Below, one piece after another: positions 1-64,000 of a stretch of DNA of 64,000 nt. Below the pieces are notes generated by a model. It saw only the letters and a list, made by a program, of their open reading frames with translations, did no database searches and was not told the DNA's origin. How positions within the stretch are numbered: the first letter of the stretch is position 1; every line of letters starts with the position of its first letter. The stretch is from a virus: positions 1 through 64,000 of IMG/VR virus record IMGVR_UViG_3300028025_003852; one strand, 5' to 3'. Made by a program: the position numbers and the translations under genes.

Positions 1-1090
1 CTCCAGCAGCCATGATGCCTACACCAATGTTGCTAACGACCAGTGCTGCAAGACCATAAATTGCGTATGCAATTCTACGATTCTGTGCCTTTGGAATAAG
101 AATTCCAATAGCATCACTTGCGGCATCCTGTGCTCCCTGTGGAAGCGGTTTAATAGTAGCCATAGGTTTTGTCTCCTTAGTTGGTTTATTTGTTTCAACA
201 GGCTTTGCAGCCTCTTCTTTTGCAGCTTTGTCTGCTGCTGCTTTTGCATCTGCTGCAGCTTTTTCTTCTGCCTTCTTAGCTTCTGCAGCTACCTTTTCGG
301 CAACTGCTTTTGCATATTCTGCTGCTTTGTCTGCTGCTTTCTTAGCTTCGGCTGCTGCTTTAGCTGCTTCTGCTTTTGCATTATTCATAGCATTAATGTC
401 CTCTACTAGGGTCTGCAAGAATCCAGCCCACGATAGTGGACCAAGAATTCCATCGACAGATCCTGGTGGGGCATAGTTACCATTTTTCTGACCATACTTC
501 TGTAATCCCATATATGTGTTTTTACCTGGAATTCCATCAATTAGCCCTGAATAAAGATAGTTTTGCTGTAGCAGTGTCTGGATTCCTGTCCAAGTCTTTG
601 GTCCAGTAGTGCCATCAATAGCTCCGTCGTAAAGTCCAATGTTTGCTAGATTCTGTTGTACTAAACGGATAGAGTTTGTGACTGATGAAGCAGTGCTTCC
701 ACTACCACCAGCAGATGCACCCTGAACATATTCAAGTGGGTTGACCCTTACTCCATCTGGTGAAATTAGATGCCAGTGTACGTGGGGTCCAGTGCTGTCC
801 CCAGTGTTACCTGTGAAGCCGATAACCTGACCCTGAGCATAGTTTCCCTCACCAACAAAACTGTTAAGATGTAAATACTCATCAACAAAACCGTTTCCAT
901 GATGAAAACGAATCCAATTCCCTCGACCATTTCCAGTGTCTGGTCTATTTTCTAAACGACCAGCTCCTGGAGCAGGAATCGGGGTGTTCATGCCAGTGGC
1001 ATAATCAATGCCGCCACGAGAGCCACGATTTAAGTGGTCTTGCCATCCATCCGAAATTGGATAGCGAGCGAGCGTGTTAATATAACTCAT
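1..1090 (-). CDS. M23-type endolysin with peptidoglycan-binding repeats and membrane tail (partial)
   Basis: Likely cell-wall peptidase of the lysis module; the gene runs off the left edge (about 363 codons visible). Residues 1-125 form an M23 (LytM-like) domain with GGIDYA and GPHVHWH, the latter carrying the HxH zinc site. The usual first ligand of HxGxD is Arg25 here, although His20 lies nearby. Three peptidoglycan-binding-like repeats (LYDGAIDG, LYSGLIDG, PGSVDGILG) follow, then a long Ala/Lys/Glu helix and the start of a hydrophobic segment. The ATG has a strong AAGGAGG site, and a TGGTATAAT promoter lies upstream. The hydrophobic tail could be a holin-like anchor (inference). Amidase versus endopeptidase specificity cannot be told. 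Confidence 0.85.
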   Translation of the reverse strand, partial: MSYINTLARYPISDGWQDHLNRGSRGGIDYATGMNTPIPAPGAGRLENRPDTGNGRGNWIRFHHGNGFVDEYLHLNSFVGEGNYAQGQVIGFTGNTGDSTGPHVHWHLISPDGVRVNPLEYVQGASAGGSGSTASSVTNSIRLVQQNLANIGLYDGAIDGTTGPKTWTGIQTLLQQNYLYSGLIDGIPGKNTYMGLQKYGQKNGNYAPPGSVDGILGPLSWAGFLQTLVEDINAMNNAKAEAAKAAAEAKKAADKAAEYAKAVAEKVAAEAKKAEEKAAADAKAAADKAAKEEAAKPVETNKPTKETKPMATIKPLPQGAQDAASDAIGILIPKAQNRRIAYAIYGLAALVVSNIGVGIMAAG

Positions 1091-1128
1091 GTCTTACCTC
1101 CTTAACAATTATACCATGATATAAAAAA

Positions 1129-1725
1129 TTACCCTGTTGCGTATTTGTTCATTACAGGCCAAGGATCAACTGGCGTATTTCCATCACGAATTTCATAGTG
1201 CAAGTGAGGACCAGTTGAAAGACCAGTGTTTCCTACTTGGCCAATTGGATCTCCCATTCTTACTGTCGTGCCAGGTGCAATATGTGGTGGTATTGATCCC
1301 TCAATCATATGAGCATAAACCATTGTATAGTATCCACCGTCAAATATTATAACGTGTACCCCATAAGACCCAGACGATTCTGCTTTTATAACTACTCCGT
1401 CTGTTGCTGAAACTATTGTTGTTCCATACCCTGGCATAAGGTCAAGCCCGTTATGATAGGACTTTGTGTTTGCTCTCCAAACACCAAACCCCTCATTGTA
1501 ATGTTCTGGTGATACAGGCCACATAAACTTTGGCACATAAATGTCAAGAGATCTTTTTGAAGCAGTGTAATCTGATGCCTTTAGAGTTTGTGTTCCTTTT
1601 TCTTCAAAGCTATAACTAGCATTTTCATCAGCATTTGAGATAGCTGGGTTTGCCAAAGAAAATGATAAAAATATAGCAAAACTTGCAACAACTGCAAAGC
1701 CCTTAAAACTAAAAAATTTTAACAT
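1129..1725 (-). CDS. Secreted M23 peptidase
   Basis: A 198-residue exported cell-wall peptidase. An N-terminal signal peptide (KGFAVVASFAIFLSFSLA, cleavage probably near residue 30) precedes an M23 domain with HNGLDLMPG (HxGxD) and GPHLHYEI (HxH), so the zinc ligands are complete. The start has an AGGAGG site. It lies just upstream of the endolysin on the same strand, suggesting that both act at lysis. It could instead be a virion-associated or superinfection-related wall enzyme. M23 assignment is firm; role is inferred. Confidence 0.85.
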   Translation of the reverse strand: MLKFFSFKGFAVVASFAIFLSFSLANPAISNADENASYSFEEKGTQTLKASDYTASKRSLDIYVPKFMWPVSPEHYNEGFGVWRANTKSYHNGLDLMPGYGTTIVSATDGVVIKAESSGSYGVHVIIFDGGYYTMVYAHMIEGSIPPHIAPGTTVRMGDPIGQVGNTGLSTGPHLHYEIRDGNTPVDPWPVMNKYATG

Positions 1726-1786
1726 TCTTACCTCCTAAAATAACGGTAAGTTTCTATTATAGCGTAACTATATTGAAAGTCAAAAC

Positions 1787-2833
1787 CTATTCACTATAAA
1801 ATCCAATATTCTCTAGAAGCCTTTGATCTGTCTTGTTTAGTTCAAGAGCTTTTTTGCCATACTTCAAAGCATTTTCTTTGTCTCCTAAATAATAATAAGA
1901 GATTGCAAGATAGTCATACGGAAGATATCCCCATGCAAAATCTTCACAAAGATAGTCTAGTGGCTTTTCTTTAATATCTAATGCTTCTAGGCATTGCTGT
2001 TTGCAGTTTTCCCAGTTTGATTTTTCATAATAGTACCCTGCCAATTCTACTATTGGCTCTCTTCTGCCAGGACTTTCTTTTATTGCAAGCTTAAACCATT
2101 TCTCTGCATCTTCTGTGGCACACTTTGCAATATATCGCATAGAGGCTGCTCGCTCTGGAGGCCAAACTGCCTTTGGCAAAGATAGGTGTCTCTTAAACTC
2201 TTCTTGTGCCTCTTGATACCTTGCATTAAAAAACAATTCACGAGCATAGTAGTATGCGTTTCTGTCATCTGTAGGATCTTCTTTTACAGAGAGTTCAAGC
2301 AGTGGCAGATATTGTCCCCTTGACTTTGAAGAATCTGGGTAATGATGAATTTCAAGATTACACCAACCCTGTACTTCTTCTATACGATCAGCTTTGATCA
2401 CCTCATGAACTGGATGCTTCCAAACGTATCCGTGCCTTGCATGAATCTTGTCTCCACCATACTGAAGTCCAGGAGATCCGTCTTCATTCCATGACCAAGT
2501 ATATTTATATCTAGGACGAGTAATTCCTTTTTCTAGCATACCCTCCAGTTCTTGCCTCCAACCAGGAAGAAGAATTTCGTCCATGTCTAAAGCAATACAG
2601 TAGTCAATATCCGAGGGTATCAAGGCTAGAGAAGCGTTTCTAGCAACATCAAATCTCCAAGGCTTTACAGATACAGGTATAACATTAATGCCTAAACCCA
2701 AAGCCTTTTCAAATGTGCCGTCTGTAGAACCAGTATCGGCAATCAAAAGATAGTCAGCTTCTTTTGCTGACTCATACCACTTTTCTACAAATTGCTCTTC
2801 ATTAAGTGCAATTGCATACACTGCTATTTTCAC
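1787..2833 (-). CDS. GT2-like glycosyltransferase with TPR-like C-terminus
   Basis: A 348-residue protein. The first 100 residues show the GT-A family 2 pattern: an N-terminal beta strand with ALNEE, then DTGSTDGT, and a DMDE metal-binding motif. The C-terminal half (from about residue 190) is helical and resembles TPR repeats (YYYARELFFNARYQEAQEEF, YYYLGDKENALKYGKKALEL). It begins with GTG. It probably transfers a sugar to a glycan or protein; donor and acceptor are unknown. Its place beside tail-fibre and lysis genes would fit virion decoration, but that is inference. Confidence 0.8.
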   Translation of the reverse strand: MKIAVYAIALNEEQFVEKWYESAKEADYLLIADTGSTDGTFEKALGLGINVIPVSVKPWRFDVARNASLALIPSDIDYCIALDMDEILLPGWRQELEGMLEKGITRPRYKYTWSWNEDGSPGLQYGGDKIHARHGYVWKHPVHEVIKADRIEEVQGWCNLEIHHYPDSSKSRGQYLPLLELSVKEDPTDDRNAYYYARELFFNARYQEAQEEFKRHLSLPKAVWPPERAASMRYIAKCATEDAEKWFKLAIKESPGRREPIVELAGYYYEKSNWENCKQQCLEALDIKEKPLDYLCEDFAWGYLPYDYLAISYYYLGDKENALKYGKKALELNKTDQRLLENIGFYSE

Positions 2834-2849
2834 TAATACCCACTATTTT

Positions 2850-3017
2850 TTAAGACTCAACATTGGAAAGAATTTGCATAAAGGTAATGTCTGTGATCTG
2901 TGTACCACATGGACCACATACTACGTTTATTGGAATAATTTCGTCGGTAAGAATTGTAATTGGCATACCCGAATTTTGACAGCCAGCTATACGACATATA
3001 ACGATTGATTCATTCAT
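2850..3017 (-). CDS. Small zinc-ribbon-like protein
   Basis: A 55-residue ORF with two Cys pairs (CRIAGC near the N-terminus and CGPC in the middle), consistent with a small zinc-binding fold. An AAGGAA ribosome site precedes the ATG. It fills the gap between the delta-60 fibre gene and the glycosyltransferase on the same strand. Function unknown. Confidence 0.65.
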   Translation of the reverse strand: MNESIVICRIAGCQNSGMPITILTDEIIPINVVCGPCGTQITDITFMQILSNVES

Positions 3018-3029
3018 ATTTTTTCCTTA

Positions 3030-4973
3030 TTACCAGTATAGCAGGACACAGCCATTGCCGCCGTCTCCCCCCAGGCCTCCGCCTCCACCGCCGCCTAGGC
3101 CACCTGCACCTCCAACAGATGTGCTTGTTGTGTCTGAGGTTCCATTGCCCCCTGGCCCCAAAAAACCACCGCCTCCTCCACCGCCAACATACTTAGTAGA
3201 TGTACCAGTACGAGTAGCCCCAGTACCACCAGGGTATACACCAGATCCGCCGCTGCCAGCTGTAGCAGTTGCTCCATTTGCAGCGTTATTTTGCCGTGCT
3301 CCACCTCCTCCGCCACCAATTAGTCCAGACCCACCATTGCCACCAGTAGCAGCAGCTGAACCAGCAAAAGAAGTAGAAGCAGCCCCACCACCGCCACCAG
3401 AAACACCAGATCTGCCATCAGTAGCAGCTACAGCACCAGCAACATTTGATATAACCCAATTACCCGATTCTCCTCCTATAGAAGTAAATAGTACAGAACC
3501 AGAATTACTAGCAACAGTTGTACTACTGCTAAGACTAGCCTGTGGGGTGGCTCCTGCACCAAAAACGGAAGGAGTTGAACCAATTGTTCCTATTCCTCCA
3601 CCAGCAGCATATAGTGTTGAGTATAAACTTGGCTCTCCTCCAGAACTTGAAAGCCCTGTTGGTCCAGCACCAACAGTTACTTTATTAGAAGCTGGAACAA
3701 GGCCATAAACAATTGCCCCAGCTCCGCCACCGCCGCCGCCGCCGCTGGCTCCTCCAGCGTTGCCACTACCTACAACAATGGCAAATACAAGATCAGGAAG
3801 TGGATCAAAATCACTCATAGAAATAGCTAGTGTGGTTGAGTTTATTTTTACAAAACCTTTGTAGAGAGTGTTTCCTGACCACTCACTGAATCCTCCGATG
3901 GCAAAAATGTCTCCGCTGGATAGCTGAATTACATCATCCACAAGGCCACCGTTACTAGGACCAAAGTTTGAACTAAACGTTCCATTTGAAGTTACTCTGT
4001 AAAGGCTCTCGACACCACCAAGAAGAAAACTTCCATCAGATTGGATGTAGATGCACCTAAAGCTATATGAAACTGACTCGTTACGGAATTCAACAGTTCC
4101 GTTTGAGTTAAGGCGAACTATTCCAACTGCTGTCTGAGAGACCGAGTTTACTATCCAAGAGCTAAAGTCTCCCCCCACAATAATAATTTTGCCATCAGGT
4201 TGTATAGCAACATCTAGTAGTACTGGACTGTACTCAGAGTCATATGGCCCCTCAACAGCAGCTGTAAAGGCCGTATCTAAGCTGCCGTCAGAATTAAGGC
4301 GAGCTACGCAATTACAAGATACTCCTTTGATCTGATTAATAGTTCCTACAAGTACAATTTTTCCATCACTTTGTACGGCCATAGCGTTGATTTGCCCACT
4401 AACATCTGTGTCATCAAAAACAAAAGAAGAGTCTCTAGTTCCGTCAGAGTTTAATCGAACAATTCCACCGACTGTTGTCACTCCATTCCAAGATTCAAAA
4501 GTTCCTGAAACAACAATTTTTCCGTCAGTTTGAAGTGCAATGCTTAATATATAACGGCTTGTTGTTGGTCCTGTACCAATATTTGTCATAAAAGCGGTAT
4601 CTAAAGTACCGTCAGGATTGAGACGAGCTATGCGAGTCGCCGTTGAGCCATTAAACAAAGTAAACTGACCAGCAATAAGTATTTTTCCGTCAGACTGCAA
4701 AAGAACTTTACTTATAGAGCCACTATCGCCTGTAGCTCCTGTCCCAGTGTTTGCAACAAAAGAGGTGTCAACGCTACCGTTTGAATTAAGCCTAGCAATT
4801 CCACTAGCATTAGGAACACCGTTTACATTAGTAAAAATTCCTACAAAAATAATTTTGCCGTCGGTCTGCTGAACAACATTGTAGATGGTGCCATCACACT
4901 TAGGGACAATTGTTCTAGTACCTGCAGTTGAATCTTGATATCTAAGTACTTTATCTTTGGGAATAGGAATCAT
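3030..4973 (-). CDS. Tail-fibre protein: delta-60 beta-propeller repeats plus glycine-rich tip
   Basis: A 647-residue probable receptor-binding protein. Residues 20-400 hold repeated units of the form 'ARLNSDGSLDTAF ... VAIQPDGKIIIVGGDF', the delta-60 (DUF5122) repeat that forms beta-propellers. From about residue 405 (DLVFAIVVGSG) the protein turns into a very Gly-rich domain ending in GGNGCVLLYW. The same Gly-rich module and ending occur in the fibre gene just upstream. Gly-rich tips of this type serve as adhesins in T-even phages (gp38), which suggests host recognition. The long Pro-rich ORF antisense to it is a shadow. Confidence 0.85.
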   Translation of the reverse strand: MIPIPKDKVLRYQDSTAGTRTIVPKCDGTIYNVVQQTDGKIIFVGIFTNVNGVPNASGIARLNSNGSVDTSFVANTGTGATGDSGSISKVLLQSDGKILIAGQFTLFNGSTATRIARLNPDGTLDTAFMTNIGTGPTTSRYILSIALQTDGKIVVSGTFESWNGVTTVGGIVRLNSDGTRDSSFVFDDTDVSGQINAMAVQSDGKIVLVGTINQIKGVSCNCVARLNSDGSLDTAFTAAVEGPYDSEYSPVLLDVAIQPDGKIIIVGGDFSSWIVNSVSQTAVGIVRLNSNGTVEFRNESVSYSFRCIYIQSDGSFLLGGVESLYRVTSNGTFSSNFGPSNGGLVDDVIQLSSGDIFAIGGFSEWSGNTLYKGFVKINSTTLAISMSDFDPLPDLVFAIVVGSGNAGGASGGGGGGGAGAIVYGLVPASNKVTVGAGPTGLSSSGGEPSLYSTLYAAGGGIGTIGSTPSVFGAGATPQASLSSSTTVASNSGSVLFTSIGGESGNWVISNVAGAVAATDGRSGVSGGGGGAASTSFAGSAAATGGNGGSGLIGGGGGGARQNNAANGATATAGSGGSGVYPGGTGATRTGTSTKYVGGGGGGGFLGPGGNGTSDTTSTSVGGAGGLGGGGGGGLGGDGGNGCVLLYW

Positions 4974-4977
4974 TTTA

Positions 4978-8562
<3,585 letters not shown>

Positions 8563-8574
8563 AAGTTTCCTATA

Positions 8575-9015
8575 CTATGCCTTAAGTCCTATTCGAGAAA
8601 ATCGAACAGTAACTGGCGTTACAGCTGGGGTAACGGTTAGAGTAATGTTTCCAGAACTTTGAGAAACACTAACTGCTCCAAGTGTGCCGTCGTTATCTAA
8701 TATTCCATACTCTGTAACACTAACATTGTTTTTGTCCATAAGGACTGTTAGTTCTGTTGCATAAAATTTATTATTTGCACCGTCTGTTTTTGAAATAGAA
8801 ACAAGATACTTTACAACTCTCCATTGAGTTGCAGGAAAACTGTCAATAATTGTTGGTGAAGAAATTGCACTCAAGGTGTGCTCATTGTTACCAAATGATC
8901 CAAGATCTGTGCTCTGCTGAATCAGGGTGTCAATCAAATCAACATAGTCTGCACCAGTAGGAATATCTCCAGTTTCAAACTTTGATTTTAGTGTATTGAT
9001 ATCAATTCTAGCCAT
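8575..9015 (-). CDS. Structural protein of the tail-fibre cluster
   Basis: A 146-residue protein starting MARIDINTLKSKFETGDIPT, an opening seen in phage fibre-associated proteins, followed by beta-rich sequence with no recognised domain. A TGATATACT -10 box ends six bases before the ATG (9022-9030), pointing to a leaderless transcript that would also cover the collagen-like fibre gene. Exact role unknown. Confidence 0.7.
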   Translation of the reverse strand: MARIDINTLKSKFETGDIPTGADYVDLIDTLIQQSTDLGSFGNNEHTLSAISSPTIIDSFPATQWRVVKYLVSISKTDGANNKFYATELTVLMDKNNVSVTEYGILDNDGTLGAVSVSQSSGNITLTVTPAVTPVTVRFSRIGLKA

Positions 9016-9032
9016 AGTAAAAGTATATCAGA

Positions 9033-9344
9033 TTATAAGATTAAGTTATTGTATCCGATAACTGCAATACCAATAGGTGCCGCCGATCCAGCTGGGAAAT
9101 TAGAAAATCCCAATGTCGTAAACCTTATTCTGAATGGAGATATTTCTTCAACAGAAGATTTGTGAGAAAGATCAGAAAGATCAAGTATTGGATAGCTTGT
9201 TGCCCCTAAAACTTTTGAGGTATTGACAATGTCTGAAACTTCTGCCTTAGCCTGCAAATTATCAAAAGAGGCCCTTGCATAATTGACAGACTTAGCTCTA
9301 CGTGCTATGCCAGAACCAGTGTCTATTATCTTTACAGTAGACAT
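9033..9344 (-). CDS. Hypothetical structural protein
   Basis: A 103-residue ORF between probable tail proteins, sharing one base with the upstream gene's stop, so co-translated with it. The N-terminal half is Ala/Lys-rich; the C-terminus (PIGIAVIGYNNLIL) is hydrophobic beta-like. No family recognised; position suggests a minor tail component. Confidence 0.65.
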   Translation of the reverse strand: MSTVKIIDTGSGIARRAKSVNYARASFDNLQAKAEVSDIVNTSKVLGATSYPILDLSDLSHKSSVEEISPFRIRFTTLGFSNFPAGSAAPIGIAVIGYNNLIL

Positions 9345-9754
9345 TATGACACCACTGAGTTAGTAACATCCTCTAGAATGATCATGCTACCCTGGGCAAC
9401 TGTCCACACCCTTGTGGCATCTGAAAGCTCAATATCAAAGATGTCTCCAGTTTGAAGAACCGTAGATTGTTGTGGGGTAAGCTTTACTGTAAATTCTCCA
9501 GGACCGTCTGCAGCTGTTGCCTGTGGGAACAATGTCATACGCAAACTGGCGTTGTCTGTAATTGTTGGAGTTGTCTGGGCAACTGTTGGTCTCTTAATTT
9601 CCATCTCAATAGCCCAGTTGGCAATAGTTAAAGGAGCCTTTGCATCGTCTGTAACATACACTCTAAATGAAGCAGAGTCTCCACGAACAACTGTCCATGT
9701 GATAAATGGTGGGGTATTGCCAATAGAATACCCAGACCCTCTAGTAGTAGCCAT
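9344..9754 (-). CDS. BppU-like baseplate/tail protein
   Basis: A 136-residue protein containing ITWTVVRGDSASFRVYVTD, the signature of the N-terminal domain of phage baseplate upper proteins and their relatives. A paralogue with KWTVVRGDTAVLRVEF lies at 12761-13138. A TGGTATAAT box (9761-9769) ends six bases before the ATG, so it is probably translated from a leaderless mRNA. Placed in a fibre cluster, it likely joins fibres to the baseplate. Confidence 0.72.
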   Translation of the reverse strand: MATTRGSGYSIGNTPPFITWTVVRGDSASFRVYVTDDAKAPLTIANWAIEMEIKRPTVAQTTPTITDNASLRMTLFPQATAADGPGEFTVKLTPQQSTVLQTGDIFDIELSDATRVWTVAQGSMIILEDVTNSVVS

Positions 9755-9760
9755 GATTAA

Positions 9761-9769
9761 ATTATACCA
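9761..9769 (-). promoter_or_regulatory. Extended -10 promoter TGGTATAAT, leaderless
   Basis: TGGTATAAT with six bases to the ATG of the BppU-like gene, the spacing expected when transcription starts at the A of ATG. Confidence 0.65.
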
Positions 9770-9785
9770 TAACTAATTAATTGTA

Positions 9786-10661
9786 TTATGTAGAATTAAC
9801 CCCAGTTATATCAATTGCTACCCAAGATGTTCCGTTCCATCTTCTAACTTGTGTAATGTTTTGCCAAGCTGATCCGTCATATTTTCTAAGTTTACTTAAA
9901 ACTGTAAAGCTTGGCCCCACATATCTTGTGATAGCGGTAATGAATACTGCTGTTGATGTGGCAGCTGAGCCAAATCCTGCAGTATTAAAAGCAAACATTC
10001 TAAACTGATGATAACGTCCTGGTGTTAAGTTTGTATAGGTGTGAGAAAGGGTTGTTGTTGCTAGAACCTCAGTGCCTCCCCAAGCTCCCCAGGTTGTTCC
10101 ATCAGTAGACTCTCTTCTTTGAACTCTGTAGTTAGCGATGGCAGCACCACCATCAGCTGCAGAATTAGTTCTTGTTACTGTAACACTTGTACCGTTTAAA
10201 GTTCTAGAAATGCTAGCTGGTGCTGATGGAACGGTAGTCCAGACCCAACTTCCAGACAGTCGGCCGAGGAATGCACCATAATCACCACCAGTATAGCCAT
10301 CGTACCTATAATGTATTACAGCATTTGTTGATACGTTGTCTCTGCGAAAAGTGGTTTCTGTTCCACCAGTTTTTGTTACTCTAACGGCGCAAGTTGTTGC
10401 TGGGTTTGTTGAAGAAAGTATGATTGCGCCTTCTCCGTGCAGGACATTTGCATAAACAATAGCCTTACTATTCGTGCCAGTTAGCCTATCTGGGCTAATA
10501 GAGGCAACCCTTATAGCATAGTTACCGTCAATATTTACTCTTGCACCAGCTGCTGCATTTGGAAAGCCAACAAGTTCTTGTTGAATGAAATCGTTTGTGT
10601 CGAGGAAGAAAGATGGTCCGAAGTTTCCAATTGCTCCACCAGGAAAATCAATAGTTGGCAT
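9786..10661 (-). CDS. Tail protein with fibronectin type III domain
   Basis: A 291-residue protein. Residues 140-245 fit an FN3 fold (PSAPASISRTLNGTSVTVT, NYRVQRRESTDG, YTNLTPGRYHQFRMFAFNTA). The N-terminal 130 residues are beta-rich without a known family. The C-terminus (RRWNGTSWVAIDI) resembles short W-rich ends of phage fibre proteins. FN3 domains are common on phage surfaces and are thought to bind carbohydrate weakly. It belongs to the fibre cluster. Confidence 0.75.
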   Translation of the reverse strand: MPTIDFPGGAIGNFGPSFFLDTNDFIQQELVGFPNAAAGARVNIDGNYAIRVASISPDRLTGTNSKAIVYANVLHGEGAIILSSTNPATTCAVRVTKTGGTETTFRRDNVSTNAVIHYRYDGYTGGDYGAFLGRLSGSWVWTTVPSAPASISRTLNGTSVTVTRTNSAADGGAAIANYRVQRRESTDGTTWGAWGGTEVLATTTLSHTYTNLTPGRYHQFRMFAFNTAGFGSAATSTAVFITAITRYVGPSFTVLSKLRKYDGSAWQNITQVRRWNGTSWVAIDITGVNST

Positions 10662-10664
10662 CTG

Positions 10665-11264
10665 CTACCACATCCAAATGTCGCCAGCCTGCAGTCCTGG
10701 AGCAGTTGGTTGGGTTGCACCAATAAAAATTCTTCTGTATCCATCAAGATTGGTAAAATCTCCACCAGCAGCTTTGTACAGTAAAGCACTTCTTGCTACC
10801 GCAGCCGTTCCATACAAAATAGCATTATAAGAAGTTGAAGCTAGAGTGTTGCCAGCACCTGTTAAAAGTATTGCACTAGCATTTCCATTTTCAAGAACCT
10901 TTGTTGATCCATTTTCGGCAAGCATATCTGCATTGATACCATTTGATGCTGTCAAAGATCCAGTTACATTTACTGAAGAAGAAAATGTAACGCTACCACT
11001 AAAAGTTACGGTAGCTGAAGAAACGCCTACAGTAGCACCAGAAAGAGTTAGTGCACCAGAAAGAGTTAGTGCACTAGATATCGTTTGAGCTGTTGCAGTA
11101 GTTTTTTTAACTGAATCATTAAGGTACCAGCTTACGCTTGTGTGGTAATCCTCAAATGCCTTAACAATATCTGCATCATCATCAAGGGACGGGTTTGTTA
11201 CAGTAAAAAGCGGAGGTATCCCTGGTGCTGCACCTGGAATTGTTGGGGTAAAGGGTTGTGTCAT
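10665..11264 (-). CDS. Tail-fibre-like protein
   Basis: A 199-residue protein. A helical N-terminus (VKAFEDYHTSVSWYLNDSVK) precedes beta-strand repeats rich in Ser, Thr and Leu (ALTLSGALTLSGATVGVSS), like the stacked strands of trimeric fibres. The end (GLQAGDIWMW) is a short aromatic tail. A TGATATAAT box sits about 17 bases upstream of the ATG. Adjacent to the FN3 gene and probably part of the same fibre system. Confidence 0.7.
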   Translation of the reverse strand: MTQPFTPTIPGAAPGIPPLFTVTNPSLDDDADIVKAFEDYHTSVSWYLNDSVKKTTATAQTISSALTLSGALTLSGATVGVSSATVTFSGSVTFSSSVNVTGSLTASNGINADMLAENGSTKVLENGNASAILLTGAGNTLASTSYNAILYGTAAVARSALLYKAAGGDFTNLDGYRRIFIGATQPTAPGLQAGDIWMW

Positions 11265-11292
11265 AGTATCACCATTATGATTATATCATAGC

Positions 11293-12045
11293 CTAAGCTA
11301 CTCCAAATCTTCCCTTCGTAGCGTTAAAGTTTTCCTGTATTTCTGAACTGCTGAGTGCCTTATTATAAACGTACAAAGCACCAATTCTAGATATTGGCTC
11401 ACGAGATCCTGGTGTTTGACCAGAATTAATCTTTAGTATTGAGTTATTTGTTCCTGTGCTTGTTTCTGTATTTGCAAGAGAAATATACTCTGTGTTGTTT
11501 ACGTAAACTTTGCTTGATGTGGTGCTTCTTCCATTAAATGCAATCACTGATGTAACTAGAATCCAAGTATTTGTAGTAATTGAAGAAGTAGAAAGAACGT
11601 AGTAATCATTTGATGTACCGTCCATTTGAAGGGCAAGCTGACCTTCATTGCGAAGCTGTAGAGAATATCCTGCACCAGATGTATATTTTTCAAATATTCT
11701 ATCTTTATCATTAAATGAAGATACGTCAATCCATAGTTGTAGTGTAAACACTGTGTTTGGCTCGCCCCTAGTTACCGTTGAGTCTGGGACAGAAATAAAA
11801 TCGTCAACTCCATCTAGAACAAATACACCATTATTGAATAGGCTATAGTCTGTGCCATTTTGCAAAATTGCTGGCGAACTGTTTCCCTTTAGATCAAACC
11901 AGGATGTTCCAGTACCTGGATATGAATCGGGGTAGCTAGACTCGAAATGCGAAACTAGTCCAGACTGAACAATGTTTGCAGTAAAAGGCTCAACAGTTCC
12001 AGATCGCTTACCTGCTTGAAATGATCCTGTAAATGAACTAAGCAT
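11293..12045 (-). CDS. LamG/concanavalin-A-like lectin tail protein
   Basis: A 250-residue protein. From about residue 30 it carries the LamG-like jelly-roll pattern: LVSHFESSYPDSY, GVFVLDGVDDFISVPD, FTLQLWIDVSS, YSLQLRNEGQLAL, then RIGALYVYNKALSSSEIQENF at the end. Such domains bind sugars, which fits host-surface recognition. Its ATG overlaps the stop of the upstream fibre gene. Confidence 0.85.
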   Translation of the reverse strand: MLSSFTGSFQAGKRSGTVEPFTANIVQSGLVSHFESSYPDSYPGTGTSWFDLKGNSSPAILQNGTDYSLFNNGVFVLDGVDDFISVPDSTVTRGEPNTVFTLQLWIDVSSFNDKDRIFEKYTSGAGYSLQLRNEGQLALQMDGTSNDYYVLSTSSITTNTWILVTSVIAFNGRSTTSSKVYVNNTEYISLANTETSTGTNNSILKINSGQTPGSREPISRIGALYVYNKALSSSEIQENFNATKGRFGVA

Positions 12046-12761
12046 TATCCAAACGACACTAGCTGACCAAAGACAGCGTATGCCCCTCCATTATTCAAAA
12101 TACTAAAGCTGACAATGTCCTTCTTGTTAGCATTTCCAGGTGGGACGCTACCTCCCTGCCAGTTAATTGTTTGTGCTACACCAGCAATCTGAACAGCGGT
12201 AGGAATTCTTGCAGTACCACCCTGATTTAGAATTAGTGTTACCGTGGTTGCTGAACCTGCATCAAGTGCTAGGTTTGTAAGATTGACCGTAAAGTTTGCT
12301 GAAAGATTTGTGTGATTAAAAATATGCCCTAAAGAACAGTTATGCACAACCACACCAGTAGCTCCAGTTACGCTTGTAAATGTTTCTGAAACTTTTTTAA
12401 TTTTGAGAATGCTTGGATCTATCCAGGTTACTGCATAATCTGTTGGAGACTCTTTCCCTAAGTAGAAACCAGTGGTTCCTCCTGCTGGAACACCACTTCC
12501 GCTTGCTGCAACCAATTGCCATACGGCTGATCCAACTTGTGGAATTTGTCCAACTGTACCAGTTGCATTACGATACCATGTTGAACCATTGTATGTAACA
12601 ACATTACCAATTGGATATGTGGCTGAATTATTATAAGGACCAGAAAAAGACCAGAGTGCATTTTGTCCTGCTGGTCCTGTTGGTCCTTGAACTCCTTGTG
12701 GTCCTGCTGCACCTGTTTGTCCAGCGGAACCTGGGAATGGAACAATTTTAATTGTTGGCAT
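12045..12761 (-). CDS. Tail-fibre protein with short collagen-like segment
   Basis: A 238-residue protein starting MPTIKIVPFPG. Residues 10-35 are a brief Gly-X-Y stretch (GPQGVQGPTGPAG), followed by a segment like small chitin-binding modules (NVVTYNGSTWYRNATG) and a beta-rich C-terminus. I chose the ATG at 12761 because it has a GGAGGAA site; the reading frame opens further upstream without one. Stop of the preceding gene and this ATG overlap (TAATG). Confidence 0.75.
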   Translation of the reverse strand: MPTIKIVPFPGSAGQTGAAGPQGVQGPTGPAGQNALWSFSGPYNNSATYPIGNVVTYNGSTWYRNATGTVGQIPQVGSAVWQLVAASGSGVPAGGTTGFYLGKESPTDYAVTWIDPSILKIKKVSETFTSVTGATGVVVHNCSLGHIFNHTNLSANFTVNLTNLALDAGSATTVTLILNQGGTARIPTAVQIAGVAQTINWQGGSVPPGNANKKDIVSFSILNNGGAYAVFGQLVSFG

Positions 12762-13138
12762 TATAAACTTCCTCCTGTTACGTCTCCGATAACAGTGATT
12801 GTACCAATGACAGGTGTCCAAACAGTATCATCAATAGTTACCTGGAGATCAAAAGCTAATTCTGCGACTACTGCCTTGTATCCGATTCCCCAAAATTTTG
12901 TAATTTCTGCAGGTGCCGTAATTTCTACGTATCCACTTCCTGCAGATGTTTCAAGTTCGTCTAGAACATCTCCCTTAAAATCATATGCGTATGAAGCATA
13001 TTCCCAAGTTGATGTAGAATATTTTGTTACTTCGTCATCCTGTAAAAACTCTACACGAAGTACAGCGGTGTCGCCTCGAACGACAGTCCATTTCATGTTA
13101 TATGGATTTGCACCAAAAATATCAGCGACGGTAGTCAT
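12761..13138 (-). CDS. BppU-like baseplate/tail protein, paralogue
   Basis: A 125-residue protein with KWTVVRGDTAVLRVEF, paralogous to the protein at 9344-9754. The ATG at 13138 gives the expected N-terminus (MTTVADIFGANP); an upstream GTG at 13174 is possible but lies before the TATAAT box at the start. First gene of the fibre cluster on this strand, so its promoter may drive much of it. Confidence 0.7.
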   Translation of the reverse strand: MTTVADIFGANPYNMKWTVVRGDTAVLRVEFLQDDEVTKYSTSTWEYASYAYDFKGDVLDELETSAGSGYVEITAPAEITKFWGIGYKAVVAELAFDLQVTIDDTVWTPVIGTITVIGDVTGGSL

Positions 13139-13167
13139 AGTAATTCTATTATACACCACTAATAGGA

Positions 13168-13214
13168 CTGGCACCCGAAAATAGTGGGTATGAGAGACGT
13201 TCGAGTGCCAGCCA
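13168..13214. other. Hairpin in the intergenic space before the fibre cluster
   Basis: Inverted repeat CTGGCAC ... GTGCCAG (7 bp) with a loop of about 29 bases. No U-tract on either strand, so a role as terminator is uncertain. The following 13215-13433 is AT-rich with no gene. Confidence 0.4.
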
Positions 13215-13433
13215 TAATTATTATAACATATTGTAACAATTTGATAACAAAAAAATAAAAATCATTGATATATCAACACTGTTATATAATCGTTACAACA
13301 TTGTTATAGAAACGTTACCAAATACATGCTCGGGGTATGCTATGGTATATAAAGATAATAGATACTAAGAAAACTCTCTCTTAGAGATAGCTTCTCAATA
13401 AAAGAAAAACAATCCGAAGGATTAAGGATAAGT

Positions 13434-13751
13434 CTATTCTTTATTAGACTTATTGTTAGATACATAGCTTATAAACATTTCTGTAAGCCTATCTATTTTT
13501 CCATCTATCTTTTCGTGGAACTGTTCTCCACGTTCATTCTGCTCTTTTAGATGAATCACATCTGTTTCAAGTCTAGTAACCTGATCCTTTATTGATGATC
13601 CACCATTTGGCTTAAGTTCATGTCTGATCTCTTCAAACTGTTCTTTGGCAAATGCCTTAATGTAGAATCTAAGAATAGCGAATAGAATTCCAGCTACTGC
13701 TGAAACGCCAATTATGATTGCTATAATAGCTTGCCACTCTTCAATTGTCAT
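13434..13751 (-). CDS. Holin-like membrane protein
   Basis: A 105-residue protein with one N-terminal transmembrane helix (AIIAIIIGVSAVAGILFAIL), the short motif ELKPNGGSSIKDQVTRLE and a charged coiled-coil C-terminus. This layout (one helix, then a cytoplasmic coiled coil) is frequent in actinophage proteins annotated as holin or DUF2746-like. A GGATATAAT box ends nine bases before the ATG. Holin function is inferred from form only. Confidence 0.65.
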   Translation of the reverse strand: MTIEEWQAIIAIIIGVSAVAGILFAILRFYIKAFAKEQFEEIRHELKPNGGSSIKDQVTRLETDVIHLKEQNERGEQFHEKIDGKIDRLTEMFISYVSNNKSNKE

Positions 13752-14032
13752 GATATATTAATTATATCCTGAGTTTTTAATAAAATTACTACATGTTGTA
13801 TGAAACATTCCCTGGATACACAATATACTTAATTAATCGCTCTTAAATCGCGGCGTAAAATTCGGCGGCGTATAGAGATACCAAACACATACCAAATACC
13901 ACTATCTAAATATGTGTGATATCCTGGATATAACCCAGTCAAGTGCTTTCGGAAACCAGCGTAGTTGGTTCTTTAAACCAGCACAAATTTTCTCCTTATG
14001 CAGATAGGGAGATTTTTTGTTATACTATATAT
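13752..14032. other. Divergent promoter region
   Basis: The 281 bases between the minus-strand structural arm and the plus-strand early arm hold no gene. Seen here: a TATAAT box for the left gene (13761-13769, minus), a TGTTATACT box for the right gene, the direct repeat CGGCGTA twice near 13850-13880, CCTGGATA twice, and a small hairpin TTGGTTCTTTAAACCAG near 13970. The arrangement fits a main regulatory switch between the two arms (inference). Confidence 0.5.
14018..14026 (+). promoter_or_regulatory. Extended -10 promoter TGTTATACT, leaderless
   Basis: TGTTATACT followed by six bases and the ATG of the DUF6171-like gene. Confidence 0.65.
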
Positions 14033-14242
14033 ATGGGAAAAGTTGGAGATGATGTAAGCATATGGGATTTGCTTGATCCTAATATGCCGAGAAGTACAAG
14101 AGAACTTATGGAATCAAGATTGGCTATTTGTTATGAATGCCCTTTCTTTTTAAAAGGATCAAAGCGATGCTCCAAATGTGGATGTTTTATGAAGCTTAAG
14201 GTTTCTCTTGAACAGGCTAAGTGTCCTATGCATAAATGGTAA
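14033..14242 (+). CDS. DUF6171-like zinc-ribbon protein
   Basis: A 69-residue protein. Its second half, CYECPFFLKGSKRCSKCGCF and then KCPMHKW, matches the four-Cys pattern of the small DUF6171 phage family. The ATG at 14033 is preferred over the upstream in-frame start because a TGTTATACT box lies six bases before it. First gene of the plus-strand arm. Function unknown; probably nucleic-acid or protein binding through zinc. Confidence 0.75.
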   Translation: MGKVGDDVSIWDLLDPNMPRSTRELMESRLAICYECPFFLKGSKRCSKCGCFMKLKVSLEQAKCPMHKW

Positions 14243-14287
14243 TATATCCCTTTCAGGAGCAACTGCGTTGCTAATACCTCCGAAATT

Positions 14288-14296
14288 TGATACAAT
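14288..14296 (+). promoter_or_regulatory. Extended -10 promoter TGATACAAT, leaderless
   Basis: TGATACAAT, six bases, then the ATG of the small HTH gene at 14303. Confidence 0.6.
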
Positions 14297-14302
14297 AGAT
14301 CT

Positions 14303-14482
14303 ATGACATATTATTCAGAAATCATCAATAAAGAAATGCTTGAACAAAACTTTGTTACTCAAAGAAAGACATCAAGACAGATTGCTCGTGAGTTTCACAT
14401 CTCAAGAAGAATGGTTAATAAGTATCTTCTTGACTATGGATTTATTAATGTAAAAGATTTAGAAGATAATGATCTTCCCTAG
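14303..14482 (+). CDS. Small helix-turn-helix DNA-binding protein
   Basis: A 59-residue protein with a helix-turn-helix: TSRQIAREFHISRRMVNKYL. The recognition helix is basic. A leaderless promoter lies directly upstream. It could regulate the repeated promoters of this arm, but nothing in the sequence proves it. A similar minimal HTH protein is at 52136-52273. Confidence 0.7.
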   Translation: MTYYSEIINKEMLEQNFVTQRKTSRQIAREFHISRRMVNKYLLDYGFINVKDLEDNDLP

Positions 14483-14503
14483 CTACCCTCTGAGATTTGT
14501 AAA

Positions 14504-14584
14504 ATGCTAGGAGATATCTTTGGTGGCCTTGTTGCTATAGTAGCTATCTTTGCTTTGATTGTTTATCTATCAGGATTGTACTGA
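14504..14584 (+). CDS. Possible micro-membrane protein
   Basis: A 26-residue ORF made almost wholly of one hydrophobic helix (GGLVAIVAIFALIVYLSGLY). No clear ribosome site. Kept as tentative because several similar micro-membrane proteins occur in this arm. Confidence 0.35.
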   Translation: MLGDIFGGLVAIVAIFALIVYLSGLY

Positions 14585-14771
14585 TCCATACCCTGGACCT
14601 TCTGAAAAATTATTGTTTTTCGATTTGGACATTTTCTGAATATTTTGTATTTGTGAACGATACACACTTTACAGTAACAATTCAAGTAAATTAGTCCGCA
14701 CACTGGTATCCGCCCTGCCTCAAAAAATATTCTAATCTATTTTTAGACTTATCGGCGTGTCGCATTGTCAT

Positions 14772-14793
14772 TGTCCGTGGTGCATGATAGGTT
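14772..14793 (+). promoter_or_regulatory. TGTCNG-class promoter
   Basis: TGTCCG, seven bases, TGATAGGTT. First member of the repeated promoter family; the 14585-14822 gap otherwise holds no gene. Confidence 0.6.
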
Positions 14794-14822
14794 ATAGATA
14801 ACAACAAAGAATGGATAACAAA

Positions 14823-14897
14823 ATGGAAACAGGTTGCTACTCAGAGTGTGAGTATGTGTGTGAGTGTGTGCAGTATAAGGTAGGTGCAAGCAAATGA
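14823..14897 (+). CDS. Cys-rich micropeptide
   Basis: A 24-residue ORF with four Cys (GCYSECEYVCECV), a possible metal-binding peptide. Its stop overlaps the next start (ATGA), so the pair would be translationally coupled. Confidence 0.4.
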   Translation: METGCYSECEYVCECVQYKVGASK

Positions 14898-15031
14898 AGT
14901 GTGAAGTGTGTGACTACTTTGACGCTAATGAAGTCATGGTATACAAGACAGAGATACTTAACTTATCTATGGTAGTCATGTGTGACTATTGCTTTCACGA
15001 GATATTGGAGATGAAGAATGAAACGGTCTAA
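14894..15031 (+). CDS. Small zinc-finger-like protein
   Basis: A 45-residue protein with CEVC near the N-terminus and CDYC in the middle plus a nearby His, a typical CxxC...CxxC zinc site. Overlaps the genes on both sides by a few bases. Function unknown. Confidence 0.6.
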   Translation: MKCEVCDYFDANEVMVYKTEILNLSMVVMCDYCFHEILEMKNETV

Positions 15032-15149
15032 GGCGTACTATGTAACAAGGGGTATTGCTAGGGCATTGACTCTATTGGTCAAAGCATCTTTGGTTGTTGG
15101 TGTAGTGTATGTGTTTGTGTTGTTGTATTGGGGAGCATTCTATCCCTAA
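15018..15149 (+). CDS. Small membrane protein
   Basis: A 43-residue protein: a basic N-terminus (MKRSKAYYVTRGIAR), then one transmembrane helix (SLVVGVVYVFVLLYWGAF). It starts inside the end of the zinc-finger gene. Function unknown. Confidence 0.55.
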   Translation: MKRSKAYYVTRGIARALTLLVKASLVVGVVYVFVLLYWGAFYP

Positions 15150-15180
15150 CGGCGTGTCGCCTTGACATACCCCCAGATCC

Positions 15181-15195
15181 AGGGCCGGGCGGCCT
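15181..15195. repeat. GGGCCGG repeat element (short form)
   Basis: Degenerate copy of the GGGCCGG-type element, directly followed by a perfect DnaA-box sequence (TGTGGATAA at 15193-15203). The flanking CGGCGTGTCG...TTGACATACCC is repeated at 15760. Confidence 0.5.
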
Positions 15196-15250
15196 GTGGA
15201 TAACTATGTTACCATTTCGTTATAAGAAACACCCTATATGGGCTTTACAT

Positions 15251-15272
15251 TGTCCGTGGTCTGTGATAGTCT
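15251..15272 (+). promoter_or_regulatory. TGTCNG-class promoter
   Basis: TGTCCG, seven bases, TGATAGTCT; upstream of the gene at 15375. Confidence 0.6.
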
Positions 15273-15374
15273 GAAGACATAAGATAAAGAAACAGAGAGA
15301 GTGAGCCTAGCAAATAAGGTCGCAAGACATGAGCCTAGCAAATAAATCTCTCAATAAAGAATAGGAAATAGAAA

Positions 15375-15569
15375 ATGACATTAGCAGAAACAGGAATCAA
15401 GCAAGACTTGACTATCGGTAACGTGGTTGCCATTAGCCGTAAAGGTGTAATTCGTGCAAGCGGAATCATCGAATCAGTAAAGCAAATTAACCAAGACCGC
15501 TTTGACGTAACTTTCACTAACGGAAAGACTGAGTCAATGGTATGGGGAAAGACGCTCACCGTAGTTTGA
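15375..15569 (+). CDS. Small beta-barrel-like hypothetical protein
   Basis: A 64-residue protein of short beta strands (GNVVAISRKGVIRASGIIESV, DRFDVTFTNGKTES), reminiscent of KOW/SH3-like barrels. The protein at 20517-20663 has a similar layout (GDTFTTQKSGVSGTVQEI). Function unknown. Confidence 0.6.
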   Translation: MTLAETGIKQDLTIGNVVAISRKGVIRASGIIESVKQINQDRFDVTFTNGKTESMVWGKTLTVV

Positions 15570-15570
15570 G

Positions 15571-15592
15571 TGTCAGACCCTCATGTTAGAAT
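15571..15592 (+). promoter_or_regulatory. TGTCNG-class promoter
   Basis: TGTCAG, seven bases, TGTTAGAAT, immediately after the preceding stop codon. Confidence 0.65.
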
Positions 15593-15616
15593 AAAAACAA
15601 CAAGAAAGGAAAACTA

Positions 15617-15760
15617 ATGTATATTGTAGAAGTAATCAAGAAGGGAGTCGGAGTCGTTGAGACTTTCGGCTCACGGTCTAAGGCAGAAGCAGAAGCACAA
15701 AAGAACGCTTATGCTCTCATGTATCCTGACCATGTAGTAATGATTGAATGGAGTAACTAA
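15617..15760 (+). CDS. Hypothetical small protein
   Basis: A 47-residue ORF (starts MYIVEVIKKGVGVVETFGS) behind an AGAAAGGAAAACTA leader typical of this arm. A beta-hairpin plus an Ala/Glu helix can be guessed. Function unknown. Confidence 0.6.
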   Translation: MYIVEVIKKGVGVVETFGSRSKAEAEAQKNAYALMYPDHVVMIEWSN

Positions 15761-15791
15761 CGGCGTGTCGGCTTGACATACCCTGGCAATC

Positions 15792-15813
15792 GGGGGCCGG
15801 GCGATCCGGCCGC
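15792..15813. repeat. GGGCCGG-GATC-CCGGCC inverted repeat
   Basis: Perfect hairpin GGCCGG/CCGGCC around GCGAT, followed by a second DnaA-box sequence (TGTGGATAA, 15815-15823). Likely terminator or structural element between transcription units. Confidence 0.6.
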
Positions 15814-15878
15814 CTGTGGATAACTATTTACGAGAATTATTCTACGAGGCGGAAAACTATGCCCTAAAAACTTTTCAC

Positions 15879-15900
15879 TGTCCGTCGCCCATGTTAGAAT
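15879..15900 (+). promoter_or_regulatory. TGTCNG-class promoter
   Basis: TTTTCA -35-like box, then TGTCCG, seven bases, TGTTAGAAT. Confidence 0.7.
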
Positions 15901-15926
15901 GAAGACGTAAAGAAAGGTAAACTAAA

Positions 15927-16106
15927 ATGGAAATCAAAGAAATCAGAAAGAACGGAATCGGAAACGGTTTCTCAGTAATCAACCCTCAAGATGGGTTCCG
16001 CAAGGATAACACCATCTGGAATGGCACTTGCTCAGAGTGTGGTGAACGAGTGTATAACTCAGTAATGACTAAGTATGAGTGGAAACACCAGACCAAGTGT
16101 GTTTGA
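15927..16106 (+). CDS. Hypothetical small protein with CxxC
   Basis: A 59-residue protein with CSEC near residue 35 and a further Cys close to the C-terminus, possibly metal-binding. Leader AAAGGTAAACTAAA precedes the ATG. Function unknown. Confidence 0.6.
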   Translation: MEIKEIRKNGIGNGFSVINPQDGFRKDNTIWNGTCSECGERVYNSVMTKYEWKHQTKCV

Positions 16107-16107
16107 C

Positions 16108-16129
16108 TGTCTGAGGCTACTGCTAAAAT
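16108..16129 (+). promoter_or_regulatory. TGTCNG-class promoter
   Basis: TGTCTG, seven bases, TGCTAAAAT, directly after the stop codon. Confidence 0.6.
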
Positions 16130-16155
16130 AAAGACATAAAGAAAGGATAACTAAA

Positions 16156-16278
16156 ATGAAAGAATGTTTCTTGTGTGATGAGGGCACTACTGCCACTACT
16201 GTATCACCATACAACTACCCCGTTTGTGCTAGCCACTACAGCGAAGACATCCGTGAATTCGCTACCGACTACTCATAG
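16156..16278 (+). CDS. Small Cys/His protein
   Basis: A 40-residue ORF with CFLC, a further Cys (VCASH) and His, like a miniature zinc knuckle. Preceded by GAAAGGATAACTAAA. Function unknown. Confidence 0.55.
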   Translation: MKECFLCDEGTTATTVSPYNYPVCASHYSEDIREFATDYS

Positions 16279-16309
16279 ACAATAACCAACAACGAAAGGT
16301 AAAACTAAA

Positions 16310-16471
16310 ATGACAAATCACGAACGTATCTCTGGAATCTTAGAGACAATTCGAATTGCAAAGGGTGCAGAGTCTCACTCTGACGTTATGCCCTATGTGA
16401 TAGGCATGATGACCGCCGTCCTCAACGACTCACAGCTTGAGGCTATGGAAGAGGTAGCCAAGCAATACTAA
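16310..16471 (+). CDS. Hypothetical small helical protein
   Basis: A 53-residue, mostly helical ORF (ISGILETIRIAKGAESHSD). It follows the previous gene by about 30 bases including an ACGAAAGGT leader. Function unknown. Confidence 0.55.
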   Translation: MTNHERISGILETIRIAKGAESHSDVMPYVIGMMTAVLNDSQLEAMEEVAKQY

Positions 16472-16491
16472 CATATTCCAGAAATGGAATG

Positions 16492-16515
16492 TGGGGCCGG
16501 TTGATCCGGCCGCCC
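16492..16515. repeat. GGGCCGG-GATC-CCGGCC inverted repeat
   Basis: GGGGCCGG, TTGAT, CCGGCCGCCCC: strong hairpin between two transcription units, likely terminator. Confidence 0.65.
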
Positions 16516-16574
16516 CTCTTCCTATTTACGAAGGCTATTAAAAACCCTGGACTTTTGACCGCTGGACTTTTCAC

Positions 16575-16596
16575 TGTCCGACGTATCTGTTATTCT
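16575..16596 (+). promoter_or_regulatory. TGTCNG-class promoter
   Basis: TTTTCA at 16568-16573, 17 bases to TATTCT; TGTCCG and TGTTATTCT in place. Confidence 0.7.
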
Positions 16597-16624
16597 TGTA
16601 TTACAAACAACGAAAGGATAACTA

Positions 16625-16813
16625 ATGCGATTCGACCCTATTTTTGGTGAGGCTAACGAGATTGTTGGCTACCTCGACGACATGGGCAACGAGTGGACTG
16701 TCGAGCAGGTCGAGGACTACTGGGATGTCTCGGGCAACGAGCCTGACGGCATGTGGCTTGATGAGGACGCTCTCAACTCTATCGGCTGGGGTAGCGACGA
16801 GGCTTACTTCTAA
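16625..16813 (+). CDS. Hypothetical acidic protein
   Basis: A 62-residue, strongly acidic protein (GYLDDMGNEWTVEQVEDYW). The leader ACGAAAGGATAACTA sits right before the ATG. Acidic early phage proteins sometimes mimic DNA or inhibit host enzymes, but no homologue is recognised. Confidence 0.6.
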   Translation: MRFDPIFGEANEIVGYLDDMGNEWTVEQVEDYWDVSGNEPDGMWLDEDALNSIGWGSDEAYF

Positions 16814-16821
16814 ACTACCCA

Positions 16822-16840
16822 AAGGGGGGCCGGGGGCCGT
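16822..16840. repeat. GGGCCGG repeat element (degenerate)
   Basis: GGGGGGCCGGGGGCC after a stop codon, followed by GTTAC/TTACG repeats. Same place in the cassette as the perfect copies. Confidence 0.5.
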
Positions 16841-16881
16841 TATCAAATCGTTACATTGGATTACGTACATTACGTTTTCAC

Positions 16882-16903
16882 TGTCAGTCGCTCGTGTTAT
16901 TCT
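16882..16903 (+). promoter_or_regulatory. TGTCNG-class promoter
   Basis: TTTTCA, C, TGTCAG, seven bases, TGTTATTCT. Confidence 0.7.
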
Positions 16904-16927
16904 TGTATTACAACGAAAGGAAAACTA

Positions 16928-17095
16928 ATGGACAAGCAAATACTGGTATCGGTTTGGGTGCTCAATCAGTGGGCAGAAAACGCTCGTGTTGAGCAGGAGT
17001 ACTGGATTGAGAACAACAACGACGGATTGGCAGGCTACTTCGGTGGTCGGGCTGCTGCCTATGAGTTTTTACTCGCTGAGTATGCCAAAGACTAG
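16928..17095 (+). CDS. Hypothetical small protein
   Basis: A 55-residue protein (MDKQILVSVWVLNQWAEN, then a helix AAAYEFLLAEYAKD). The ATG at 16928 is chosen for its ACGAAAGGAAAACTA leader; upstream in-frame codons overlap the promoter. Function unknown. Confidence 0.6.
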   Translation: MDKQILVSVWVLNQWAENARVEQEYWIENNNDGLAGYFGGRAAAYEFLLAEYAKD

Positions 17096-17117
17096 TGTCA
17101 TAGGCTACTGCTAAACT
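17096..17117 (+). promoter_or_regulatory. TGTCNG-class promoter
   Basis: TGTCAT, seven bases, TGCTAAACT, just after the stop. Confidence 0.55.
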
Positions 17118-17149
17118 AAAACTAACAACAACGAAAAGGACACAATAAA

Positions 17150-17335
17150 ATGATGACACGCAAAGACTATGTTTCAACTGCTAAGATTCTCAATGACCTT
17201 TGGCTTGATTTGCCAATCAGTAACATTGACCTGTTTGAGGATACCGTTATGGCTTTCTCTAAAATGTTTGCAGAAGATAACGAACGATTCGACCACAAGA
17301 TTTTTTATAACGCTTGTTTCAAGGAGGAATACTAA
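17150..17335 (+). CDS. Hypothetical small helical protein
   Basis: A 61-residue, mostly helical protein (TAKILNDLWLDLPISNIDLF). ACGAAAAGGA leader. Its stop overlaps the next start (TAATG). Function unknown. Confidence 0.6.
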   Translation: MMTRKDYVSTAKILNDLWLDLPISNIDLFEDTVMAFSKMFAEDNERFDHKIFYNACFKEEY

Positions 17336-17463
17336 TGAACCTGGTACCATTGTTTGCTGTAATGTTTGGGCTACTCGTAATCAATACCGTGATTATTTTG
17401 TACCTGTTGGCTAAATACAAAGAAGCCAAGCATGAGGCACAGATAAACCGACCACCCTTCTAG
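17335..17463 (+). CDS. Small membrane protein
   Basis: A 42-residue protein with one transmembrane helix (LFAVMFGLLVINTVIILYLL) and a basic cytoplasmic tail. An AAGGAGG site lies in the end of the upstream gene, so the two are co-translated. Function unknown. Confidence 0.6.
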   Translation: MNLVPLFAVMFGLLVINTVIILYLLAKYKEAKHEAQINRPPF

Positions 17464-17482
17464 GAGGGCCGGACGATCTTCG
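17464..17482. repeat. GGGCCGG repeat element (degenerate)
   Basis: GAGGGCCGGACGATC after a stop codon, followed by GTTACGA. Partial copy of the element. Confidence 0.45.
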
Positions 17483-17523
17483 TTATAAAGTTGTTACGAA
17501 GACCTTACGAAACGCCCTGGAAA

Positions 17524-17545
17524 TGTCCGAGGTATCTGCTAAGAT
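17524..17545 (+). promoter_or_regulatory. TGTCNG-class promoter, leaderless
   Basis: TGTCCG, seven bases, TGCTAAGAT; the ATG at 17552 follows six bases later, so the mRNA would lack a leader. The two downstream tRNAs are probably made from the same transcript. Confidence 0.65.
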
Positions 17546-17551
17546 TAGTAT

Positions 17552-17719
17552 ATGAAGAAAAAGACCAAGCACAAAGCAACAGAAAACAAAGCCTACATCG
17601 AGGCTATGCGTGAGTTGCGTCGCTCCAATGCGGCTACTGCCCATGACAACCGACCTAACCGTCAACGCACTCGTGGTGCAGTCAAGGCTCATGCTATTGG
17701 AGAATACAAGGCTCTGTAA
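17552..17719 (+). CDS. Small basic protein overlapping tRNA-Asp
   Basis: A 55-residue, very basic protein (MKKKTKHKATENKAY, RPNRQRTRG), probably nucleic-acid binding. Its last codons and stop lie inside the 5' acceptor stem of tRNA-Asp (10-base overlap), so the message and tRNA share one transcript and are mutually exclusive after processing. No family recognised. Confidence 0.6.
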   Translation: MKKKTKHKATENKAYIEAMRELRRSNAATAHDNRPNRQRTRGAVKAHAIGEYKAL

Positions 17720-17785
17720 CTCAGTGGTTAGAGTGCCACCCTGTCACGGTGGAAGTCGCCAGTTCAAGTCTGGTCAGAGTCGCCA
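17710..17785 (+). tRNA. tRNA-Asp (GUC)
   Basis: Cloverleaf read by eye: acceptor GGCTCTG/CAGAGTC, anticodon stem CCACC/GGTGG with loop CTGTCAC (anticodon GTC), T-arm GCCAG-TTCAAGT-CTGGT, and an encoded CCA. One base before the tRNA-Asn gene. Confidence 0.95.
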
Positions 17786-17786
17786 A

Positions 17787-17861
17787 TCCCCTTTAGCTCA
17801 ACGGCAGAGCAACGAGCTGTTAACTCGTAGGTTCTTGGTTCGAATCCAAGAGGGGGAGCCA
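17787..17861 (+). tRNA. tRNA-Asn (GUU)
   Basis: Acceptor TCCCCTT/AGGGGGA, anticodon stem ACGAG/CTCGT with loop CTGTTAA (anticodon GTT), T-arm CTTGG-TTCGAAT-CCAAG, encoded CCA. Tandem with tRNA-Asp. Confidence 0.95.
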
Positions 17862-17878
17862 GGATCCGGCCCCACCTT
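17861..17878 (+). terminator. Likely end of the tRNA transcript
   Basis: GGATCCGGCCCC then CACCTTTT directly after the tRNA-Asn CCA: half of the GGGCCGG element followed by a short T-run. Confidence 0.4.
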
Positions 17879-17883
17879 TTCAC

Positions 17884-17905
17884 TGTCAGTCGTAGGTGTT
17901 ACGAT
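17884..17905 (+). promoter_or_regulatory. TGTCNG-class promoter
   Basis: TTTTCA, C, TGTCAG, seven bases, TGTTACGAT. Confidence 0.7.
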
Positions 17906-17932
17906 AGTATTACAAACGAAAGGAAATTAGCC

Positions 17933-18112
17933 GTGGCTTATGTGTCTGAGTATGGTAACTATGGTGGTGAGGGAGTAATTGTATTCCCAGACTATCAACT
18001 TACCCCTGAACAATGGGATGAATTAGATATTCTTCCAGACAACGACAAGATGTCGTATGTTAAGCGTATTTTTGATGAAAACGAGTTTGGATATATGGAG
18101 TTTAACGACTGA
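17933..18112 (+). CDS. Hypothetical small acidic protein
   Basis: A 59-residue protein starting at GTG behind ACGAAAGGAAATTAGCC. Acidic, with ILPDNDKMSYVKRIFDENEF. Contains LTPEQWDEL; a related LTPEQADEH occurs in the protein at 18857. Stop overlaps the next ATG. Confidence 0.6.
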   Translation: MAYVSEYGNYGGEGVIVFPDYQLTPEQWDELDILPDNDKMSYVKRIFDENEFGYMEFND

Positions 18113-18291
18113 TGAAACGTGAATCATACATTCCACCCAAGGGAATCTCAGAAAAAGAGTTCCTCACAATAGTTGCAAATGACCTAGTAGATATGCTAGT
18201 CTTAAAAGAGGTAGACTTTACCTATGTTCCAAGTGTTCGTGACTTCATTGTCAAGTATTCCAAATCCCGACACCGAAAGGGTAGAAAATGA
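18112..18291 (+). CDS. Hypothetical small protein
   Basis: A 59-residue protein with a helical middle (EFLTIVANDLVDMLVLKEVD) and a very basic C-terminus (SKSRHRKGRK). Overlaps both neighbours by a few bases. Function unknown. Confidence 0.6.
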   Translation: MKRESYIPPKGISEKEFLTIVANDLVDMLVLKEVDFTYVPSVRDFIVKYSKSRHRKGRK

Positions 18292-18431
18292 GAAGCAATC
18301 CATTCCCCGAAGATGAACAGGCTACCGAAATCATGGAAGCCCTAGACGACTACTATGCAAATCCTCAAGAGTATTCATTCCGTGACCTTGAGGAAATCTT
18401 CCAAGACCGTGACCCATTCGAGTTTCTCTAA
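18288..18431 (+). CDS. Hypothetical small acidic protein
   Basis: A 47-residue acidic helical protein (EDEQATEIMEALDDYYANP). Starts inside the end of the previous gene, after an AAAGGG site. Function unknown. Confidence 0.55.
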   Translation: MRSNPFPEDEQATEIMEALDDYYANPQEYSFRDLEEIFQDRDPFEFL

Positions 18432-18440
18432 GGAGTAGTA

Positions 18441-18650
18441 ATGCCCAAGTATCGCATAAAGGCGACGGTAACGGTAGAGATGAACCTACCTGACGACTTC
18501 GACCCCAATAGGGATAACGAAGGAGACATTCTCTATTCCCTTGATGGATACATTCGTGAAGATGGTGTAGACGGTTGGAGACTGTGGAAGGCCGCATTGG
18601 CTGACAATGGTATGTGGCACAATGACGCAGACTATAAAATCGTAGAATGA
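18441..18650 (+). CDS. Hypothetical protein
   Basis: A 69-residue protein: an N-terminal beta strand (KYRIKATVTVEMNLPDD), then an acidic region with aromatic residues. An AAGGAG site lies upstream and the stop overlaps the next start. The opening (beta strand 'xIxxxVxVxV') recurs in the protein at 24236. Function unknown. Confidence 0.6.
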   Translation: MPKYRIKATVTVEMNLPDDFDPNRDNEGDILYSLDGYIREDGVDGWRLWKAALADNGMWHNDADYKIVE

Positions 18651-18790
18651 ACATACCCCTAATTGTTATAACAGGGTTTGTATGCTTTGTGGTTTTCTTT
18701 CCGCTAATTGCTTATATCTTTTATGCCGTCGAGGTTTTGAGTTATAAGTTTGGTAACAAGGTTGACGATACAGCAAATTTGGAGGACTAG
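18647..18790 (+). CDS. Small membrane protein
   Basis: A 47-residue protein dominated by one or two hydrophobic helices (IPLIVITGFVCFVVFFPLIA) with an acidic C-terminus. Overlaps the preceding gene by four bases. Function unknown. Confidence 0.55.
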   Translation: MNIPLIVITGFVCFVVFFPLIAYIFYAVEVLSYKFGNKVDDTANLED

Positions 18791-18803
18791 GGGGGCCGGG
18801 CCG
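18790..18803. repeat. GGGCCGG repeat element (short form)
   Basis: GGGGGGCCGGGCCGC between a stop and the next promoter; degenerate copy. Confidence 0.45.
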
Positions 18804-18810
18804 CTTTCAC

Positions 18811-18832
18811 TGTCAGAGGTGCGTGTCATAAT
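18811..18832 (+). promoter_or_regulatory. TGTCNG-class promoter
   Basis: TTTCAC, TGTCAG, seven bases, TGTCATAAT. Confidence 0.65.
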
Positions 18833-18856
18833 GGTATTACAACGAAAGGAAAAATT

Positions 18857-18979
18857 ATGCCGAATATGAAACTCATCCCCACTCGTGCAGGATATGTCTA
18901 TGAGTGTGTTGAGTGTGACTTTCAACTCACACCTGAGCAAGCAGACGAACACGAATGTATGACCGTCTTTAGTTTTTAG
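18857..18979 (+). CDS. Small zinc-finger-like protein
   Basis: A 40-residue protein with CVEC, then HEC: a C2HC-type arrangement (YECVECDFQLTPEQADEHEC). ACGAAAGGAAAAATT leader. Possibly a mini zinc finger; function unknown. Confidence 0.6.
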   Translation: MPNMKLIPTRAGYVYECVECDFQLTPEQADEHECMTVFSF

Positions 18980-19001
18980 TGTCAGACGCTACTGTTAGAA
19001 T
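18980..19001 (+). promoter_or_regulatory. TGTCNG-class promoter
   Basis: TGTCAG, seven bases, TGTTAGAAT, starting at the stop codon of the previous gene. Confidence 0.65.
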
Positions 19002-19024
19002 AAGAGAAACGAAAGGAAAACGCA

Positions 19025-19519
19025 ATGGGCTTGGATATGTATTTAGAGGTTCGCAAGTTTGTCGAAACCCACGATTGGGTAAACGAGAATGGCGAGTTTG
19101 TTCGTAAGGAAACTCCAGGAGCAGAGGCTATCAAGGTTGCAGGTCTTGAGAACCTTACTTCTAAAGAGGCTGTTGGCATTACTGTTCAGACTACCGCTGT
19201 CTACTGGCGTAAGGTCAACGCTATCCACAACTGGTTTGTAAATGTCTGTGCTAATGGTGTAGACGAGTGTCAGCAGATTCCTGTAAAGCGTGAGAACCTG
19301 CAAGCCTTGCGTGACCAAGTAGAATTGGTTGTTCGCAAAAAGAATCCAGCAGTTGCTCAAGAGTTTTTGCCAACCTCATCAGGTTTCTTCTTTGGCTCAA
19401 CTGAGTATGACGAGTGGTATTGGTCAGATATGCAATTCACTCTTGATGAACTCAACCGTGTGTTGTCTGAGACGGTAGACGACTATGGGATTGACTTCTT
19501 CTATCAGGCTTCTTGGTAA
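19025..19519 (+). CDS. Conserved phage hypothetical protein (MGLDMYL family)
   Basis: A 164-residue protein. The opening MGLDMYLEVRKF, the middle VYWRKVNAIHNWFV and the motif SGFFFGSTEYDEWYW are the signature of a widely spread but uncharacterised phage and plasmid family. These conserved aromatic and acidic residues suggest an enzyme or binding site, but none is proven. Preceded by a TGTCNG promoter and an ACGAAAGGAAAACGC leader. Confidence 0.75.
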   Translation: MGLDMYLEVRKFVETHDWVNENGEFVRKETPGAEAIKVAGLENLTSKEAVGITVQTTAVYWRKVNAIHNWFVNVCANGVDECQQIPVKRENLQALRDQVELVVRKKNPAVAQEFLPTSSGFFFGSTEYDEWYWSDMQFTLDELNRVLSETVDDYGIDFFYQASW

Positions 19520-19552
19520 CAAGACGAGGGGTGCGACTCGATAACGCATAAC

Positions 19553-19571
19553 CCTTCGGGGGCCGGGCCGC
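19553..19571. repeat. GGGCCGG repeat element
   Basis: CCCTTCGGGGGCCGGGCCGC: a small TTCG hairpin merged with the element, ahead of the next promoter. Confidence 0.5.
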
Positions 19572-19590
19572 TTGATCTTGCAACTTTCAC

Positions 19591-19612
19591 TGTCCGTGGC
19601 TACTGTTAGTAT
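19591..19612 (+). promoter_or_regulatory. TGTCNG-class promoter, leaderless
   Basis: TGTCCG, seven bases, TGTTAGTAT; ATG at 19619 after six bases. Confidence 0.7.
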
Positions 19613-19618
19613 AAGTAT

Positions 19619-20341
19619 ATGACAAAGTTGATTCGCTCAAAAGACCGTAAAGTAACCAACGCTGTAACGCCTAACGGCAAGCAAGCCTCTATCGCTAACA
19701 CTTTTGGTTTGCCTTCTGGCACTGCCTTCTCATGTCCAGGTGCTACTAGCGTATGCGAGACTATCTGCTATGCTGGCAAGTTGGAAAAGGTATTCAAGGG
19801 TGTGCGTATCAACCTAGAGCACAACTGGGCATTGGTCAAAGACGCTGACTATCTTACTATCTACGACCTTCTCTATGAAATGATTAGCGATTTTGTTTCT
19901 GATTGCGAACGTCGTGGTGCAGAAAAGTTATTCCGCATTCACTGGGACGGTGACTTCTTTAATGAAGAATACACCTATGCATGGCGTGATGTGATTTGTG
20001 AGTTTGAGGATGTGCAATTCTGGGCATACACTCGTAGTGCTTTCGCTGTGCCTATCCTAATTGACATTCCTAACCTTGGCTTCTATTTCTCAACTGATAG
20101 TGCCAACAAGGATTTGGCTATCTCTCTCAAAGAGACTCACGGTATCAAGTTGGCATACCTTGCTCAGACGTTTGCTATTGGTAAGGCTGACATTCTTGAG
20201 ATTACTGGGCAGACTGCTATTCCATGCCCCGAAAATAACAAAAAGATTCCTATGATTAGCGAGAAGGGTAGTGCCTGTGTGACCTGTGGGCAATGTATCT
20301 TCCAACGCAATGATATCCTGTTTTCTGCTACAAAGAAGTAG
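19619..20341 (+). CDS. Gp88-like Cys-containing protein
   Basis: A 240-residue protein resembling the mycobacteriophage Gene product 88 family: AFSCPGATSVCETICYAGKL near residue 37, FRIHWDGDFFNEEY in the middle, and a C-terminal ACVTCGQC. The two Cys clusters suggest metal or Fe-S binding; the biochemical role of the family is not known to me. Leaderless start. Surrounded by small early-type genes, so probably a host-takeover or replication-related protein. Confidence 0.75.
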   Translation: MTKLIRSKDRKVTNAVTPNGKQASIANTFGLPSGTAFSCPGATSVCETICYAGKLEKVFKGVRINLEHNWALVKDADYLTIYDLLYEMISDFVSDCERRGAEKLFRIHWDGDFFNEEYTYAWRDVICEFEDVQFWAYTRSAFAVPILIDIPNLGFYFSTDSANKDLAISLKETHGIKLAYLAQTFAIGKADILEITGQTAIPCPENNKKIPMISEKGSACVTCGQCIFQRNDILFSATKK

Positions 20342-20349
20342 CGGAGGGC

Positions 20350-20372
20350 AGGGCCGGGTGATCCGGCCGCCC
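20350..20372. repeat. GGGCCGG-GATC-CCGGCC inverted repeat
   Basis: GGGCCGG, GTGAT, CCGGCCGCCC: near-perfect hairpin after the Gp88-like gene. Confidence 0.65.
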
Positions 20373-20430
20373 ACCCCCAATGTAACAATTAGGTTACGAT
20401 AGGCTGAAAATAGCCCCTAGGACTTGATAT

Positions 20431-20452
20431 TGTGTGTGTTTTCTGTCATACT
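20431..20452 (+). promoter_or_regulatory. TGTCNG-class promoter (variant)
   Basis: TTGATA at 20424-20429, 17 bases to CATACT, extended TGTCATACT; the TGTCNG box is TGTGTG here. The leader contains a GTTGG/CCAAC hairpin at about 20484-20500. Confidence 0.65.
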
Positions 20453-20516
20453 TGATATATCAGCAAGACCGCTGGTAATTAGGTTGGCTGGCTCGCCAAC
20501 AGAAATGAGGAAGCAA

Positions 20517-20663
20517 ATGGGTAACATCAACATTGGAGACACCTTCACCACGCAGAAGTCTGGCGTATCGGGAACGGTTCAGGAAATCATCAAGAACGCA
20601 AACGGTTCTACTCGTATTCGCCTGTCGGTGAACGGTGCAGACCGTTGGACTACGGTCAAGTAA
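20517..20663 (+). CDS. Small beta-barrel-like hypothetical protein
   Basis: A 48-residue protein (GNINIGDTFTTQKSGVSGTV, then RIRLSVNGADRW) with the strand pattern of a KOW/SH3-like barrel and similar to the protein at 15375. The ATG at 20517 is chosen for its GAGGAAG site. Function unknown. Confidence 0.6.
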   Translation: MGNINIGDTFTTQKSGVSGTVQEIIKNANGSTRIRLSVNGADRWTTVK

Positions 20664-20742
20664 GGTCAGACCCTAGTCTGTCTGCTGGGCATCAGATAAA
20701 ACTGCCCACTCAAATCCAAAAGCCAAATGAAAGGAAAACATA

Positions 20743-21192
20743 ATGGCTCGTTCACTTGCTGTGAAGATTCCCACCGCTACACTTATTGCTGACATTGAGG
20801 CAAGCATCGCTGACATTGAGGCTAAGGTTGCTACATACCCTGCCGACATGGAAGCATACCGTAAGGCACAGAAGGCACACCAACAGACTGTTCTCAAGAC
20901 TGTTATTGAGGCTCTCAAGAACCCCGACAACATTGGCGAAGAGTATGGCTCAATCGTTCGTGTTCAGCAAAACCGTTATGGTAATGGTAATGTAGAGATT
21001 TCGGTAAACACGGAACTGCTCTCTGTCCCACAGCCTCCCGAGTGTCCCTCTAACCCAAATGCCAAAGAGTCGTTTGGTCGTGACTACACTAGCCGTCTTG
21101 AGTTGCTGAAGAAGAACCTGAAGGTTCTCAAGATGACAAACCAAGAGGAAGTCAACGCCTCCACCTACAACACGGTGATTGACCTCCTCTAG
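20743..21192 (+). CDS. Hypothetical coiled-coil protein
   Basis: A 149-residue protein. Residues 10-70 repeat ADIEASIADIEAKV and continue as a long helix; the C-terminal part has LELLKKNLKVLKM. A helical bundle or coiled coil is likely. The leader is GAAAGGAAAACATA. Function unknown. Confidence 0.65.
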   Translation: MARSLAVKIPTATLIADIEASIADIEAKVATYPADMEAYRKAQKAHQQTVLKTVIEALKNPDNIGEEYGSIVRVQQNRYGNGNVEISVNTELLSVPQPPECPSNPNAKESFGRDYTSRLELLKKNLKVLKMTNQEEVNASTYNTVIDLL

Positions 21193-21226
21193 ACTCCATA
21201 CGCCCCGAAAGGGATATGTGGAAAAT

Positions 21227-21240
21227 GACCTGAGCAGGTC
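21227..21240. other. Perfect palindromic hairpin GACCTGAGCAGGTC
   Basis: Six-base stem with AG loop in the 3' region of the coiled-coil gene. A related GGACCTGAGCATGTCC lies near 22470-22490 after another gene. Confidence 0.45.
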
Positions 21241-21251
21241 TATGTAAACTG

Positions 21252-21331
21252 CTCGCCCTCTCCCCTGTGAAGCGTCTGGATAGATTGCTGGTAAACAGGG
21301 GAGGGGAGCCGGGTAGATCAGATCCGGCCCC
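21252..21331 (+). terminator. Strong hairpin followed by GGGCCGG-type element
   Basis: CTCCCCTGT ... ACAGGGGAG (9 bp, loop about 26 bases), immediately followed by GGGGAGCCGG-GTAGATCAGAT-CCGGCCCC at 21303-21331. Together they form the 3' boundary of the unit. Confidence 0.55.
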
Positions 21332-21385
21332 GAATATAACAAATTAGTTACGATGTTATAAAAAAATAGGCCTAAAACTTGATAT

Positions 21386-21407
21386 TGTCAGAGGTATCTG
21401 CCATACT
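21386..21407 (+). promoter_or_regulatory. TGTCNG-class promoter, leaderless
   Basis: TTGATA at 21379-21384, TGTCAG, seven bases, TGCCATACT; 17-base -35/-10 spacing; ATG at 21414 after six bases. Confidence 0.75.
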
Positions 21408-21413
21408 GGGAAT

Positions 21414-21629
21414 ATGGAAAAAGTAAAGGGAACGTATTTTGTTGTGACTGGTGAGTCTTACTATGTGAAGGCTGACTCTGAGGAAGAGGCTGAGGCTGTC
21501 TTCAATGTAGGTATGGGATATATGGATGAGCATAACTATCCTGACTTTGATACCGCCGATGCTTTCAGCCGTATCGAGTATACCGATACCTACACTACCT
21601 ATGAGCCTATCACTGATTTCAGTGTCTGA
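21414..21629 (+). CDS. Hypothetical acidic protein
   Basis: A 71-residue protein with an N-terminal beta strand (KGTYFVVTGESYYVKA), an acidic helix (DSEEEAEAVFNVGM) and an acidic, Tyr-rich end. This 'strand then Ala/Glu helix' layout is shared by several small proteins of this arm (15617, 24236). Leaderless. Function unknown. Confidence 0.6.
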   Translation: MEKVKGTYFVVTGESYYVKADSEEEAEAVFNVGMGYMDEHNYPDFDTADAFSRIEYTDTYTTYEPITDFSV

Positions 21630-21644
21630 GGCTACTGTTACACT
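21623..21644 (+). promoter_or_regulatory. TGTCNG-class promoter
   Basis: TGTCTG, seven bases, TGTTACACT, overlapping the preceding stop codon. Confidence 0.65.
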
Positions 21645-21668
21645 AAAGATACAACGAAAGGGAAAAGA

Positions 21669-21926
21669 ATGATTGACAAAGCATTTGGTTTGCAGGAAGC
21701 GGCTCGTAAGTCTGCTTTCGCTCCGTCTGTAAAGTTGTCTGCTCTGATTATCCGTGATGGATACCAGAACATGACACAGCAAGAAATGGAAAAGGCTCTC
21801 ATAGAACTTGTGTCTGAGGCTGTTGTCGTTTCTTCCTACCACACTACGATGGTTCTTCTTGATGAGGAAGACCAGAACACACTCGCAACAACGATTGACG
21901 AACTACAAGAAATGGGGAACAACTAA
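21669..21926 (+). CDS. Hypothetical helical protein
   Basis: An 85-residue, mostly helical protein (NMTQQEMEKALIELVSEAVV). Its stop overlaps the next ATG (TAATG). Leader ACGAAAGGGAAAAGA. Function unknown. Confidence 0.6.
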   Translation: MIDKAFGLQEAARKSAFAPSVKLSALIIRDGYQNMTQQEMEKALIELVSEAVVVSSYHTTMVLLDEEDQNTLATTIDELQEMGNN

Positions 21927-22414
21927 TGTTGGACTATGAGAACATTGAAGTAAAAGATTTGCCACCGTCGCCTATCGAGCAGGGTACCCTTATCGGTATC
22001 GCTGTCGATACTAAGATTGAGGAACTTCAGAAAGAACTTGAGGGTGTCAAGGCAGAACTGGATGCCTCTCGTGCAAACGCTGATGACTGGCGTAACCGTC
22101 AGACATCTATGTATAACCAACTTGGTGAAATGCAGGACAGACTCAAGGGTATCCTGACTGAACTGGTCAACTCTGGTTCCATTGAAAAGGAATACGCAAA
22201 GACCATTGCAGACCACTGTGGCATTGAGGTTACTCGTTACATTGGTGTGTCTGGAAATATCACATTCTCTGCAAATGTCGAGGTATCGGTATTCGATGAA
22301 GATGACTTGGATACACACAACTTCAGTGCAACATACCTGTGCCTTGAGTATCAGGGTGAAGATGTCATTGACTTGAACTATGACATTGAGAACGTTGAAG
22401 AGGACTACAGTTAG
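21926..22414 (+). CDS. Hypothetical coiled-coil protein
   Basis: A 162-residue protein. Residues 30-75 are a coiled coil (TKIEELQKELEGVKAELDAS), followed by a beta-rich, acidic C-terminal half. Translationally coupled to the upstream gene. Function unknown. Confidence 0.65.
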   Translation: MLDYENIEVKDLPPSPIEQGTLIGIAVDTKIEELQKELEGVKAELDASRANADDWRNRQTSMYNQLGEMQDRLKGILTELVNSGSIEKEYAKTIADHCGIEVTRYIGVSGNITFSANVEVSVFDEDDLDTHNFSATYLCLEYQGEDVIDLNYDIENVEEDYS

Positions 22415-22432
22415 TAGGCCTAATAGCTAGGG

Positions 22433-22536
22433 TAGGGACTTGTTAATTCCTTTCTTAGCCTCTACCCTCACGGACCTGAGCATGTCCTTAAAAGGCTCAT
22501 TCTCATACCCAGGGGGGCCGGGCCGATCCGGCCGCC
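22433..22536 (+). terminator. Structured 3' region ending in GGGCCGG-GATC-CCGGCC
   Basis: AGGGTAG ... CTACCCT long-range stem, then GGACCTGAGCATGTCC hairpin, then the inverted repeat GGGGGCCGG-GCCGAT-CCGGCC (22513-22536). No T-run. Confidence 0.5.
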
Positions 22537-22581
22537 ATTGTAACAATTGGGTTACGAACACCTAAAAATACCACCTAGGAC

Positions 22582-22610
22582 TTGTAATTATCTTGTATCT
22601 GTGTCATACT
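22582..22610 (+). promoter_or_regulatory. Promoter (TTGTAA ... TGTCATACT)
   Basis: TTGTAA at 22582-22587, 17 bases, CATACT with extended TG. The TGTCNG box is degenerate. Confidence 0.6.
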
Positions 22611-22646
22611 GATATAAGTAAACAAACCTCTAACGAAAGGCAACAT

Positions 22647-23666
22647 ATGCACGAATTGGAACAGGGCAAGAACGGCGAGGTTGCTTTTGCATCTTTCCGT
22701 GAGCCTGCTTGGCATGGTCTTGGGACTGTGTTCGAGGAAGAAGTAAAGACGGCAGATATGCTGAAGTTGGCACACCTTGATAATTGGAATGTTCGTCTTG
22801 AGGAGATTCCTATTCCCGAGGGATTTGTCTCTGACAAGACTAACTATTTTGTTGCTCGCACTAACCCCTTCAACTCTGAGCAGAACGACATTCTTGGAAT
22901 CGTTGGGCAACGCTACAATACGCTTCAGAACGAATCACTGTTTGAGTTTGGTGACAACCTGCTAGACGGTGGTGGTCGTTGGGAGACGGCTGGCTCTATC
23001 AAGGGTGGTCGTGTTGTGTTCGGTGCTTTGGCACTTGAGCGTGAAACGGTGCTTGACCCTAATGGTGTGGCTGACAAGGTAAACACTTACCTTCTTGTCA
23101 ACACATCGCACGATGGGTCGGTGTCCATTATGGCGAGCATCACGCCTGTGCGTGTCGTGTGTGCGAACACTCTGAACATGGCTATCGGTTCAGGCACAGG
23201 TCACTGGCGTAGTGCTAAGCAGTCGTTCAAGATTCGTCACACTCAGACAGCCGAGGGTCGTGTTCAGGCTGCTCGTGAGGCTTTGGGTCTTGCCAATGAC
23301 TACATGGATGAGTTTGACAAGATGGCTCAGGCTATGATTGAGACAGAAATCACGAATGACCAATTCCAGGAGATTCTTCGTGCAGTCTACCCCATGCCCG
23401 AAAAGGATGCTAAGGGTGCTATGTCAAAGTGGCAGACAAAGTTGGAACTCATCGAGGACATCTACGGTGGACAGTTCAACGACACGATTGCTGGAACGGC
23501 TTGGGGTGCATTGAACGGCATCACCGAACGTCTTGACTGGTATCGTGCAGGACGCAAGGGCAACAGCGAAAGCGTGTTGGCTTCTGCTTCTGGCTTCGAC
23601 CCTGCTATCAACGCTGAGAAGAATCGTATTCTCAAGATTGTTCAGGAACTCACAATGGCTTCCTAG
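22647..23666 (+). CDS. DUF932 family phage/plasmid-like protein
   Basis: A 339-residue protein of the DUF932 (TIGR03299) type: PAWHGLGTVFEEEV near the N-terminus, the middle YLLVNTSHDGSVSIMASITP followed by RVVCANTL, and WRSAKQSFKIRHTQ. Family members occur in phages and plasmids; their function is unproven, with a nucleic-acid role suspected. The ATG at 22647 is chosen over an earlier in-frame codon because of ACGAAAGGCAACAT. It is the largest protein of the plus-strand arm. Confidence 0.85.
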   Translation: MHELEQGKNGEVAFASFREPAWHGLGTVFEEEVKTADMLKLAHLDNWNVRLEEIPIPEGFVSDKTNYFVARTNPFNSEQNDILGIVGQRYNTLQNESLFEFGDNLLDGGGRWETAGSIKGGRVVFGALALERETVLDPNGVADKVNTYLLVNTSHDGSVSIMASITPVRVVCANTLNMAIGSGTGHWRSAKQSFKIRHTQTAEGRVQAAREALGLANDYMDEFDKMAQAMIETEITNDQFQEILRAVYPMPEKDAKGAMSKWQTKLELIEDIYGGQFNDTIAGTAWGALNGITERLDWYRAGRKGNSESVLASASGFDPAINAEKNRILKIVQELTMAS

Positions 23667-23680
23667 TCGGTGACTCCCTG

Positions 23681-23722
23681 CCCTCCCTTGTGGAGGGTGG
23701 GGGGCCGGGTGATCAGATCCGG
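23681..23722 (+). terminator. Hairpin plus GGGCCGG-type element
   Basis: CCCTCC-CTTGT-GGAGGG hairpin at 23681-23697, directly followed by GGGGCCGG-GTGATCAGAT-CCGG. A terminator for the DUF932 gene is likely. Confidence 0.6.
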
Positions 23723-23813
23723 ACTCTACTTAGTATATACATTCATTATATTTGTATTACGATGAAGTAAAAAATACGCCAGATTACGAATAGGTAACAA
23801 TCACCCTGAAAAG

Positions 23814-23843
23814 TTGCATGTCAACCATGTTTTCTGTCATACT
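23814..23843 (+). promoter_or_regulatory. Promoter (TTGCAT ... TGTCATACT), leaderless
   Basis: TTGCAT with 18 bases to CATACT; extended TG; ATG at 23850 after six bases. Confidence 0.6.
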
Positions 23844-23849
23844 GAATAT

Positions 23850-23951
23850 ATGAATGAATTTGAGATAGCGATGCAAGTTGTATTGTCAGAGGCTCTTGAT
23901 AAACTAGAGTCTATACCAGATGAAGAAATCGAAAGGTTGTATATATCCTAA
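23850..23951 (+). CDS. Acidic micropeptide
   Basis: A 33-residue helical, acidic ORF (MNEFEIAMQVVLSEALDKLE). Leaderless start and TAATG coupling to the next gene support it. Function unknown. Confidence 0.5.
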   Translation: MNEFEIAMQVVLSEALDKLESIPDEEIERLYIS

Positions 23952-24127
23952 TGGGAATTTACTATGTTAAGACTGTTGTAGAGTTTGGTGGAGAAGTTAT
24001 GGCTGATACCGCCGAGGAAGCAGAGAAACTTGGATGGCACTGGGATACTGAATTGCAGTATGACGGAGTCTACTCAATCGATGTAGAAGTTGTTGACGAG
24101 GATAACGATGAGGAGGACACCGAATGA
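23951..24127 (+). CDS. Hypothetical acidic protein
   Basis: A 58-residue protein: strand (YYVKTVVEFGGEVMADT), Ala/Glu helix, then a strongly acidic end (VDEDNDEEDTE). Overlaps both neighbours. Function unknown. Confidence 0.6.
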   Translation: MGIYYVKTVVEFGGEVMADTAEEAEKLGWHWDTELQYDGVYSIDVEVVDEDNDEEDTE

Positions 24128-24243
24128 TGAAGGTATCGGAAGTGGAGCGTCTTATCGGTAATGCGTTCCCCAACATGCATGTGTTTGTAGATAAGAACAA
24201 CGAGATTATTGTTTGCACAGGAGAGGAAGCAATCGATGAGTAA
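24124..24243 (+). CDS. Hypothetical small protein
   Basis: A 39-residue ORF (VSEVERLIGNAFPNMHVFVD) overlapping the genes on both sides by four to eight bases, after a GAGGAGGACACC ribosome site. Function unknown. Confidence 0.5.
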   Translation: MMKVSEVERLIGNAFPNMHVFVDKNNEIIVCTGEEAIDE

Positions 24244-24397
24244 GTATTCAATTAAGGTAGAACAAATTGGACATACCGTTGTAGAGGTTGAGGCTGAAGA
24301 TGAGTTTCAGGCTGAAGACATTGCAATGGAGATGTGGGGCAATGGTGAACTTGACCATCTCTTTATCTTTGATGTAGAACTAATTGTGGATAACTAA
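24236..24397 (+). CDS. Hypothetical small acidic protein
   Basis: A 53-residue protein with strand (KYSIKVEQIGHTVVEVEA) and acidic helix (EDEFQAEDIAMEMWGNGEL). Start chosen at the ATG after GAGAGGAAGC. Stop overlaps the next start. Function unknown. Confidence 0.6.
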   Translation: MSKYSIKVEQIGHTVVEVEAEDEFQAEDIAMEMWGNGELDHLFIFDVELIVDN

Positions 24398-24630
24398 TGC
24401 GTATGCCAAAGGTAGCCGACCAAACTTGGAGGCGAATCTACCATTCCAGGGTAGCAGAGGTATACGAATCAGATAACGAGAACGACTACTACAAGGTAGT
24501 ACTAGAAGGTATGCGACCAAAGTATTTCTATGGTGAGTTAGGCTTTCAGAATTACCAACGCTATGTGTATGACTTTGAGATGGCTACCCTGTATTCACAG
24601 GACAACGCCATGATGAAGAAGTATCGGTAG
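24397..24630 (+). CDS. Hypothetical protein
   Basis: A 77-residue protein, aromatic-rich (KYFYGELGFQNYQRYVYDFE). No family recognised. Last gene before nrdH in the coupled series that begins at 23850. Confidence 0.6.
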   Translation: MRMPKVADQTWRRIYHSRVAEVYESDNENDYYKVVLEGMRPKYFYGELGFQNYQRYVYDFEMATLYSQDNAMMKKYR

Positions 24631-24633
24631 GCG

Positions 24634-24642
24634 TGGTAAAAT
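24634..24642 (+). promoter_or_regulatory. Extended -10 promoter TGGTAAAAT, leaderless
   Basis: TGGTAAAAT followed by five bases and the ATG of nrdH. No TGTCNG box. Confidence 0.55.
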
Positions 24643-24647
24643 AGAAT

Positions 24648-24881
24648 ATGACACCAACTATTTATACTAAGCCTAACTGTGTACAGTGTGATGCAACCAA
24701 ACGTTACTTTGATAACAAAGGTGTGGCCTACACTACCGTCGATATTACACAGGATGCGGACGCACTCGATCTACTTATTGCCGAGGGATTCAAGTCAGCT
24801 CCTGTTGTTAATATAGATACACACTGGTGGAGTGGATTCCAACCAGACTTAATAGATAAACACATCGCTAACTATTCTTAG
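24648..24881 (+). CDS. nrdH: NrdH-type redoxin (glutaredoxin-like)
   Basis: A 77-residue glutaredoxin fold protein with the redox motif CVQC at residues 11-14, SAPVV (cis-proline loop) and WWSGFQPDLI near the C-terminus; the last is characteristic of NrdH. NrdH is the electron donor of class Ib ribonucleotide reductase, whose NrdI, NrdE and NrdF genes lie 21-24 kb away on the other strand. Leaderless start. Being in the early arm, it may be made before the reductase itself. Confidence 0.9.
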   Translation: MTPTIYTKPNCVQCDATKRYFDNKGVAYTTVDITQDADALDLLIAEGFKSAPVVNIDTHWWSGFQPDLIDKHIANYS

Positions 24882-24903
24882 TGTCCGACGCTAATGGTAA
24901 GGT
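24882..24903 (+). promoter_or_regulatory. TGTCNG-class promoter, leaderless
   Basis: TGTCCG, seven bases, TGGTAAGGT; ATG at 24910 after six bases. Confidence 0.65.
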
Positions 24904-24909
24904 GGTAAC

Positions 24910-25296
24910 ATGACAGCAACTATAGACCTTTCCTATGAGGAATGGATTGACAAGTACAAGCCAGAGTTAGATGCCGACGGTAGCCCACGAATGTATGAGA
25001 CCTATGGCAAAGACTACGAGTATGTTCAGAGTGTAGACACTGAGTATCTTTGGACATGGACCGATGGTGGTGACTACAGTGTTATCACTAATGGATTTAG
25101 TTTTGTTAATCGCTTAGGCTACTACGTTTGTACCGTGCCATGTAGCACAGACATTTCTGTTGAGGTAGATGTGTATGTGCCAACAGAGTGTGAAGAAACC
25201 AAGATTCATTATTGGACAGAGCATGAGCGTTATGACGGAACCATGACAACCATTTGCTCAGAATGCGAGGTAGACAAAAATGACATTGACAGCTGA
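24910..25296 (+). CDS. Hypothetical protein
   Basis: A 128-residue protein, acidic and aromatic-rich, with beta-like stretches (YYVCTVPCSTDISVEVDVYV) and a C-terminal CSEC that may bind metal with the HYWTEHERY His residues. Overlaps the next gene by 17 bases. Function unknown. Confidence 0.65.
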   Translation: MTATIDLSYEEWIDKYKPELDADGSPRMYETYGKDYEYVQSVDTEYLWTWTDGGDYSVITNGFSFVNRLGYYVCTVPCSTDISVEVDVYVPTECEETKIHYWTEHERYDGTMTTICSECEVDKNDIDS

Positions 25297-25669
25297 GGAG
25301 GAAGCCTTGCTTGCTAATCTAAACTATGACCTTAACATTTGGGACGAGGGTATGCACATGACCTGTCACCTACCAAAAGAAGAGCAGTACTCACAATGGA
25401 AGATTTCAGTACACAACGTACATGAACTACCAGATGGTTACATTCAGTGTGGTGATTGGATTGAGGATATCAATATCTATCTTACCGAAGATGAGGTGAA
25501 GGCCCTCACACTTGGATGGGCACCTGAGCTTGGTGGAGACTACACTGGTGACAGTGATTTCTTCCTTGACATCGATGGATTCTTTACTATCTATAAAGAC
25601 ATTCCCGAGAGGGTAAAGCAAGAACTACTATCACTACCGCCGATTGACATTCAGAAGGTTGAATGGTAG
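25280..25669 (+). CDS. Hypothetical acidic protein
   Basis: A 129-residue, acidic protein with mixed alpha/beta content (DEGMHMTCHLPKEEQYSQW, GYIQCGDWIEDINIYL). No family recognised. Co-translated with the upstream gene through overlap. Confidence 0.65.
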   Translation: MTLTAEEEALLANLNYDLNIWDEGMHMTCHLPKEEQYSQWKISVHNVHELPDGYIQCGDWIEDINIYLTEDEVKALTLGWAPELGGDYTGDSDFFLDIDGFFTIYKDIPERVKQELLSLPPIDIQKVEW

Positions 25670-25681
25670 AATGGAGAGACA

Positions 25682-25906
25682 ATGCGAATTACACAAAATG
25701 AACGAGCAGCCCAAAAGATTCTAGATGCTGTAAACGATTACACCTTAGACACATACATGATTGGATTTCACATCTTCCAGTTTGCACCATTGGATTTGTA
25801 TATGAAATTGGATGAAATCATGGAAGGTGTTGACATGGCAATCAAAGCAGAGAATGAGAGAGTAGAGAAGAAGAATGAGCAACGAAAGCAAAACGCCCCT
25901 TTCTAA
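25682..25906 (+). CDS. Hypothetical helical protein
   Basis: A 74-residue helical protein (FQFAPLDLYMKLDEIMEGVD) ending in a charged tail. Overlaps the next gene by 32 bases. Function unknown. Confidence 0.6.
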   Translation: MRITQNERAAQKILDAVNDYTLDTYMIGFHIFQFAPLDLYMKLDEIMEGVDMAIKAENERVEKKNEQRKQNAPF

Positions 25907-26222
25907 CAAGTGTGACATCTTGGCTGAGTTGTGGATTCAGTATAAGGGCGATGAGAACTTTGCAGACTTCATGCAATACAATGACTTGGGCTTGCCCCTT
26001 GCTTATGCAATATCAAATGACATTATCAAAGCAAGCGAACGAGCAACATTGTTTGTAGAAGAAACCTTTGCAACTCTCATGTATGCTCTTGCTGATGATT
26101 CAGAAGATAACATCACTTGGACTGATGATGAAGGCAACGATGAACCAGAAGCATGGATGGCTCAAGAGTTTGAGACTCTAGAAGATGTATTCTTGTTCTT
26201 TGGAACTGACAGGGCAAAGTAG
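25875..26222 (+). CDS. Hypothetical acidic protein
   Basis: A 115-residue acidic protein (FADFMQYNDLGLPLAYAISN, DDSEDNITWTDDEGNDEPEA). Its start lies within the preceding gene. The pattern 'ADF..YNDLGLPLAY' is found in small actinophage proteins of unknown role. Confidence 0.65.
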   Translation: MSNESKTPLSNKCDILAELWIQYKGDENFADFMQYNDLGLPLAYAISNDIIKASERATLFVEETFATLMYALADDSEDNITWTDDEGNDEPEAWMAQEFETLEDVFLFFGTDRAK

Positions 26223-26232
26223 CTGGTACCCT

Positions 26233-26268
26233 GCCTCCCTTCGGGGAGGTGGGGCCGGGCCTCCCAAA
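26233..26268 (+). terminator. TTCG hairpin plus GGGCCGG element
   Basis: CCTCCC-TTCG-GGGAGG, a stable tetraloop hairpin, followed by TGGGGCCGGGCCTCCC. Terminator at the end of the main plus-strand series. Confidence 0.65.
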
Positions 26269-26376
26269 CCACCAAAACACCTATATCCCAAAATACCTTT
26301 ACGATCCGATCAAAAAATACGCCTGAAAGTTATTACGAAGAATCAAAAAATACGCCTGAATAGAAAGGAGCATCAA

Positions 26377-26457
26377 ATGGAAATACCAATTGTAATATTT
26401 GTTATTACTATAGCAATTGCTATTACTGTTATTAATGTATGGTTCAAGAGACATTAG
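26377..26457 (+). CDS. Micro-membrane protein
   Basis: A 26-residue ORF that is one hydrophobic helix (IPIVIFVITIAIAITVINVW) with a basic end. GAAAGGAG site precedes it. Last plus-strand gene of the arm. Confidence 0.5.
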   Translation: MEIPIVIFVITIAIAITVINVWFKRH

Positions 26458-26968
26458 ATCTACCCCCGGTTTTTGGGGGTCCGCAGGGTATTACGAAGAA
26501 TCCAAAATTATCCCTGAAAAATACAAATTATCCCTATATATATAAACAAAATACATCATTTATCCTATATATACAAACACTTATTTGGTCATATTTGGAT
26601 AGCCAGATAGCCCAATTTGGATATTTGGGGGGTATGGGATACAGGGTTTGGGGTTTGGTGGATACTAGATGTAGTGGTTTGGCATTACGATGGCCCCATA
26701 TATAGGGCTATAATTACTCAAACAAATATCAAACCAATCAATTACAGTCAGATAATAAATCAAACAGTAAGATGTATGTGCATAAAATGTGGATAAAATG
26801 TGCATAAGTTGTTCACAATATGTGCATATCCCTGTGCATAACTTAGCATATTGGGACAAAAAAGGATTAAGAACGACCTATTTTTTACGCCTGAAAGTCT
26901 ATTGTATTATCACTAGGATTGGTTTTATATATAGGTATTATGATGGCTTTGTTTTATACCCCGAAAAA
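26458..26968. other. AT-rich region between convergent arms
   Basis: About 510 bases without a convincing gene. It holds an ACCCCC/GGGGGT hairpin (26460-26480), repeats of TTACGAAGAATC and of ACGCCTGAAAG, a short run of ATATAT sequence, and the iteron cluster listed separately. ORFs that can be opened here show no ribosome site or family features. Confidence 0.6.
26777..26841. repeat. DnaA-box-like iteron cluster, candidate replication origin
   Basis: TGTGCATAA (26777), TGTGGATAA (26788), TGTGCATAA (26799), TGTGCATAT (26821) and TGTGCATAA (26833), with an opposite TTGTTCACA at 26809. All but one fit the DnaA consensus TTATNCACA read on the other strand. Spacings are 11, 11, 22 and 12 bases, that is, one helical turn or two. 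Confidence 0.6.
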
Positions 26969-27133
26969 TTACTGAGTTACTGATCCATGTGCCCTAGGCT
27001 TATAAGCATTGATACTTCTATAACATTTAGCATGTACTGTCATATCTGTTCTATACTTAGGCTTACGATGCTTGCGTCTATAGGTTTTAGTCTTATCGTC
27101 TTTGTGTATTAGTTGATTGCAATACCAGCACAT
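26969..27133 (-). CDS. Small basic zinc-binding protein
   Basis: A 54-residue, very basic protein with CWYC at the N-terminus and HAKC later, a possible C2HC zinc site, flanked by RRKHRKPKYR. Starts one base after the stop of the upstream gene. Probably binds nucleic acid; family unknown. Confidence 0.6.
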   Translation of the reverse strand: MCWYCNQLIHKDDKTKTYRRKHRKPKYRTDMTVHAKCYRSINAYKPRAHGSVTQ

Positions 27134-27289
27134 TTATTGCTCTTTTTCTCGAAGATCAGCCAATGCTCTCTCATACCCAATCTTCATTGCCACTACTTCT
27201 TCCCTATATGGATCACGACCAGAGTTACTTTGAGTAAATATCTTTAGTGACTCATATGCTTTTTCCATTTGTTTTGTGCTTGGTGTCAT
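27134..27289 (-). CDS. Hypothetical small helical protein
   Basis: A 51-residue helical protein (QMEKAYESLKIFTQSNSGRD, YERALADLREKEQ). Tightly packed with its neighbours. Function unknown. Confidence 0.6.
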   Translation of the reverse strand: MTPSTKQMEKAYESLKIFTQSNSGRDPYREEVVAMKIGYERALADLREKEQ

Positions 27290-27505
27290 TTATAGTTCCT
27301 TGATTTGTTTCAACAATACCGCCACTTGTCGTGGCGTAAGATTACCAATCACATCATCTGTAACTGGAGACTCATAATAGATACGATCATTCTGTAGCAC
27401 AGCTAATTCGTATAGTCCCTGGTCGTATCCAATGCTTGCAGTGTTACGAATAACTGAAGCACCGTAACCATTCTCAAAGTACCATCTACGTTTGTAGTCT
27501 TTCAT
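27290..27505 (-). CDS. Conserved small phage protein
   Basis: A 71-residue protein. RRWYFENGYGASVIRNTASI, then GLYELAVL, is a pattern I recognise from many tailed-phage small proteins of unknown function. The C-terminus (LTPRQVAVLLKQIKEL) is a helix. Its start overlaps the stop of the upstream gene (ATGA). Confidence 0.7.
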   Translation of the reverse strand: MKDYKRRWYFENGYGASVIRNTASIGYDQGLYELAVLQNDRIYYESPVTDDVIGNLTPRQVAVLLKQIKEL

Positions 27506-27606
27506 TTTCCTATAATTCCTAACAGTTCGTTTATTCTTTTAATCTCTGCATCACGAGCTTCAATTCTTTCAAGTTCTGCAATCATAGCTTCACATGCATC
27601 ACACAT
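27502..27606 (-). CDS. Small CxxC helical peptide
   Basis: A 34-residue ORF: MCDACEAMIAELERIEARDA, a Cys pair followed by one amphipathic helix. Both ends overlap neighbouring genes by 1-4 bases, which supports it. Function unknown. Confidence 0.55.
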   Translation of the reverse strand: MCDACEAMIAELERIEARDAEIKRINELLGIIGK

Positions 27607-27809
27607 TAGTCCCAGCCCTTGTATGTGCTTGTGGTTTGATTGTTTTGGTTGAAGTCAACCCCATTAACAAGATCAATAACCTCTGTTGGAGAATAGTCCT
27701 TGTGTGGATACTTCTTCATCATCTCTATGACTATAAAAATGATACGTTTGCGTTCCCACAAAATACCAGCCTCGTGTCCTTCAGGATATTCGTCTTTAAA
27801 CTCACTCAT
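27606..27809 (-). CDS. Hypothetical small protein
   Basis: A 67-residue protein with HEAGILWERKRIIFIVIEMM: a Gly-Arg helix pattern shared with the next gene upstream. Coupled on both sides. Function unknown. Confidence 0.6.
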   Translation of the reverse strand: MSEFKDEYPEGHEAGILWERKRIIFIVIEMMKKYPHKDYSPTEVIDLVNGVDFNQNNQTTSTYKGWD

Positions 27810-27973
27810 TTGCTCTCCTTATCAAGGATACGTTCATGTCTAATAAGATCAATCAAATCATTAAAGCTTGGCTTACCCTCAAAGACCCAGTCTTCTAGTA
27901 ATGCCAGGATACGCTCACGTTCACGTATCTTTCCTAGTTCAATGTAGTATAGATTGTTTAGTGATCTAACCAT
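27806..27973 (-). CDS. Hypothetical small protein
   Basis: A 55-residue protein with YYIELGKIRERERILALLED, resembling the helix of the downstream neighbour; the two may be diverged paralogues. Overlaps both neighbours. Function unknown. Confidence 0.6.
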   Translation of the reverse strand: MVRSLNNLYYIELGKIRERERILALLEDWVFEGKPSFNDLIDLIRHERILDKESK

Positions 27974-28160
27974 ATGTTTCTCCTATGTATTTATCTATTG
28001 CTTCAAGTGTCTTCCTAGATACCCCAGGAATTTCTTGCAAGTGCTCATACAAACGTAATGCACCGTTGTACATCATAATGTTTAATGCTAATTCCATTTC
28101 ATCACTTGCTGGAGCAAGGATAAATTCGTTTTCTGCCAATGGCTTGTCTGTTAATGACAT
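27966..28160 (-). CDS. Hypothetical protein
   Basis: A 64-residue acidic helical protein (MELALNIMMYNGALRLYEHL). The ATG at 28160 has a GGAAGG site; an upstream in-frame start would overlap the Cys-rich gene further. Function unknown. Confidence 0.6.
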   Translation of the reverse strand: MSLTDKPLAENEFILAPASDEMELALNIMMYNGALRLYEHLQEIPGVSRKTLEAIDKYIGETYG

Positions 28161-28258
28161 GTACACACACACCTTCCAAATGTAAAATCGACAGGGCATT
28201 CAATGTGGTAGCCTGTCATACACCACCCACTAGGGAGTCTTTCACTTTTTCTTGCCAT
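28151..28258 (-). CDS. Small Cys-rich protein (GWC-TG-H-C type)
   Basis: A 35-residue protein with LPSGWCMTGYHIECPVDFTF ending in CVCTCH. This 'GWCxTGxHxxC ... CxCxCH' arrangement is one I recognise from short actinophage proteins and would bind one or two zinc ions. TATAAT ends five bases before the ATG. First gene of the minus-strand series that runs to 26969. Confidence 0.65.
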   Translation of the reverse strand: MARKSERLPSGWCMTGYHIECPVDFTFGRCVCTCH

Positions 28259-28358
28259 AATCAATTATACAATATGCAGATGGTGTTGTCAATATGTACT
28301 GCGTGTCGCAGTTGGTGTCTCTACATACCGCCGAGCTATCGCCGTGCGAACTTGCGTG

Positions 28359-28367
28359 TGCTAAAAT
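28359..28367 (+). promoter_or_regulatory. Extended -10 promoter TGCTAAAAT, leaderless
   Basis: TGCTAAAAT, six bases, ATG at 28374. Upstream 28299-28330 contains a CTGCGTGTCGCAG partial palindrome. Confidence 0.55.
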
Positions 28368-28373
28368 TATTAT

Positions 28374-28460
28374 ATGGTATGTAATAGATGTAAGGACAAG
28401 GTCGAAGAGTTATGGATCGATCTTTGCGAACAATGTGTTAAGGATGTACAAGATGATTGA
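28374..28460 (+). CDS. Zinc-finger micropeptide
   Basis: A 28-residue ORF with CNRC and CEQC, a complete four-Cys site in a minimal peptide (MVCNRCKDKVEELWIDLCEQ). Leaderless start; overlaps the next gene by eight bases. Confidence 0.55.
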   Translation: MVCNRCKDKVEELWIDLCEQCVKDVQDD

Positions 28461-28707
28461 CAAAGACAAGACAAACAAAATAATTGATAGCTACGCTCTT
28501 AGATTTTTAGACGACTATGTCGGAACATACGGAGTTCTTCCAGATGCAAACCTTGTAGAGGTTTGGAGAATGGGATTCATTGATGGATGCCAAGCAGTTT
28601 CAGATGCTATTACAGGCAACAGCTTAATCAGAGCGTATGAATCAATACGAAGCAGTTGCGAAGATTGTGAGGGCCAGTGTGCGGTTTGCGATTCAAATAA
28701 AGAATAA
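28453..28707 (+). CDS. Hypothetical protein with Cys-rich end
   Basis: An 84-residue protein: a helical domain (TNKIIDSYALRFLDDYVGTY) and a C-terminal CEDCEGQCAVC that could bind metal. ATG at 28453 chosen for the AAGG site nine bases upstream. Ends three bases from the stop of the convergent HNH gene. Confidence 0.65.
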   Translation: MIDKDKTNKIIDSYALRFLDDYVGTYGVLPDANLVEVWRMGFIDGCQAVSDAITGNSLIRAYESIRSSCEDCEGQCAVCDSNKE

Positions 28708-28709
28708 AG

Positions 28710-28979
28710 TTAGCTGGCTATTTTTCTAATAAGCTCTTGCTCTCTTTCGTATGTTCTTATTTTGTGACAGTTTGAACAAACTACGTCACACTTAGCAACT
28801 TCGTCCCACGCTTTGTCTGGACCGTACCTCTTGAGTACACGATAGACGTTGCCAACCTTTCTATGTCCTGGTCTGTGATCAAACTCTAATACATAGTGTG
28901 GGTAAAATACACCGCAGTCAACACAGCCAGACTCTTCTTTGTACTGCTGTAGGTCTGGAAGATACTGTGTAATTGTCAT
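28710..28979 (-). CDS. Small HNH endonuclease
   Basis: An 89-residue protein with CVDC, then LEFDHRPGHRKVGN (the HNH core Asp-His), and CSNCHKIRT: a complete zinc-stabilised HNH motif. Short free-standing HNH proteins in phages act as homing nucleases or take part in packaging. TGATATAAT ends nine bases before the ATG. Confidence 0.85.
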   Translation of the reverse strand: MTITQYLPDLQQYKEESGCVDCGVFYPHYVLEFDHRPGHRKVGNVYRVLKRYGPDKAWDEVAKCDVVCSNCHKIRTYEREQELIRKIAS

Positions 28980-28988
28980 CCTACATCA

Positions 28989-28997
28989 ATTATATCA
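28989..28997 (-). promoter_or_regulatory. Extended -10 promoter TGATATAAT
   Basis: TGATATAAT, nine bases before the HNH start; identical to the boxes at 34083-34091 and 43915-43923. Confidence 0.6.
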
Positions 28998-29029
28998 GCA
29001 TAATGTATACTTGTTATTGGAGATAAAAA

Positions 29030-29725
29030 ATGGATTATGTTTATGTATGTCGTGATGGCGACAATGAAGAGCTAAGGTATTCAATTAGATCGGTTGAAAG
29101 GAATATGCCACCTGGAAATATTTGGGTTGTCGGTGGCAAACCTGATTGGTACACAGGAAACTTTTTGCCTGTCGAACAAACAAACAAAGCATACAACAAT
29201 GTTCGTGAACAGATTAGGGTTGCGTGTTCTAATGAAGAAGTTAGCGATGACTTTGTTTTAATGAACGATGACTTTTTTGTTATTAATCCTGTAAAAGAAA
29301 TACCAACGTGGTATACAGGAACACTAGCAGATAGAATAGTTGGCTTGCAACAGATGAGATCTCATAACTCTGGCTACCTAAGACTTTTAATAGTAACTAA
29401 CAATGTAATCAAAAGAAGTGGTGTTGCAGATCCACTTGACTATGAAGTTCATGTACCAATGATTATGAATAAAGAAAAGGCTTTGGCTATTTTACGCTCA
29501 AATGCACTGTGGCGATCATACTATGGAAACAAATACAATGTTGGAGGGATAAGGCATGACGATGTAAAAATTCATAGCAACACTCTTCTTGAGGACAGAG
29601 GCAGAAATTTGATCGACGTGTCTACTGAGCCATACATATCTGGCAGCGATTACAATTTTGATTTTTTGAAAGATGCTATATTGGATAAGTTATTTCCTGA
29701 TGCATCTATTTGTGAGTCCCCCTAG
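29030..29725 (+). CDS. Stealth-like sugar-phosphate transferase
   Basis: A 231-residue protein. YVCRDGDNEELRYSIRSVER at the N-terminus, VLMNDDFFVINPV in the middle and YEVHVPMIMNKEKAL after it match the conserved regions of Stealth-type (capsule phosphotransferase) enzymes, where NDDFF is part of the active site. They transfer a sugar-1-phosphate to a glycan. Its last nine bases overlap the tRNA-Arg gene on the other strand. With the cluster at 34-38 kb it points to phage-directed glycan synthesis. Confidence 0.75.
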   Translation: MDYVYVCRDGDNEELRYSIRSVERNMPPGNIWVVGGKPDWYTGNFLPVEQTNKAYNNVREQIRVACSNEEVSDDFVLMNDDFFVINPVKEIPTWYTGTLADRIVGLQQMRSHNSGYLRLLIVTNNVIKRSGVADPLDYEVHVPMIMNKEKALAILRSNALWRSYYGNKYNVGGIRHDDVKIHSNTLLEDRGRNLIDVSTEPYISGSDYNFDFLKDAILDKLFPDASICESP

Positions 29726-29788
29726 AGAGATTCGAACTCCCGACCTGTAGGGTAGAAACCTATTGCTCTTCCGCTGAGCTATAGAGGG
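29717..29788 (-). tRNA. tRNA-Arg (UCU)
   Basis: Acceptor CCCTCTA/TAGGGGG, D-arm TAGCTCAGCGGAAGAGC, anticodon stem ATAGG/CCTAC (one mismatch) with loop TTTCTAC (anticodon TCT), T-arm GGGAG-TTCGAAT-CTCTC. CCA is not encoded. Reads AGA. Confidence 0.88.
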
Positions 29789-29824
29789 AAAATTGCTAGA
29801 GACTAATTGTCTTAGCAAAATTAT

Positions 29825-30709
29825 TTATATAGCTTGTCTAAACGTTGCATATTGTATAAATTCTTTTGCAACATTCTTGTCACAAAACTTTTCAAATCCT
29901 TCAAAGCCTGGTGCAGAGTTTACTTCACAAACCTTATATCCGTCTTTGTCAATCAAAACATCTACCCCAGCAATCTCTAAGTTCAAAACTTTTGCAGCAT
30001 TTAAAGATAGATACGAAAGCTCTTCGTCTATTTCAAAAACAGATCCAGTTCCTCCACGAGAAATGTTTGCCCTGAAGTCTCCATCAGTGCTCGACCTTTT
30101 CATTGCTCCAACTATTTTTCCTCCAATTACTAAAACCCTAACATCTGTCCCTGGGTGTTCGCTAACATATTCTTGTATTAAAATGTTTAGGGGAGAATTA
30201 AGGCTACTAACAAATTCCATTAACTCTTTGAGTGACTTGGCATCTTGAACTAGGTGAACGCCATTGCCATAGCTTCCACTTAAAATTTTTATAACACAGG
30301 GAAATCCAATTTGTTTTTCTACCAATGAGGCATCAACTGGAAATCTAACCAACATTGTTTTAGGCACTGGAATGTTATGCTGTGCCAAAATTTGAGTTGA
30401 ATACATTTTGTCCTGTGCGGCATCAATGCTATCACTTGTATTTAAAACTGGAACATGCATTCTTTCCAAGTGTCTTAACACACTCATTGCATAGTAGCTT
30501 GTTCCACTACCAGTTCTTGGAATGACGACAGATGGAAGCTTTACTGTTTCATTGTTTAGTATAATGCTTCTTCTATCATTCCTTGTAACAATAAGATCAA
30601 AGTTGTCAACCTCTACATGCTTTATTTCTAAATCACGAAGTGCTGCTTCTTCAAAGATACGATTAAGTTCATAGTCGTTTTTATTGTTTTTTGTAAGATA
30701 CCAGATCAT
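29825..30709 (-). CDS. RimK-like ATP-grasp ligase
   Basis: A 294-residue ATP-grasp enzyme: preATP-grasp region with VVIPRTGS, then DKMYSTQIL, ATP-binding FPCVIKILSGSYGNGVHL, QEYVSEHPGTDVRVLVIGGK, FRANISRGG, and metal-binding DVLIDKDGYKVCEVNSAPGF. The order matches RimK, which adds glutamate to ribosomal protein S6, and related amino-acid ligases. The target here is unknown. The ATG at 30709 has a GGA site; another at 30721 adds four residues. Located between two tRNA genes. Confidence 0.85.
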   Translation of the reverse strand: MIWYLTKNNKNDYELNRIFEEAALRDLEIKHVEVDNFDLIVTRNDRRSIILNNETVKLPSVVIPRTGSGTSYYAMSVLRHLERMHVPVLNTSDSIDAAQDKMYSTQILAQHNIPVPKTMLVRFPVDASLVEKQIGFPCVIKILSGSYGNGVHLVQDAKSLKELMEFVSSLNSPLNILIQEYVSEHPGTDVRVLVIGGKIVGAMKRSSTDGDFRANISRGGTGSVFEIDEELSYLSLNAAKVLNLEIAGVDVLIDKDGYKVCEVNSAPGFEGFEKFCDKNVAKEFIQYATFRQAI

Positions 30710-30729
30710 TCTTATTTCCATTCACTGAG

Positions 30730-30803
30730 TAGGGCAGATGGGGCTTGAACCCACTATCGATACCTTATAAGAGTATTGCATTTACCAGTTATGCTACTGC
30801 CCC
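30730..30803 (-). tRNA. tRNA-Ile (UAU)
   Basis: Acceptor GGGGCAG/CTGCCCT, anticodon stem ATACT/GGTAT with loop CTTATAA (anticodon TAT), T-arm GTGGG-TTCAAGC-CCCAT. CCA not encoded. Decodes AUA directly, whereas most bacteria use a lysidine-modified CAU tRNA. Confidence 0.88.
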
Positions 30804-30812
30804 GACTAATAA

Positions 30813-30914
30813 CTATTTCTTTTTTCTTGTATAGATTAGAATATTGACAACAGCATTTAACCATACCCCTACCAGTATAATAATCTCAACAATAAATATT
30901 GGATTATCTGCCAC
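30813..30914 (-). CDS. Small membrane protein
   Basis: A 33-residue ORF starting at GTG: FIVEIIILVGVWLNAVVNIL is one transmembrane helix, followed by a basic tail (YTRKKK). The start overlaps the stop of the upstream membrane-protein gene (TAGTG), suggesting coupled expression and joint function. Confidence 0.55.
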   Translation of the reverse strand: MADNPIFIVEIIILVGVWLNAVVNILIYTRKKK

Positions 30915-31540
30915 TATAGTCTGATTGCCTTAGCAAATACAACACGAGATGCCATCTTCGATGCACTAATAATTGCAATAGGTGCAGAGATAGCAAGGAC
31001 AACACCAGCCCACATGCGAGGCTCAGACCAGTCCCATTCCCAAAAATCTAGGGTGTGGAATGCATTTGCAAGAACAGCAATAGCTGCAAAGCCAATCATA
31101 CCTACAACAGCACCCATAGTCTTTTCTGGTTTACCATCTTCATCAAGACGAGAACCAAGGACTAGATAGGCAATAAGGAATAGCAGATACATTAGCTCAA
31201 CAAAGAAGAAGAACAATGCTGCCATCCATTCTGCTGACAGTCCTACAAATGCTGCAACAGATGTAATACCATTAAAAGAAACAATTGCAGATGAAACAAA
31301 TGCAATACCAATTCCTGTTATCCATGTCCACAAAACAATACGTTGGTCGATCTGGATTTTAGGTGCTCGTTTAGCTTCCTGGTTTGCATACAGTTCGGCA
31401 CGACGACGCTTAGTGTTACCAGTTAAACGACTCCTGGAGACTCGCTTTGCCTTTGGATTTTCTTCTGCTGTTGGGACCACAATCTCTACCCTTGGAGGAA
31501 CCTCATCAAAGTATGATCGGGGATAACTATTTTCACTCAT
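30914..31540 (-). CDS. Multi-pass membrane protein
   Basis: A 208-residue protein. The first 65 residues are soluble and basic (SRSRLTGNTKRRRAEL); four hydrophobic helices follow (WTWITGIGIAFVSSAIVSF; WMAALFFFFVELMYLLFLIA; VVGMIGFAAIAVLANAF; MWAGVVLAISAPIAIISA). The organisation resembles DUF2637-like actinobacterial membrane proteins, though this is not certain. TGGTAAAAT lies upstream of the ATG. Confidence 0.7.
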   Translation of the reverse strand: MSENSYPRSYFDEVPPRVEIVVPTAEENPKAKRVSRSRLTGNTKRRRAELYANQEAKRAPKIQIDQRIVLWTWITGIGIAFVSSAIVSFNGITSVAAFVGLSAEWMAALFFFFVELMYLLFLIAYLVLGSRLDEDGKPEKTMGAVVGMIGFAAIAVLANAFHTLDFWEWDWSEPRMWAGVVLAISAPIAIISASKMASRVVFAKAIRL

Positions 31541-31562
31541 ATTTTATTTTACCATCCTATTC

Positions 31563-32252
31563 TTAAATATGTAATGCTTTAAAGCTGTTTGGAAAATGCT
31601 TTGCTACAAAGTCTTTTACAGCAAATGCATATTGTTGAATTTCTACCTGTGCATCATGCTCCATACGTTGTTCAAGGAATGTCATTACTCCTTGTAGAGA
31701 TACCGTCCAACGCCAACGTACATACATTGCATACGCAGGAAGAAAAAGACGAGCAATCTCTGGTGCGACTCCCATATTAAGGGCACCACGATATAAACCT
31801 ATAGACTCATAAACAAGACGTTCTAGTCTTTTTGTCAGTATCTTGCCATCTTCATCATAAATAGGTTTGCCACTACCTTGCTTGCTATTGTCAGGCTTCC
31901 TTCGCCATTCATTTTCTGCTGGAATATAAAACTCTTCTTCCTCAGTAATGTAGCGACGTGATGATTCATTCCATCCATTCTGGTCATCGATATGACTAGA
32001 TGCAACTGCATACTTCCACCACTGTCGTGCAACAAACAATGGTGCATAGACTTCAAAAGTCATAGCAGCGTGACGAAATGGTGATGTGTGGCCTTCACGA
32101 ATTAGGAACTCAAGTAGTTTCTCATCTTTAGAATCAAACTGCTTGGACTCTTTGTCATATGATACACGAGCTGCATTTACAATTGACAGATCGCTACCCA
32201 TAACATCTACAAGCTTTACATATCCATTATCAAGAACATCAATTTTGTCCAC
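31563..32252 (-). CDS. thyX: Flavin-dependent thymidylate synthase
   Basis: ThyX makes dTMP from dUMP with methylene-tetrahydrofolate and FAD. A 229-residue protein with IREGHTSPFRHAAMTFEV, PLFVARQWWKY, GWNESSRRY and the C-terminal EQRMEHDAQVEIQQYA. The classical RHRxxS loop is altered: after ARQWWKY there is an insertion before NESSRRY, as in some phage ThyX. GTG at 32252 is the chosen start because a GGAGG site precedes it; a longer reading would extend into the upstream gene. Confidence 0.92.
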   Translation of the reverse strand: MDKIDVLDNGYVKLVDVMGSDLSIVNAARVSYDKESKQFDSKDEKLLEFLIREGHTSPFRHAAMTFEVYAPLFVARQWWKYAVASSHIDDQNGWNESSRRYITEEEEFYIPAENEWRRKPDNSKQGSGKPIYDEDGKILTKRLERLVYESIGLYRGALNMGVAPEIARLFLPAYAMYVRWRWTVSLQGVMTFLEQRMEHDAQVEIQQYAFAVKDFVAKHFPNSFKALHI

Positions 32253-32547
32253 GTTCAATTGCCTCCAATTCAGCAATCTTCTTATTCGAATACTCTTCGT
32301 CAATAATCATATAGTAATCTCCATACTTTTTATTTTGACGAATATAGAATCCAGCAAGGTCAGCACAGATGCCTCCCCACCAACGCTTAAAAGGATTCCT
32401 GGTTCGCTTAATGCGAACGGTATCGTAGCCAAACTCATACTCAGTATCATAAACCTCACCAGTCATTTGAGCAGCAAGATCTATAAGTTCCTCATCAGTA
32501 TAAGGAATAGAGTATGTGGCATTGCTATTATCAATAAGCCTTACCAT
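32239..32547 (-). CDS. Hypothetical protein
   Basis: A 102-residue protein with TDEELIDLAAQMTGEVYDTE, a basic middle and a C-terminal helix. It overlaps thyX by 14 bases and carries its ribosome site. No family recognised. Confidence 0.65.
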   Translation of the reverse strand: MVRLIDNSNATYSIPYTDEELIDLAAQMTGEVYDTEYEFGYDTVRIKRTRNPFKRWWGGICADLAGFYIRQNKKYGDYYMIIDEEYSNKKIAELEAIERGQN

Positions 32548-32768
32548 TATTGCACCTTCTTTAGTGAGATTTGTGGGACATGGTCTTCGTCTTCTCGTGT
32601 AGAAAAGTTGTCATATGCCACACCAAATAGTTCTCCATCAACCTCAACAATAATGTTGTTTTCTTTTAGAACAGAGAGAAGCTTAGCTCTCTCCTCTACA
32701 ATGACCTTTGACAAAAAGTCTTCTACGTTGATGTGGTAATGGTTCTCAACCTTGATTGGATTTTCCAT
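32547..32768 (-). CDS. Hypothetical protein
   Basis: A 73-residue protein (NHYHINVEDFLSKVIVEERA). An AAGGAG site and a TGCTATAAAAT-like promoter lie upstream, so it opens the thyX transcription unit. Function unknown. Confidence 0.65.
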   Translation of the reverse strand: MENPIKVENHYHINVEDFLSKVIVEERAKLLSVLKENNIIVEVDGELFGVAYDNFSTREDEDHVPQISLKKVQ

Positions 32769-32839
32769 CTTACTCCTTGCGTCTAATTATAAATTACAGC
32801 TATTCTATAATTTTATAGCATATAGCACACAATGTCAAG

Positions 32840-33964
32840 TTATGAAGATCTTAGGGTGTTCATTCGGTGTGCAACAACTGTATCAGTTGGCTTACCGTCA
32901 CGGTATAGTCTAATAACTGCAGCTGGGTTATCTGGTGTTCCATTTACCGAAACATCTGTTCCTGGAACATTGTATGTACCATTACGAATTATTCTAGTAA
33001 TCTTACCGCTTGCCCTACCGCCAGAAGAATTCCAGCTAACCATTGATCCAACACCAATGGCCTTAATCATAACCTTCTTAGACTTAGTGAAGTCCTTACC
33101 AAAATCAGCAAACAGTGCCTTGTCTCTCATGCGTTCTACGATTCCTCGTGACCAAGAGAATCCTGCATCTCCGCCCCATGCATCCCACATGATACGACCA
33201 TTGCTAGGATTAGCAGTGTTGTTAAAATCTTTGCCCTTCTTGTCTACCTCGTGACGAGAGAAGAATGAATACATACGTCTAACTACACTGAGAGACATTG
33301 CTCTTCCTGCTACGATATCTGATGCTCTGCCCCAGCCAACTGGAGTTCCTGCACCTGTAGCTTTACCATCCTGCTTCCACTTAAGAGCACGACGTGCAGC
33401 TGACTTCATTCCTGCTGTTGGGCTAAATGTCTCTGCTTTAAACATCATTTCCATGTCCTGATCTTCTTGGCTCATGGAGTGTCCTTGCAGTTCGTCAAGT
33501 CGTGTGGCATCCTGATACATCATACCAATACTGTATGGTGTCTCTTCCCACATTCCATCTTCCTCTTCTTCGAAAACTCTGACAGACATTGCTGGATTTT
33601 CTGGTGGCATGGACTGTATGGCATACTCTGTTCCTGGTTCTCCAAGAGTTCCGCCTTCCCACATTATGTGTTCGACACGTCCGTGGACCACACCTTCTGT
33701 GGTCATTCCCATTACGTAGTCACCCTCTGTGATATCAGCTTTAGACATTTCGTTACGACGACGACCCATGCGTTCGTCCTCTTCATCGTCCATTCCAGAG
33801 TGGCCTGACTTTGCGTCAATATTGCCCTCACTAACATTGATGGCATAAATTTGATTAGCTGCTTCTTCAGCTGTATTGTGGCAACCCATTACTGTGCCAT
33901 CATCTTTAACGGCTGGGTAGCCTGAGCAACCGTAAGATCCTTTAGCACCAACTTTATAAGGCAT
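32840..33964 (-). CDS. Phage protein with KOW-like and C-terminal WGRASDIVAGR domains
   Basis: A 374-residue protein. N-terminus: YGCSGYPAVKDDGTVMGCHN, a short Cys-containing domain. Residues about 85-160: a KOW/Tudor-like barrel (ITEGDYVMGMTTEGVVHGRV). Residues about 200-290: WGRASDIVAGRAMSLSVVRR and MWDAWGGDAGFSW, a region seen in capsid-associated phage polyproteins. C-terminus: a second barrel ending in TVVAHRMNTLRSS. ATG at 33964 is chosen because TGGTATAAT ends six bases before it. A role as capsid or head-assembly protein is possible but unproven. Confidence 0.65.
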   Translation of the reverse strand: MPYKVGAKGSYGCSGYPAVKDDGTVMGCHNTAEEAANQIYAINVSEGNIDAKSGHSGMDDEEDERMGRRRNEMSKADITEGDYVMGMTTEGVVHGRVEHIMWEGGTLGEPGTEYAIQSMPPENPAMSVRVFEEEEDGMWEETPYSIGMMYQDATRLDELQGHSMSQEDQDMEMMFKAETFSPTAGMKSAARRALKWKQDGKATGAGTPVGWGRASDIVAGRAMSLSVVRRMYSFFSRHEVDKKGKDFNNTANPSNGRIMWDAWGGDAGFSWSRGIVERMRDKALFADFGKDFTKSKKVMIKAIGVGSMVSWNSSGGRASGKITRIIRNGTYNVPGTDVSVNGTPDNPAAVIRLYRDGKPTDTVVAHRMNTLRSS

Positions 33965-33970
33965 ACGAAT

Positions 33971-33979
33971 ATTATACCA
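33971..33979 (-). promoter_or_regulatory. Extended -10 promoter TGGTATAAT, leaderless
   Basis: TGGTATAAT, six bases, ATG of the gene ending at 32840. Lies just past the T-run of the candidate small RNA. Confidence 0.65.
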
Positions 33980-33981
33980 CG

Positions 33982-34076
33982 AAAAATCCCCCACACAAGA
34001 TTCTACCTGCAGGAGGCCACGGTCTTAAATAATAGGGTAACTAATCCATCCTAAGAGCGATGCCTGCGTGGGGGAC
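33982..34076 (-). ncRNA. Candidate structured small RNA
   Basis: On the minus strand a TGATATAAT box (34083-34091) is followed six bases later by GTCCCCCAC, and the region ends in GTGGGGGATTTTT. The 5' and 3' ends pair perfectly (CCCCCAC/GUGGGGG). Inside, GCAGG/CCUGC and UCUUA/UAAGA add stacked helices. No ORF of note. The unit looks like a self-contained 95-base RNA with promoter and intrinsic terminator; no known family recognised. Confidence 0.5.
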
Positions 34077-34082
34077 AATTAC

Positions 34083-34091
34083 ATTATATCA
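34083..34091 (-). promoter_or_regulatory. Promoter of the candidate small RNA
   Basis: TGATATAAT, six bases upstream of the first paired base of the RNA. Confidence 0.5.
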
Positions 34092-34137
34092 CTAAATATT
34101 ATTATGGTAAAATTAGGGTATATAGAATTGGAGCAAC

Positions 34138-35091
34138 ATGGCAAGAATTGCCTTCTTGGGAAACTTTAGAGTTAACTATTCCACAGAGACCCATCATACA
34201 GAAACGTTAGAGTCTATGGGACACGATGTCCACAGATTGCAAGAAACTGAAGCCAACTCAGAAAAGATATACAGAGTGGCCTCTACCTGTGACTTATTCG
34301 TTTGGGTGCACACTCATGGATGGGATACCCCTGGAAGACTAGGAATGGAGCACGTACTTCAAAAACTAAAAGCTCTTGGCATACCAACAATGACATATCA
34401 TTTAGATCTATGGTTTGGTCTTAAGCGTCAGGATGATCTTGAGAATGATCCGTTCTATAAAAATATTGGTCACTTCTTTGCTACAGATAAGCTAATGGCT
34501 AACTGGTTTAATGAGAATACAGAGGTCAATGGACACTTTCTTCCTGCTGCTGTCTTCGCTCCTGAATGCTATGTTCATCCAGCTTACGATGGGACTTTTG
34601 ATTACGATGTTATTTTTGTTGGCAGTAGAAGATATCACCCAGAATACCCATACCGTCCTCAGCTAATAGACTTCTTGCGTAATACTTATGGCGAGAGATT
34701 CTTACATGTTGGTGGAGATGGAGATACAGGTGTTGTGAGAGGTGACGATCTTAATCGAATGTATGCTCGTAGCAAAATTGCAATTGGAGACACTCTCAAT
34801 ATCAACTTTACGTATCCATACTATTCTTCAGACAGATTGTTTGAATCTACTGGTAGAGGTGGCTTCACAATCTACCCCAACATTTTTGGGTTAACAGAGT
34901 ACTTTAATGATAAAGAAGAGATTGTTTTTTATGAGCATGGAGATCTTCAAGATCTTAAGACTAAGATCGATTACTATCTTGAGAATTTTTATGAACGTGA
35001 GATCATTCGCATGGCTGGATTCAAAAGAACAAAGTCTGATCACACATACACCAATAGATGGGAAACAATCATTAAGGAGCTTGGCCTATGA
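34138..35091 (+). CDS. GT-B glycosyltransferase (CgeB-like)
   Basis: A 317-residue protein, first of five sugar-transfer genes. N-terminal Rossmann-type half (ARIAFLGNFRVNYSTETHHTE, VHTHGWDTPG), then YDVIFVGSRRYHPEYPYRPQ. The C-terminal half has the donor-site pattern SDRLFESTGRGGFTIYPNIF, as in CgeB/GT1-like enzymes. A GGAG site precedes the ATG. Substrate unknown. The next gene starts inside its stop codon. Confidence 0.82.
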   Translation: MARIAFLGNFRVNYSTETHHTETLESMGHDVHRLQETEANSEKIYRVASTCDLFVWVHTHGWDTPGRLGMEHVLQKLKALGIPTMTYHLDLWFGLKRQDDLENDPFYKNIGHFFATDKLMANWFNENTEVNGHFLPAAVFAPECYVHPAYDGTFDYDVIFVGSRRYHPEYPYRPQLIDFLRNTYGERFLHVGGDGDTGVVRGDDLNRMYARSKIAIGDTLNINFTYPYYSSDRLFESTGRGGFTIYPNIFGLTEYFNDKEEIVFYEHGDLQDLKTKIDYYLENFYEREIIRMAGFKRTKSDHTYTNRWETIIKELGL

Positions 35092-35774
35092 AGTATTTAG
35101 TCTCTCTTCCATATACAAGTGAAGAATATAAGAATGATTTTTTAAAAACATGTAAGCTAGATAACGTATGTTTAATTGATAATACATCTATCAATATAGG
35201 ATTTCCTGCAAGCACAAATACTAACATGAAAAAATTTATTGAGCTTGGATATGATTGGTTTATTATTTGCGGAACCTCTATTAGATTTGGAGAAAGCGGA
35301 GGTCTAGACTTTATTGAAGCTTTAGAAAAATCTAACAACTTGGTTGTTGAAGCTCAGGTAGTATACGGATGGCACTTGATTGCATTCCATCGTACGATTA
35401 TTGAAAATGTCGGACTCTGGGATGAAAACTTTGTACCTTATGGCTATGATGATCTAGATTATAGCCTGAGAATTCATAAAACTTTTAGTGATCCAAAAAC
35501 CAGGGATAAAAAATTTGACAATATAGCTGAGCTATGGACAAAAGTTTCAATAGATGTTAACGATATCGGAATGGGCCAGAGTGTAAAGACTGGAAAGGTT
35601 GATTTTAGACCAGAGCTTAATGAGGAAACTCGTGAGTACTACAAGCGTAAGTGGGGAATGTATCCAGGTAGCGGAGAGACCATCCTAAACACATATCAGT
35701 TTCCATTTAACAACAAAGACAATGATGTAAAATATTTTCCAGCAAGAGATAGGTATGAATATCATGTCGTATAA
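35088..35774 (+). CDS. Glycosyltransferase, GT2-like
   Basis: A 228-residue protein. VSLPYTSEEYKN, DNTSINIGFPAST and WFIICGTSIRF fit a GT-A fold with a degenerate DxD; LWDENFVPYGYDDLDYSLRI is the acceptor-side ED-like motif of family 2 enzymes. Coupled by overlap to both neighbours. Substrate unknown. Confidence 0.75.
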   Translation: MKYLVSLPYTSEEYKNDFLKTCKLDNVCLIDNTSINIGFPASTNTNMKKFIELGYDWFIICGTSIRFGESGGLDFIEALEKSNNLVVEAQVVYGWHLIAFHRTIIENVGLWDENFVPYGYDDLDYSLRIHKTFSDPKTRDKKFDNIAELWTKVSIDVNDIGMGQSVKTGKVDFRPELNEETREYYKRKWGMYPGSGETILNTYQFPFNNKDNDVKYFPARDRYEYHVV

Positions 35775-36615
35775 AGCATACTCAATATCGCATGGGCAGC
35801 ATGGATTTGCTGACGACAAATGGGATTTCGGTTTTATTAAAGAAGCGTTTGACAGAAACAATGTGTTAGTAAAACAAGTTAAGTCTCTTCCCAAAGTAAA
35901 GAAAGCTTTTGTAGTTGCACCTGGATTTGAGTGGACAGGATCAGAAGAAGAGCTAAATAAAAACCTAAATAATATTGAAAAGGTTGTTCTATTCATAACT
36001 TCAGATGAGCTTGGAGTTTTTGACATAGAAAAGATTAGTCATCCTAATATAAAGATATGGGTTCAGTATCCGTATGAAAAGCATCAAGATTATTACAAGA
36101 TGCCTCTTGGATCACCTAGTAGGATTGTTGACTTTATTCCCGAATACCCTGAAAAAAAATACGACACATTCTTTTCTGGTCAGATAACCCATAGCAGAAG
36201 AAAAGAACTTGCAGAGGTTATGCCTAATCTAAAAAATTCTTTATTCAATCCTACAGAAGGCTTTACTCAGGGGTATGAGCCAACTGAATACTACAAGTTT
36301 TTATCTCAGTCTAGAATAGCTCCTTGTCCTGCTGGCGTAGCATCCATTGATTCATTTAGATTCTTTGAATCAATAGAGATGATGGCTATACCTATTGGTG
36401 ATACAAAAAGCTCATCTGACGAACCCTTTGATTTCTGGACCTTTGTTTTTGGAGAAAACGAAATTATAAAAACAGACAATTGGAAGATGTTACCCAAAAT
36501 AGTAAGAAAAACTTTAGCAAACTATCCAGCAAATCTTCATCAAACTGTTTCCTGGTGGATCAGATATAAGAGGGACTTTGCAAACAAAATTATGGAGCAG
36601 ATAAATGAAGATTGA
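35764..36615 (+). CDS. Exostosin-like glycosyltransferase
   Basis: A 283-residue protein. FFSGQITHSRRKELAEVM and then SRIAPCPAGVASIDSFRFFE with ESIEMMAIPIG resemble the exostosin (GT47-type) nucleotide-sugar site. ATG at 35764 gives the start MSYKAYSISHG; one three codons earlier is possible. Overlaps both neighbours. Confidence 0.72.
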   Translation: MSYKAYSISHGQHGFADDKWDFGFIKEAFDRNNVLVKQVKSLPKVKKAFVVAPGFEWTGSEEELNKNLNNIEKVVLFITSDELGVFDIEKISHPNIKIWVQYPYEKHQDYYKMPLGSPSRIVDFIPEYPEKKYDTFFSGQITHSRRKELAEVMPNLKNSLFNPTEGFTQGYEPTEYYKFLSQSRIAPCPAGVASIDSFRFFESIEMMAIPIGDTKSSSDEPFDFWTFVFGENEIIKTDNWKMLPKIVRKTLANYPANLHQTVSWWIRYKRDFANKIMEQINED

Positions 36616-37363
36616 AGACGTAACAATAGTTATCCCAACATCTGTTAGTCCTATACATCCTAGTACTGAAATTATTGATGCCGTGATATCTGGTGCTAGA
36701 CAATACTTTCCAAACAACGAAATCATATTACAAATAGATGGTCTTAGAGAAGAGCAGGCACATCGTAAAGATCAGTACGATGAATATAAAAGTCGTGTAC
36801 TATGGAAATGTTTGCATGAATGGAAGAATGTTGTTCCTATAGTCTTTGATCATCACGAGCATCAGTCTAACATGATGTGGAAGACTATCGATCTTATCAG
36901 AACACCACTAATGTTTTATAATGAAGGAGACATCGCACTCCAGGATGATCTAGATGTAGACTGGCAAGAGGTCGTTAGCATGTTCAATAATGATAAAGCA
37001 TATACCGTTCGATTCTATTCGTATCATTATCAAATAGAGGAGGCCCACCAACACCTAATGCTTGAGCAAAAGGGAAACTATGTTAGAAGCTTTCAGTGGA
37101 GCCAGCAGCCACACATATCTCGTGTAGACTATTACAGAAATGTAGTTCTTCCAAACACTACCCCCAACCTATTCATTGAAGATAAGTTTTATGGAAAGAT
37201 ATTTGCAGATTGTCACGAGACTTTGGAAAGATGGAGAGAGCACAGACTTTGGTTATACAACCCACCAGGAAAAGATATTAGGATAGTTAACAACTTAGAT
37301 GGAAGAAAAGGTCTTAGAAAGTTTACAAGTGATGACGAAGCCTGGGGACTGACAGAAGCATGA
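36605..37363 (+). CDS. Glycosyltransferase, GT2-like
   Basis: A 252-residue protein. VTIVIPTSVSPIHPSTEIID at the N-terminus, EIILQIDGLR, and YNEGDIALQDDLDVDW (metal site region) fit a GT-A enzyme. Fourth gene of the operon, coupled by overlap. Substrate unknown. Confidence 0.75.
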   Translation: MKIEDVTIVIPTSVSPIHPSTEIIDAVISGARQYFPNNEIILQIDGLREEQAHRKDQYDEYKSRVLWKCLHEWKNVVPIVFDHHEHQSNMMWKTIDLIRTPLMFYNEGDIALQDDLDVDWQEVVSMFNNDKAYTVRFYSYHYQIEEAHQHLMLEQKGNYVRSFQWSQQPHISRVDYYRNVVLPNTTPNLFIEDKFYGKIFADCHETLERWREHRLWLYNPPGKDIRIVNNLDGRKGLRKFTSDDEAWGLTEA

Positions 37364-38403
37364 GAATAGGAATAATTGCTAGATGTGACAACACTGGTCT
37401 TGGAAACCAGACACGAGAGCTTGTAAGTATGTTGAACCCTAGCAAGGTAATGGTTATAGATTTTTCAGGGTATAATCCAATTAAACAAGATCCCTCAATA
37501 TATAACGGATACAATACTTACAACATAGGTGCAGCACCAAGTGACAATCAGGTGAAGGAGTTTTTGAAAGACTTAGATGTAGTCATAAGCTGTGAGACAT
37601 TCTACAACAACAGCATACCAGACATAGCAAGATCTATGAATGTTAAAACATATCTTCAGTATAACTATGAGCTGTTTGGATACTTGGCTGATAGAAAGAT
37701 GCCTCTTGCAGATGTCTTGTTGTCTCCAAGCACATGGTACTTTCAAAAAACAAAACAAAAGCTTGGCAATGTAGTTGAAGGTTTTTATCACATTCCTCCT
37801 CCAACTACCCCAGAACTATTTACTGAAGCTAAGAATATTAATCTATCAAAAGATCACAAAAGGATTTTGCACATAGCTGGAAAGCCTGCAGCCAAGGATC
37901 GCAACGGAACAATGGATGTCGTAGAGATGCTGAGGTACTCTAAGGCCGATTATGAATTAGTGGTGCATACACAAGTACCCCTAGAAATAACTCAACATGA
38001 TAGTAGATTAACAATCATTGCTGACAACATTGAGGACCGACAGGACATGTATTCTGGCTACGACGCAATGGTTCTTCCTAGAAGATATGCTGGATTGTGT
38101 CTACCAATGAATGAAGCTTTGCTTAGCGGCCTTCCAGTATTCATGACAGATATATCACCAAACAATTCTATACTGCCAAAAGAATGGTTGATCCCCTCAC
38201 ACGAATATGGATACATAAAAACCAAGGCTCGTGTATTGATGTTCCAGGTTAACATTAAAGAGCTTGCTGGCAGTATCGATGAGTATATAAATAGCAATGG
38301 TAAGCTCCAACAAAAAGAAAGAGCTTACCAAATTGGCTATGAGAACTTCTCTCCAGATGTCCTCAGAAATAGGTATGAAGTTATTTTTAATCGTTACCGT
38401 TAG
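37360..38403 (+). CDS. GT4-type glycosyltransferase
   Basis: A 347-residue GT-B enzyme. N-terminal half: GIIARCDNTGLGNQTRELV. C-terminal half: HKRILHIAGKPAAKDRNGTM, DMYSGYDAMVLPRRYAGLCL and PMNEALLSGLPVFMTDISPN, the usual E-x7-E donor site. Last gene of the operon; its end overlaps the convergent membrane-protein gene by 17 bases. Confidence 0.82.
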   Translation: MRIGIIARCDNTGLGNQTRELVSMLNPSKVMVIDFSGYNPIKQDPSIYNGYNTYNIGAAPSDNQVKEFLKDLDVVISCETFYNNSIPDIARSMNVKTYLQYNYELFGYLADRKMPLADVLLSPSTWYFQKTKQKLGNVVEGFYHIPPPTTPELFTEAKNINLSKDHKRILHIAGKPAAKDRNGTMDVVEMLRYSKADYELVVHTQVPLEITQHDSRLTIIADNIEDRQDMYSGYDAMVLPRRYAGLCLPMNEALLSGLPVFMTDISPNNSILPKEWLIPSHEYGYIKTKARVLMFQVNIKELAGSIDEYINSNGKLQQKERAYQIGYENFSPDVLRNRYEVIFNRYR

Positions 38404-38782
38404 CTGGTACTGGCAAAAGATCTATTAGCTTTGAGTAAGCTTCCTTGTAAGCTTTTGACATTTCTTTTGGTGTTGACCTTGCTACTGGCATCTTATCTGC
38501 CACGACAATGAACTCTAGAATAGTCTGCTGAGCATTTTCAATATACTCAAAAGCAGAGCCTCTGGAATCTGTTAGAAACTTTACGAAAGAATCGTTGGTG
38601 TCACCAAATGCACTTTTGGTAAGCTCAGTACCTAGTTGATCGAGTAGCAAGAGCTTGTCTGATAGTGCTTGTGTCAAGGCTGACTCAGACCTTTTCAATT
38701 CTTTATACAATACCATAGCATAGGCAATGCCAGCTAGTAGTAGAAAGGATAAGATTATTACAACTATGTTATCTATTGTCAC
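38387..38782 (-). CDS. Membrane-anchored helical protein
   Basis: A 131-residue protein with one N-terminal transmembrane helix (NIVVIILSFLLLAGIAYAMV) and a long helical soluble part (KRSESALTQALSDKLLLLDQ). GTG at 38782 is chosen because of the AAAGG site; the stop of the upstream gene overlaps it (GTGA). Possibly a T4-like membrane scaffold type protein; function unknown. Confidence 0.68.
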   Translation of the reverse strand: MTIDNIVVIILSFLLLAGIAYAMVLYKELKRSESALTQALSDKLLLLDQLGTELTKSAFGDTNDSFVKFLTDSRGSAFEYIENAQQTILEFIVVADKMPVARSTPKEMSKAYKEAYSKLIDLLPVPANGND

Positions 38783-39273
38783 TGTGTTACCTTTTCTCGA
38801 TAGTAGTGTGCAACCCAAAAATATTTGCAATCTGGGCAGCATGGCTGATTGTATTTGTCAGTTACAGAATCACGAAATTGTGAATACAATACCTGGTCCT
38901 TAATAAATAGGTTTGCCTTGTGTGTTGTAGTCACATACTTCATAAGTGTTTTGTCAGACATCCACTTTGGATTACGAAGGCCCCATTTTTTACCCTTAAC
39001 ATCACGCAGTTCAATCAAGTTGTTAAGGTTTTTATCAGTCTTAATGTTTCTGGTGTTAGCCTCAACAATCATTGCCTGAACATATTTCCATAGTGCGAAC
39101 TCGTGACTCTTCCACATTTTAACAGCAGGGTGATTACGCCATGCCGCCTTGGGGTCATCGCTAGACAGTACTTTTAGAATCTGATAACATTCAAGAATTT
39201 GTTTATTCAGTCGCTTAGAGTCCAATTCTTTTGCAGACTTGGTAAAGCTTTTGTATGGAAGAAAAGTTTGCAA
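38779..39273 (-). CDS. Pyrimidine-dimer glycosylase-like protein (MSMEG_6728 family)
   Basis: A 165-residue protein starting at TTG (39273). QTFLPYKSFTKSAKELDSKR, LNKQILECYQILKVL and AWRNHPAVKMWKSHEFALWK match the family related to T4 DenV, which excises UV-damaged pyrimidine dimers. The C-terminal CCPDC is an extra metal-type motif. TTG gives the expected N-terminus of the family and starts right after the stop of the upstream gene. Confidence 0.78.
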   Translation of the reverse strand: MQTFLPYKSFTKSAKELDSKRLNKQILECYQILKVLSSDDPKAAWRNHPAVKMWKSHEFALWKYVQAMIVEANTRNIKTDKNLNNLIELRDVKGKKWGLRNPKWMSDKTLMKYVTTTHKANLFIKDQVLYSQFRDSVTDKYNQPCCPDCKYFWVAHYYREKVTQ

Positions 39274-39274
39274 T

Positions 39275-39535
39275 TTAATCAATTGCCTTTCTGGTAATTT
39301 GTACAACAGCACCATTATCTTCTAGTGCATGTTTTACTTTGAATAGGTATCTTACTGCTTCGATCTTGCCATCGTAGTCCAGTCGCATAAACGCCTGCTC
39401 GTCAGCAATAATCTCTAAGAACAATAATACACCATTATCACTGTGTTCCGCAATAGCTACCCCAAAATTTTTTGGAGGATGAATTGAGTGAACCGCCCTA
39501 CGCATTTCATTTGTGTAAAAACTAATCTCAGTCAT
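39275..39535 (-). CDS. Hypothetical protein
   Basis: An 86-residue mixed alpha/beta protein (GVAIAEHSDNGVLLFLEIIA). Its start overlaps the end of whiB by eight bases. Function unknown. Confidence 0.65.
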   Translation of the reverse strand: MTEISFYTNEMRRAVHSIHPPKNFGVAIAEHSDNGVLLFLEIIADEQAFMRLDYDGKIEAVRYLFKVKHALEDNGAVVQITRKAID

Positions 39536-39812
39536 TTGTCAGATTCCTCCACGTTTCTGCCCAATCCTGTTTCGATCTATGAGAGTTAAACTCTTTTGAT
39601 ATTTTTCCATTTTCTAGGTATACCCCACCCCAGACACCCCACTCTTTATTTGAGACACCTGTGGCAAAACACATTCTGCGTACTGGGCATTCTGAACAAA
39701 CCTTATCTACTGCAAGTCTAAAACTTTCATTCTCTTCATACTTATCAAAGAATATGTTAGTGTCATAGCCTAGGCATTTAGCGTTGTCTCTCCAAGTGTG
39801 GTCACTTTGCAT
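39528..39812 (-). CDS. whiB: WhiB-family transcriptional regulator
   Basis: A 94-residue protein with the four Cys of the Fe-S cluster (C13, C39, C42, C48; motif CSECPVRRMC) and the GVWGG turn after them. WhiB proteins are specific to actinobacteria and their phages, bind the principal sigma factor and change promoter choice. A phage copy such as mycobacteriophage TM4 WhiB is known to interfere with host WhiB2. Here it could act on the repeated extended -10 promoters (inference). Confidence 0.93.
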   Translation of the reverse strand: MQSDHTWRDNAKCLGYDTNIFFDKYEENESFRLAVDKVCSECPVRRMCFATGVSNKEWGVWGGVYLENGKISKEFNSHRSKQDWAETWRNLTND

Positions 39813-40023
39813 CGTCTCTCACCAACTTGGCAGGAATGTCCCAGCCTTTTTCGGTAATTGGGTAGGTATTCACGATACCCCATTTGCCATTACGATATGC
39901 ACCGTTTGGCTTTGTCCAGCCAGTTTGAGACTCTGTGTAGTGGATGATATCCCATCCATTCCAGTATAGTGAGTCATTGTTTTCTACAACTGACTCTGCA
40001 ACTTCTAGAGAATTAATCTTCAT
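39802..40023 (-). CDS. Hypothetical protein
   Basis: A 73-residue, Trp-rich protein (SLYWNGWDIIHYTESQTGWT, YRNGKWGIVNTYPIT), beta-like. Overlaps both neighbours by about 11 bases. Function unknown. Confidence 0.65.
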   Translation of the reverse strand: MKINSLEVAESVVENNDSLYWNGWDIIHYTESQTGWTKPNGAYRNGKWGIVNTYPITEKGWDIPAKLVRDDAK

Positions 40024-40396
40024 CGCTAGACTCGCTTTCTGTGTATATTACTTTTTTAATTTGTGTTTCTTCAATCAGGACCTGGCATCGATCGCATGGC
40101 TTGCTATTTCTATCTTCGCCACTGCGACTAACTCTTGCAACATAAAGGACAGCACCCTTTACATTCCATCCAGCATCTCTAACAGCCTCTGCTTCTGCAT
40201 GTACAGAGCAATGCTTTTTGATGTGCTCTGGTGATACAATGTATGGGCTATTTCTATCTTTGTTAAAGCCAGTTCCAATTACTCTACCGCCTTTAACAAT
40301 TACCGCACCGTGCATTCTACGAGATTTTGATTTAGCAGCAAAATATCTTGCAACAGATAGGTAAGCATTTTCACTATTACTCAGGTCATACTCCAT
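40013..40396 (-). CDS. Deoxycytidylate/cytidine deaminase-like enzyme
   Basis: A 127-residue zinc deaminase: HAEAEAV at residues 66-72 (zinc His and catalytic Glu) and PCDRC at 100-104 (zinc Cys pair). It would turn dCMP (or a cytosine nucleotide) to the uracil form, the substrate for ThyX. It lies in a metabolic group of the same strand. Exact substrate uncertain. Confidence 0.85.
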   Translation of the reverse strand: MEYDLSNSENAYLSVARYFAAKSKSRRMHGAVIVKGGRVIGTGFNKDRNSPYIVSPEHIKKHCSVHAEAEAVRDAGWNVKGAVLYVARVSRSGEDRNSKPCDRCQVLIEETQIKKVIYTESESSDED

Positions 40397-40749
40397 TAGA
40401 ATCTGTAAATTCCAACTTCTACATCAAGAGCTTCTGCGTCGTCCACTAGAAGCCCTTTGCCCTCATTCTCACGACAAAAAAAGGCTAGGTAATCCATATC
40501 ACCAATAGAGTTTTGAATGTCAGAGAACGGCCTGTTATTTATACGAACACGGATGCCCATAGACTTCATGCTGCGTTCTGTAATGTTAAAAAACTCTCTT
40601 GCAAATGCATTTACATTTGCTGGTCCAGCTGAATAAATTTCAAGATCAGTGTCCTGGTTCTTGTTCATCTCAGAAAGAACTACACGCATAGCTCGAAGAA
40701 ACGCATCGTAGTTACTGAAACCTTTAGTTCCACTGACTGCTATCTTCAT
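40396..40749 (-). CDS. Rossmann-like (SLOG/YspA-type) hypothetical protein
   Basis: A 117-residue protein opening KIAVSGTKGFSNYDAFLRAM, with a nucleotide-binding-like turn, then LEIYSAGPANVNAFAREF and DYLAFFCRENEGKGLLVDDA. The pattern fits the SLOG superfamily, which binds nucleotide-derived ligands. Stop and start overlap with the deaminase gene, hinting at nucleotide metabolism. Confidence 0.62.
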   Translation of the reverse strand: MKIAVSGTKGFSNYDAFLRAMRVVLSEMNKNQDTDLEIYSAGPANVNAFAREFFNITERSMKSMGIRVRINNRPFSDIQNSIGDMDYLAFFCRENEGKGLLVDDAEALDVEVGIYRF

Positions 40750-40752
40750 TAC

Positions 40753-41139
40753 CTAATCCTTTGTTAGTTGCTCAACTATAAACATGAGCTTTTTTAATTC
40801 TACATCATTCATAGACGTTGTGTCAAGTTGAACTGCATTGTCTGTGTCAAGGACCTCGTCATTAAAGCTTGCGTAGTAGACAGCGTTATTCGATATCCAA
40901 TATCCACCATCTTCTAGTATTAGAATTGTTGGGTTCATCTTATCGAAGAACTTTGTTGCCTGTGTTTTTTTTGATTTACTAGTTTTTTCTGGAATAGAAT
41001 ATAGCTTTAGAGCCATTGCTATTGCTCTTGACTGTGACATCACTGGTAACTTCTTAACAGAAATTTTTCTTCCAATATTTATCATTCTATATATTACAAA
41101 TATAGGAATGACTAGCAAGATTAAAAGTAAATATTCCAT
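40753..41139 (-). CDS. Membrane-anchored hypothetical protein
   Basis: A 128-residue protein with an N-terminal transmembrane helix (YLLLILLVIPIFVIYRMI) and a soluble domain (FDKMNPTILILEDGGYWISN). Function unknown. Confidence 0.65.
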   Translation of the reverse strand: MEYLLLILLVIPIFVIYRMINIGRKISVKKLPVMSQSRAIAMALKLYSIPEKTSKSKKTQATKFFDKMNPTILILEDGGYWISNNAVYYASFNDEVLDTDNAVQLDTTSMNDVELKKLMFIVEQLTKD

Positions 41140-41155
41140 AGTTATCTTTTAGTAA

Positions 41156-41500
41156 TTATGCCTGGTCCTGCTTAAAATGCTCAATCATATTTTTCAGTAC
41201 CATACCTTCGAAATCTGGCAGCACAGAGATTGCGAAATCGTCGTTACATCTTTCTGTCAAGAAAATAAGTGGATCTTCACTATCATTTTCATACTTTAGT
41301 TCAATGAAGCCTTTGCTCCACAAGTTCATAGTGGTAGCGGCAAACTTATCTTCGACAAGCTTTGCAAGATTGGGAGAAATTTCTTTAAGATTTTTATTAA
41401 AACTAAATAGCATCTCTCCAGTATCTGAATCCATTCCAGCAGGCTCTACAGCCCCCTTAAGAATAAGACGTTCAAACATTTCATTATTGCGATCGATCAT
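41156..41500 (-). CDS. Hypothetical protein
   Basis: A 114-residue protein (LILKGAVEPAGMDSDTGEML, EDKFAATTMNLWSKGFIELK). No family recognised, though similar short proteins accompany structural genes in other actinophages. Coupled to the upstream gene by a one-base overlap. Confidence 0.62.
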   Translation of the reverse strand: MIDRNNEMFERLILKGAVEPAGMDSDTGEMLFSFNKNLKEISPNLAKLVEDKFAATTMNLWSKGFIELKYENDSEDPLIFLTERCNDDFAISVLPDFEGMVLKNMIEHFKQDQA

Positions 41501-41757
41501 TACAGATCTCCTTTAAGTCGGTTTTCATTTGTTAGGAAAGGACGCTCATCAACTATTTCAGTGGCAAACGATTTCATCTTTTCATTGGCTGCTGCATTGT
41601 TTTCAATTTTACTATAGTGGTGTCCACAAAAGAATAGATTACCAGTTGCTCCAGTAACTTTGACATATGCTCCAGCACCGCAAGAGTCACACCTATCTAT
41701 AAGTGTAAGCTGGCGTTCTTGACTTTCTTCTACCGCTGTTTCTTCCATTACTACCAT
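41500..41757 (-). CDS. DUF7455-like zinc protein
   Basis: An 85-residue protein whose middle, IDRCDSCGAGAYVKVTGATG then LFFCGHHYSK, matches a small actinobacterial zinc protein family (DUF7455). Its presence supports an actinobacterial host. Function unknown. Confidence 0.75.
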   Translation of the reverse strand: MVVMEETAVEESQERQLTLIDRCDSCGAGAYVKVTGATGNLFFCGHHYSKIENNAAANEKMKSFATEIVDERPFLTNENRLKGDL

Positions 41758-41767
41758 TTTACACCTC

Positions 41768-41944
41768 TTACTTGTCTGTTGAATAGAATCCGCTACCCTT
41801 GAAGGAAACGCCTATATTAGAGTATAGCCGTTTTCTGGCAGTATTGCAAGTCTGACACATAGATTCTTGATCTCTTTTGTCAAAGCCTCTAGCTTCAACT
41901 ATAATTTCATCACATGTCTTACACAAAAATTCGTACAGTGGCAT
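41768..41944 (-). CDS. FmdB-like zinc-ribbon protein
   Basis: A 58-residue FmdB-family regulatory-type zinc ribbon: [24 protein letters not shown] and a C-terminal [12 protein letters not shown]. The start at 41944 is fixed by the family N-terminus and lies inside the end of the PaaA-like gene (26-base overlap). Its ribbon (CKTCDE ... [10 protein letters not shown]) is strikingly like the N-terminus of that neighbour. Confidence 0.85.
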
Positions 41945-42935
41945 TAGTTTTTTCCTTATAAATCTTATCTGAGTAAACACGAGCAGCATCTCTAACCCAT
42001 GCACCATCTTCGTGAGCTTCTTTGCGTCGTGCAAGACGAATTGTGTTAGCTGCACCATGACCAGCCAGGACTTGATGAAACTCTGTCCAGTCTAACTCTC
42101 CAAAATCAAAGTGTCCTCGTTCTTCATTCCACTTAATGTCAGGGTCAGGCAAGGTGACACCTAGTATCTTAGCTTGCGGAACGAGCATGTCTACAAAACG
42201 TTGACGAAGTTCGTCATTACTAAAACGTTTTATTTTCCAGTCCATGCTTTGTTGAGAATTAGGAGAGTTGTCGTCTGGTGGTCCGAACATCATGAGTGCA
42301 GGAGCGTACCAACGATTTACTGATTCTTGTGCCATTTTTTTCTGTGCATCTGTGCCTCGCATAAGGTGCAGTAATATCTCAAACCCTTGACGCTGATGGA
42401 ACGACTCTTCTTTACAGATACGAACCATTGCTCGTCCGTATGGACCATATGATGCACGACACAGCGGCACTTGATTGCAAATAGCAGCACCATCAACCAG
42501 CCAGCCGATGGATCCCATATCTGCCCAGGTCGGGGTGGGGTAGTTGAAGATTGATGAGTATTTAGCTGTTCCAGTAATAAGCTGATCAAACATTGTTTCC
42601 CGATCAGTACCTAGAGTCTGTGCTGCGGAGTATAAGTAAAGACCGTGACCTGCTTCATCCTGAACCTTAGCCATTAAAATTGCTTTGCGTTTTAAGCTAG
42701 GTGCTCTGCTAATCCAGTTTGCCTCTGGTTGCATACCAATAATCTCGGAGTGCGCGTGCTGAGAAATCTGACGAATGAGCGTCTTTCGATACCCCTCGGG
42801 CATCCAGTCTGTCGGCTCGACCCGCTGTTCGTTAGCTAGTAACTTATCAAAAAACTTTACATTACAATTTTGACAAACAGATTCTTGATCAGTTGTTTCA
42901 TTGCAAGTCTTGCATATAAACTCAGATGTCATCAT
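41919..42935 (-). CDS. paaA: PaaA-like di-iron oxygenase subunit with N-terminal zinc ribbon
   Basis: A 338-residue protein. From about residue 40 it follows PaaA, the catalytic subunit of phenylacetyl-CoA epoxidase: [96 protein letters not shown]. Iron-ligand candidates are E64, E94 and H97 (DEAGH) and E177 and H180 (EESFH), so the centre looks intact. Residues 1-25 are an added ribbon (C8, C11, C21, C24) like the FmdB neighbour. No PaaB, C, D or E is seen. Start chosen by a GGAAAAAG site. Confidence 0.9.
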
Positions 42936-43116
42936 TGTCTTTTTCCTTTTGTCTTTCAAATATAACTATTTTTCCTGGGGCAACGTCATCATAAAGATGT
43001 CTCCATTGCGATATGTCCCAGCGTTGTTTTGTTGCATAATTTGCAGCCATAGCATAGTCATTGCAATAGATAATGTATCTTGCTCTTGTATCTTCACCGT
43101 GATATGTTTTAGCCAT
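42922..43116 (-). CDS. Hypothetical protein
   Basis: A 64-residue protein ([33 protein letters not shown]), basic and aromatic. TATAAT ends five bases before the ATG. It overlaps the PaaA-like start, so both are likely on one transcript. Function unknown. Confidence 0.65.
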
Positions 43117-43122
43117 ACCTAA

Positions 43123-43905
43123 TTATACCGTATAGAGCCTAGCAAAATCAAGTGTGTTCTTTAGAAGTTTATTTCTTTTCTTCTTTCTCTTTGTCTTTGT
43201 ATTAATTTCTGCAACAACATATCCATCAAAGCCAATGTCTCTAAGATATTCTAAAGTTTCTTTTACTGGCTGTGTTCCTTTTCCTGGTACCAGGTGTTCA
43301 TCAAATATGTGAAACTTATCTTTTTGACTATGACCATCACAAAGATGAACGTGCTTTAGAGAATTACCCCAAGACTTTGCCAGATCAAGAGCATTGGATC
43401 CCTGTGAAGCTGAATGAGAAAAATCTAATGTTCTTGATCTAATGTTTTCAGACTCTGGGTTCCACGATGGATAGAAAACATCAAACTCTTTTCCACGAAT
43501 ATTCCAGCCAAACATATTCTCAACAGCAACAATAAGGCCATAGGTGTCTTCTATTGACTCTATAATCTTTTTAAAGTTGTTTCTGTAAACTACCTGCCAC
43601 TTGTATGGTGGGTGAACAACTATCGTAGTTGCCCCAACTGCATTTGCCAGCTCTGCTGTTTTAGTTAGCTTATCTTGCGGAAGTCTTCCAAATACTTTTG
43701 AGGTCATTATTAGTACTGGAGAGTGTATGGATAAAACTGGATGATTGTATTTCTTAATTAATTTATTTATTGTGTCAGCATTCTGAGTATCTTTATCTGC
43801 TGTCACCATAACCTCAACTCCATCAAATCCAAGTTCAGAACCTAATTTGAAAGCTGATTCTAGTCCTAGCGGATAAACGCTAGTTGAGCTTAAGCCAATC
43901 TTCAT
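43123..43905 (-). CDS. Sugar-phosphate isomerase/epimerase-like TIM barrel
   Basis: A 260-residue member of the xylose-isomerase-like / endonuclease IV superfamily: KIGLSSTSVYPLGLESAFKL, GFDGVEVMVTADK, VLSIHSPV, TIVVHPPYKW, VAVENMFGW, TLDFSHSAS, HVHLCDGHSQ and GYVVAEINTK place the metal-binding Glu, Asp and His residues on the barrel strands. An AP endonuclease is the alternative, but the sequence favours sugar metabolism. TGATATAAT lies nine bases before the ATG. Confidence 0.8.
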   Translation of the reverse strand: MKIGLSSTSVYPLGLESAFKLGSELGFDGVEVMVTADKDTQNADTINKLIKKYNHPVLSIHSPVLIMTSKVFGRLPQDKLTKTAELANAVGATTIVVHPPYKWQVVYRNNFKKIIESIEDTYGLIVAVENMFGWNIRGKEFDVFYPSWNPESENIRSRTLDFSHSASQGSNALDLAKSWGNSLKHVHLCDGHSQKDKFHIFDEHLVPGKGTQPVKETLEYLRDIGFDGYVVAEINTKTKRKKKRNKLLKNTLDFARLYTV

Positions 43906-43914
43906 ATCAATACT

Positions 43915-43923
43915 ATTATATCA
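43915..43923 (-). promoter_or_regulatory. Extended -10 promoter TGATATAAT
   Basis: TGATATAAT with nine bases to the ATG of the TIM-barrel gene. Confidence 0.6.
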
Positions 43924-43961
43924 GGTCGTTGTCCTAGTTAAATTTTCTATAAATATTTTTG

Positions 43962-44930
43962 CTACGTTTTTCCAGGGTATTTTTTGACAGAGTCTGAAAC
44001 CTTTGCACGATTTAATCTAGAAGCTTTTCTGATTGCCTTATCTATTTCGTCTTCAGACTTTATTAAATACCCATTAACATTATTTTCGATAATTGTCTTT
44101 GGTCCAGTAACATTGTATGCAACAACTGGGGTTCCACATGCCATGCTTTCAATCATCACAATTCCGAAGGTATCGAAAAGACTTGGGAAAAAGAATACGT
44201 CTGCTGAGGCATACCAAGATCTTAGTTTGCTGTTTTCTACTTTGCCAACAAACCTTACCCCTGGATATTTGATTTTAAGTTTTTCTAAGTAAGGACCATC
44301 ACCAATTAATACACACTCATATCTTTCATCTAAAGAAAGTTTACAAAACTGTTTTAAGTTTTTTTCTTTGCTTACTCTGCTTACACATAGAAGAACTGTT
44401 TTTTCAGACCTGGTCTTCTTCTCTTTAAAAAAGAATTTAGAGCTGTCTATTCCTCTAGACCAAACAACAAGCTTATTTTTAAACCTTTTATTTTTTAGGG
44501 TATCCCTTACATCTTTGTTTGTTACCAAAATTTTTTCACTCGATTCGTGAAACCATCTCATTGTTTCCCATGTAATGTCTTCTGGAATATAGAAGAGATC
44601 TTTCATCATGTGCGGAAAGTTTGTATGAAAACTTGTATTGTGCTTTTTCTTTTTTATTTGACAATAATTTTTGCCAGCTAGACCGATTGGGCCTTCAGTG
44701 GCAATGTGAATATAATCAGGACCATAATCGTCGATCATCTTAAAGATACTTATTGGTATAGCCAACGATATATCTTTATAAAAAGAAAGGTTGATGCTCT
44801 TGAATAGTCCTGGATGTATTACATATACATCGTATTTCTTTTCAAGTTGTTTTATTAAATTTTTTAGTGTTGTAACTACCCCGTTTGTTTGAGGCGACCA
44901 TGCATCTGTTAATATTAAAATTTTTTCCAT
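43962..44930 (-). CDS. GT4 glycosyltransferase
   Basis: A 322-residue GT-B enzyme of the GT4 mannosyltransferase/sulfoquinovosyltransferase type: KILILTDAWSPQTNGVVTTL, IHIATEGPIGLAGKNYC, TSFHTNFPHMMKD, VVWSRGIDSSKF, RVSKEKNLKQF and FPSLFDTFGIVMIESMACGT (donor site). ATG at 44930 fits the family start and follows a TGATACAAT box by five bases. That box lies at the very end of tRNA-Gly. Substrate unknown; with the isomerase downstream it may form a small sugar module. Confidence 0.88.
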   Translation of the reverse strand: MEKILILTDAWSPQTNGVVTTLKNLIKQLEKKYDVYVIHPGLFKSINLSFYKDISLAIPISIFKMIDDYGPDYIHIATEGPIGLAGKNYCQIKKKKHNTSFHTNFPHMMKDLFYIPEDITWETMRWFHESSEKILVTNKDVRDTLKNKRFKNKLVVWSRGIDSSKFFFKEKKTRSEKTVLLCVSRVSKEKNLKQFCKLSLDERYECVLIGDGPYLEKLKIKYPGVRFVGKVENSKLRSWYASADVFFFPSLFDTFGIVMIESMACGTPVVAYNVTGPKTIIENNVNGYLIKSEDEIDKAIRKASRLNRAKVSDSVKKYPGKT

Positions 44931-44935
44931 AGTTA

Positions 44936-44944
44936 ATTGTATCA
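44936..44944 (-). promoter_or_regulatory. Extended -10 promoter TGATACAAT, leaderless
   Basis: TGATACAAT directly after the 3' end of tRNA-Gly, five bases before the GT4 start. Confidence 0.55.
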
Positions 44945-44945
44945 T

Positions 44946-45019
44946 TGGAGGGAATGGAGAGAATCGAACTCTCACCTTCAGTTTGGAAGACTGAGGCACT
45001 ACCACTATGCAACATTCCC
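44946..45019 (-). tRNA. tRNA-Gly (UCC)
   Basis: Acceptor GGGAATG/CATTCCC, anticodon stem TCAGT/ACTGA with loop CTTCCAA (anticodon TCC), T-arm GAGAG-TTCGATT-CTCTC, encoded CCA. Confidence 0.95.
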
Positions 45020-45022
45020 AGA

Positions 45023-45067
45023 CCCTGTCCCAGTGAATGGTTCTTATGGGTCATGCTAGGGACAGGG
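45023..45067. terminator. Perfect 9-bp hairpin beside tRNA-Gly
   Basis: CCCTGTCCC (45023-45031) pairs with GGGACAGGG (45059-45067), loop 27 bases. It lies between the stop of the minus-strand gene at 45077 and the tRNA. No T-run in the minus direction, so either a U-less terminator or a processing site. Confidence 0.45.
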
Positions 45068-45076
45068 AGCCTTTTA

Positions 45077-45247
45077 TTAAATCAGAATTTTAAATACAGG
45101 GCAACATGGATCTCCGCCCTCTTCCCAATCCTGCATCTCATCATCTGTCATATATGGATCACCGTCATGAGTATGACAAAATCCTTCGCTAATCCATCCC
45201 TGGTCAATACCAATTTGTGCCCAGTCGTTGAATTCCATTTTAGCCAT
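45077..45247 (-). CDS. Conserved small phage protein
   Basis: A 56-residue acidic protein: EFNDWAQIGIDQGWISEGFC, HTHDGDPYMTDDE and GGDPCCPVFKI. The pattern 'W.xIGxDxGW...CxTHDG' is common in actinophage small proteins of unknown function. ATG at 45247 is preceded by an AAAGG site and overlaps the HNH gene. Confidence 0.7.
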   Translation of the reverse strand: MAKMEFNDWAQIGIDQGWISEGFCHTHDGDPYMTDDEMQDWEEGGDPCCPVFKILI

Positions 45248-45764
45248 TCTTATACCTTTCAAGTATTTCTTTTGCCCAGTTTACCAGATCTTCAACTCTT
45301 TGTCCAGATGGCTGGCTAGAAACCCATAGCTCAAGGTTTTCTATTCTATTGTCATTGCGAACACCATTGATATGATGAACATTTTCTCCTGGAAACAGTG
45401 CTCTTCCTAAATATTCTTCCATAATAAATCTGTGTTGAGACTGCATTTCGTATTTTCCATTTACTCTGCGAGTTCTACGAATATACCCAGACTCGTGCTT
45501 AAACCAGTCGTTCCACTCCCCTGGACGCTGATATTTAATTGGCTGAAGCTTACCAAACTTTTTCATTTGATAGTTGTGTCCAGAACAAAGATTGTTTCCT
45601 TTATGTGGTTTGTGGCAACCTTCAAAGGTACATGTATCCAGTCTTGCACCTTCTCTAGGACGCAATTTGCGAAGGTTTTCTCCACGAAGACTCATTTTAT
45701 AATGAGATTGGCAAAGATCCTTTGCGTAAGGCTTTCTGATACATTCACTAAAAGAGCACTTCAT
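45240..45764 (-). CDS. HNH endonuclease with two N-terminal Cys/His fingers
   Basis: A 174-residue protein. Residues 1-70 hold two similar fingers (CSFSECIRKPYAKDLCQSHY and CTFEGCHKPHKGNNLCSGHN). The C-terminal part is HNH_3-like: HRFIMEEYLGRALFPGENVH, HINGVRNDNRIENLELWVSS. Likely a free-standing homing nuclease between tRNA-Gly and the ribonucleotide reductase genes. A TATACT box lies six bases before the ATG. Confidence 0.87.
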   Translation of the reverse strand: MKCSFSECIRKPYAKDLCQSHYKMSLRGENLRKLRPREGARLDTCTFEGCHKPHKGNNLCSGHNYQMKKFGKLQPIKYQRPGEWNDWFKHESGYIRRTRRVNGKYEMQSQHRFIMEEYLGRALFPGENVHHINGVRNDNRIENLELWVSSQPSGQRVEDLVNWAKEILERYKNG

Positions 45765-45797
45765 TTATTTAGTATAGCATATTTTCTATGTTATTGG

Positions 45798-48859
<3,062 letters not shown>

Positions 48860-48873
<14 letters not shown>

Positions 48874-49246
48874 TAAAAATCTCCAACCTTTCACGAATTG
48901 TTTCTACATCTTCTGGTGTTCCAAATATTTCTATCATGCCAAGAATTGGAACATCTGTTTTCTTAGCAATCAGTTTGGCAGCCTTGCAGTAGTCTTTGCC
49001 AAAATTAGTATTGCCAAATCCAACGACTGCCTTTAGCAATTCTCTATTTGTTTTAATATTTAGAAAGGTTGCTACTGGTCTTGGGATGGCATAATCATTT
49101 TTACCACCGCCATAGGTTGGTACAAAAAGAACGTACTCACGAGTAGCAAATGGAAGCTCCTCAACTGAGTACGATCTATCATACCCTAACTTTTCAACAA
49201 AACGTTTGGTGTTGCCAGAACGGTTTGAGAAGTATACTATATCCAT
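48860..49246 (-). CDS. nrdI: NrdI flavodoxin
   Basis: A 128-residue flavodoxin-like Nrd[19 protein letters not shown] (phosphate loop), [10 protein letters not shown] and [17 protein letters not shown] (FMN loops). NrdI oxidises the Mn centre of NrdF. It overlaps nrdE by 14 bases; order is nrdI-nrdE-nrdF, the usual class Ib operon without nrdH. Confidence 0.93.
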
Positions 49247-49255
49247 TATACCAAC

Positions 49256-51040
49256 CTAAATTAAATCAAAATTTTCCAAATAGCTTTTAACTTTATCTGG
49301 CATAGGTTTATATTGTATCACGTTGTCTGCCTGTTCGTCAACTTTGGATTTTGGTCTATCCTTGAATGTATGAATCTCAACTACCTGGTTTGTCAGTCGT
49401 GGCGTGTGAGAGATTGCCCCATAGATAGCACCACAGACAGCATCTGCAAGGTCCTTAGAAGACTTTCTGGGGTGGTCAACTTTGTTGCCCCTCATAATCT
49501 TTAGCTCTGTAAGCTCTTCAAACAATAGATCAATTGCTGGCATTGCTAGCCTGTCTTCATAGATAAGCATAGCCATATCCTCGTAGTGCTTCTTGGCAAC
49601 AGATACTGTTTCAGTTCTCATACCGACCTGCTTCAACTCATTCTGAATATCAAATGACTGCCAGCGGTCAAAGCTAACCATACCAATATCAAAGCCTAGA
49701 CGACGAAGGTTCTGAATCCACTGCTTTACCTCTGAAAGGTTGACTGGCCCCTCCACCTTTGGCTCCCACCATGCCACAGCGTCTACCACTACAATTGGTG
49801 CCACCTGCTGATAGTCCTTGATTACTTGAATGTTTACCCATTTATCCACATGTGCAATTGCCACGGCACACTTGTCATGTTTCTGTGCAAGGTCAGCATG
49901 TACAAAATACTTCTTGTCTGGATCTGGAACAAAGGTTGAATCAAATCTTCTATACGTATCAAGAGGGTTTCGTAGAGACATGGCAGACCTAACCTTTTCT
50001 GTCTGCTTAAAGAATCTATCCGAAGAGAATGTAGGGATGCAGGCAAATCGCATCATAGCATCCCCCAAGTCAGTGTAGAATGCTAGCTTAAAGTCATCAA
50101 TCTTTCTTGTTGGATTTACTGCCCATGTAGGTCTCTTCAATGCAAAGACTCCTGGGTACTTATAGCTAATAATGTTATCTTCTTCCCATTCGATCTCTAG
50201 ACTATTACCCTCGGCATTTTCTGGAAGATCTGGATTCATAATAAACTTATGAGTCTTTAGGATAGCCTCTTTTTCAGCGATAACATCATCGTATCTTTGA
50301 GAGATAAAGTCTCCTGGATATCGTGGAAATGATAGCAGTGCAACCTTTCCAAGATCTGGGAAACGAGAATCTACTGATGCACGAAACGCCTTGTAAATAT
50401 TGTCAGCAGTTTTACCTTGGTCATTTCCAGTTGCAACCTCCTGAGCAAAGCCAGAAATCTCGTCAAGAACAGCTAGAAGAAGGTTTAGTCCTTCATGGCT
50501 CTCTCGTTCTGAGTGACCAGAGTAAACCGTAATGGCATGATCAAACTCAATCGAGTCTGCCTTAGCATAGAAGCGACCAGCAAACCAGGGAGAACGCTCA
50601 ATCTTATTCTTGAATCCCTTAAAGAATACGTTCTTAGCCTGCTGTGCGTTGATCGCTACGTTAATAATATCAATAGCATCGCCAGAAGGCTTGCCAAAGT
50701 ATCTTGCTGGATCTTTCAAACATAAAAGCTTATACACAATGTACGCACAAGCTACTGTTGATGTGAAGTCTTTTCCACTACCCTTTCCGAGCTGTAGAAT
50801 TACCTCGTTCTTTGTGTACTTCTTGTAATACCTTGTTCCTTTTTCAGCACCGAGCAGCTCTACTAAATCTTCAAGCTTATAGATTTGGCTCATGGCCTCA
50901 ACGATGTCATACTGAGTTTCAGAAAGTGGTGGCTGACCAAGAAAGTCTTCGCCTTCTACAAATGTCTTGGCGTCTACTGGAGTTTCGATAAAGTTATCTG
51001 CCTTTAGAACTTCAAGGAACTCACTAAACATCTCTGACAA
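49256..51040 (-). CDS. terL: Terminase large subunit
   Basis: A 594-residue packaging motor. ATPase: Walker A LGKGSGKDF at residues 84-92, Walker B LLLAVLDEISG. Nuclease: VHADLAQKHDKCAVAIAHV, VSFDRWQSFD and DLADAVCGAIYG supply the acidic residues of an RNase-H-like site. TTG at 51040 follows a GAGG site at good spacing; ATG at 51031 is the alternative. Overlaps the small-subunit gene by 17 bases. Confidence 0.93.
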   Translation of the reverse strand: MSEMFSEFLEVLKADNFIETPVDAKTFVEGEDFLGQPPLSETQYDIVEAMSQIYKLEDLVELLGAEKGTRYYKKYTKNEVILQLGKGSGKDFTSTVACAYIVYKLLCLKDPARYFGKPSGDAIDIINVAINAQQAKNVFFKGFKNKIERSPWFAGRFYAKADSIEFDHAITVYSGHSERESHEGLNLLLAVLDEISGFAQEVATGNDQGKTADNIYKAFRASVDSRFPDLGKVALLSFPRYPGDFISQRYDDVIAEKEAILKTHKFIMNPDLPENAEGNSLEIEWEEDNIISYKYPGVFALKRPTWAVNPTRKIDDFKLAFYTDLGDAMMRFACIPTFSSDRFFKQTEKVRSAMSLRNPLDTYRRFDSTFVPDPDKKYFVHADLAQKHDKCAVAIAHVDKWVNIQVIKDYQQVAPIVVVDAVAWWEPKVEGPVNLSEVKQWIQNLRRLGFDIGMVSFDRWQSFDIQNELKQVGMRTETVSVAKKHYEDMAMLIYEDRLAMPAIDLLFEELTELKIMRGNKVDHPRKSSKDLADAVCGAIYGAISHTPRLTNQVVEIHTFKDRPKSKVDEQADNVIQYKPMPDKVKSYLENFDLI

Positions 51041-51557
51041 CTGTAATTACCTCACTCTCTTTTGCCACATTAGAAAGTCTACGCATAATCTCGTCACGTA
51101 CCTGTGGATATTCAGAGGCAATGTCTTTTAGAATATTAACAAGAACCTCTTGCTTTCTTTCGATCTCTAGCATTTCCTCAGCAAGCTCCTTGTTTTCAAG
51201 CAGTCCTGCCTTCTGTAGCATTTCAATACGTCTAGACTCGATGTCCAGCACCAACTTGATTCCTGCGTTTTTTGCACTAAGATTAGCAGTTGTGGTTGCG
51301 TCGTCAATAACCTCATATGCTTTTTGAATTAGCTTAGTATAGTGTGTGTCTGCAGCAACAAGTGCTTCTTTTGCACGAGCACGAATAGCTGCATTATCTG
51401 CAGCCATGTACTGCCACTCTTTAATATGTGCAACAACCTTTTGCCTTGGAATTGAAAGCTCTTTAGAGATTTGAGTGGGGTCGTTACCCTCTAGGTACTT
51501 GCCCACAACCTTGTTTACTTCATCAAGGTGTTCAACTATCTTCTGTTCGTCTGACAC
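51024..51557 (-). CDS. Probable terminase small subunit
   Basis: A 177-residue protein starting at GTG behind a strong GGAGG site. Residues 15-55 hold a helix-turn-helix (DPTQISKELSIPRQKVVAHI), followed by long helices (HYTKLIQKAYEVIDDATTTA, LEIERKQEVLVNILKDIASE). Domain order and location next to terL support a DNA-recognising small terminase. Confidence 0.78.
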   Translation of the reverse strand: MSDEQKIVEHLDEVNKVVGKYLEGNDPTQISKELSIPRQKVVAHIKEWQYMAADNAAIRARAKEALVAADTHYTKLIQKAYEVIDDATTTANLSAKNAGIKLVLDIESRRIEMLQKAGLLENKELAEEMLEIERKQEVLVNILKDIASEYPQVRDEIMRRLSNVAKESEVITVVRDV

Positions 51558-51843
51558 GCTTCTTCCTCCTTACAGGGAGCTTTTTGACACGATCAATATA
51601 GAAGGCACGGAACGCACCAATTTGACCCTTGTTCATTTCTCTACACTCAATCCAGGAAACGCCAGTCTCGACATTTGTTGTGAGAGAGGTAAACGTAAAG
51701 GTGGTTCCATACTCACCCATAATCTTAATAAGTTCACCAGCAATAATTGTTTTACCATTTGGCAATACCGCTTCATATTCACGGCTAAACTCAATTGGAG
51801 GCTTGGTTGGCTTTCCATAAATAACCTTGCGAGGACGACCCAT
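51532..51843 (-). CDS. Hypothetical basic protein
   Basis: A 103-residue protein with an AT-hook-like MGRPRK start, a beta-rich middle (SREYEAVLPNGKTIIAGELI) and a very basic end (VKKLPVRRKKRVRR). Probably binds nucleic acid. Overlaps the small terminase by 26 bases. Confidence 0.65.
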   Translation of the reverse strand: MGRPRKVIYGKPTKPPIEFSREYEAVLPNGKTIIAGELIKIMGEYGTTFTFTSLTTNVETGVSWIECREMNKGQIGAFRAFYIDRVKKLPVRRKKRVRRTEDS

Positions 51844-52136
51844 TATTCTCCTGCCAATCTTTTAATTTCATCGTTAATGTAGAATACTGCTTTTTGTAAA
51901 TCTTCAACTTGCTTTGTCTTAATGCTTTTATTTGAATCTTCTTTTAGTCCTGCTCGCCAAAGGTATTTAATGGCATTGCCAACATTAAAGTTACGATGAC
52001 GTGTAATATCTATACACTCTACACCAGAGGGGTCAGAGGTATAGTGATCTGGGTGATTGACCATGTCAATCTCGTGATTGAAAGCATTGGCCATATCATA
52101 GTATTGTACGAAACGTTCTTCGTTTGAAACTGTCAT
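51843..52136 (-). CDS. DUF3310 family protein
   Basis: A 97-residue protein with HPDHYTSDPSGVECIDITRH and NVGNAIKYLWRAGLKEDS, the DUF3310 signature found in many phages, sometimes labelled a nucleotide kinase. True activity unknown. Its ATG overlaps the stop of the small HTH gene. Confidence 0.85.
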   Translation of the reverse strand: MTVSNEERFVQYYDMANAFNHEIDMVNHPDHYTSDPSGVECIDITRHRNFNVGNAIKYLWRAGLKEDSNKSIKTKQVEDLQKAVFYINDEIKRLAGE

Positions 52137-52273
52137 TATCGTTTTGATTTCCTTAATCCAAATTTAGCAAGGTAGACATAGATTGTTTCAACAGATACAC
52201 CGCACTCTTTAGCAATGTCTACTGGTGCTTTACGATCTACGTGGAAGCGTTTACGCAACCAATTCTCATTCAT
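52136..52273 (-). CDS. Minimal helix-turn-helix protein
   Basis: A 45-residue protein: LRKRFHVDRKAPVDIAKECG then VSVETIYVYLAKFGLRKSKR form a single HTH. Similar in size and layout to the protein at 14303-14482. Located between RuvC-like and DUF3310 genes. Possibly a regulator or a DNA-end-binding protein. Confidence 0.7.
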   Translation of the reverse strand: MNENWLRKRFHVDRKAPVDIAKECGVSVETIYVYLAKFGLRKSKR

Positions 52274-52283
52274 ATACAGTTTA

Positions 52284-52871
52284 CTAGCCATTAGCAGTTT
52301 TGTCAACCTTCTCCCAATTATTAATAGCCCAATGACCTATGGCAATTGCATCAGCAACATCATCATCATTAACAGATTTGTCATAATAGGCATTAACAAA
52401 GTTGATTGTTTTTTGTTTTCTAAACTCTCTTTCACGAGCCTTGTACCATGCAACAGACTTTCCTGGATTGACATCTGCCATTTCCTTCTTTTCAATTTTG
52501 CTAAGAATTTTGTTTCCAATAAAACTTTGCCATGTTATAGGATTTACCGATCCAGCAACAGGAATTTTATTTATTCCAGCTGCACCCAGGATTGCTCCTT
52601 GCACTAGTGCTAGATCAGCCACTGTCTTTGGACTGTTCATGAAGACTGTATGCTCAATTACGATTGTGCTACCGCCTACCTTTTCAAGAAAAACAGATAG
52701 CTTTCTAGATGCATCCTGAACCTTTTGATAAACAGTTTTGCCTTCAAAGTTTATCTTGCCATGCATAATAAGTTTCTTATCTTCAAACACTGCAAAGGCT
52801 ATGCTATTTGTACTTGCATCAATAGACAAAATCTTTTTAGGTGGTTGATTAATCAAGCTCAAGTTTACCAT
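52284..52871 (-). CDS. RuvC-like Holliday junction resolvase
   Basis: A 195-residue RNase-H-fold nuclease. Catalytic acidic residues: ILSIDASTNSIAFAVF (Asp), STIVIEHTVFMN (Glu) and VNDDDVADAIAIGHWA (Asp pair). It would resolve recombination or replication junctions before packaging. ATG at 52871 has an AAGG site nine bases upstream. Overlaps the zinc-finger gene. Confidence 0.87.
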   Translation of the reverse strand: MVNLSLINQPPKKILSIDASTNSIAFAVFEDKKLIMHGKINFEGKTVYQKVQDASRKLSVFLEKVGGSTIVIEHTVFMNSPKTVADLALVQGAILGAAGINKIPVAGSVNPITWQSFIGNKILSKIEKKEMADVNPGKSVAWYKAREREFRKQKTINFVNAYYDKSVNDDDVADAIAIGHWAINNWEKVDKTANG

Positions 52872-53142
52872 TCGCAATGCCCTTCATCTGTTTTAAGATC
52901 TTGCCAACTTCTTTTTCGTCAACACTACACTTAGAACAAATCTTGTTTTCATTATACATTGAAAGATTTCCACCACAGGAAGAACACTTCCTTGGCTTCT
53001 TGGCTCTTGCCTCAACCTTTTTCTTTTGATATCTTATTGCAATATTATGCTTAGTTGCAGCGTCTCTGCAAGTATCTGAACAATAAATCTTGTATGATAT
53101 TTTTGTTTCAAACTGTGCGTCACACCATTGACAATGTTTCAT
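52849..53142 (-). CDS. Zinc-finger protein
   Basis: A 97-residue protein with two metal sites: CQWCDAQFETKISYKIYCSD (C2C2-type) and CSSCGGNLSMYNENKICSKC. Basic linker (YQKKKVEARAKKPRK). Probably nucleic-acid binding; located between two nuclease genes and overlapping both. Confidence 0.75.
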   Translation of the reverse strand: MKHCQWCDAQFETKISYKIYCSDTCRDAATKHNIAIRYQKKKVEARAKKPRKCSSCGGNLSMYNENKICSKCSVDEKEVGKILKQMKGIANGKLELD

Positions 53143-53929
53143 CGATAAGCTCCAAAGAAGATATTTTTACGTCTCCCTTGCCAGCATCTGCACAAACCTT
53201 TGACAGAGGACAGCTCTTGCAAATCCTTGAGTTGGACCGATAGTTCTTTTCAGGCAGAGTCTTGTTTTCCCATGCCTTACGAACATTACGCATCCACTCA
53301 AATGTATTATTCACCCACTGAATATAGTAATCATTTACCTCAACAGGAATTACCAATAGTTCATGGTTGTTCTTGTTTTCATAAATAAGTACCGCCTTTT
53401 GCTTTTTGAGAATCTTCATATAAATAAGAAGCTGAATCAAGTGTCCTGGCTTTGGCTTTCTATTTAGCTTGCGATACTCAAATCCTTCGTTCATCATTGT
53501 CTTGATTTCACCAAGAAGTTCTTCTCCTTGCCAATCAAGCATTACGTCACCGTATCCGAAGATTGGTGGATCATTGTTTACGATCTTGAACTCTGAATCA
53601 ATTAGGAAGCCTGCGTCCTCCATTGCCTTTTGAATACGCTCATGGCTCTTAGTACCATTAGTCATATTAGCACCTGCAAATGCGTCTGCATTGTCTTCGA
53701 ATGTACCGCCCTCAAATGCAAGATACCAGTAGCGAGCACACTCACCATGCCCATATGCAATTGTTGATGGTGCGAATGTCTTCTTCTGCTGGTGTCGTGG
53801 TCCACGGTTAGCGGTATATCCAGACTTAATCTTTTCAATCAACTCGTCTGGATTAATGCCAGAGCCGTCAACAATCTTGGTGTCTGGTGGTGTTTCCATG
53901 ACCTGGTTTAGTAAGTTTTTCATAATCAT
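53120..53929 (-). CDS. Cas4-like PD-(D/E)XK exonuclease
   Basis: A 269-residue nuclease of the RecB/Cas4 type: GECARYWYLAFEGG (N-terminal Cys), FGYGDVMLDWQGEELLGEIK (catalytic Asp and ExK), HLIQLLIYMKILKKQKAVLI, and a C-terminal CKSCPLSKVC. The four Cys suggest an Fe-S cluster as in Cas4 and AddB. Phage copies process DNA ends in recombination. No CRISPR genes or arrays nearby. Confidence 0.87.
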   Translation of the reverse strand: MIMKNLLNQVMETPPDTKIVDGSGINPDELIEKIKSGYTANRGPRHQQKKTFAPSTIAYGHGECARYWYLAFEGGTFEDNADAFAGANMTNGTKSHERIQKAMEDAGFLIDSEFKIVNNDPPIFGYGDVMLDWQGEELLGEIKTMMNEGFEYRKLNRKPKPGHLIQLLIYMKILKKQKAVLIYENKNNHELLVIPVEVNDYYIQWVNNTFEWMRNVRKAWENKTLPEKNYRSNSRICKSCPLSKVCADAGKGDVKISSLELIDETLSMV

Positions 53930-53931
53930 AC

Positions 53932-54234
53932 TTAGCGAGTAATATACTTCAGAGCTGCGACCAAATCATTGATTGCTGTTGCTGCTGTATAATAGATATT
54001 CTTCTTCGCTCTATCTCCCTTGTCTACGTTGGTAAGCCAAGTTGCCTTGAATGACATCTTGGCAGCAATTGCTTGTAGTCGAACAATTTCGACTGTAGCA
54101 ACTTGCAGAGGAATATCTGGTTTAATAATTAGTTTTGCGACCATAACAAGTGCCTCTGTGAGTTCATCGTCTTCCATAAAGTCAGAAATCTCACTTAGGC
54201 CGTTTACCATTTCTAGCGTTGTTTTTGTTTCCAT
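53932..54234 (-). CDS. Hypothetical helical protein
   Basis: A 100-residue helical protein (TEALVMVAKLIIKPDIPLQV, RLQAIAAKMSFKATWL). Similar short helical proteins stand beside Cas4-like nucleases in other large phages. A TATACT box lies seven bases before the ATG. Function unknown. Confidence 0.65.
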   Translation of the reverse strand: METKTTLEMVNGLSEISDFMEDDELTEALVMVAKLIIKPDIPLQVATVEIVRLQAIAAKMSFKATWLTNVDKGDRAKKNIYYTAATAINDLVAALKYITR

Positions 54235-54239
54235 TATAT

Positions 54240-54530
54240 CTAGTATACCTCATCCTCAACCATTTGTTCAAGCAGCGAAAGCTCTATTACTGCTAATCTA
54301 GTTTTTTGTTCACCATCACCGATAACTACAATGATTGCTGGATCAAGCTTATTCTTGATTGCATCTGTTGTAGCCTTGGCCCACACCTCTTTGTTGAGTG
54401 TGAATGATTTGCCTACCTCTTTAAAGTCTACGCAAAAGTTGTGCCATGTTGCATCACCTTTCTTTGTGTTCCTTCCCGAGTTTTTGTGCTGGCTTGCACC
54501 AATACGCTTACTCTCGTTCTTCTCGCTCAT
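54240..54530 (-). CDS. Putative PD-(D/E)XK nuclease
   Basis: A 96-residue protein: SGRNTKKGDATWHNFCVDFK then EVGKSFTLNKEVWAKATTDA fits the Asp and ExK core of small archaeal Hjc-like and phage nucleases, here with D-x-K. If so, it might be a second junction or repair nuclease. Overlaps the zinc protein gene. Assignment moderate. Confidence 0.55.
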   Translation of the reverse strand: MSEKNESKRIGASQHKNSGRNTKKGDATWHNFCVDFKEVGKSFTLNKEVWAKATTDAIKNKLDPAIIVVIGDGEQKTRLAVIELSLLEQMVEDEVY

Positions 54531-54693
54531 AATCTTTCTTATCCTTCTTTGTTTCGAGACTAAGCTCAGTGAGGTGTTTGTCTGGACACATCCAAGATAG
54601 CATACGCATTCCTGGGTAGCTGCGAATAGTTTTTGATTCTAGTCCGCATGTATGACAGGGAAAACTTCCTGGGTAGATATTGTACTTAGCCAT
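54508..54693 (-). CDS. Small zinc-type protein
   Basis: A 61-residue protein with FPCHTCGLESKTIRSYPGMR and SWMCPDKHLTEL (C2CH-type) and a charged tail (KKDKKDYEREERE). The pattern is familiar from large phages, where its role is unknown. ATG at 54693 overlaps the end of recA by eight bases. Confidence 0.7.
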   Translation of the reverse strand: MAKYNIYPGSFPCHTCGLESKTIRSYPGMRMLSWMCPDKHLTELSLETKKDKKDYEREERE

Positions 54694-55696
54694 TAAGCTG
54701 ATCCTCAATAGACTTGCGGAAGTCATCATTCTCACGAACATATGTGATGAATGCGTCTCGACCCTGAACCTTTTTGTCTTCTGATACAACGTACCATGCA
54801 CCTGTACGAGTTACAATACCAGCAAGCTCTGCTGTATCCACAAGATCTCCAATTGCGTCTACCCCAACAAATGGTCCACGGAAATAGAAGTCGTACTCGC
54901 CAGACTGGAAGCCTGGAGATGTCTTGGAGAACTGAACTTCCCAACGAACCTTCCTGCCAATCTTCTCTTCAATGAGCTTGTCTCCTACTGGAATCTTACC
55001 CTTAATAGCTTGGTTATCTGACTCTGACGAGAAGAGCTTGATAACTGTAGAAGAGTAGAACTTCGTTGCCTGACCCCCCGTAGGCTGCTGTGAGGTGTAC
55101 ATAGCAGAGATATTATTACGACTCTGACTAATTAGCACAAACAGTGTTGGCTTTGGCTTGTTGTTAGAATAGTTAATCATCTTCCATGCATTGCTAAAGT
55201 CTCGTGACTCAGCACCGATTTGCTTAGTATTCTCAAGTTGCTTTAGCTCATCCGAATCTTTCTCAAAATAGATAGCAGGAAGCAATGATGTAATTGAATC
55301 AACAACTACTAGGTCTACACCTGCCTGCATTAGCTTTGTGCCAAGATCTACCATCTCATTGATGGTGCGACATTGTGAGACGATAAGCTTTGTTGTATCT
55401 ACCCCGAGACGCTCAGCCCACTTTTTGTCGTACGACATCTCAGCATCAATCCATGCACAGACCTTTCCTTCCTTCTGTGCAAGACCAATCATCTGCAAAC
55501 ACATTGACGACTTTGCTGAAGATTTGCTTCCCCAAATAAGAATCTGTCTTCCATAGGGAAGGCCACCACCCAGGGCACGGTTAAGTCCGTAGCTTGCTGT
55601 AGGTTGCAAAATTGTTTCTGGCATTTCATCACCAACAAATAGCTGTTTGCGAATCTTGGGGTCAAGCTTTGCCATTACCTCTTCTACTGTCATCAT
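54686..55696 (-). CDS. recA: RecA/UvsX-like recombinase
   Basis: A 336-residue strand-exchange ATPase. GGGLPYGRQILIWG then SKSSAKSS forms the Walker A (G56-S64), with Ala61 where RecA has Gly; KVCAWIDAEMSYDKKWAERL, LVVVDSITSLLP (Walker B) and ISQSRNNISAM follow. Shorter than most bacterial RecA at the C-terminus and phage-like. Located between nuclease and polymerase genes; it would drive recombination-dependent replication. Confidence 0.92.
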   Translation of the reverse strand: MMTVEEVMAKLDPKIRKQLFVGDEMPETILQPTASYGLNRALGGGLPYGRQILIWGSKSSAKSSMCLQMIGLAQKEGKVCAWIDAEMSYDKKWAERLGVDTTKLIVSQCRTINEMVDLGTKLMQAGVDLVVVDSITSLLPAIYFEKDSDELKQLENTKQIGAESRDFSNAWKMINYSNNKPKPTLFVLISQSRNNISAMYTSQQPTGGQATKFYSSTVIKLFSSESDNQAIKGKIPVGDKLIEEKIGRKVRWEVQFSKTSPGFQSGEYDFYFRGPFVGVDAIGDLVDTAELAGIVTRTGAWYVVSEDKKVQGRDAFITYVRENDDFRKSIEDQLNG

Positions 55697-56028
55697 CAGA
55701 ATCTTACACCATGCTTTTCTGGTCGTGACTTGTTAAGGTTAGTCTTGTTTTCAAAAGCGTGGTCCAAAGAAACGCGAGTGTACCCATGCTCAACCAAGCC
55801 TGCATAAAGATCTAGTGTTCGGATAAGGATATCTGCCATCTCATCTGAAATCTCATGCTCACCCTTATTTTTACGAATAGCCTCCATTACTTCTACAGCC
55901 TCAGAGACAATCATCATAAGCTGTTTAGTAATAAAGATGTCATCTACATCTTCAGGCCAGAAGCCTTTTTCTACAGCGGTCTTGTGCAATTGCTCGCATA
56001 GATCGTCAAACTCAATTTTGTCATTCAT
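55696..56028 (-). CDS. MazG-like NTP pyrophosphohydrolase
   Basis: A 110-residue helical protein with VSEAVEVMEAIRKNKGEHEI and SDEMADILIRTLDLYAGL, the ExxE/ExxD metal site of MazG-type enzymes. These remove non-canonical or alarmone nucleotides. Its ends overlap recA and dnaE by one base each. Confidence 0.85.
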   Translation of the reverse strand: MNDKIEFDDLCEQLHKTAVEKGFWPEDVDDIFITKQLMMIVSEAVEVMEAIRKNKGEHEISDEMADILIRTLDLYAGLVEHGYTRVSLDHAFENKTNLNKSRPEKHGVRF

Positions 56029-59000
56029 TATTTGATATCCTCCAATATAGTTGTTCCATCTTTTGTTTTTGCAAATGAAAAGTTATACACATTTCCTTCT
56101 TGTACTTTCATGTAGGCCTTTGGGAACTGTGTTGGGAAGACTGTAACAGAGTGTAATTCTCGTCCAGAGTCTGCCACAACCATGTATGCCATCTTCTTGC
56201 CTGCCTTAGTTACTCGTGGTTTAAACGATATCACCATCATCTCTTCTTCCTTATATGGAAGCATACGATAGTTCATATACTTAATCAGCGAAGAGTCAGA
56301 CTCTTTAATATCATCTACTGGTACAGCAAACGAGATTCGGTTATCACTGGCTAGAATCAGGTATGTTTTTCCTGCCTCAATTAGAGTGTCCTCATTGTCG
56401 AAGATTCCAGCAACACCAGTCTTATCTAGAATTTCTACTCTAGACCATCCCTTACCTCGCTTGATATTCTTCACTATACCCATCAGAACGAAGGAACCCT
56501 TCTCCTCGTACTCTTCTGTATCTGTAATATACGCATTGTAGTGTGATGGTACAGAGATGTTAAACTCTGGTAGGTTTAGGTACTCGTATAGATTTTGACG
56601 GATGTCTTCATCGTTTCGTGGGTTATCCTCAAATGTAGCTGCACCGATGAGTCGTAGTGCTGAAAGTGCACGAGAGTTTACTCCGTTACCCTTGCCAAAT
56701 GTGAACTCTTCCAGCTCTTTGTATGAGCTAAATGGTCGTGCAGAGATATACTTCTGAGCAATATTGTCAGAGATATATTTGATTGCACTAAGTCCAAACC
56801 GAATACCCTTACCCTCGATCTTGAAGTCAATGTCAGAGTCATTGATGTGTGGCAACTTGATGGAGATACCCATACGCTTTGCCTCAATCAGGTATTCTGT
56901 ACGAGCATCTTTGTCCTTCTCATTCTTAAGAAGAGCAAACATAAACTCAATTGGGTAGTGGTACTTTAGCCATGCAGTCCAGTATGAGACCGTAGAATAG
57001 GCTACAGCGTGACTCTTATTGAATGAGTAGCCAGCATGTGCCTCAAAGTCATGCCAAAGGTTTCTGGCACCCTCTTCTCCAAGATACTGTGTAGCACCCT
57101 GCACAAACTTGTCCTGGAACTGATCGAACTCCTTGGCATCCTTCTTCTTACCAATAATCTTACGAACCTTATCGGCTTCTGCCATTGACATACCGCCAAG
57201 TTCCACACAAGCCTGCATAACCTGTTCCTGATACAGAATACAGCCATACGTTTCTTGTGTAAATGTTTTCATAACTTGGTGATGATATGAGATATTCTGC
57301 TTGCCATGCTTACGAGCAATATAGTCTTTACCAATTGTATTCATAGCACCTGGACGCACCAAAGCATTTGATGCAGCAAGCTCTGAGAAGTTCTTTACCC
57401 CCATCTTTACGAGTAGGTTTGTATATGGGGTAGCCTCACACTGGAAGACACCTTTTGTAAAACCATCAGAGAGCATTCCGTACACGTTCTTATCTTGCAT
57501 GTCAATGTCGTGAAGTTCAATCACGTCACCTGTACGCTCTTTGATAATTGCAATAGTGTCTTGAATAACAGATAGAGTCTTTAGACCAAGAGCATCAATC
57601 TTAATAAGACCAATACGCTCTGCCTCTTCCATGTCAACGGCAACGACAGGGATACGCTCCTTGCTTCCTGGCGATGTGCGTGTCTCTAGTGGTGCATACT
57701 TAAAGATAGGCTCTTTTGCAGTAACAACACCAGCAGCATGAATACCAGTACCACGAATTCGACCTCGAAGCTGTTCTCCATACATCTCTACCTCTGGGTA
57801 CTTTTCACGGAACCATTCAGTAGACTTTGAGTTGCAGTAGTCGTCCCAATCGTCAACAAGCTTTAGTACCTTGTTCACATCTGGCAAAGGGATCATAAGC
57901 ACACGAGCAATGTCACGCACCATACCCTTACCCTTGAACTGCAAGAATGTTGCAATAGATGCTACGTGTCGGTATTGACGAACAAGGTAGTCCTTGACTT
58001 CTTCACGACGTGAGTCCTGGATATCTGTATCAATATCTGGGAAGTCATTACGTTCTGGATTAATAAAACGGAAGAACAAGAGGCCATGCTCAATAGGATC
58101 AATGTCTGTGATGCCAAGTGCATAGCATAGAAGAGAACCAGCAGCAGATCCACGACCTGGACCTACCATGATGCCCTCCTTCTTTGCCCACGCAATCATA
58201 GAGCGTACAACCAAGAAGTATGGACCAAAGTTCTTGTCCTTAATTACCTGTAACTCTTCATCTAGACGATCTAGGTATTCCTGATTCTCTGCAAACCCAA
58301 GAGCAGTGAGACCCTCCATAGCAAGATTACGAAGCTCATCATTTGGCTTCTGATACTGCACTGGCAACAGGTCCATGTGGTCTTCGATATTGTAGTCTTC
58401 AATCTTATCTACAATCTCAAGAGTATTCGAATAGATATCTTCACGGTCAATGCCCTGAGCAGTCATAGCCGAACGCATCTCTTCGTCAGACAAAAGATGA
58501 ATCTCAAACTTGTTAAAAGTCATCTGTCGGTCTGCACCATAAAGGTAGTCAAGTCGATCCATAAGATTGTCATACTCACGAGACTTATCAAATGAAGCAT
58601 TCTTATCAGTCTTATTTGAGTATGAGTTTAGAATCAGTTTTAGCTCTTGAATCTCTTTCTGTCCTGGGTCTGAGTGATGACAGTCTGGTGTAGTAATTGG
58701 CTTAATGCCAAACTCATCAGCCAGCTCTAGGATAATCTTGTTAATCTCTGGTGGGTTGTGTGGCATTACCTCGATGTAGTAGTCGTCACCAAAGGTATCC
58801 TTAGCCCACTGAAGATGAAACTTCGCTGCTGCTAGATTGTCTGCCTCAATAGCCTTTGCTAGATATCCACTTAGACATCCAGATGTAATTACTAGCCCCT
58901 CTTTATATTTCTCAAGAATAGACCAGTCCATTCGTGGCTTCTTGTAGAAACCCTCTGTCCATGCAATCTCGTTAAGTTTATTTAGGTTCTCTAGACCCTT

Positions 59001-59300
59001 TGCATTCTTAGCAAGAATGATAAGGTGATTATAGTTAAGGTCTAGAGGGTCGTTCTTGTCCTTCTTATCCTCATGGTCGTGGCGGTCTTTTGCAATATAC
59101 CCCTCAATACCAAGGATAGGCTTAATTCCTGCTTCTTTAGCAGCACGATACATTTCACGGTGTCCAGATAGCGAACCATGATCGGTAATCGCAATAGCTG
59201 GCATTCCTAGTGCGACGGCTCTGTCAACATATTCCTGTGGTGTAGCAATACCGTCAAATAGCGAGTAGTGGGTGTGAACGTGTAGTCCAGCGTAACTCAT
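56028..59300 (-). CDS. dnaE: DNA polymerase III alpha subunit (DnaE-type)
   Basis: A 1090-residue family C polymerase. PHP domain at residues 1-230 (HVHTHYSLFDGIA, ITDHGSLSGH, SGCLSG, PDCHH). Palm: GPGRGSAAGSLLCYALGITD, PDIDTDIQDSRREEV (two catalytic Asp), KIDALGLKTLSVI (third). Helix-hairpin and fingers with HAAGVV and GCILYQEQVM; C-terminal OB domain (VLMGIVKNIKRGKGWSRVEI). Slightly shorter than bacterial enzymes, lacking the tau-binding tail. A phage with its own DnaE replicates largely without the host polymerase. Confidence 0.95.
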   Translation of the reverse strand: MSYAGLHVHTHYSLFDGIATPQEYVDRAVALGMPAIAITDHGSLSGHREMYRAAKEAGIKPILGIEGYIAKDRHDHEDKKDKNDPLDLNYNHLIILAKNAKGLENLNKLNEIAWTEGFYKKPRMDWSILEKYKEGLVITSGCLSGYLAKAIEADNLAAAKFHLQWAKDTFGDDYYIEVMPHNPPEINKIILELADEFGIKPITTPDCHHSDPGQKEIQELKLILNSYSNKTDKNASFDKSREYDNLMDRLDYLYGADRQMTFNKFEIHLLSDEEMRSAMTAQGIDREDIYSNTLEIVDKIEDYNIEDHMDLLPVQYQKPNDELRNLAMEGLTALGFAENQEYLDRLDEELQVIKDKNFGPYFLVVRSMIAWAKKEGIMVGPGRGSAAGSLLCYALGITDIDPIEHGLLFFRFINPERNDFPDIDTDIQDSRREEVKDYLVRQYRHVASIATFLQFKGKGMVRDIARVLMIPLPDVNKVLKLVDDWDDYCNSKSTEWFREKYPEVEMYGEQLRGRIRGTGIHAAGVVTAKEPIFKYAPLETRTSPGSKERIPVVAVDMEEAERIGLIKIDALGLKTLSVIQDTIAIIKERTGDVIELHDIDMQDKNVYGMLSDGFTKGVFQCEATPYTNLLVKMGVKNFSELAASNALVRPGAMNTIGKDYIARKHGKQNISYHHQVMKTFTQETYGCILYQEQVMQACVELGGMSMAEADKVRKIIGKKKDAKEFDQFQDKFVQGATQYLGEEGARNLWHDFEAHAGYSFNKSHAVAYSTVSYWTAWLKYHYPIEFMFALLKNEKDKDARTEYLIEAKRMGISIKLPHINDSDIDFKIEGKGIRFGLSAIKYISDNIAQKYISARPFSSYKELEEFTFGKGNGVNSRALSALRLIGAATFEDNPRNDEDIRQNLYEYLNLPEFNISVPSHYNAYITDTEEYEEKGSFVLMGIVKNIKRGKGWSRVEILDKTGVAGIFDNEDTLIEAGKTYLILASDNRISFAVPVDDIKESDSSLIKYMNYRMLPYKEEEMMVISFKPRVTKAGKKMAYMVVADSGRELHSVTVFPTQFPKAYMKVQEGNVYNFSFAKTKDGTTILEDIK

Positions 59301-59327
59301 TTAAAATCTTTCTGTTAGAAGTTGATA

Positions 59328-59357
59328 GGGGGGCAGCCTGTACTCAAGCCACCCCCC
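59328..59357 (-). terminator. GC hairpin between the binding-protein and polymerase genes
   Basis: GGGGGG-TGGC ... GCTG-CCCCCC forms a stem of about ten base pairs, 28 bases upstream of the dnaE start. No T-run. Probably limits read-through from the highly needed binding-protein gene into dnaE. Confidence 0.55.
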
Positions 59358-59364
59358 AGATTGT

Positions 59365-60015
59365 TTACCAGTCAGTGTTCGTTGAAGAAGTTACTGATGG
59401 TGTGTCGAATCCAAAGTAGAAAGCCTCTTGCTCTGAATATGGGATTTCACGAAGGACAGCTTCCAAGTCGTTCATCTCAAGTGCAGACCAATCGAATGGC
59501 TCGGTGTCTGGACCCTTTGGAATAAGGGTGTAGTTTGTCTCAGTACCCTGACCGTTACGCTTGATCTTCCATGTCAGGTTAGAGATTCCATTGGTATCGC
59601 CATAGAACTCCATAAGAGTTGGCACAGCCGACTGCTTGCTAATGCCCTGTGACCAAACAGCTACGTATGGAGACTCAAGTCCGTCGTCAACGAGGACGTT
59701 GCAGTAGAAGCGATTACGTGCTCGCCAGCCTGCCTTGGGGTCCTTACGAGCCATCTCACAGCCGTAGCAACGGCCCTCTGAGTCCATACTACAAGCAGCC
59801 TTACGCTTGTAGTCCTTTGGGTTAGTGTGTTCTGCATACACCACAGCAAGACCACGGTCTTCTGAGAAGTGTGCAGAGTCTGCGTCAAGCTCTTCTACAA
59901 AGCGGATAGTCGCAGATTGTCCATCAGCAAGCTTGAGCCAACGGACCTTAGTTCCTTCATATTTTGGTTTTTCGAGTAGGGCGTTGATATTCTTAATTCC
60001 CTTAATTGCACTCAT
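59365..60015 (-). CDS. Probable single-stranded DNA-binding protein (gp32-like)
   Basis: A 216-residue protein: SATIRFVEELDADSAHFSED, a zinc site CSMDSEGRCYGCE, and RARNRFYCNVLVDDGLESPY in an OB-like beta region; an acidic C-terminal part (FDWSALEMNDLEAVLREIP) ends in STNTDW, like the acidic tails of ssDNA-binding proteins. Location between primase and polymerase supports it. Fold not proven. Confidence 0.75.
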   Translation of the reverse strand: MSAIKGIKNINALLEKPKYEGTKVRWLKLADGQSATIRFVEELDADSAHFSEDRGLAVVYAEHTNPKDYKRKAACSMDSEGRCYGCEMARKDPKAGWRARNRFYCNVLVDDGLESPYVAVWSQGISKQSAVPTLMEFYGDTNGISNLTWKIKRNGQGTETNYTLIPKGPDTEPFDWSALEMNDLEAVLREIPYSEQEAFYFGFDTPSVTSSTNTDW

Positions 60016-60039
60016 ACTTTCTCCTTATTGTTGAGGTTA

Positions 60040-60984
60040 TTAGTTTAGCATAGATATGATTGACTTGTCAAACGAGACTTCTAGTTTCGTCAGTTCTTCA
60101 TCAGCCATATCTCCAATATCCTTGTATTTGTTATCTAGTTGTATTGTGTTTACACGAGATCCAAGCTTATCAATAATCTTAGATTTCATATTCCCTCCTG
60201 CATCATCATTATCTGCAATAACAATTACGTTATTGAAGTATTTTTTGAGCAGGTCAATTTGGTAGTTTGATACGTTGGCTCCCAATGTTGCTACCGCTGG
60301 AAGCCCTACCTGGTCAAGGCGTATAACATCGAATGATGATTCGACAATATAAACCCTGTCTGCTGTCTTTACCCTGTGGAGGTTAAACAGAAGTTTTGAT
60401 TTAGGAAGTCCTGGAGTATTCTTAAACTCTTTTCCTTCTACAGATCTACCAACAAAGCCTACAGCCATGCCGTCTGGAGAATGGACAGGAATAGTCACCA
60501 TGTCTTGCTTTTCAGAATATCCAAGAGCAAACTTGTTTACGGAATGTTCTGTAATAAAACGTCCTGAATAGTATCTCATTGCACGAGGTGATTCGATTGC
60601 CTGTTGGTTTAATCTTTTAACCATTAGCTCATCGAACTGTTTGTAGTCTGGCTTATCGATCAGACGCTTTCCGACCTCAGCTTCAAGATTGCTTTCTGTT
60701 CTTTTAGAGTTAACAAAACGCACAGCTTCAAAGTATGTACGACCAGAAACATGCATCACAAGCTCTACTAGATTTGAGACGTGGTGACAAGAAAAACAAA
60801 AGAATATTCCAGACTGCTTGTCTACTTCTCCAGCAGGTGTTCTATTGTTTGCGTGGAATGGGCAATAAATGATATAGTCAGAGTCAACCTCGGACTCAAT
60901 GTCTACGCCTGTTCCTCGGAGTACTCTTGTAATTTGCTCTTCTGTAAAGGTATCGCTACCGTTCCGTCTATTCCCTCTATGCAT
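60040..60984 (-). CDS. dnaG: DnaG-type primase
   Basis: A 314-residue primase. Zinc-binding domain: YIIYCPFHANNRTPAG and GIFFCFSCHHVSNLVELVM. TOPRIM core: DRVYIVESSFDVIRL (Glu) and VIVIADNDDAGGNMKSKI (Asp pair). Lacks the C-terminal helicase-binding domain of bacterial DnaG. Its ATG lies 82 bases inside the upstream gene, and no usable start exists after the overlap. Confidence 0.92.
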   Translation of the reverse strand: MHRGNRRNGSDTFTEEQITRVLRGTGVDIESEVDSDYIIYCPFHANNRTPAGEVDKQSGIFFCFSCHHVSNLVELVMHVSGRTYFEAVRFVNSKRTESNLEAEVGKRLIDKPDYKQFDELMVKRLNQQAIESPRAMRYYSGRFITEHSVNKFALGYSEKQDMVTIPVHSPDGMAVGFVGRSVEGKEFKNTPGLPKSKLLFNLHRVKTADRVYIVESSFDVIRLDQVGLPAVATLGANVSNYQIDLLKKYFNNVIVIADNDDAGGNMKSKIIDKLGSRVNTIQLDNKYKDIGDMADEELTKLEVSFDKSIISMLN

Positions 60985-61229
60985 TGTGATTGTTTTTTCC
61001 CTAAGTATGTCCCGTAAAGTGAGATCATGAATTCAAATACATCTTTTTTCTCATTATAGTATATCGTAAAATCTGTGTCAATGTCTAGTCTTGGTACATA
61101 TCCTGTTAACACCATTTCAGTTTTCAAAAGCCTGATGTATTCATCTTTGAGTCTAACTATAGATGAATCATCTTGGAAGATTCCGTCTAAGGTAAATCTT
61201 TTGATAGGTTTATGGTGAAAATTTTCCAT
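60903..61229 (-). CDS. Hypothetical protein overlapping primase
   Basis: A 108-residue protein (LKDEYIRLLKTEMVLTGYVP, FTIYYNEKKDVFEFMISLYG). The 82-base overlap with primase is long for this genome. TATAAT lies directly before the start with GGAG inside it. Function unknown. Confidence 0.65.
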   Translation of the reverse strand: MENFHHKPIKRFTLDGIFQDDSSIVRLKDEYIRLLKTEMVLTGYVPRLDIDTDFTIYYNEKKDVFEFMISLYGTYLGKKQSQCIEGIDGTVAIPLQKSKLQEYSEEQA

Positions 61230-61241
61230 ACTCCATTATAA

Positions 61242-62462
61242 CTAGTTATCTTCAAAGTCTTTGTACTTATATGTACCCTTGTCAAAATCAGCCTGCACCA
61301 TGAATTCACCCATAAAACCATTACGATTCTTACGAAAAACACACTCTATAATGTCGGAGTTTGTACCACGACCAAGAGCCATAACCCAGTCAGCATCGTA
61401 TGCAATCTGTCGTGACCAAGCGGTCTGACCAAGTGTTGGAACAGTGTCTAGCTTAGTTACATCATCTGGTGTTGCTGATGAGATAGCAATAATGGGAACC
61501 TCTTCTGAAATAGCCATAAGCTTTAGTTCACGAGAAAGGTTTTTCATTCGAACAGTTTCGTTGTCTGACTTTTGGTTTGGCGACATAAGCTGCAAATAGT
61601 CTACAATAACAAAGTCTGGTTTGTACTGATCTATCTTACCACGCAATACTGAGGGCGTAATCTCTCCACCAGAATCATTTGAAATAATGTGAAACTCTGG
61701 CTTTCCTGCAAGATTTTTCGTGTGCCAAGATTTTAGCATATCAAGCTCTACCTGACCAGCAGAAAGCTTTCTGTGTGACCAAAGGCCTTCCCCCATAATT
61801 GTAAAGACACGATTACGAACCTCTGTCTCACTCATCTCAAGGCTAACAACCATTGGAGACTTGCCCTGCTTCCATGCCTGTACCGCAAAATAAAGCGATA
61901 GCCATGACTTTCCAATACCTGGATAAGCAAGGAATACTCCAAGCTGTCCTGGCGTAATTCCAGCAGGAAGGTAGTTGTCGAAACCCGGAAGACCAGTCTT
62001 GATTCCTGTGAACCCTAGAGCAGCCTGCTCTTGAACATTTGTATAGTATGCAATCGCATCATCAATATCTGTAACATCAATATCACGGATTGCAGAAGTG
62101 TTCTTCTTTAGTTCTGATGTCATTGTAATCAATGACTCAAGTACCTCTACACCCTTACCACCTTGAATATCTGTAGCTGCTGTGCGAACAATGTCCTTTA
62201 GACTATCATTAAGGTACTCTGCCTGTAGTTCTTCTAGGTGGTGCTTTGTTGCCCCTACCCCAGAAACTGGCTCAAAGTCACGGAACTTCTCAACAACTAG
62301 TGCTGTTGGTGGAACCGTGCCATTATGATCAAAGTAGTTACGAACAAACTGCCAGATATCATTATGAGTACGTAGCATGTTGTCTACGTTTGCCTGAAGC
62401 AAAACGTGGACCTGCTTATCCTCTAACACAGCAGAGATAAGCTTTGCCTCTGAATTACTCAT
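61242..62462 (-). CDS. dnaB: DnaB-like replicative helicase
   Basis: A 406-residue hexameric helicase with RecA-like core: GVFLAYPGIGKSWLSLYFAV (Walker A, G182-S186), GKSPMVVSLEMSETEVRNRV (motif H1a), PDFVIVDYLQLMSP (Walker B), and RKNRNGFMGEF. The N-terminal domain is short (about 110 residues). Works with the primase two genes downstream. Overlaps the next upstream gene by eight bases. Confidence 0.93.
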   Translation of the reverse strand: MSNSEAKLISAVLEDKQVHVLLQANVDNMLRTHNDIWQFVRNYFDHNGTVPPTALVVEKFRDFEPVSGVGATKHHLEELQAEYLNDSLKDIVRTAATDIQGGKGVEVLESLITMTSELKKNTSAIRDIDVTDIDDAIAYYTNVQEQAALGFTGIKTGLPGFDNYLPAGITPGQLGVFLAYPGIGKSWLSLYFAVQAWKQGKSPMVVSLEMSETEVRNRVFTIMGEGLWSHRKLSAGQVELDMLKSWHTKNLAGKPEFHIISNDSGGEITPSVLRGKIDQYKPDFVIVDYLQLMSPNQKSDNETVRMKNLSRELKLMAISEEVPIIAISSATPDDVTKLDTVPTLGQTAWSRQIAYDADWVMALGRGTNSDIIECVFRKNRNGFMGEFMVQADFDKGTYKYKDFEDN

Positions 62463-62763
62463 TTAACCATTCCTTTGCTCTAGCCCTACGCTCTTGTCGT
62501 TCTTTCTCGTCTACCTTTTGTTGCCGAACAGCAGAAATAATACTGTCAGCATAGTTTGCAAAATACTTCCAACTTGGCGATGGAGCAACATCAAAGTAAT
62601 ACTCCAACAGGTCGTAGCATTGTGGCAAGCCGTATGATTCAATTAATGCATCTGCTGCCCATTGCTCAACATTCAAATTCAACAATGGCTTTTTCTCATG
62701 CTTTATAACATAAAGCTTGGAATACCTACTGAGCAAAGCCATACGATCTTTGCGTTCAGCCAT
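62455..62763 (-). CDS. Hypothetical protein upstream of helicase
   Basis: A 102-residue helical protein with a basic end (ERQERRARAKEWLNE). WAADALIESYGLPQCYDLLE resembles winged-helix-like segments. Position before dnaB and length would fit a loader, but no loader motif is visible. Confidence 0.65.
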   Translation of the reverse strand: MAERKDRMALLSRYSKLYVIKHEKKPLLNLNVEQWAADALIESYGLPQCYDLLEYYFDVAPSPSWKYFANYADSIISAVRQQKVDEKERQERRARAKEWLNE

Positions 62764-62969
62764 TACTCTTTAATTTCAGACTTAGCTTCGTTAATCTTTT
62801 CAACAAGCTTTGATTCAACGAATGCGTACACTCGCTCAAATGCTTCTGTGATGTTCTCTCCATCACGACGTGAGTCAACTACACCAAGATCGATTCGTAG
62901 TGACTGGAAGTTGCCAAGGTTAAGTGTGTAACCCAATGTAACATTTACCTTTGTTTCTTCGTTATTCAT
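62763..62969 (-). CDS. Hypothetical protein
   Basis: A 68-residue protein: a beta hairpin (NVTLGYTLNLGNFQSLRIDL) then helices (FERVYAFVESKLVEKINEAK). The first strands resemble small phage recombination-associated proteins. Function unknown. Confidence 0.65.
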   Translation of the reverse strand: MNNEETKVNVTLGYTLNLGNFQSLRIDLGVVDSRRDGENITEAFERVYAFVESKLVEKINEAKSEIKE

Positions 62970-62991
62970 CTCTCATACCCCTTTCGAAGGC

Positions 62992-63528
62992 TTAAATACT
63001 TTCTGACCAAACAGGAATAAACCTGCCGTCTTCTGTTCTCGTATATGTCAGTATACCACTGCCTAAACGGCGTGTCAACTCTTGTCTAGTAGGAGTTATA
63101 TCGTTTGTGATAAGCTTATCCTTTCTTGGTCTTCCCATGTGATAGGTAGAAAGTATATCACGAATTTCGTAAACCTGCGATTCTGAATAGTAGCACCTTA
63201 TCTGCCACCCTCTTTCTCCGCCCTTGGATGCCCCCCTAGGCTCTGGAATGATCCCACGCTTCATGAGACTAGGCATATATTTTCTATGACGATTTACTAA
63301 GATAGCTACTTCTCCAACAGTATACGCTCGTTCTCTATTCTTCTTAAAGTCTCCTACTAGACAACTTTCAAGTTGATCCTTGTTCATATTGTAGACAGAC
63401 ATAATGCCGTTAGATTTTCCTAAATGATGTACCCTGACCAAATCGCCATTAAGAAACCATACCTTTTTGCTACCAGGTATTACTGGTGCAGAGTTATAGG
63501 CCTGTCTGTCAAATCCTGGGGATGGCAT
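62992..63528 (-). CDS. MerR/excisionase-like DNA-binding protein
   Basis: A 178-residue protein. The middle, AYTVGEVAILVNRHRKYMPS and LMKRGIIPEPR, is a winged helix of the MerR/excisionase type; a second DNA-binding candidate MGRPRKDK is AT-hook-like. ATG at 63528 starts MPSPGFDRQ just after the structural gene; an earlier in-frame start would overlap it. May regulate late genes or bind the genome. Confidence 0.7.
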   Translation of the reverse strand: MPSPGFDRQAYNSAPVIPGSKKVWFLNGDLVRVHHLGKSNGIMSVYNMNKDQLESCLVGDFKKNRERAYTVGEVAILVNRHRKYMPSLMKRGIIPEPRGASKGGERGWQIRCYYSESQVYEIRDILSTYHMGRPRKDKLITNDITPTRQELTRRLGSGILTYTRTEDGRFIPVWSESI

Positions 63529-63538
63529 TTGTGCCAGC

Positions 63539-63982
63539 CTATACTGGAATGCCGATTGCAATAACGTTTACGCCGACGGTAAACTCACCACTAGTCTCAA
63601 ACTTAACTGCACCTCTAACACTACTTGTTGTAACACTTGTTAGAATTACCGTTGCGTTTTTAGCTGCATTGCTAGCTGTGGCACGAAGAGAAATTGGGGT
63701 TGCCGTAACAACTGGGGGATACTTAAATGCAATATCAAAACGATATTCAAAATCTACATATTGATCAGCATTTGTTGTCTTTTCTGTATTGATCTTTACT
63801 TGACCACTAACAAATTTAACCTCGCTAGACCTTACCTGCTTGCGTCCAGACAAAGTCCAAAGACTAGCATATGCAGAAATCTTAATAGCAACCTTGTCAT
63901 ATAGATCATTGACTGATCTAACAATGTCAGATATAAAAGTTACATCTAGGGGCTGTCCTCTTTGTGGAATTGGCAGTTTCAT
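63539..63982 (-). CDS. Probable structural protein
   Basis: A 147-residue protein. PIPQRGQPLDVTFISDIVRS and VNDLYDK at the N-terminus match attachment regions of phage tail or neck proteins. The C-terminal half is a beta-sandwich-like segment (PPVVTATPIS, RGAVKFETSGEFTVGV), as in H-type-lectin-like tips. A strong AAGGAGA site precedes the ATG. Start of the structural module to the right of the window. Confidence 0.72.
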   Translation of the reverse strand: MKLPIPQRGQPLDVTFISDIVRSVNDLYDKVAIKISAYASLWTLSGRKQVRSSEVKFVSGQVKINTEKTTNADQYVDFEYRFDIAFKYPPVVTATPISLRATASNAAKNATVILTSVTTSSVRGAVKFETSGEFTVGVNVIAIGIPV

Positions 63983-64000
63983 GTTTTTCTCCTTATAGTA

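Follow-up and report, generated by a model that had tools for sequence, protein, structure and literature searches.

A conserved DnaA-box cluster beside trio-like triplets, a candidate host-DnaA-dependent replication origin in a relative of the Stanwilliamsviridae phages

Introduction

DnaA-dependent iteron origins of plasmids and prophages, including RK2 and P1 oriR, carry DnaA boxes beside AT-rich DNA together with short direct repeats. In bacterial chromosomal origins, the basal unwinding system (BUS) is defined by tandem DnaA boxes no more than 3 bp apart, a spacer of at most 16 bp, and at least three NAN trios read 3'-5' (PMC8287927). E. coli DnaA binds double boxes with 2-3 bp gaps in vivo, and a single added base pair abolishes binding (PMC11317965), while the high-affinity box of S. 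coelicolor DnaA is TTGTCCACA (PMC4285127). Long terminal repeats are found in the Stanwilliamsviridae phages of Streptomyces (the Samisti12 group), and the repeat ends of the BE1 phages were defined from read starts (PMC5764925). For lytic actinophages that have long terminal repeats, neither the site nor the manner of replication initiation appears to be reported in the literature searched.

Here we examined a 64,000-nucleotide stretch of viral DNA (positions 1 to 64,000 of IMG/VR record IMGVR_UViG_3300028025_003852; hereafter the window), which is part of a 72,814-base record related to the Stanwilliamsviridae (Streptomyces phages Samisti12 and BillNye). An original prediction, made from the sequence alone, had placed a plasmid- or phage-type origin at a row of DnaA boxes between two convergent genes. 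We compared this locus with the systems above and with metagenomic and cultured relatives.

Results

The phage, its replication genes and its host

In addition to a replisome of its own, with DnaE-, DnaG- and DnaB-type proteins (Table 1), the phage encodes SSB, RecA/UvsX, ribonucleotide reductase and WhiB. Its DnaE and phrog_1221 proteins matched best to proteins of Streptomyces phages in the Stanwilliamsviridae; these matches and the WhiB gene point to an actinobacterial host. Searching genome contigs for the host returned one distant match plus CANGYR010000020.1, a contig in a Chitinophagaceae MAG. This contig carries the end of a phrog_1221 gene and the CAGTAAGAT-plus-double-box module described below, and may be a mis-binned phage contig. 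The DnaA_C domain (PF08299) was absent from the phage record and 13 relatives (14 records), which rules out a phage-encoded DnaA-like binder of this family; any protein binding the boxes would therefore be the DnaA of the host, and the locus does not have the adjoining dnaA of a chromosomal oriC. A PHROGs scan of the ten neighbouring proteins revealed no Rep initiator. Elsewhere in the window, a 1,194-aa frame at 4978-8562 is full of 9-base repeats and probably encodes a collagen-like Gly-X-Y structural protein.

Table 1. Coordinates of the features of the candidate origin region and of the replisome genes in the window
Feature	Position	Strand	Basis or remark
Long non-coding gap between convergent genes	26223..27133		Hexamer-based gene calling; a 0.5-2 kb gap lies in the same place in relatives
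ATTACGA motif, conserved block left of the module	26684..26690	+	1.06 bits per column in the alignment of relatives
Least stable DNA adjoining the boxes, candidate unwinding element	26709..26758		Duplex instability at the 99.3rd percentile within the window
Predicted terminal-repeat end	26712..26713		Between GGGCTATA and ATTACTCA; analogy with Streptomyces relatives
Two 11-bp direct repeats, TCAAACAAATA	26718..26738	+	TRF
DnaA-trio-like run, 3'-5' TAG AAT GAC AAA	26762..26773	+	CAGTAAGAT core at 26765-26773; core kept in 55 relatives selected on CAGTAA
3-nt spacer, trios to first box	26774..26776	+	Sequence; spacer of 5, 3 or 2 nt in relatives
DnaA box TTATGCACA	26777..26785	-	Perfect TTATNCACA match
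DnaA box TTATCCACA	26788..26796	-	Perfect TTATNCACA match; 2 bp from preceding box
DnaA box TTATGCACA	26799..26807	-	Perfect TTATNCACA match; 2 bp from preceding box
Near-box TTGTTCACA, reverse orientation	26809..26817	+	One mismatch
Near-box ATATGCACA	26821..26829	-	One mismatch
DnaA box TTATGCACA	26833..26841	-	Perfect TTATNCACA match
DnaE-type DNA polymerase III alpha (phage replisome)	56028..59300	-	
DnaG-type primase	60040..60984	-	
DnaB-type helicase	61242..62462	-	

A cluster of DnaA boxes in a convergent intergenic gap

The cluster contains four perfect TTATNCACA boxes within 65 bp of the minus strand, three of them of the form TTATGCACA rather than the strongest form, TTATCCACA. Sequence matching confirmed the predicted arrangement, in which three perfect boxes phased at 11 bp are followed after 22 bp by a box with one mismatch and after a further 12 bp by a fifth box, with a reverse near-copy in between (spacings of 11, 11, 22 and 12 bp); the fifth box was itself a perfect match. 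TRF independently reported an 11-bp array at 26776-26828. The whole window contained 11 perfect boxes compared with 3.8 expected, a number reached in 1 of 100 shuffles, and the seven outside the cluster were each single. Neither 20,000 dinucleotide-shuffled versions of the 911-bp gap nor 400 shuffled versions of the window contained more than two boxes in any 65 bp, and the cluster is thus far beyond chance.

The hexamer-based gene model also agreed with the prediction that the boxes lie in a gene-free gap, with a plus-strand gene on one side and a minus-strand gene on the other. Direct DNA similarity between this gap and named phages was not detected, and an Rfam search returned tRNAs only. 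A 30-bp repeat, TATTACGAAGAATCAAAAAATACGCCTGAA, recurs in or near the gap (26298-26360, 26489-26518, 23755-23786 and 26886-26898), and TTTACGA...CCAGG stretches resembling it are present near the genome end of Samisti12. The convergence of the two transcription arms had itself been taken as a sign of an origin, with a GC-skew plot as the proposed check, but a convergent gap is not in itself evidence for one. Cumulative GC skew reaches a local maximum close to 27 kb that follows gene direction, the maximum of Samisti12 at 123.8 kb likewise mirrors gene direction, and fourfold-site skew, mostly negative on the coding strands of both orientations, carried no replication signal. GC skew was therefore set aside as uninformative about an origin.

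The module is conserved in position, orientation and spacing

For comparison with relatives, we collected 80 viral loci that encode a phrog_1221 protein and dereplicated them to 67; we refer to these metagenomic relatives as freshwater phages, a shorthand that was not taken from sample records. Of the 67 loci, 55 carried a CAGTAA core in the non-coding gap, which lies 2.5-5 kb downstream of their phrog_1221 gene; most of the other 12 were incomplete. Around this core lies a module that is always in one orientation and on one strand, comprising from left to right the ATTACGA block, pyrimidine-rich repeats, weak duplex, CAGTAA(G/C)AT and, at 44 of the 55 loci, DnaA boxes. The distance from the C of CAGTAA to the first perfect box was 14 nt at 36 loci and 12 nt at five, including the window (41 of the 44 box-bearing loci). 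Information content was highest over the core and the boxes and then dropped abruptly to 0.3 bits. The 50 bp to the left of the boxes had a median instability at the 94th percentile across the 55 loci, so that a weak duplex (a candidate DUE) lies beside the putative initiator sites in the window and typically in its relatives.

Spacing between boxes on the same strand was similarly constrained. Among the 67 loci, 74 pairs were spaced at 12 bp, 15 at 11 bp, two at 10 bp and none at 13 bp; of the 91 pairs in this 10-13 bp range, 89 thus have gaps of 3 or 2 bp. These are the tandem gaps of the double boxes bound by E. coli DnaA in vivo, and the phased boxes of the window, with gaps of 2 bp, belong to the same class. 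The E. coli double boxes are mostly in promoters, whereas those of the module adjoin triplets and weak duplex.

Trio-like triplets accompany only the boxes of the gap

Since the loci had been selected on CAGTAA, the invariance of this core across the 55 loci is partly built in, and the triplet analysis was therefore repeated without that selection. At least four consecutive NAN triplets, in register and within 0-7 nt, flanked 36 of the 44 double boxes in the gap and none of the 40 double boxes elsewhere in the same genomes; composition-shuffled flanks had such runs in 12% of cases. The corresponding Fisher value of 3e-16 overstates independence because the loci are related. The window has four triplets at a spacer of 3 nt, and the module accordingly has the three or more NAN triplets, within 16 bp and on the correct side, of a BUS. 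The triplets were of the types AAT, GAC, AAA, TAT, TAA, TAG and TAC; the commonest trio, 3'-GAT-5', never occurred among them, and the module in this respect departs from the consensus form of the BUS. In comparison with the BUS of bacterial oriC, exemplified by DnaA-boxes #6/#7 and the DnaA-trios of B. subtilis, the module shares tandem boxes 2-3 bp apart, a short spacer and a NAN run on the AT-rich side, but it resides in a phage genome without dnaA, is devoid of 3'-GAT-5' triplets, and has lost its boxes in a fifth of relatives.

These box-less relatives, 11 of the 55, keep the CAGTAA core without any perfect box. They are dispersed across the tree, their 11 tips requiring 10 changes compared with a shuffled mean of 10.3, which suggests that the boxes are dispensable or replaceable. 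In seven of the 11, TATCAAAC occupies the position of the boxes, as though the site of one binding protein had been exchanged for that of another.

Box clusters and terminal-repeat ends in Streptomyces phages

Samisti12 has exact terminal repeats of 10,666 bp, a length in agreement with the read-start report (PMC5764925), and the repeat end falls within the homologous convergent gap. This end is separated by 29 bp from a cluster of TTATCCACA and TTGTGCACA sites (122951-123016); the corresponding distance is 50 bp in Jay2Jay and 29 bp in Mildred21. Ten further Samistivirus isolates have 2-4 TTATNCACA boxes in the same stretch, so that a box cluster occupies the corresponding gap in the 13 isolates of this genus examined, near the repeat end in those for which the end could be placed. 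In BillNye, three boxes lie at a distance of 5.4 kb from the repeat end, and the repeat end of Coruscant has no boxes. The repeat offset in the Jay2Jay record (NC_029098) is about 11,438 bp; the 10,778 given in the published table is identical to the Paradiddles figure (PMC5764925) and is possibly a table error. The Streptomyces phages carry mostly TTATCCACA, unlike the TTGTCCACA preferred by S. coelicolor DnaA.

In the Samisti12 group, the homologous non-coding gap thus contains a DnaA-box cluster that adjoins an experimentally mapped repeat end, and by analogy the site in the window probably adjoins the inner edge of a long terminal repeat. The Streptomyces relatives differ from the window in box orientation, in a 4-bp gap between boxes and in the lack of triplets, as judged by eye, and the repeat end of the window is a predicted one. 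For the other repeat end, ATACATGC at 13322 (compare GCATGTAT, which immediately precedes the end in Samisti-like phages) was a weak lead that was not conserved in the freshwater stretches compared.

This neighbourhood raises the main rival to an origin, namely that the element serves packaging or the terminus, with a terminase recognizing it by the repeat end and the boxes being accessory, recruiting DnaA or blocking transcription. The short distance of 29-50 bp between the repeat end and the nearest cluster box in Samisti12, Jay2Jay and Mildred21 would fit such a role, as would the (C/T)ATTACACA that follows the repeat end in these three phages and even in the box-less Coruscant, and the persistence of the CAGTAA core where boxes have been lost. 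The BillNye cluster, 5.4 kb away, shows that the boxes are not simply part of the terminus, an assignment we rejected; DnaA-type spacing and triplets would be unexpected in a terminase site, and in the freshwater phages the repeat end is only predicted. On balance we regard a packaging or terminus element as unlikely, while the strongest of the alternatives.

DnaA boxes outside the module

Perfect boxes were not confined to the gap, as we had considered: the relatives have double boxes in other intergenic regions, those without triplets, and each of their records contains about 5-18 perfect boxes. Across the 67 loci, TTATCCACA was the commonest intergenic 9-mer and box density was 24-fold higher in intergenic than in coding DNA. 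Outside the module, TTGACA was found upstream of the boxes in 20 of 130 clusters compared with 2.0 expected, mostly 26-35 bp away, so that phage promoters may be a further target of DnaA. Some boxes outside the module follow TTGACA, a hairpin-like GC-rich stretch and GCCCC, and the distance to the start codon beyond them is commonly 100-150 bp. Further recurrent intergenic motifs in the relatives, GGCGTGTCG, AAACTGCTC, TCAAACCTT, AAAATGTCAG and ACATTACGA, resemble a common repertoire of sites with a regulatory or structural role.

This distribution, with its tenfold excess of upstream TTGACA, would also be expected if the boxes were operators through which host DnaA controls phage transcription, the cluster being merely the largest of many; in some relatives the last cluster box even lies between promoter-like hexamers ahead of a plus-strand start codon. 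The double boxes outside the module are nevertheless without triplets, and the gap of the window is flanked by converging genes and hence has no annotated gene to regulate, which makes an operator role for the cluster improbable, somewhat more so than a role at the terminus. That the boxes are a decoy titrating host DnaA and slowing initiation of the host chromosome is very improbable: high-affinity double boxes do recur between the genes of relatives, but the boxes in each record are few relative to a host chromosome, and titration does not need a constant geometry with triplets.

Three boxes phased at 11 bp were found in at least 120 viral stretches, all intergenic by the gene model among the matches listed, and phased DnaA boxes therefore appear to be a common phage theme. 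None of the matches listed had CAGTAA within 30 nt upstream of the phased boxes. What stands out in the phage group of the window is the combination of triplets, fixed position and terminal-repeat neighbourhood.

Discussion

The best-supported reading of the element, on the pattern of its sequence, is a phage replication origin that depends on, and is opened by, host DnaA, and we favour it with modest confidence. It rests on the conserved position and orientation of the module, on the DnaA-type spacing of its boxes, and on trio-like triplets that occur only beside these boxes. Because the cluster is kept in the same place next to melting-type sequence, this is probably where the phage borrows the DnaA of its host. 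The points against an origin are the 11 of 55 relatives without boxes, the missing GAT triplets, the Streptomyces phages, whose boxes have no triplets beside them and are mostly not of the form preferred by S. coelicolor DnaA, the lack of a replication signal in the fourfold-site skew, and the double boxes elsewhere. The original prediction of a plasmid- or phage-type origin is thus retained as regards an origin bound by host DnaA and unsupported as regards the iteron type: in contrast to RK2 and P1 oriR, no Rep gene was identified among the ten neighbouring proteins, and the repeated units are the DnaA boxes themselves.

In the mechanism we propose for such an origin, host DnaA would bind the row of boxes 2-3 bp apart as a cooperative oligomer, which would extend leftward across the 3-nt spacer onto the trio-like triplets of the neighbouring weak duplex, separating the strands in the manner of the bacterial BUS. 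The DnaB, DnaG and DnaE of the phage would then be loaded. If the analogy with Samisti12-like phages holds, forks starting at the inner repeat edge would copy the terminal repeat first.

A broader and more tentative proposition, which we regard as rather improbable, is that a family of long-terminal-repeat phages with their own replisome copies the origin-opening code of bacteria (boxes plus trio-like triplets) and sites it at the inner repeat edge, which would tie duplication of the repeat to initiation; the boxes would have been swapped several times for TATCAAACC, which would mean that the initiator changed while the melting core stayed the same. Should the origin reading be true, the box-less relatives would constitute a natural experiment in the change of an initiator site. 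The module provides a precise candidate site and a testable mechanism, the use of host DnaA by a phage through a BUS-like code, and since cultured Streptomyces phages have DnaA-box clusters in the equivalent gap, the question of DnaA is testable in them. If true, BUS-type opening would extend beyond bacterial chromosomes.
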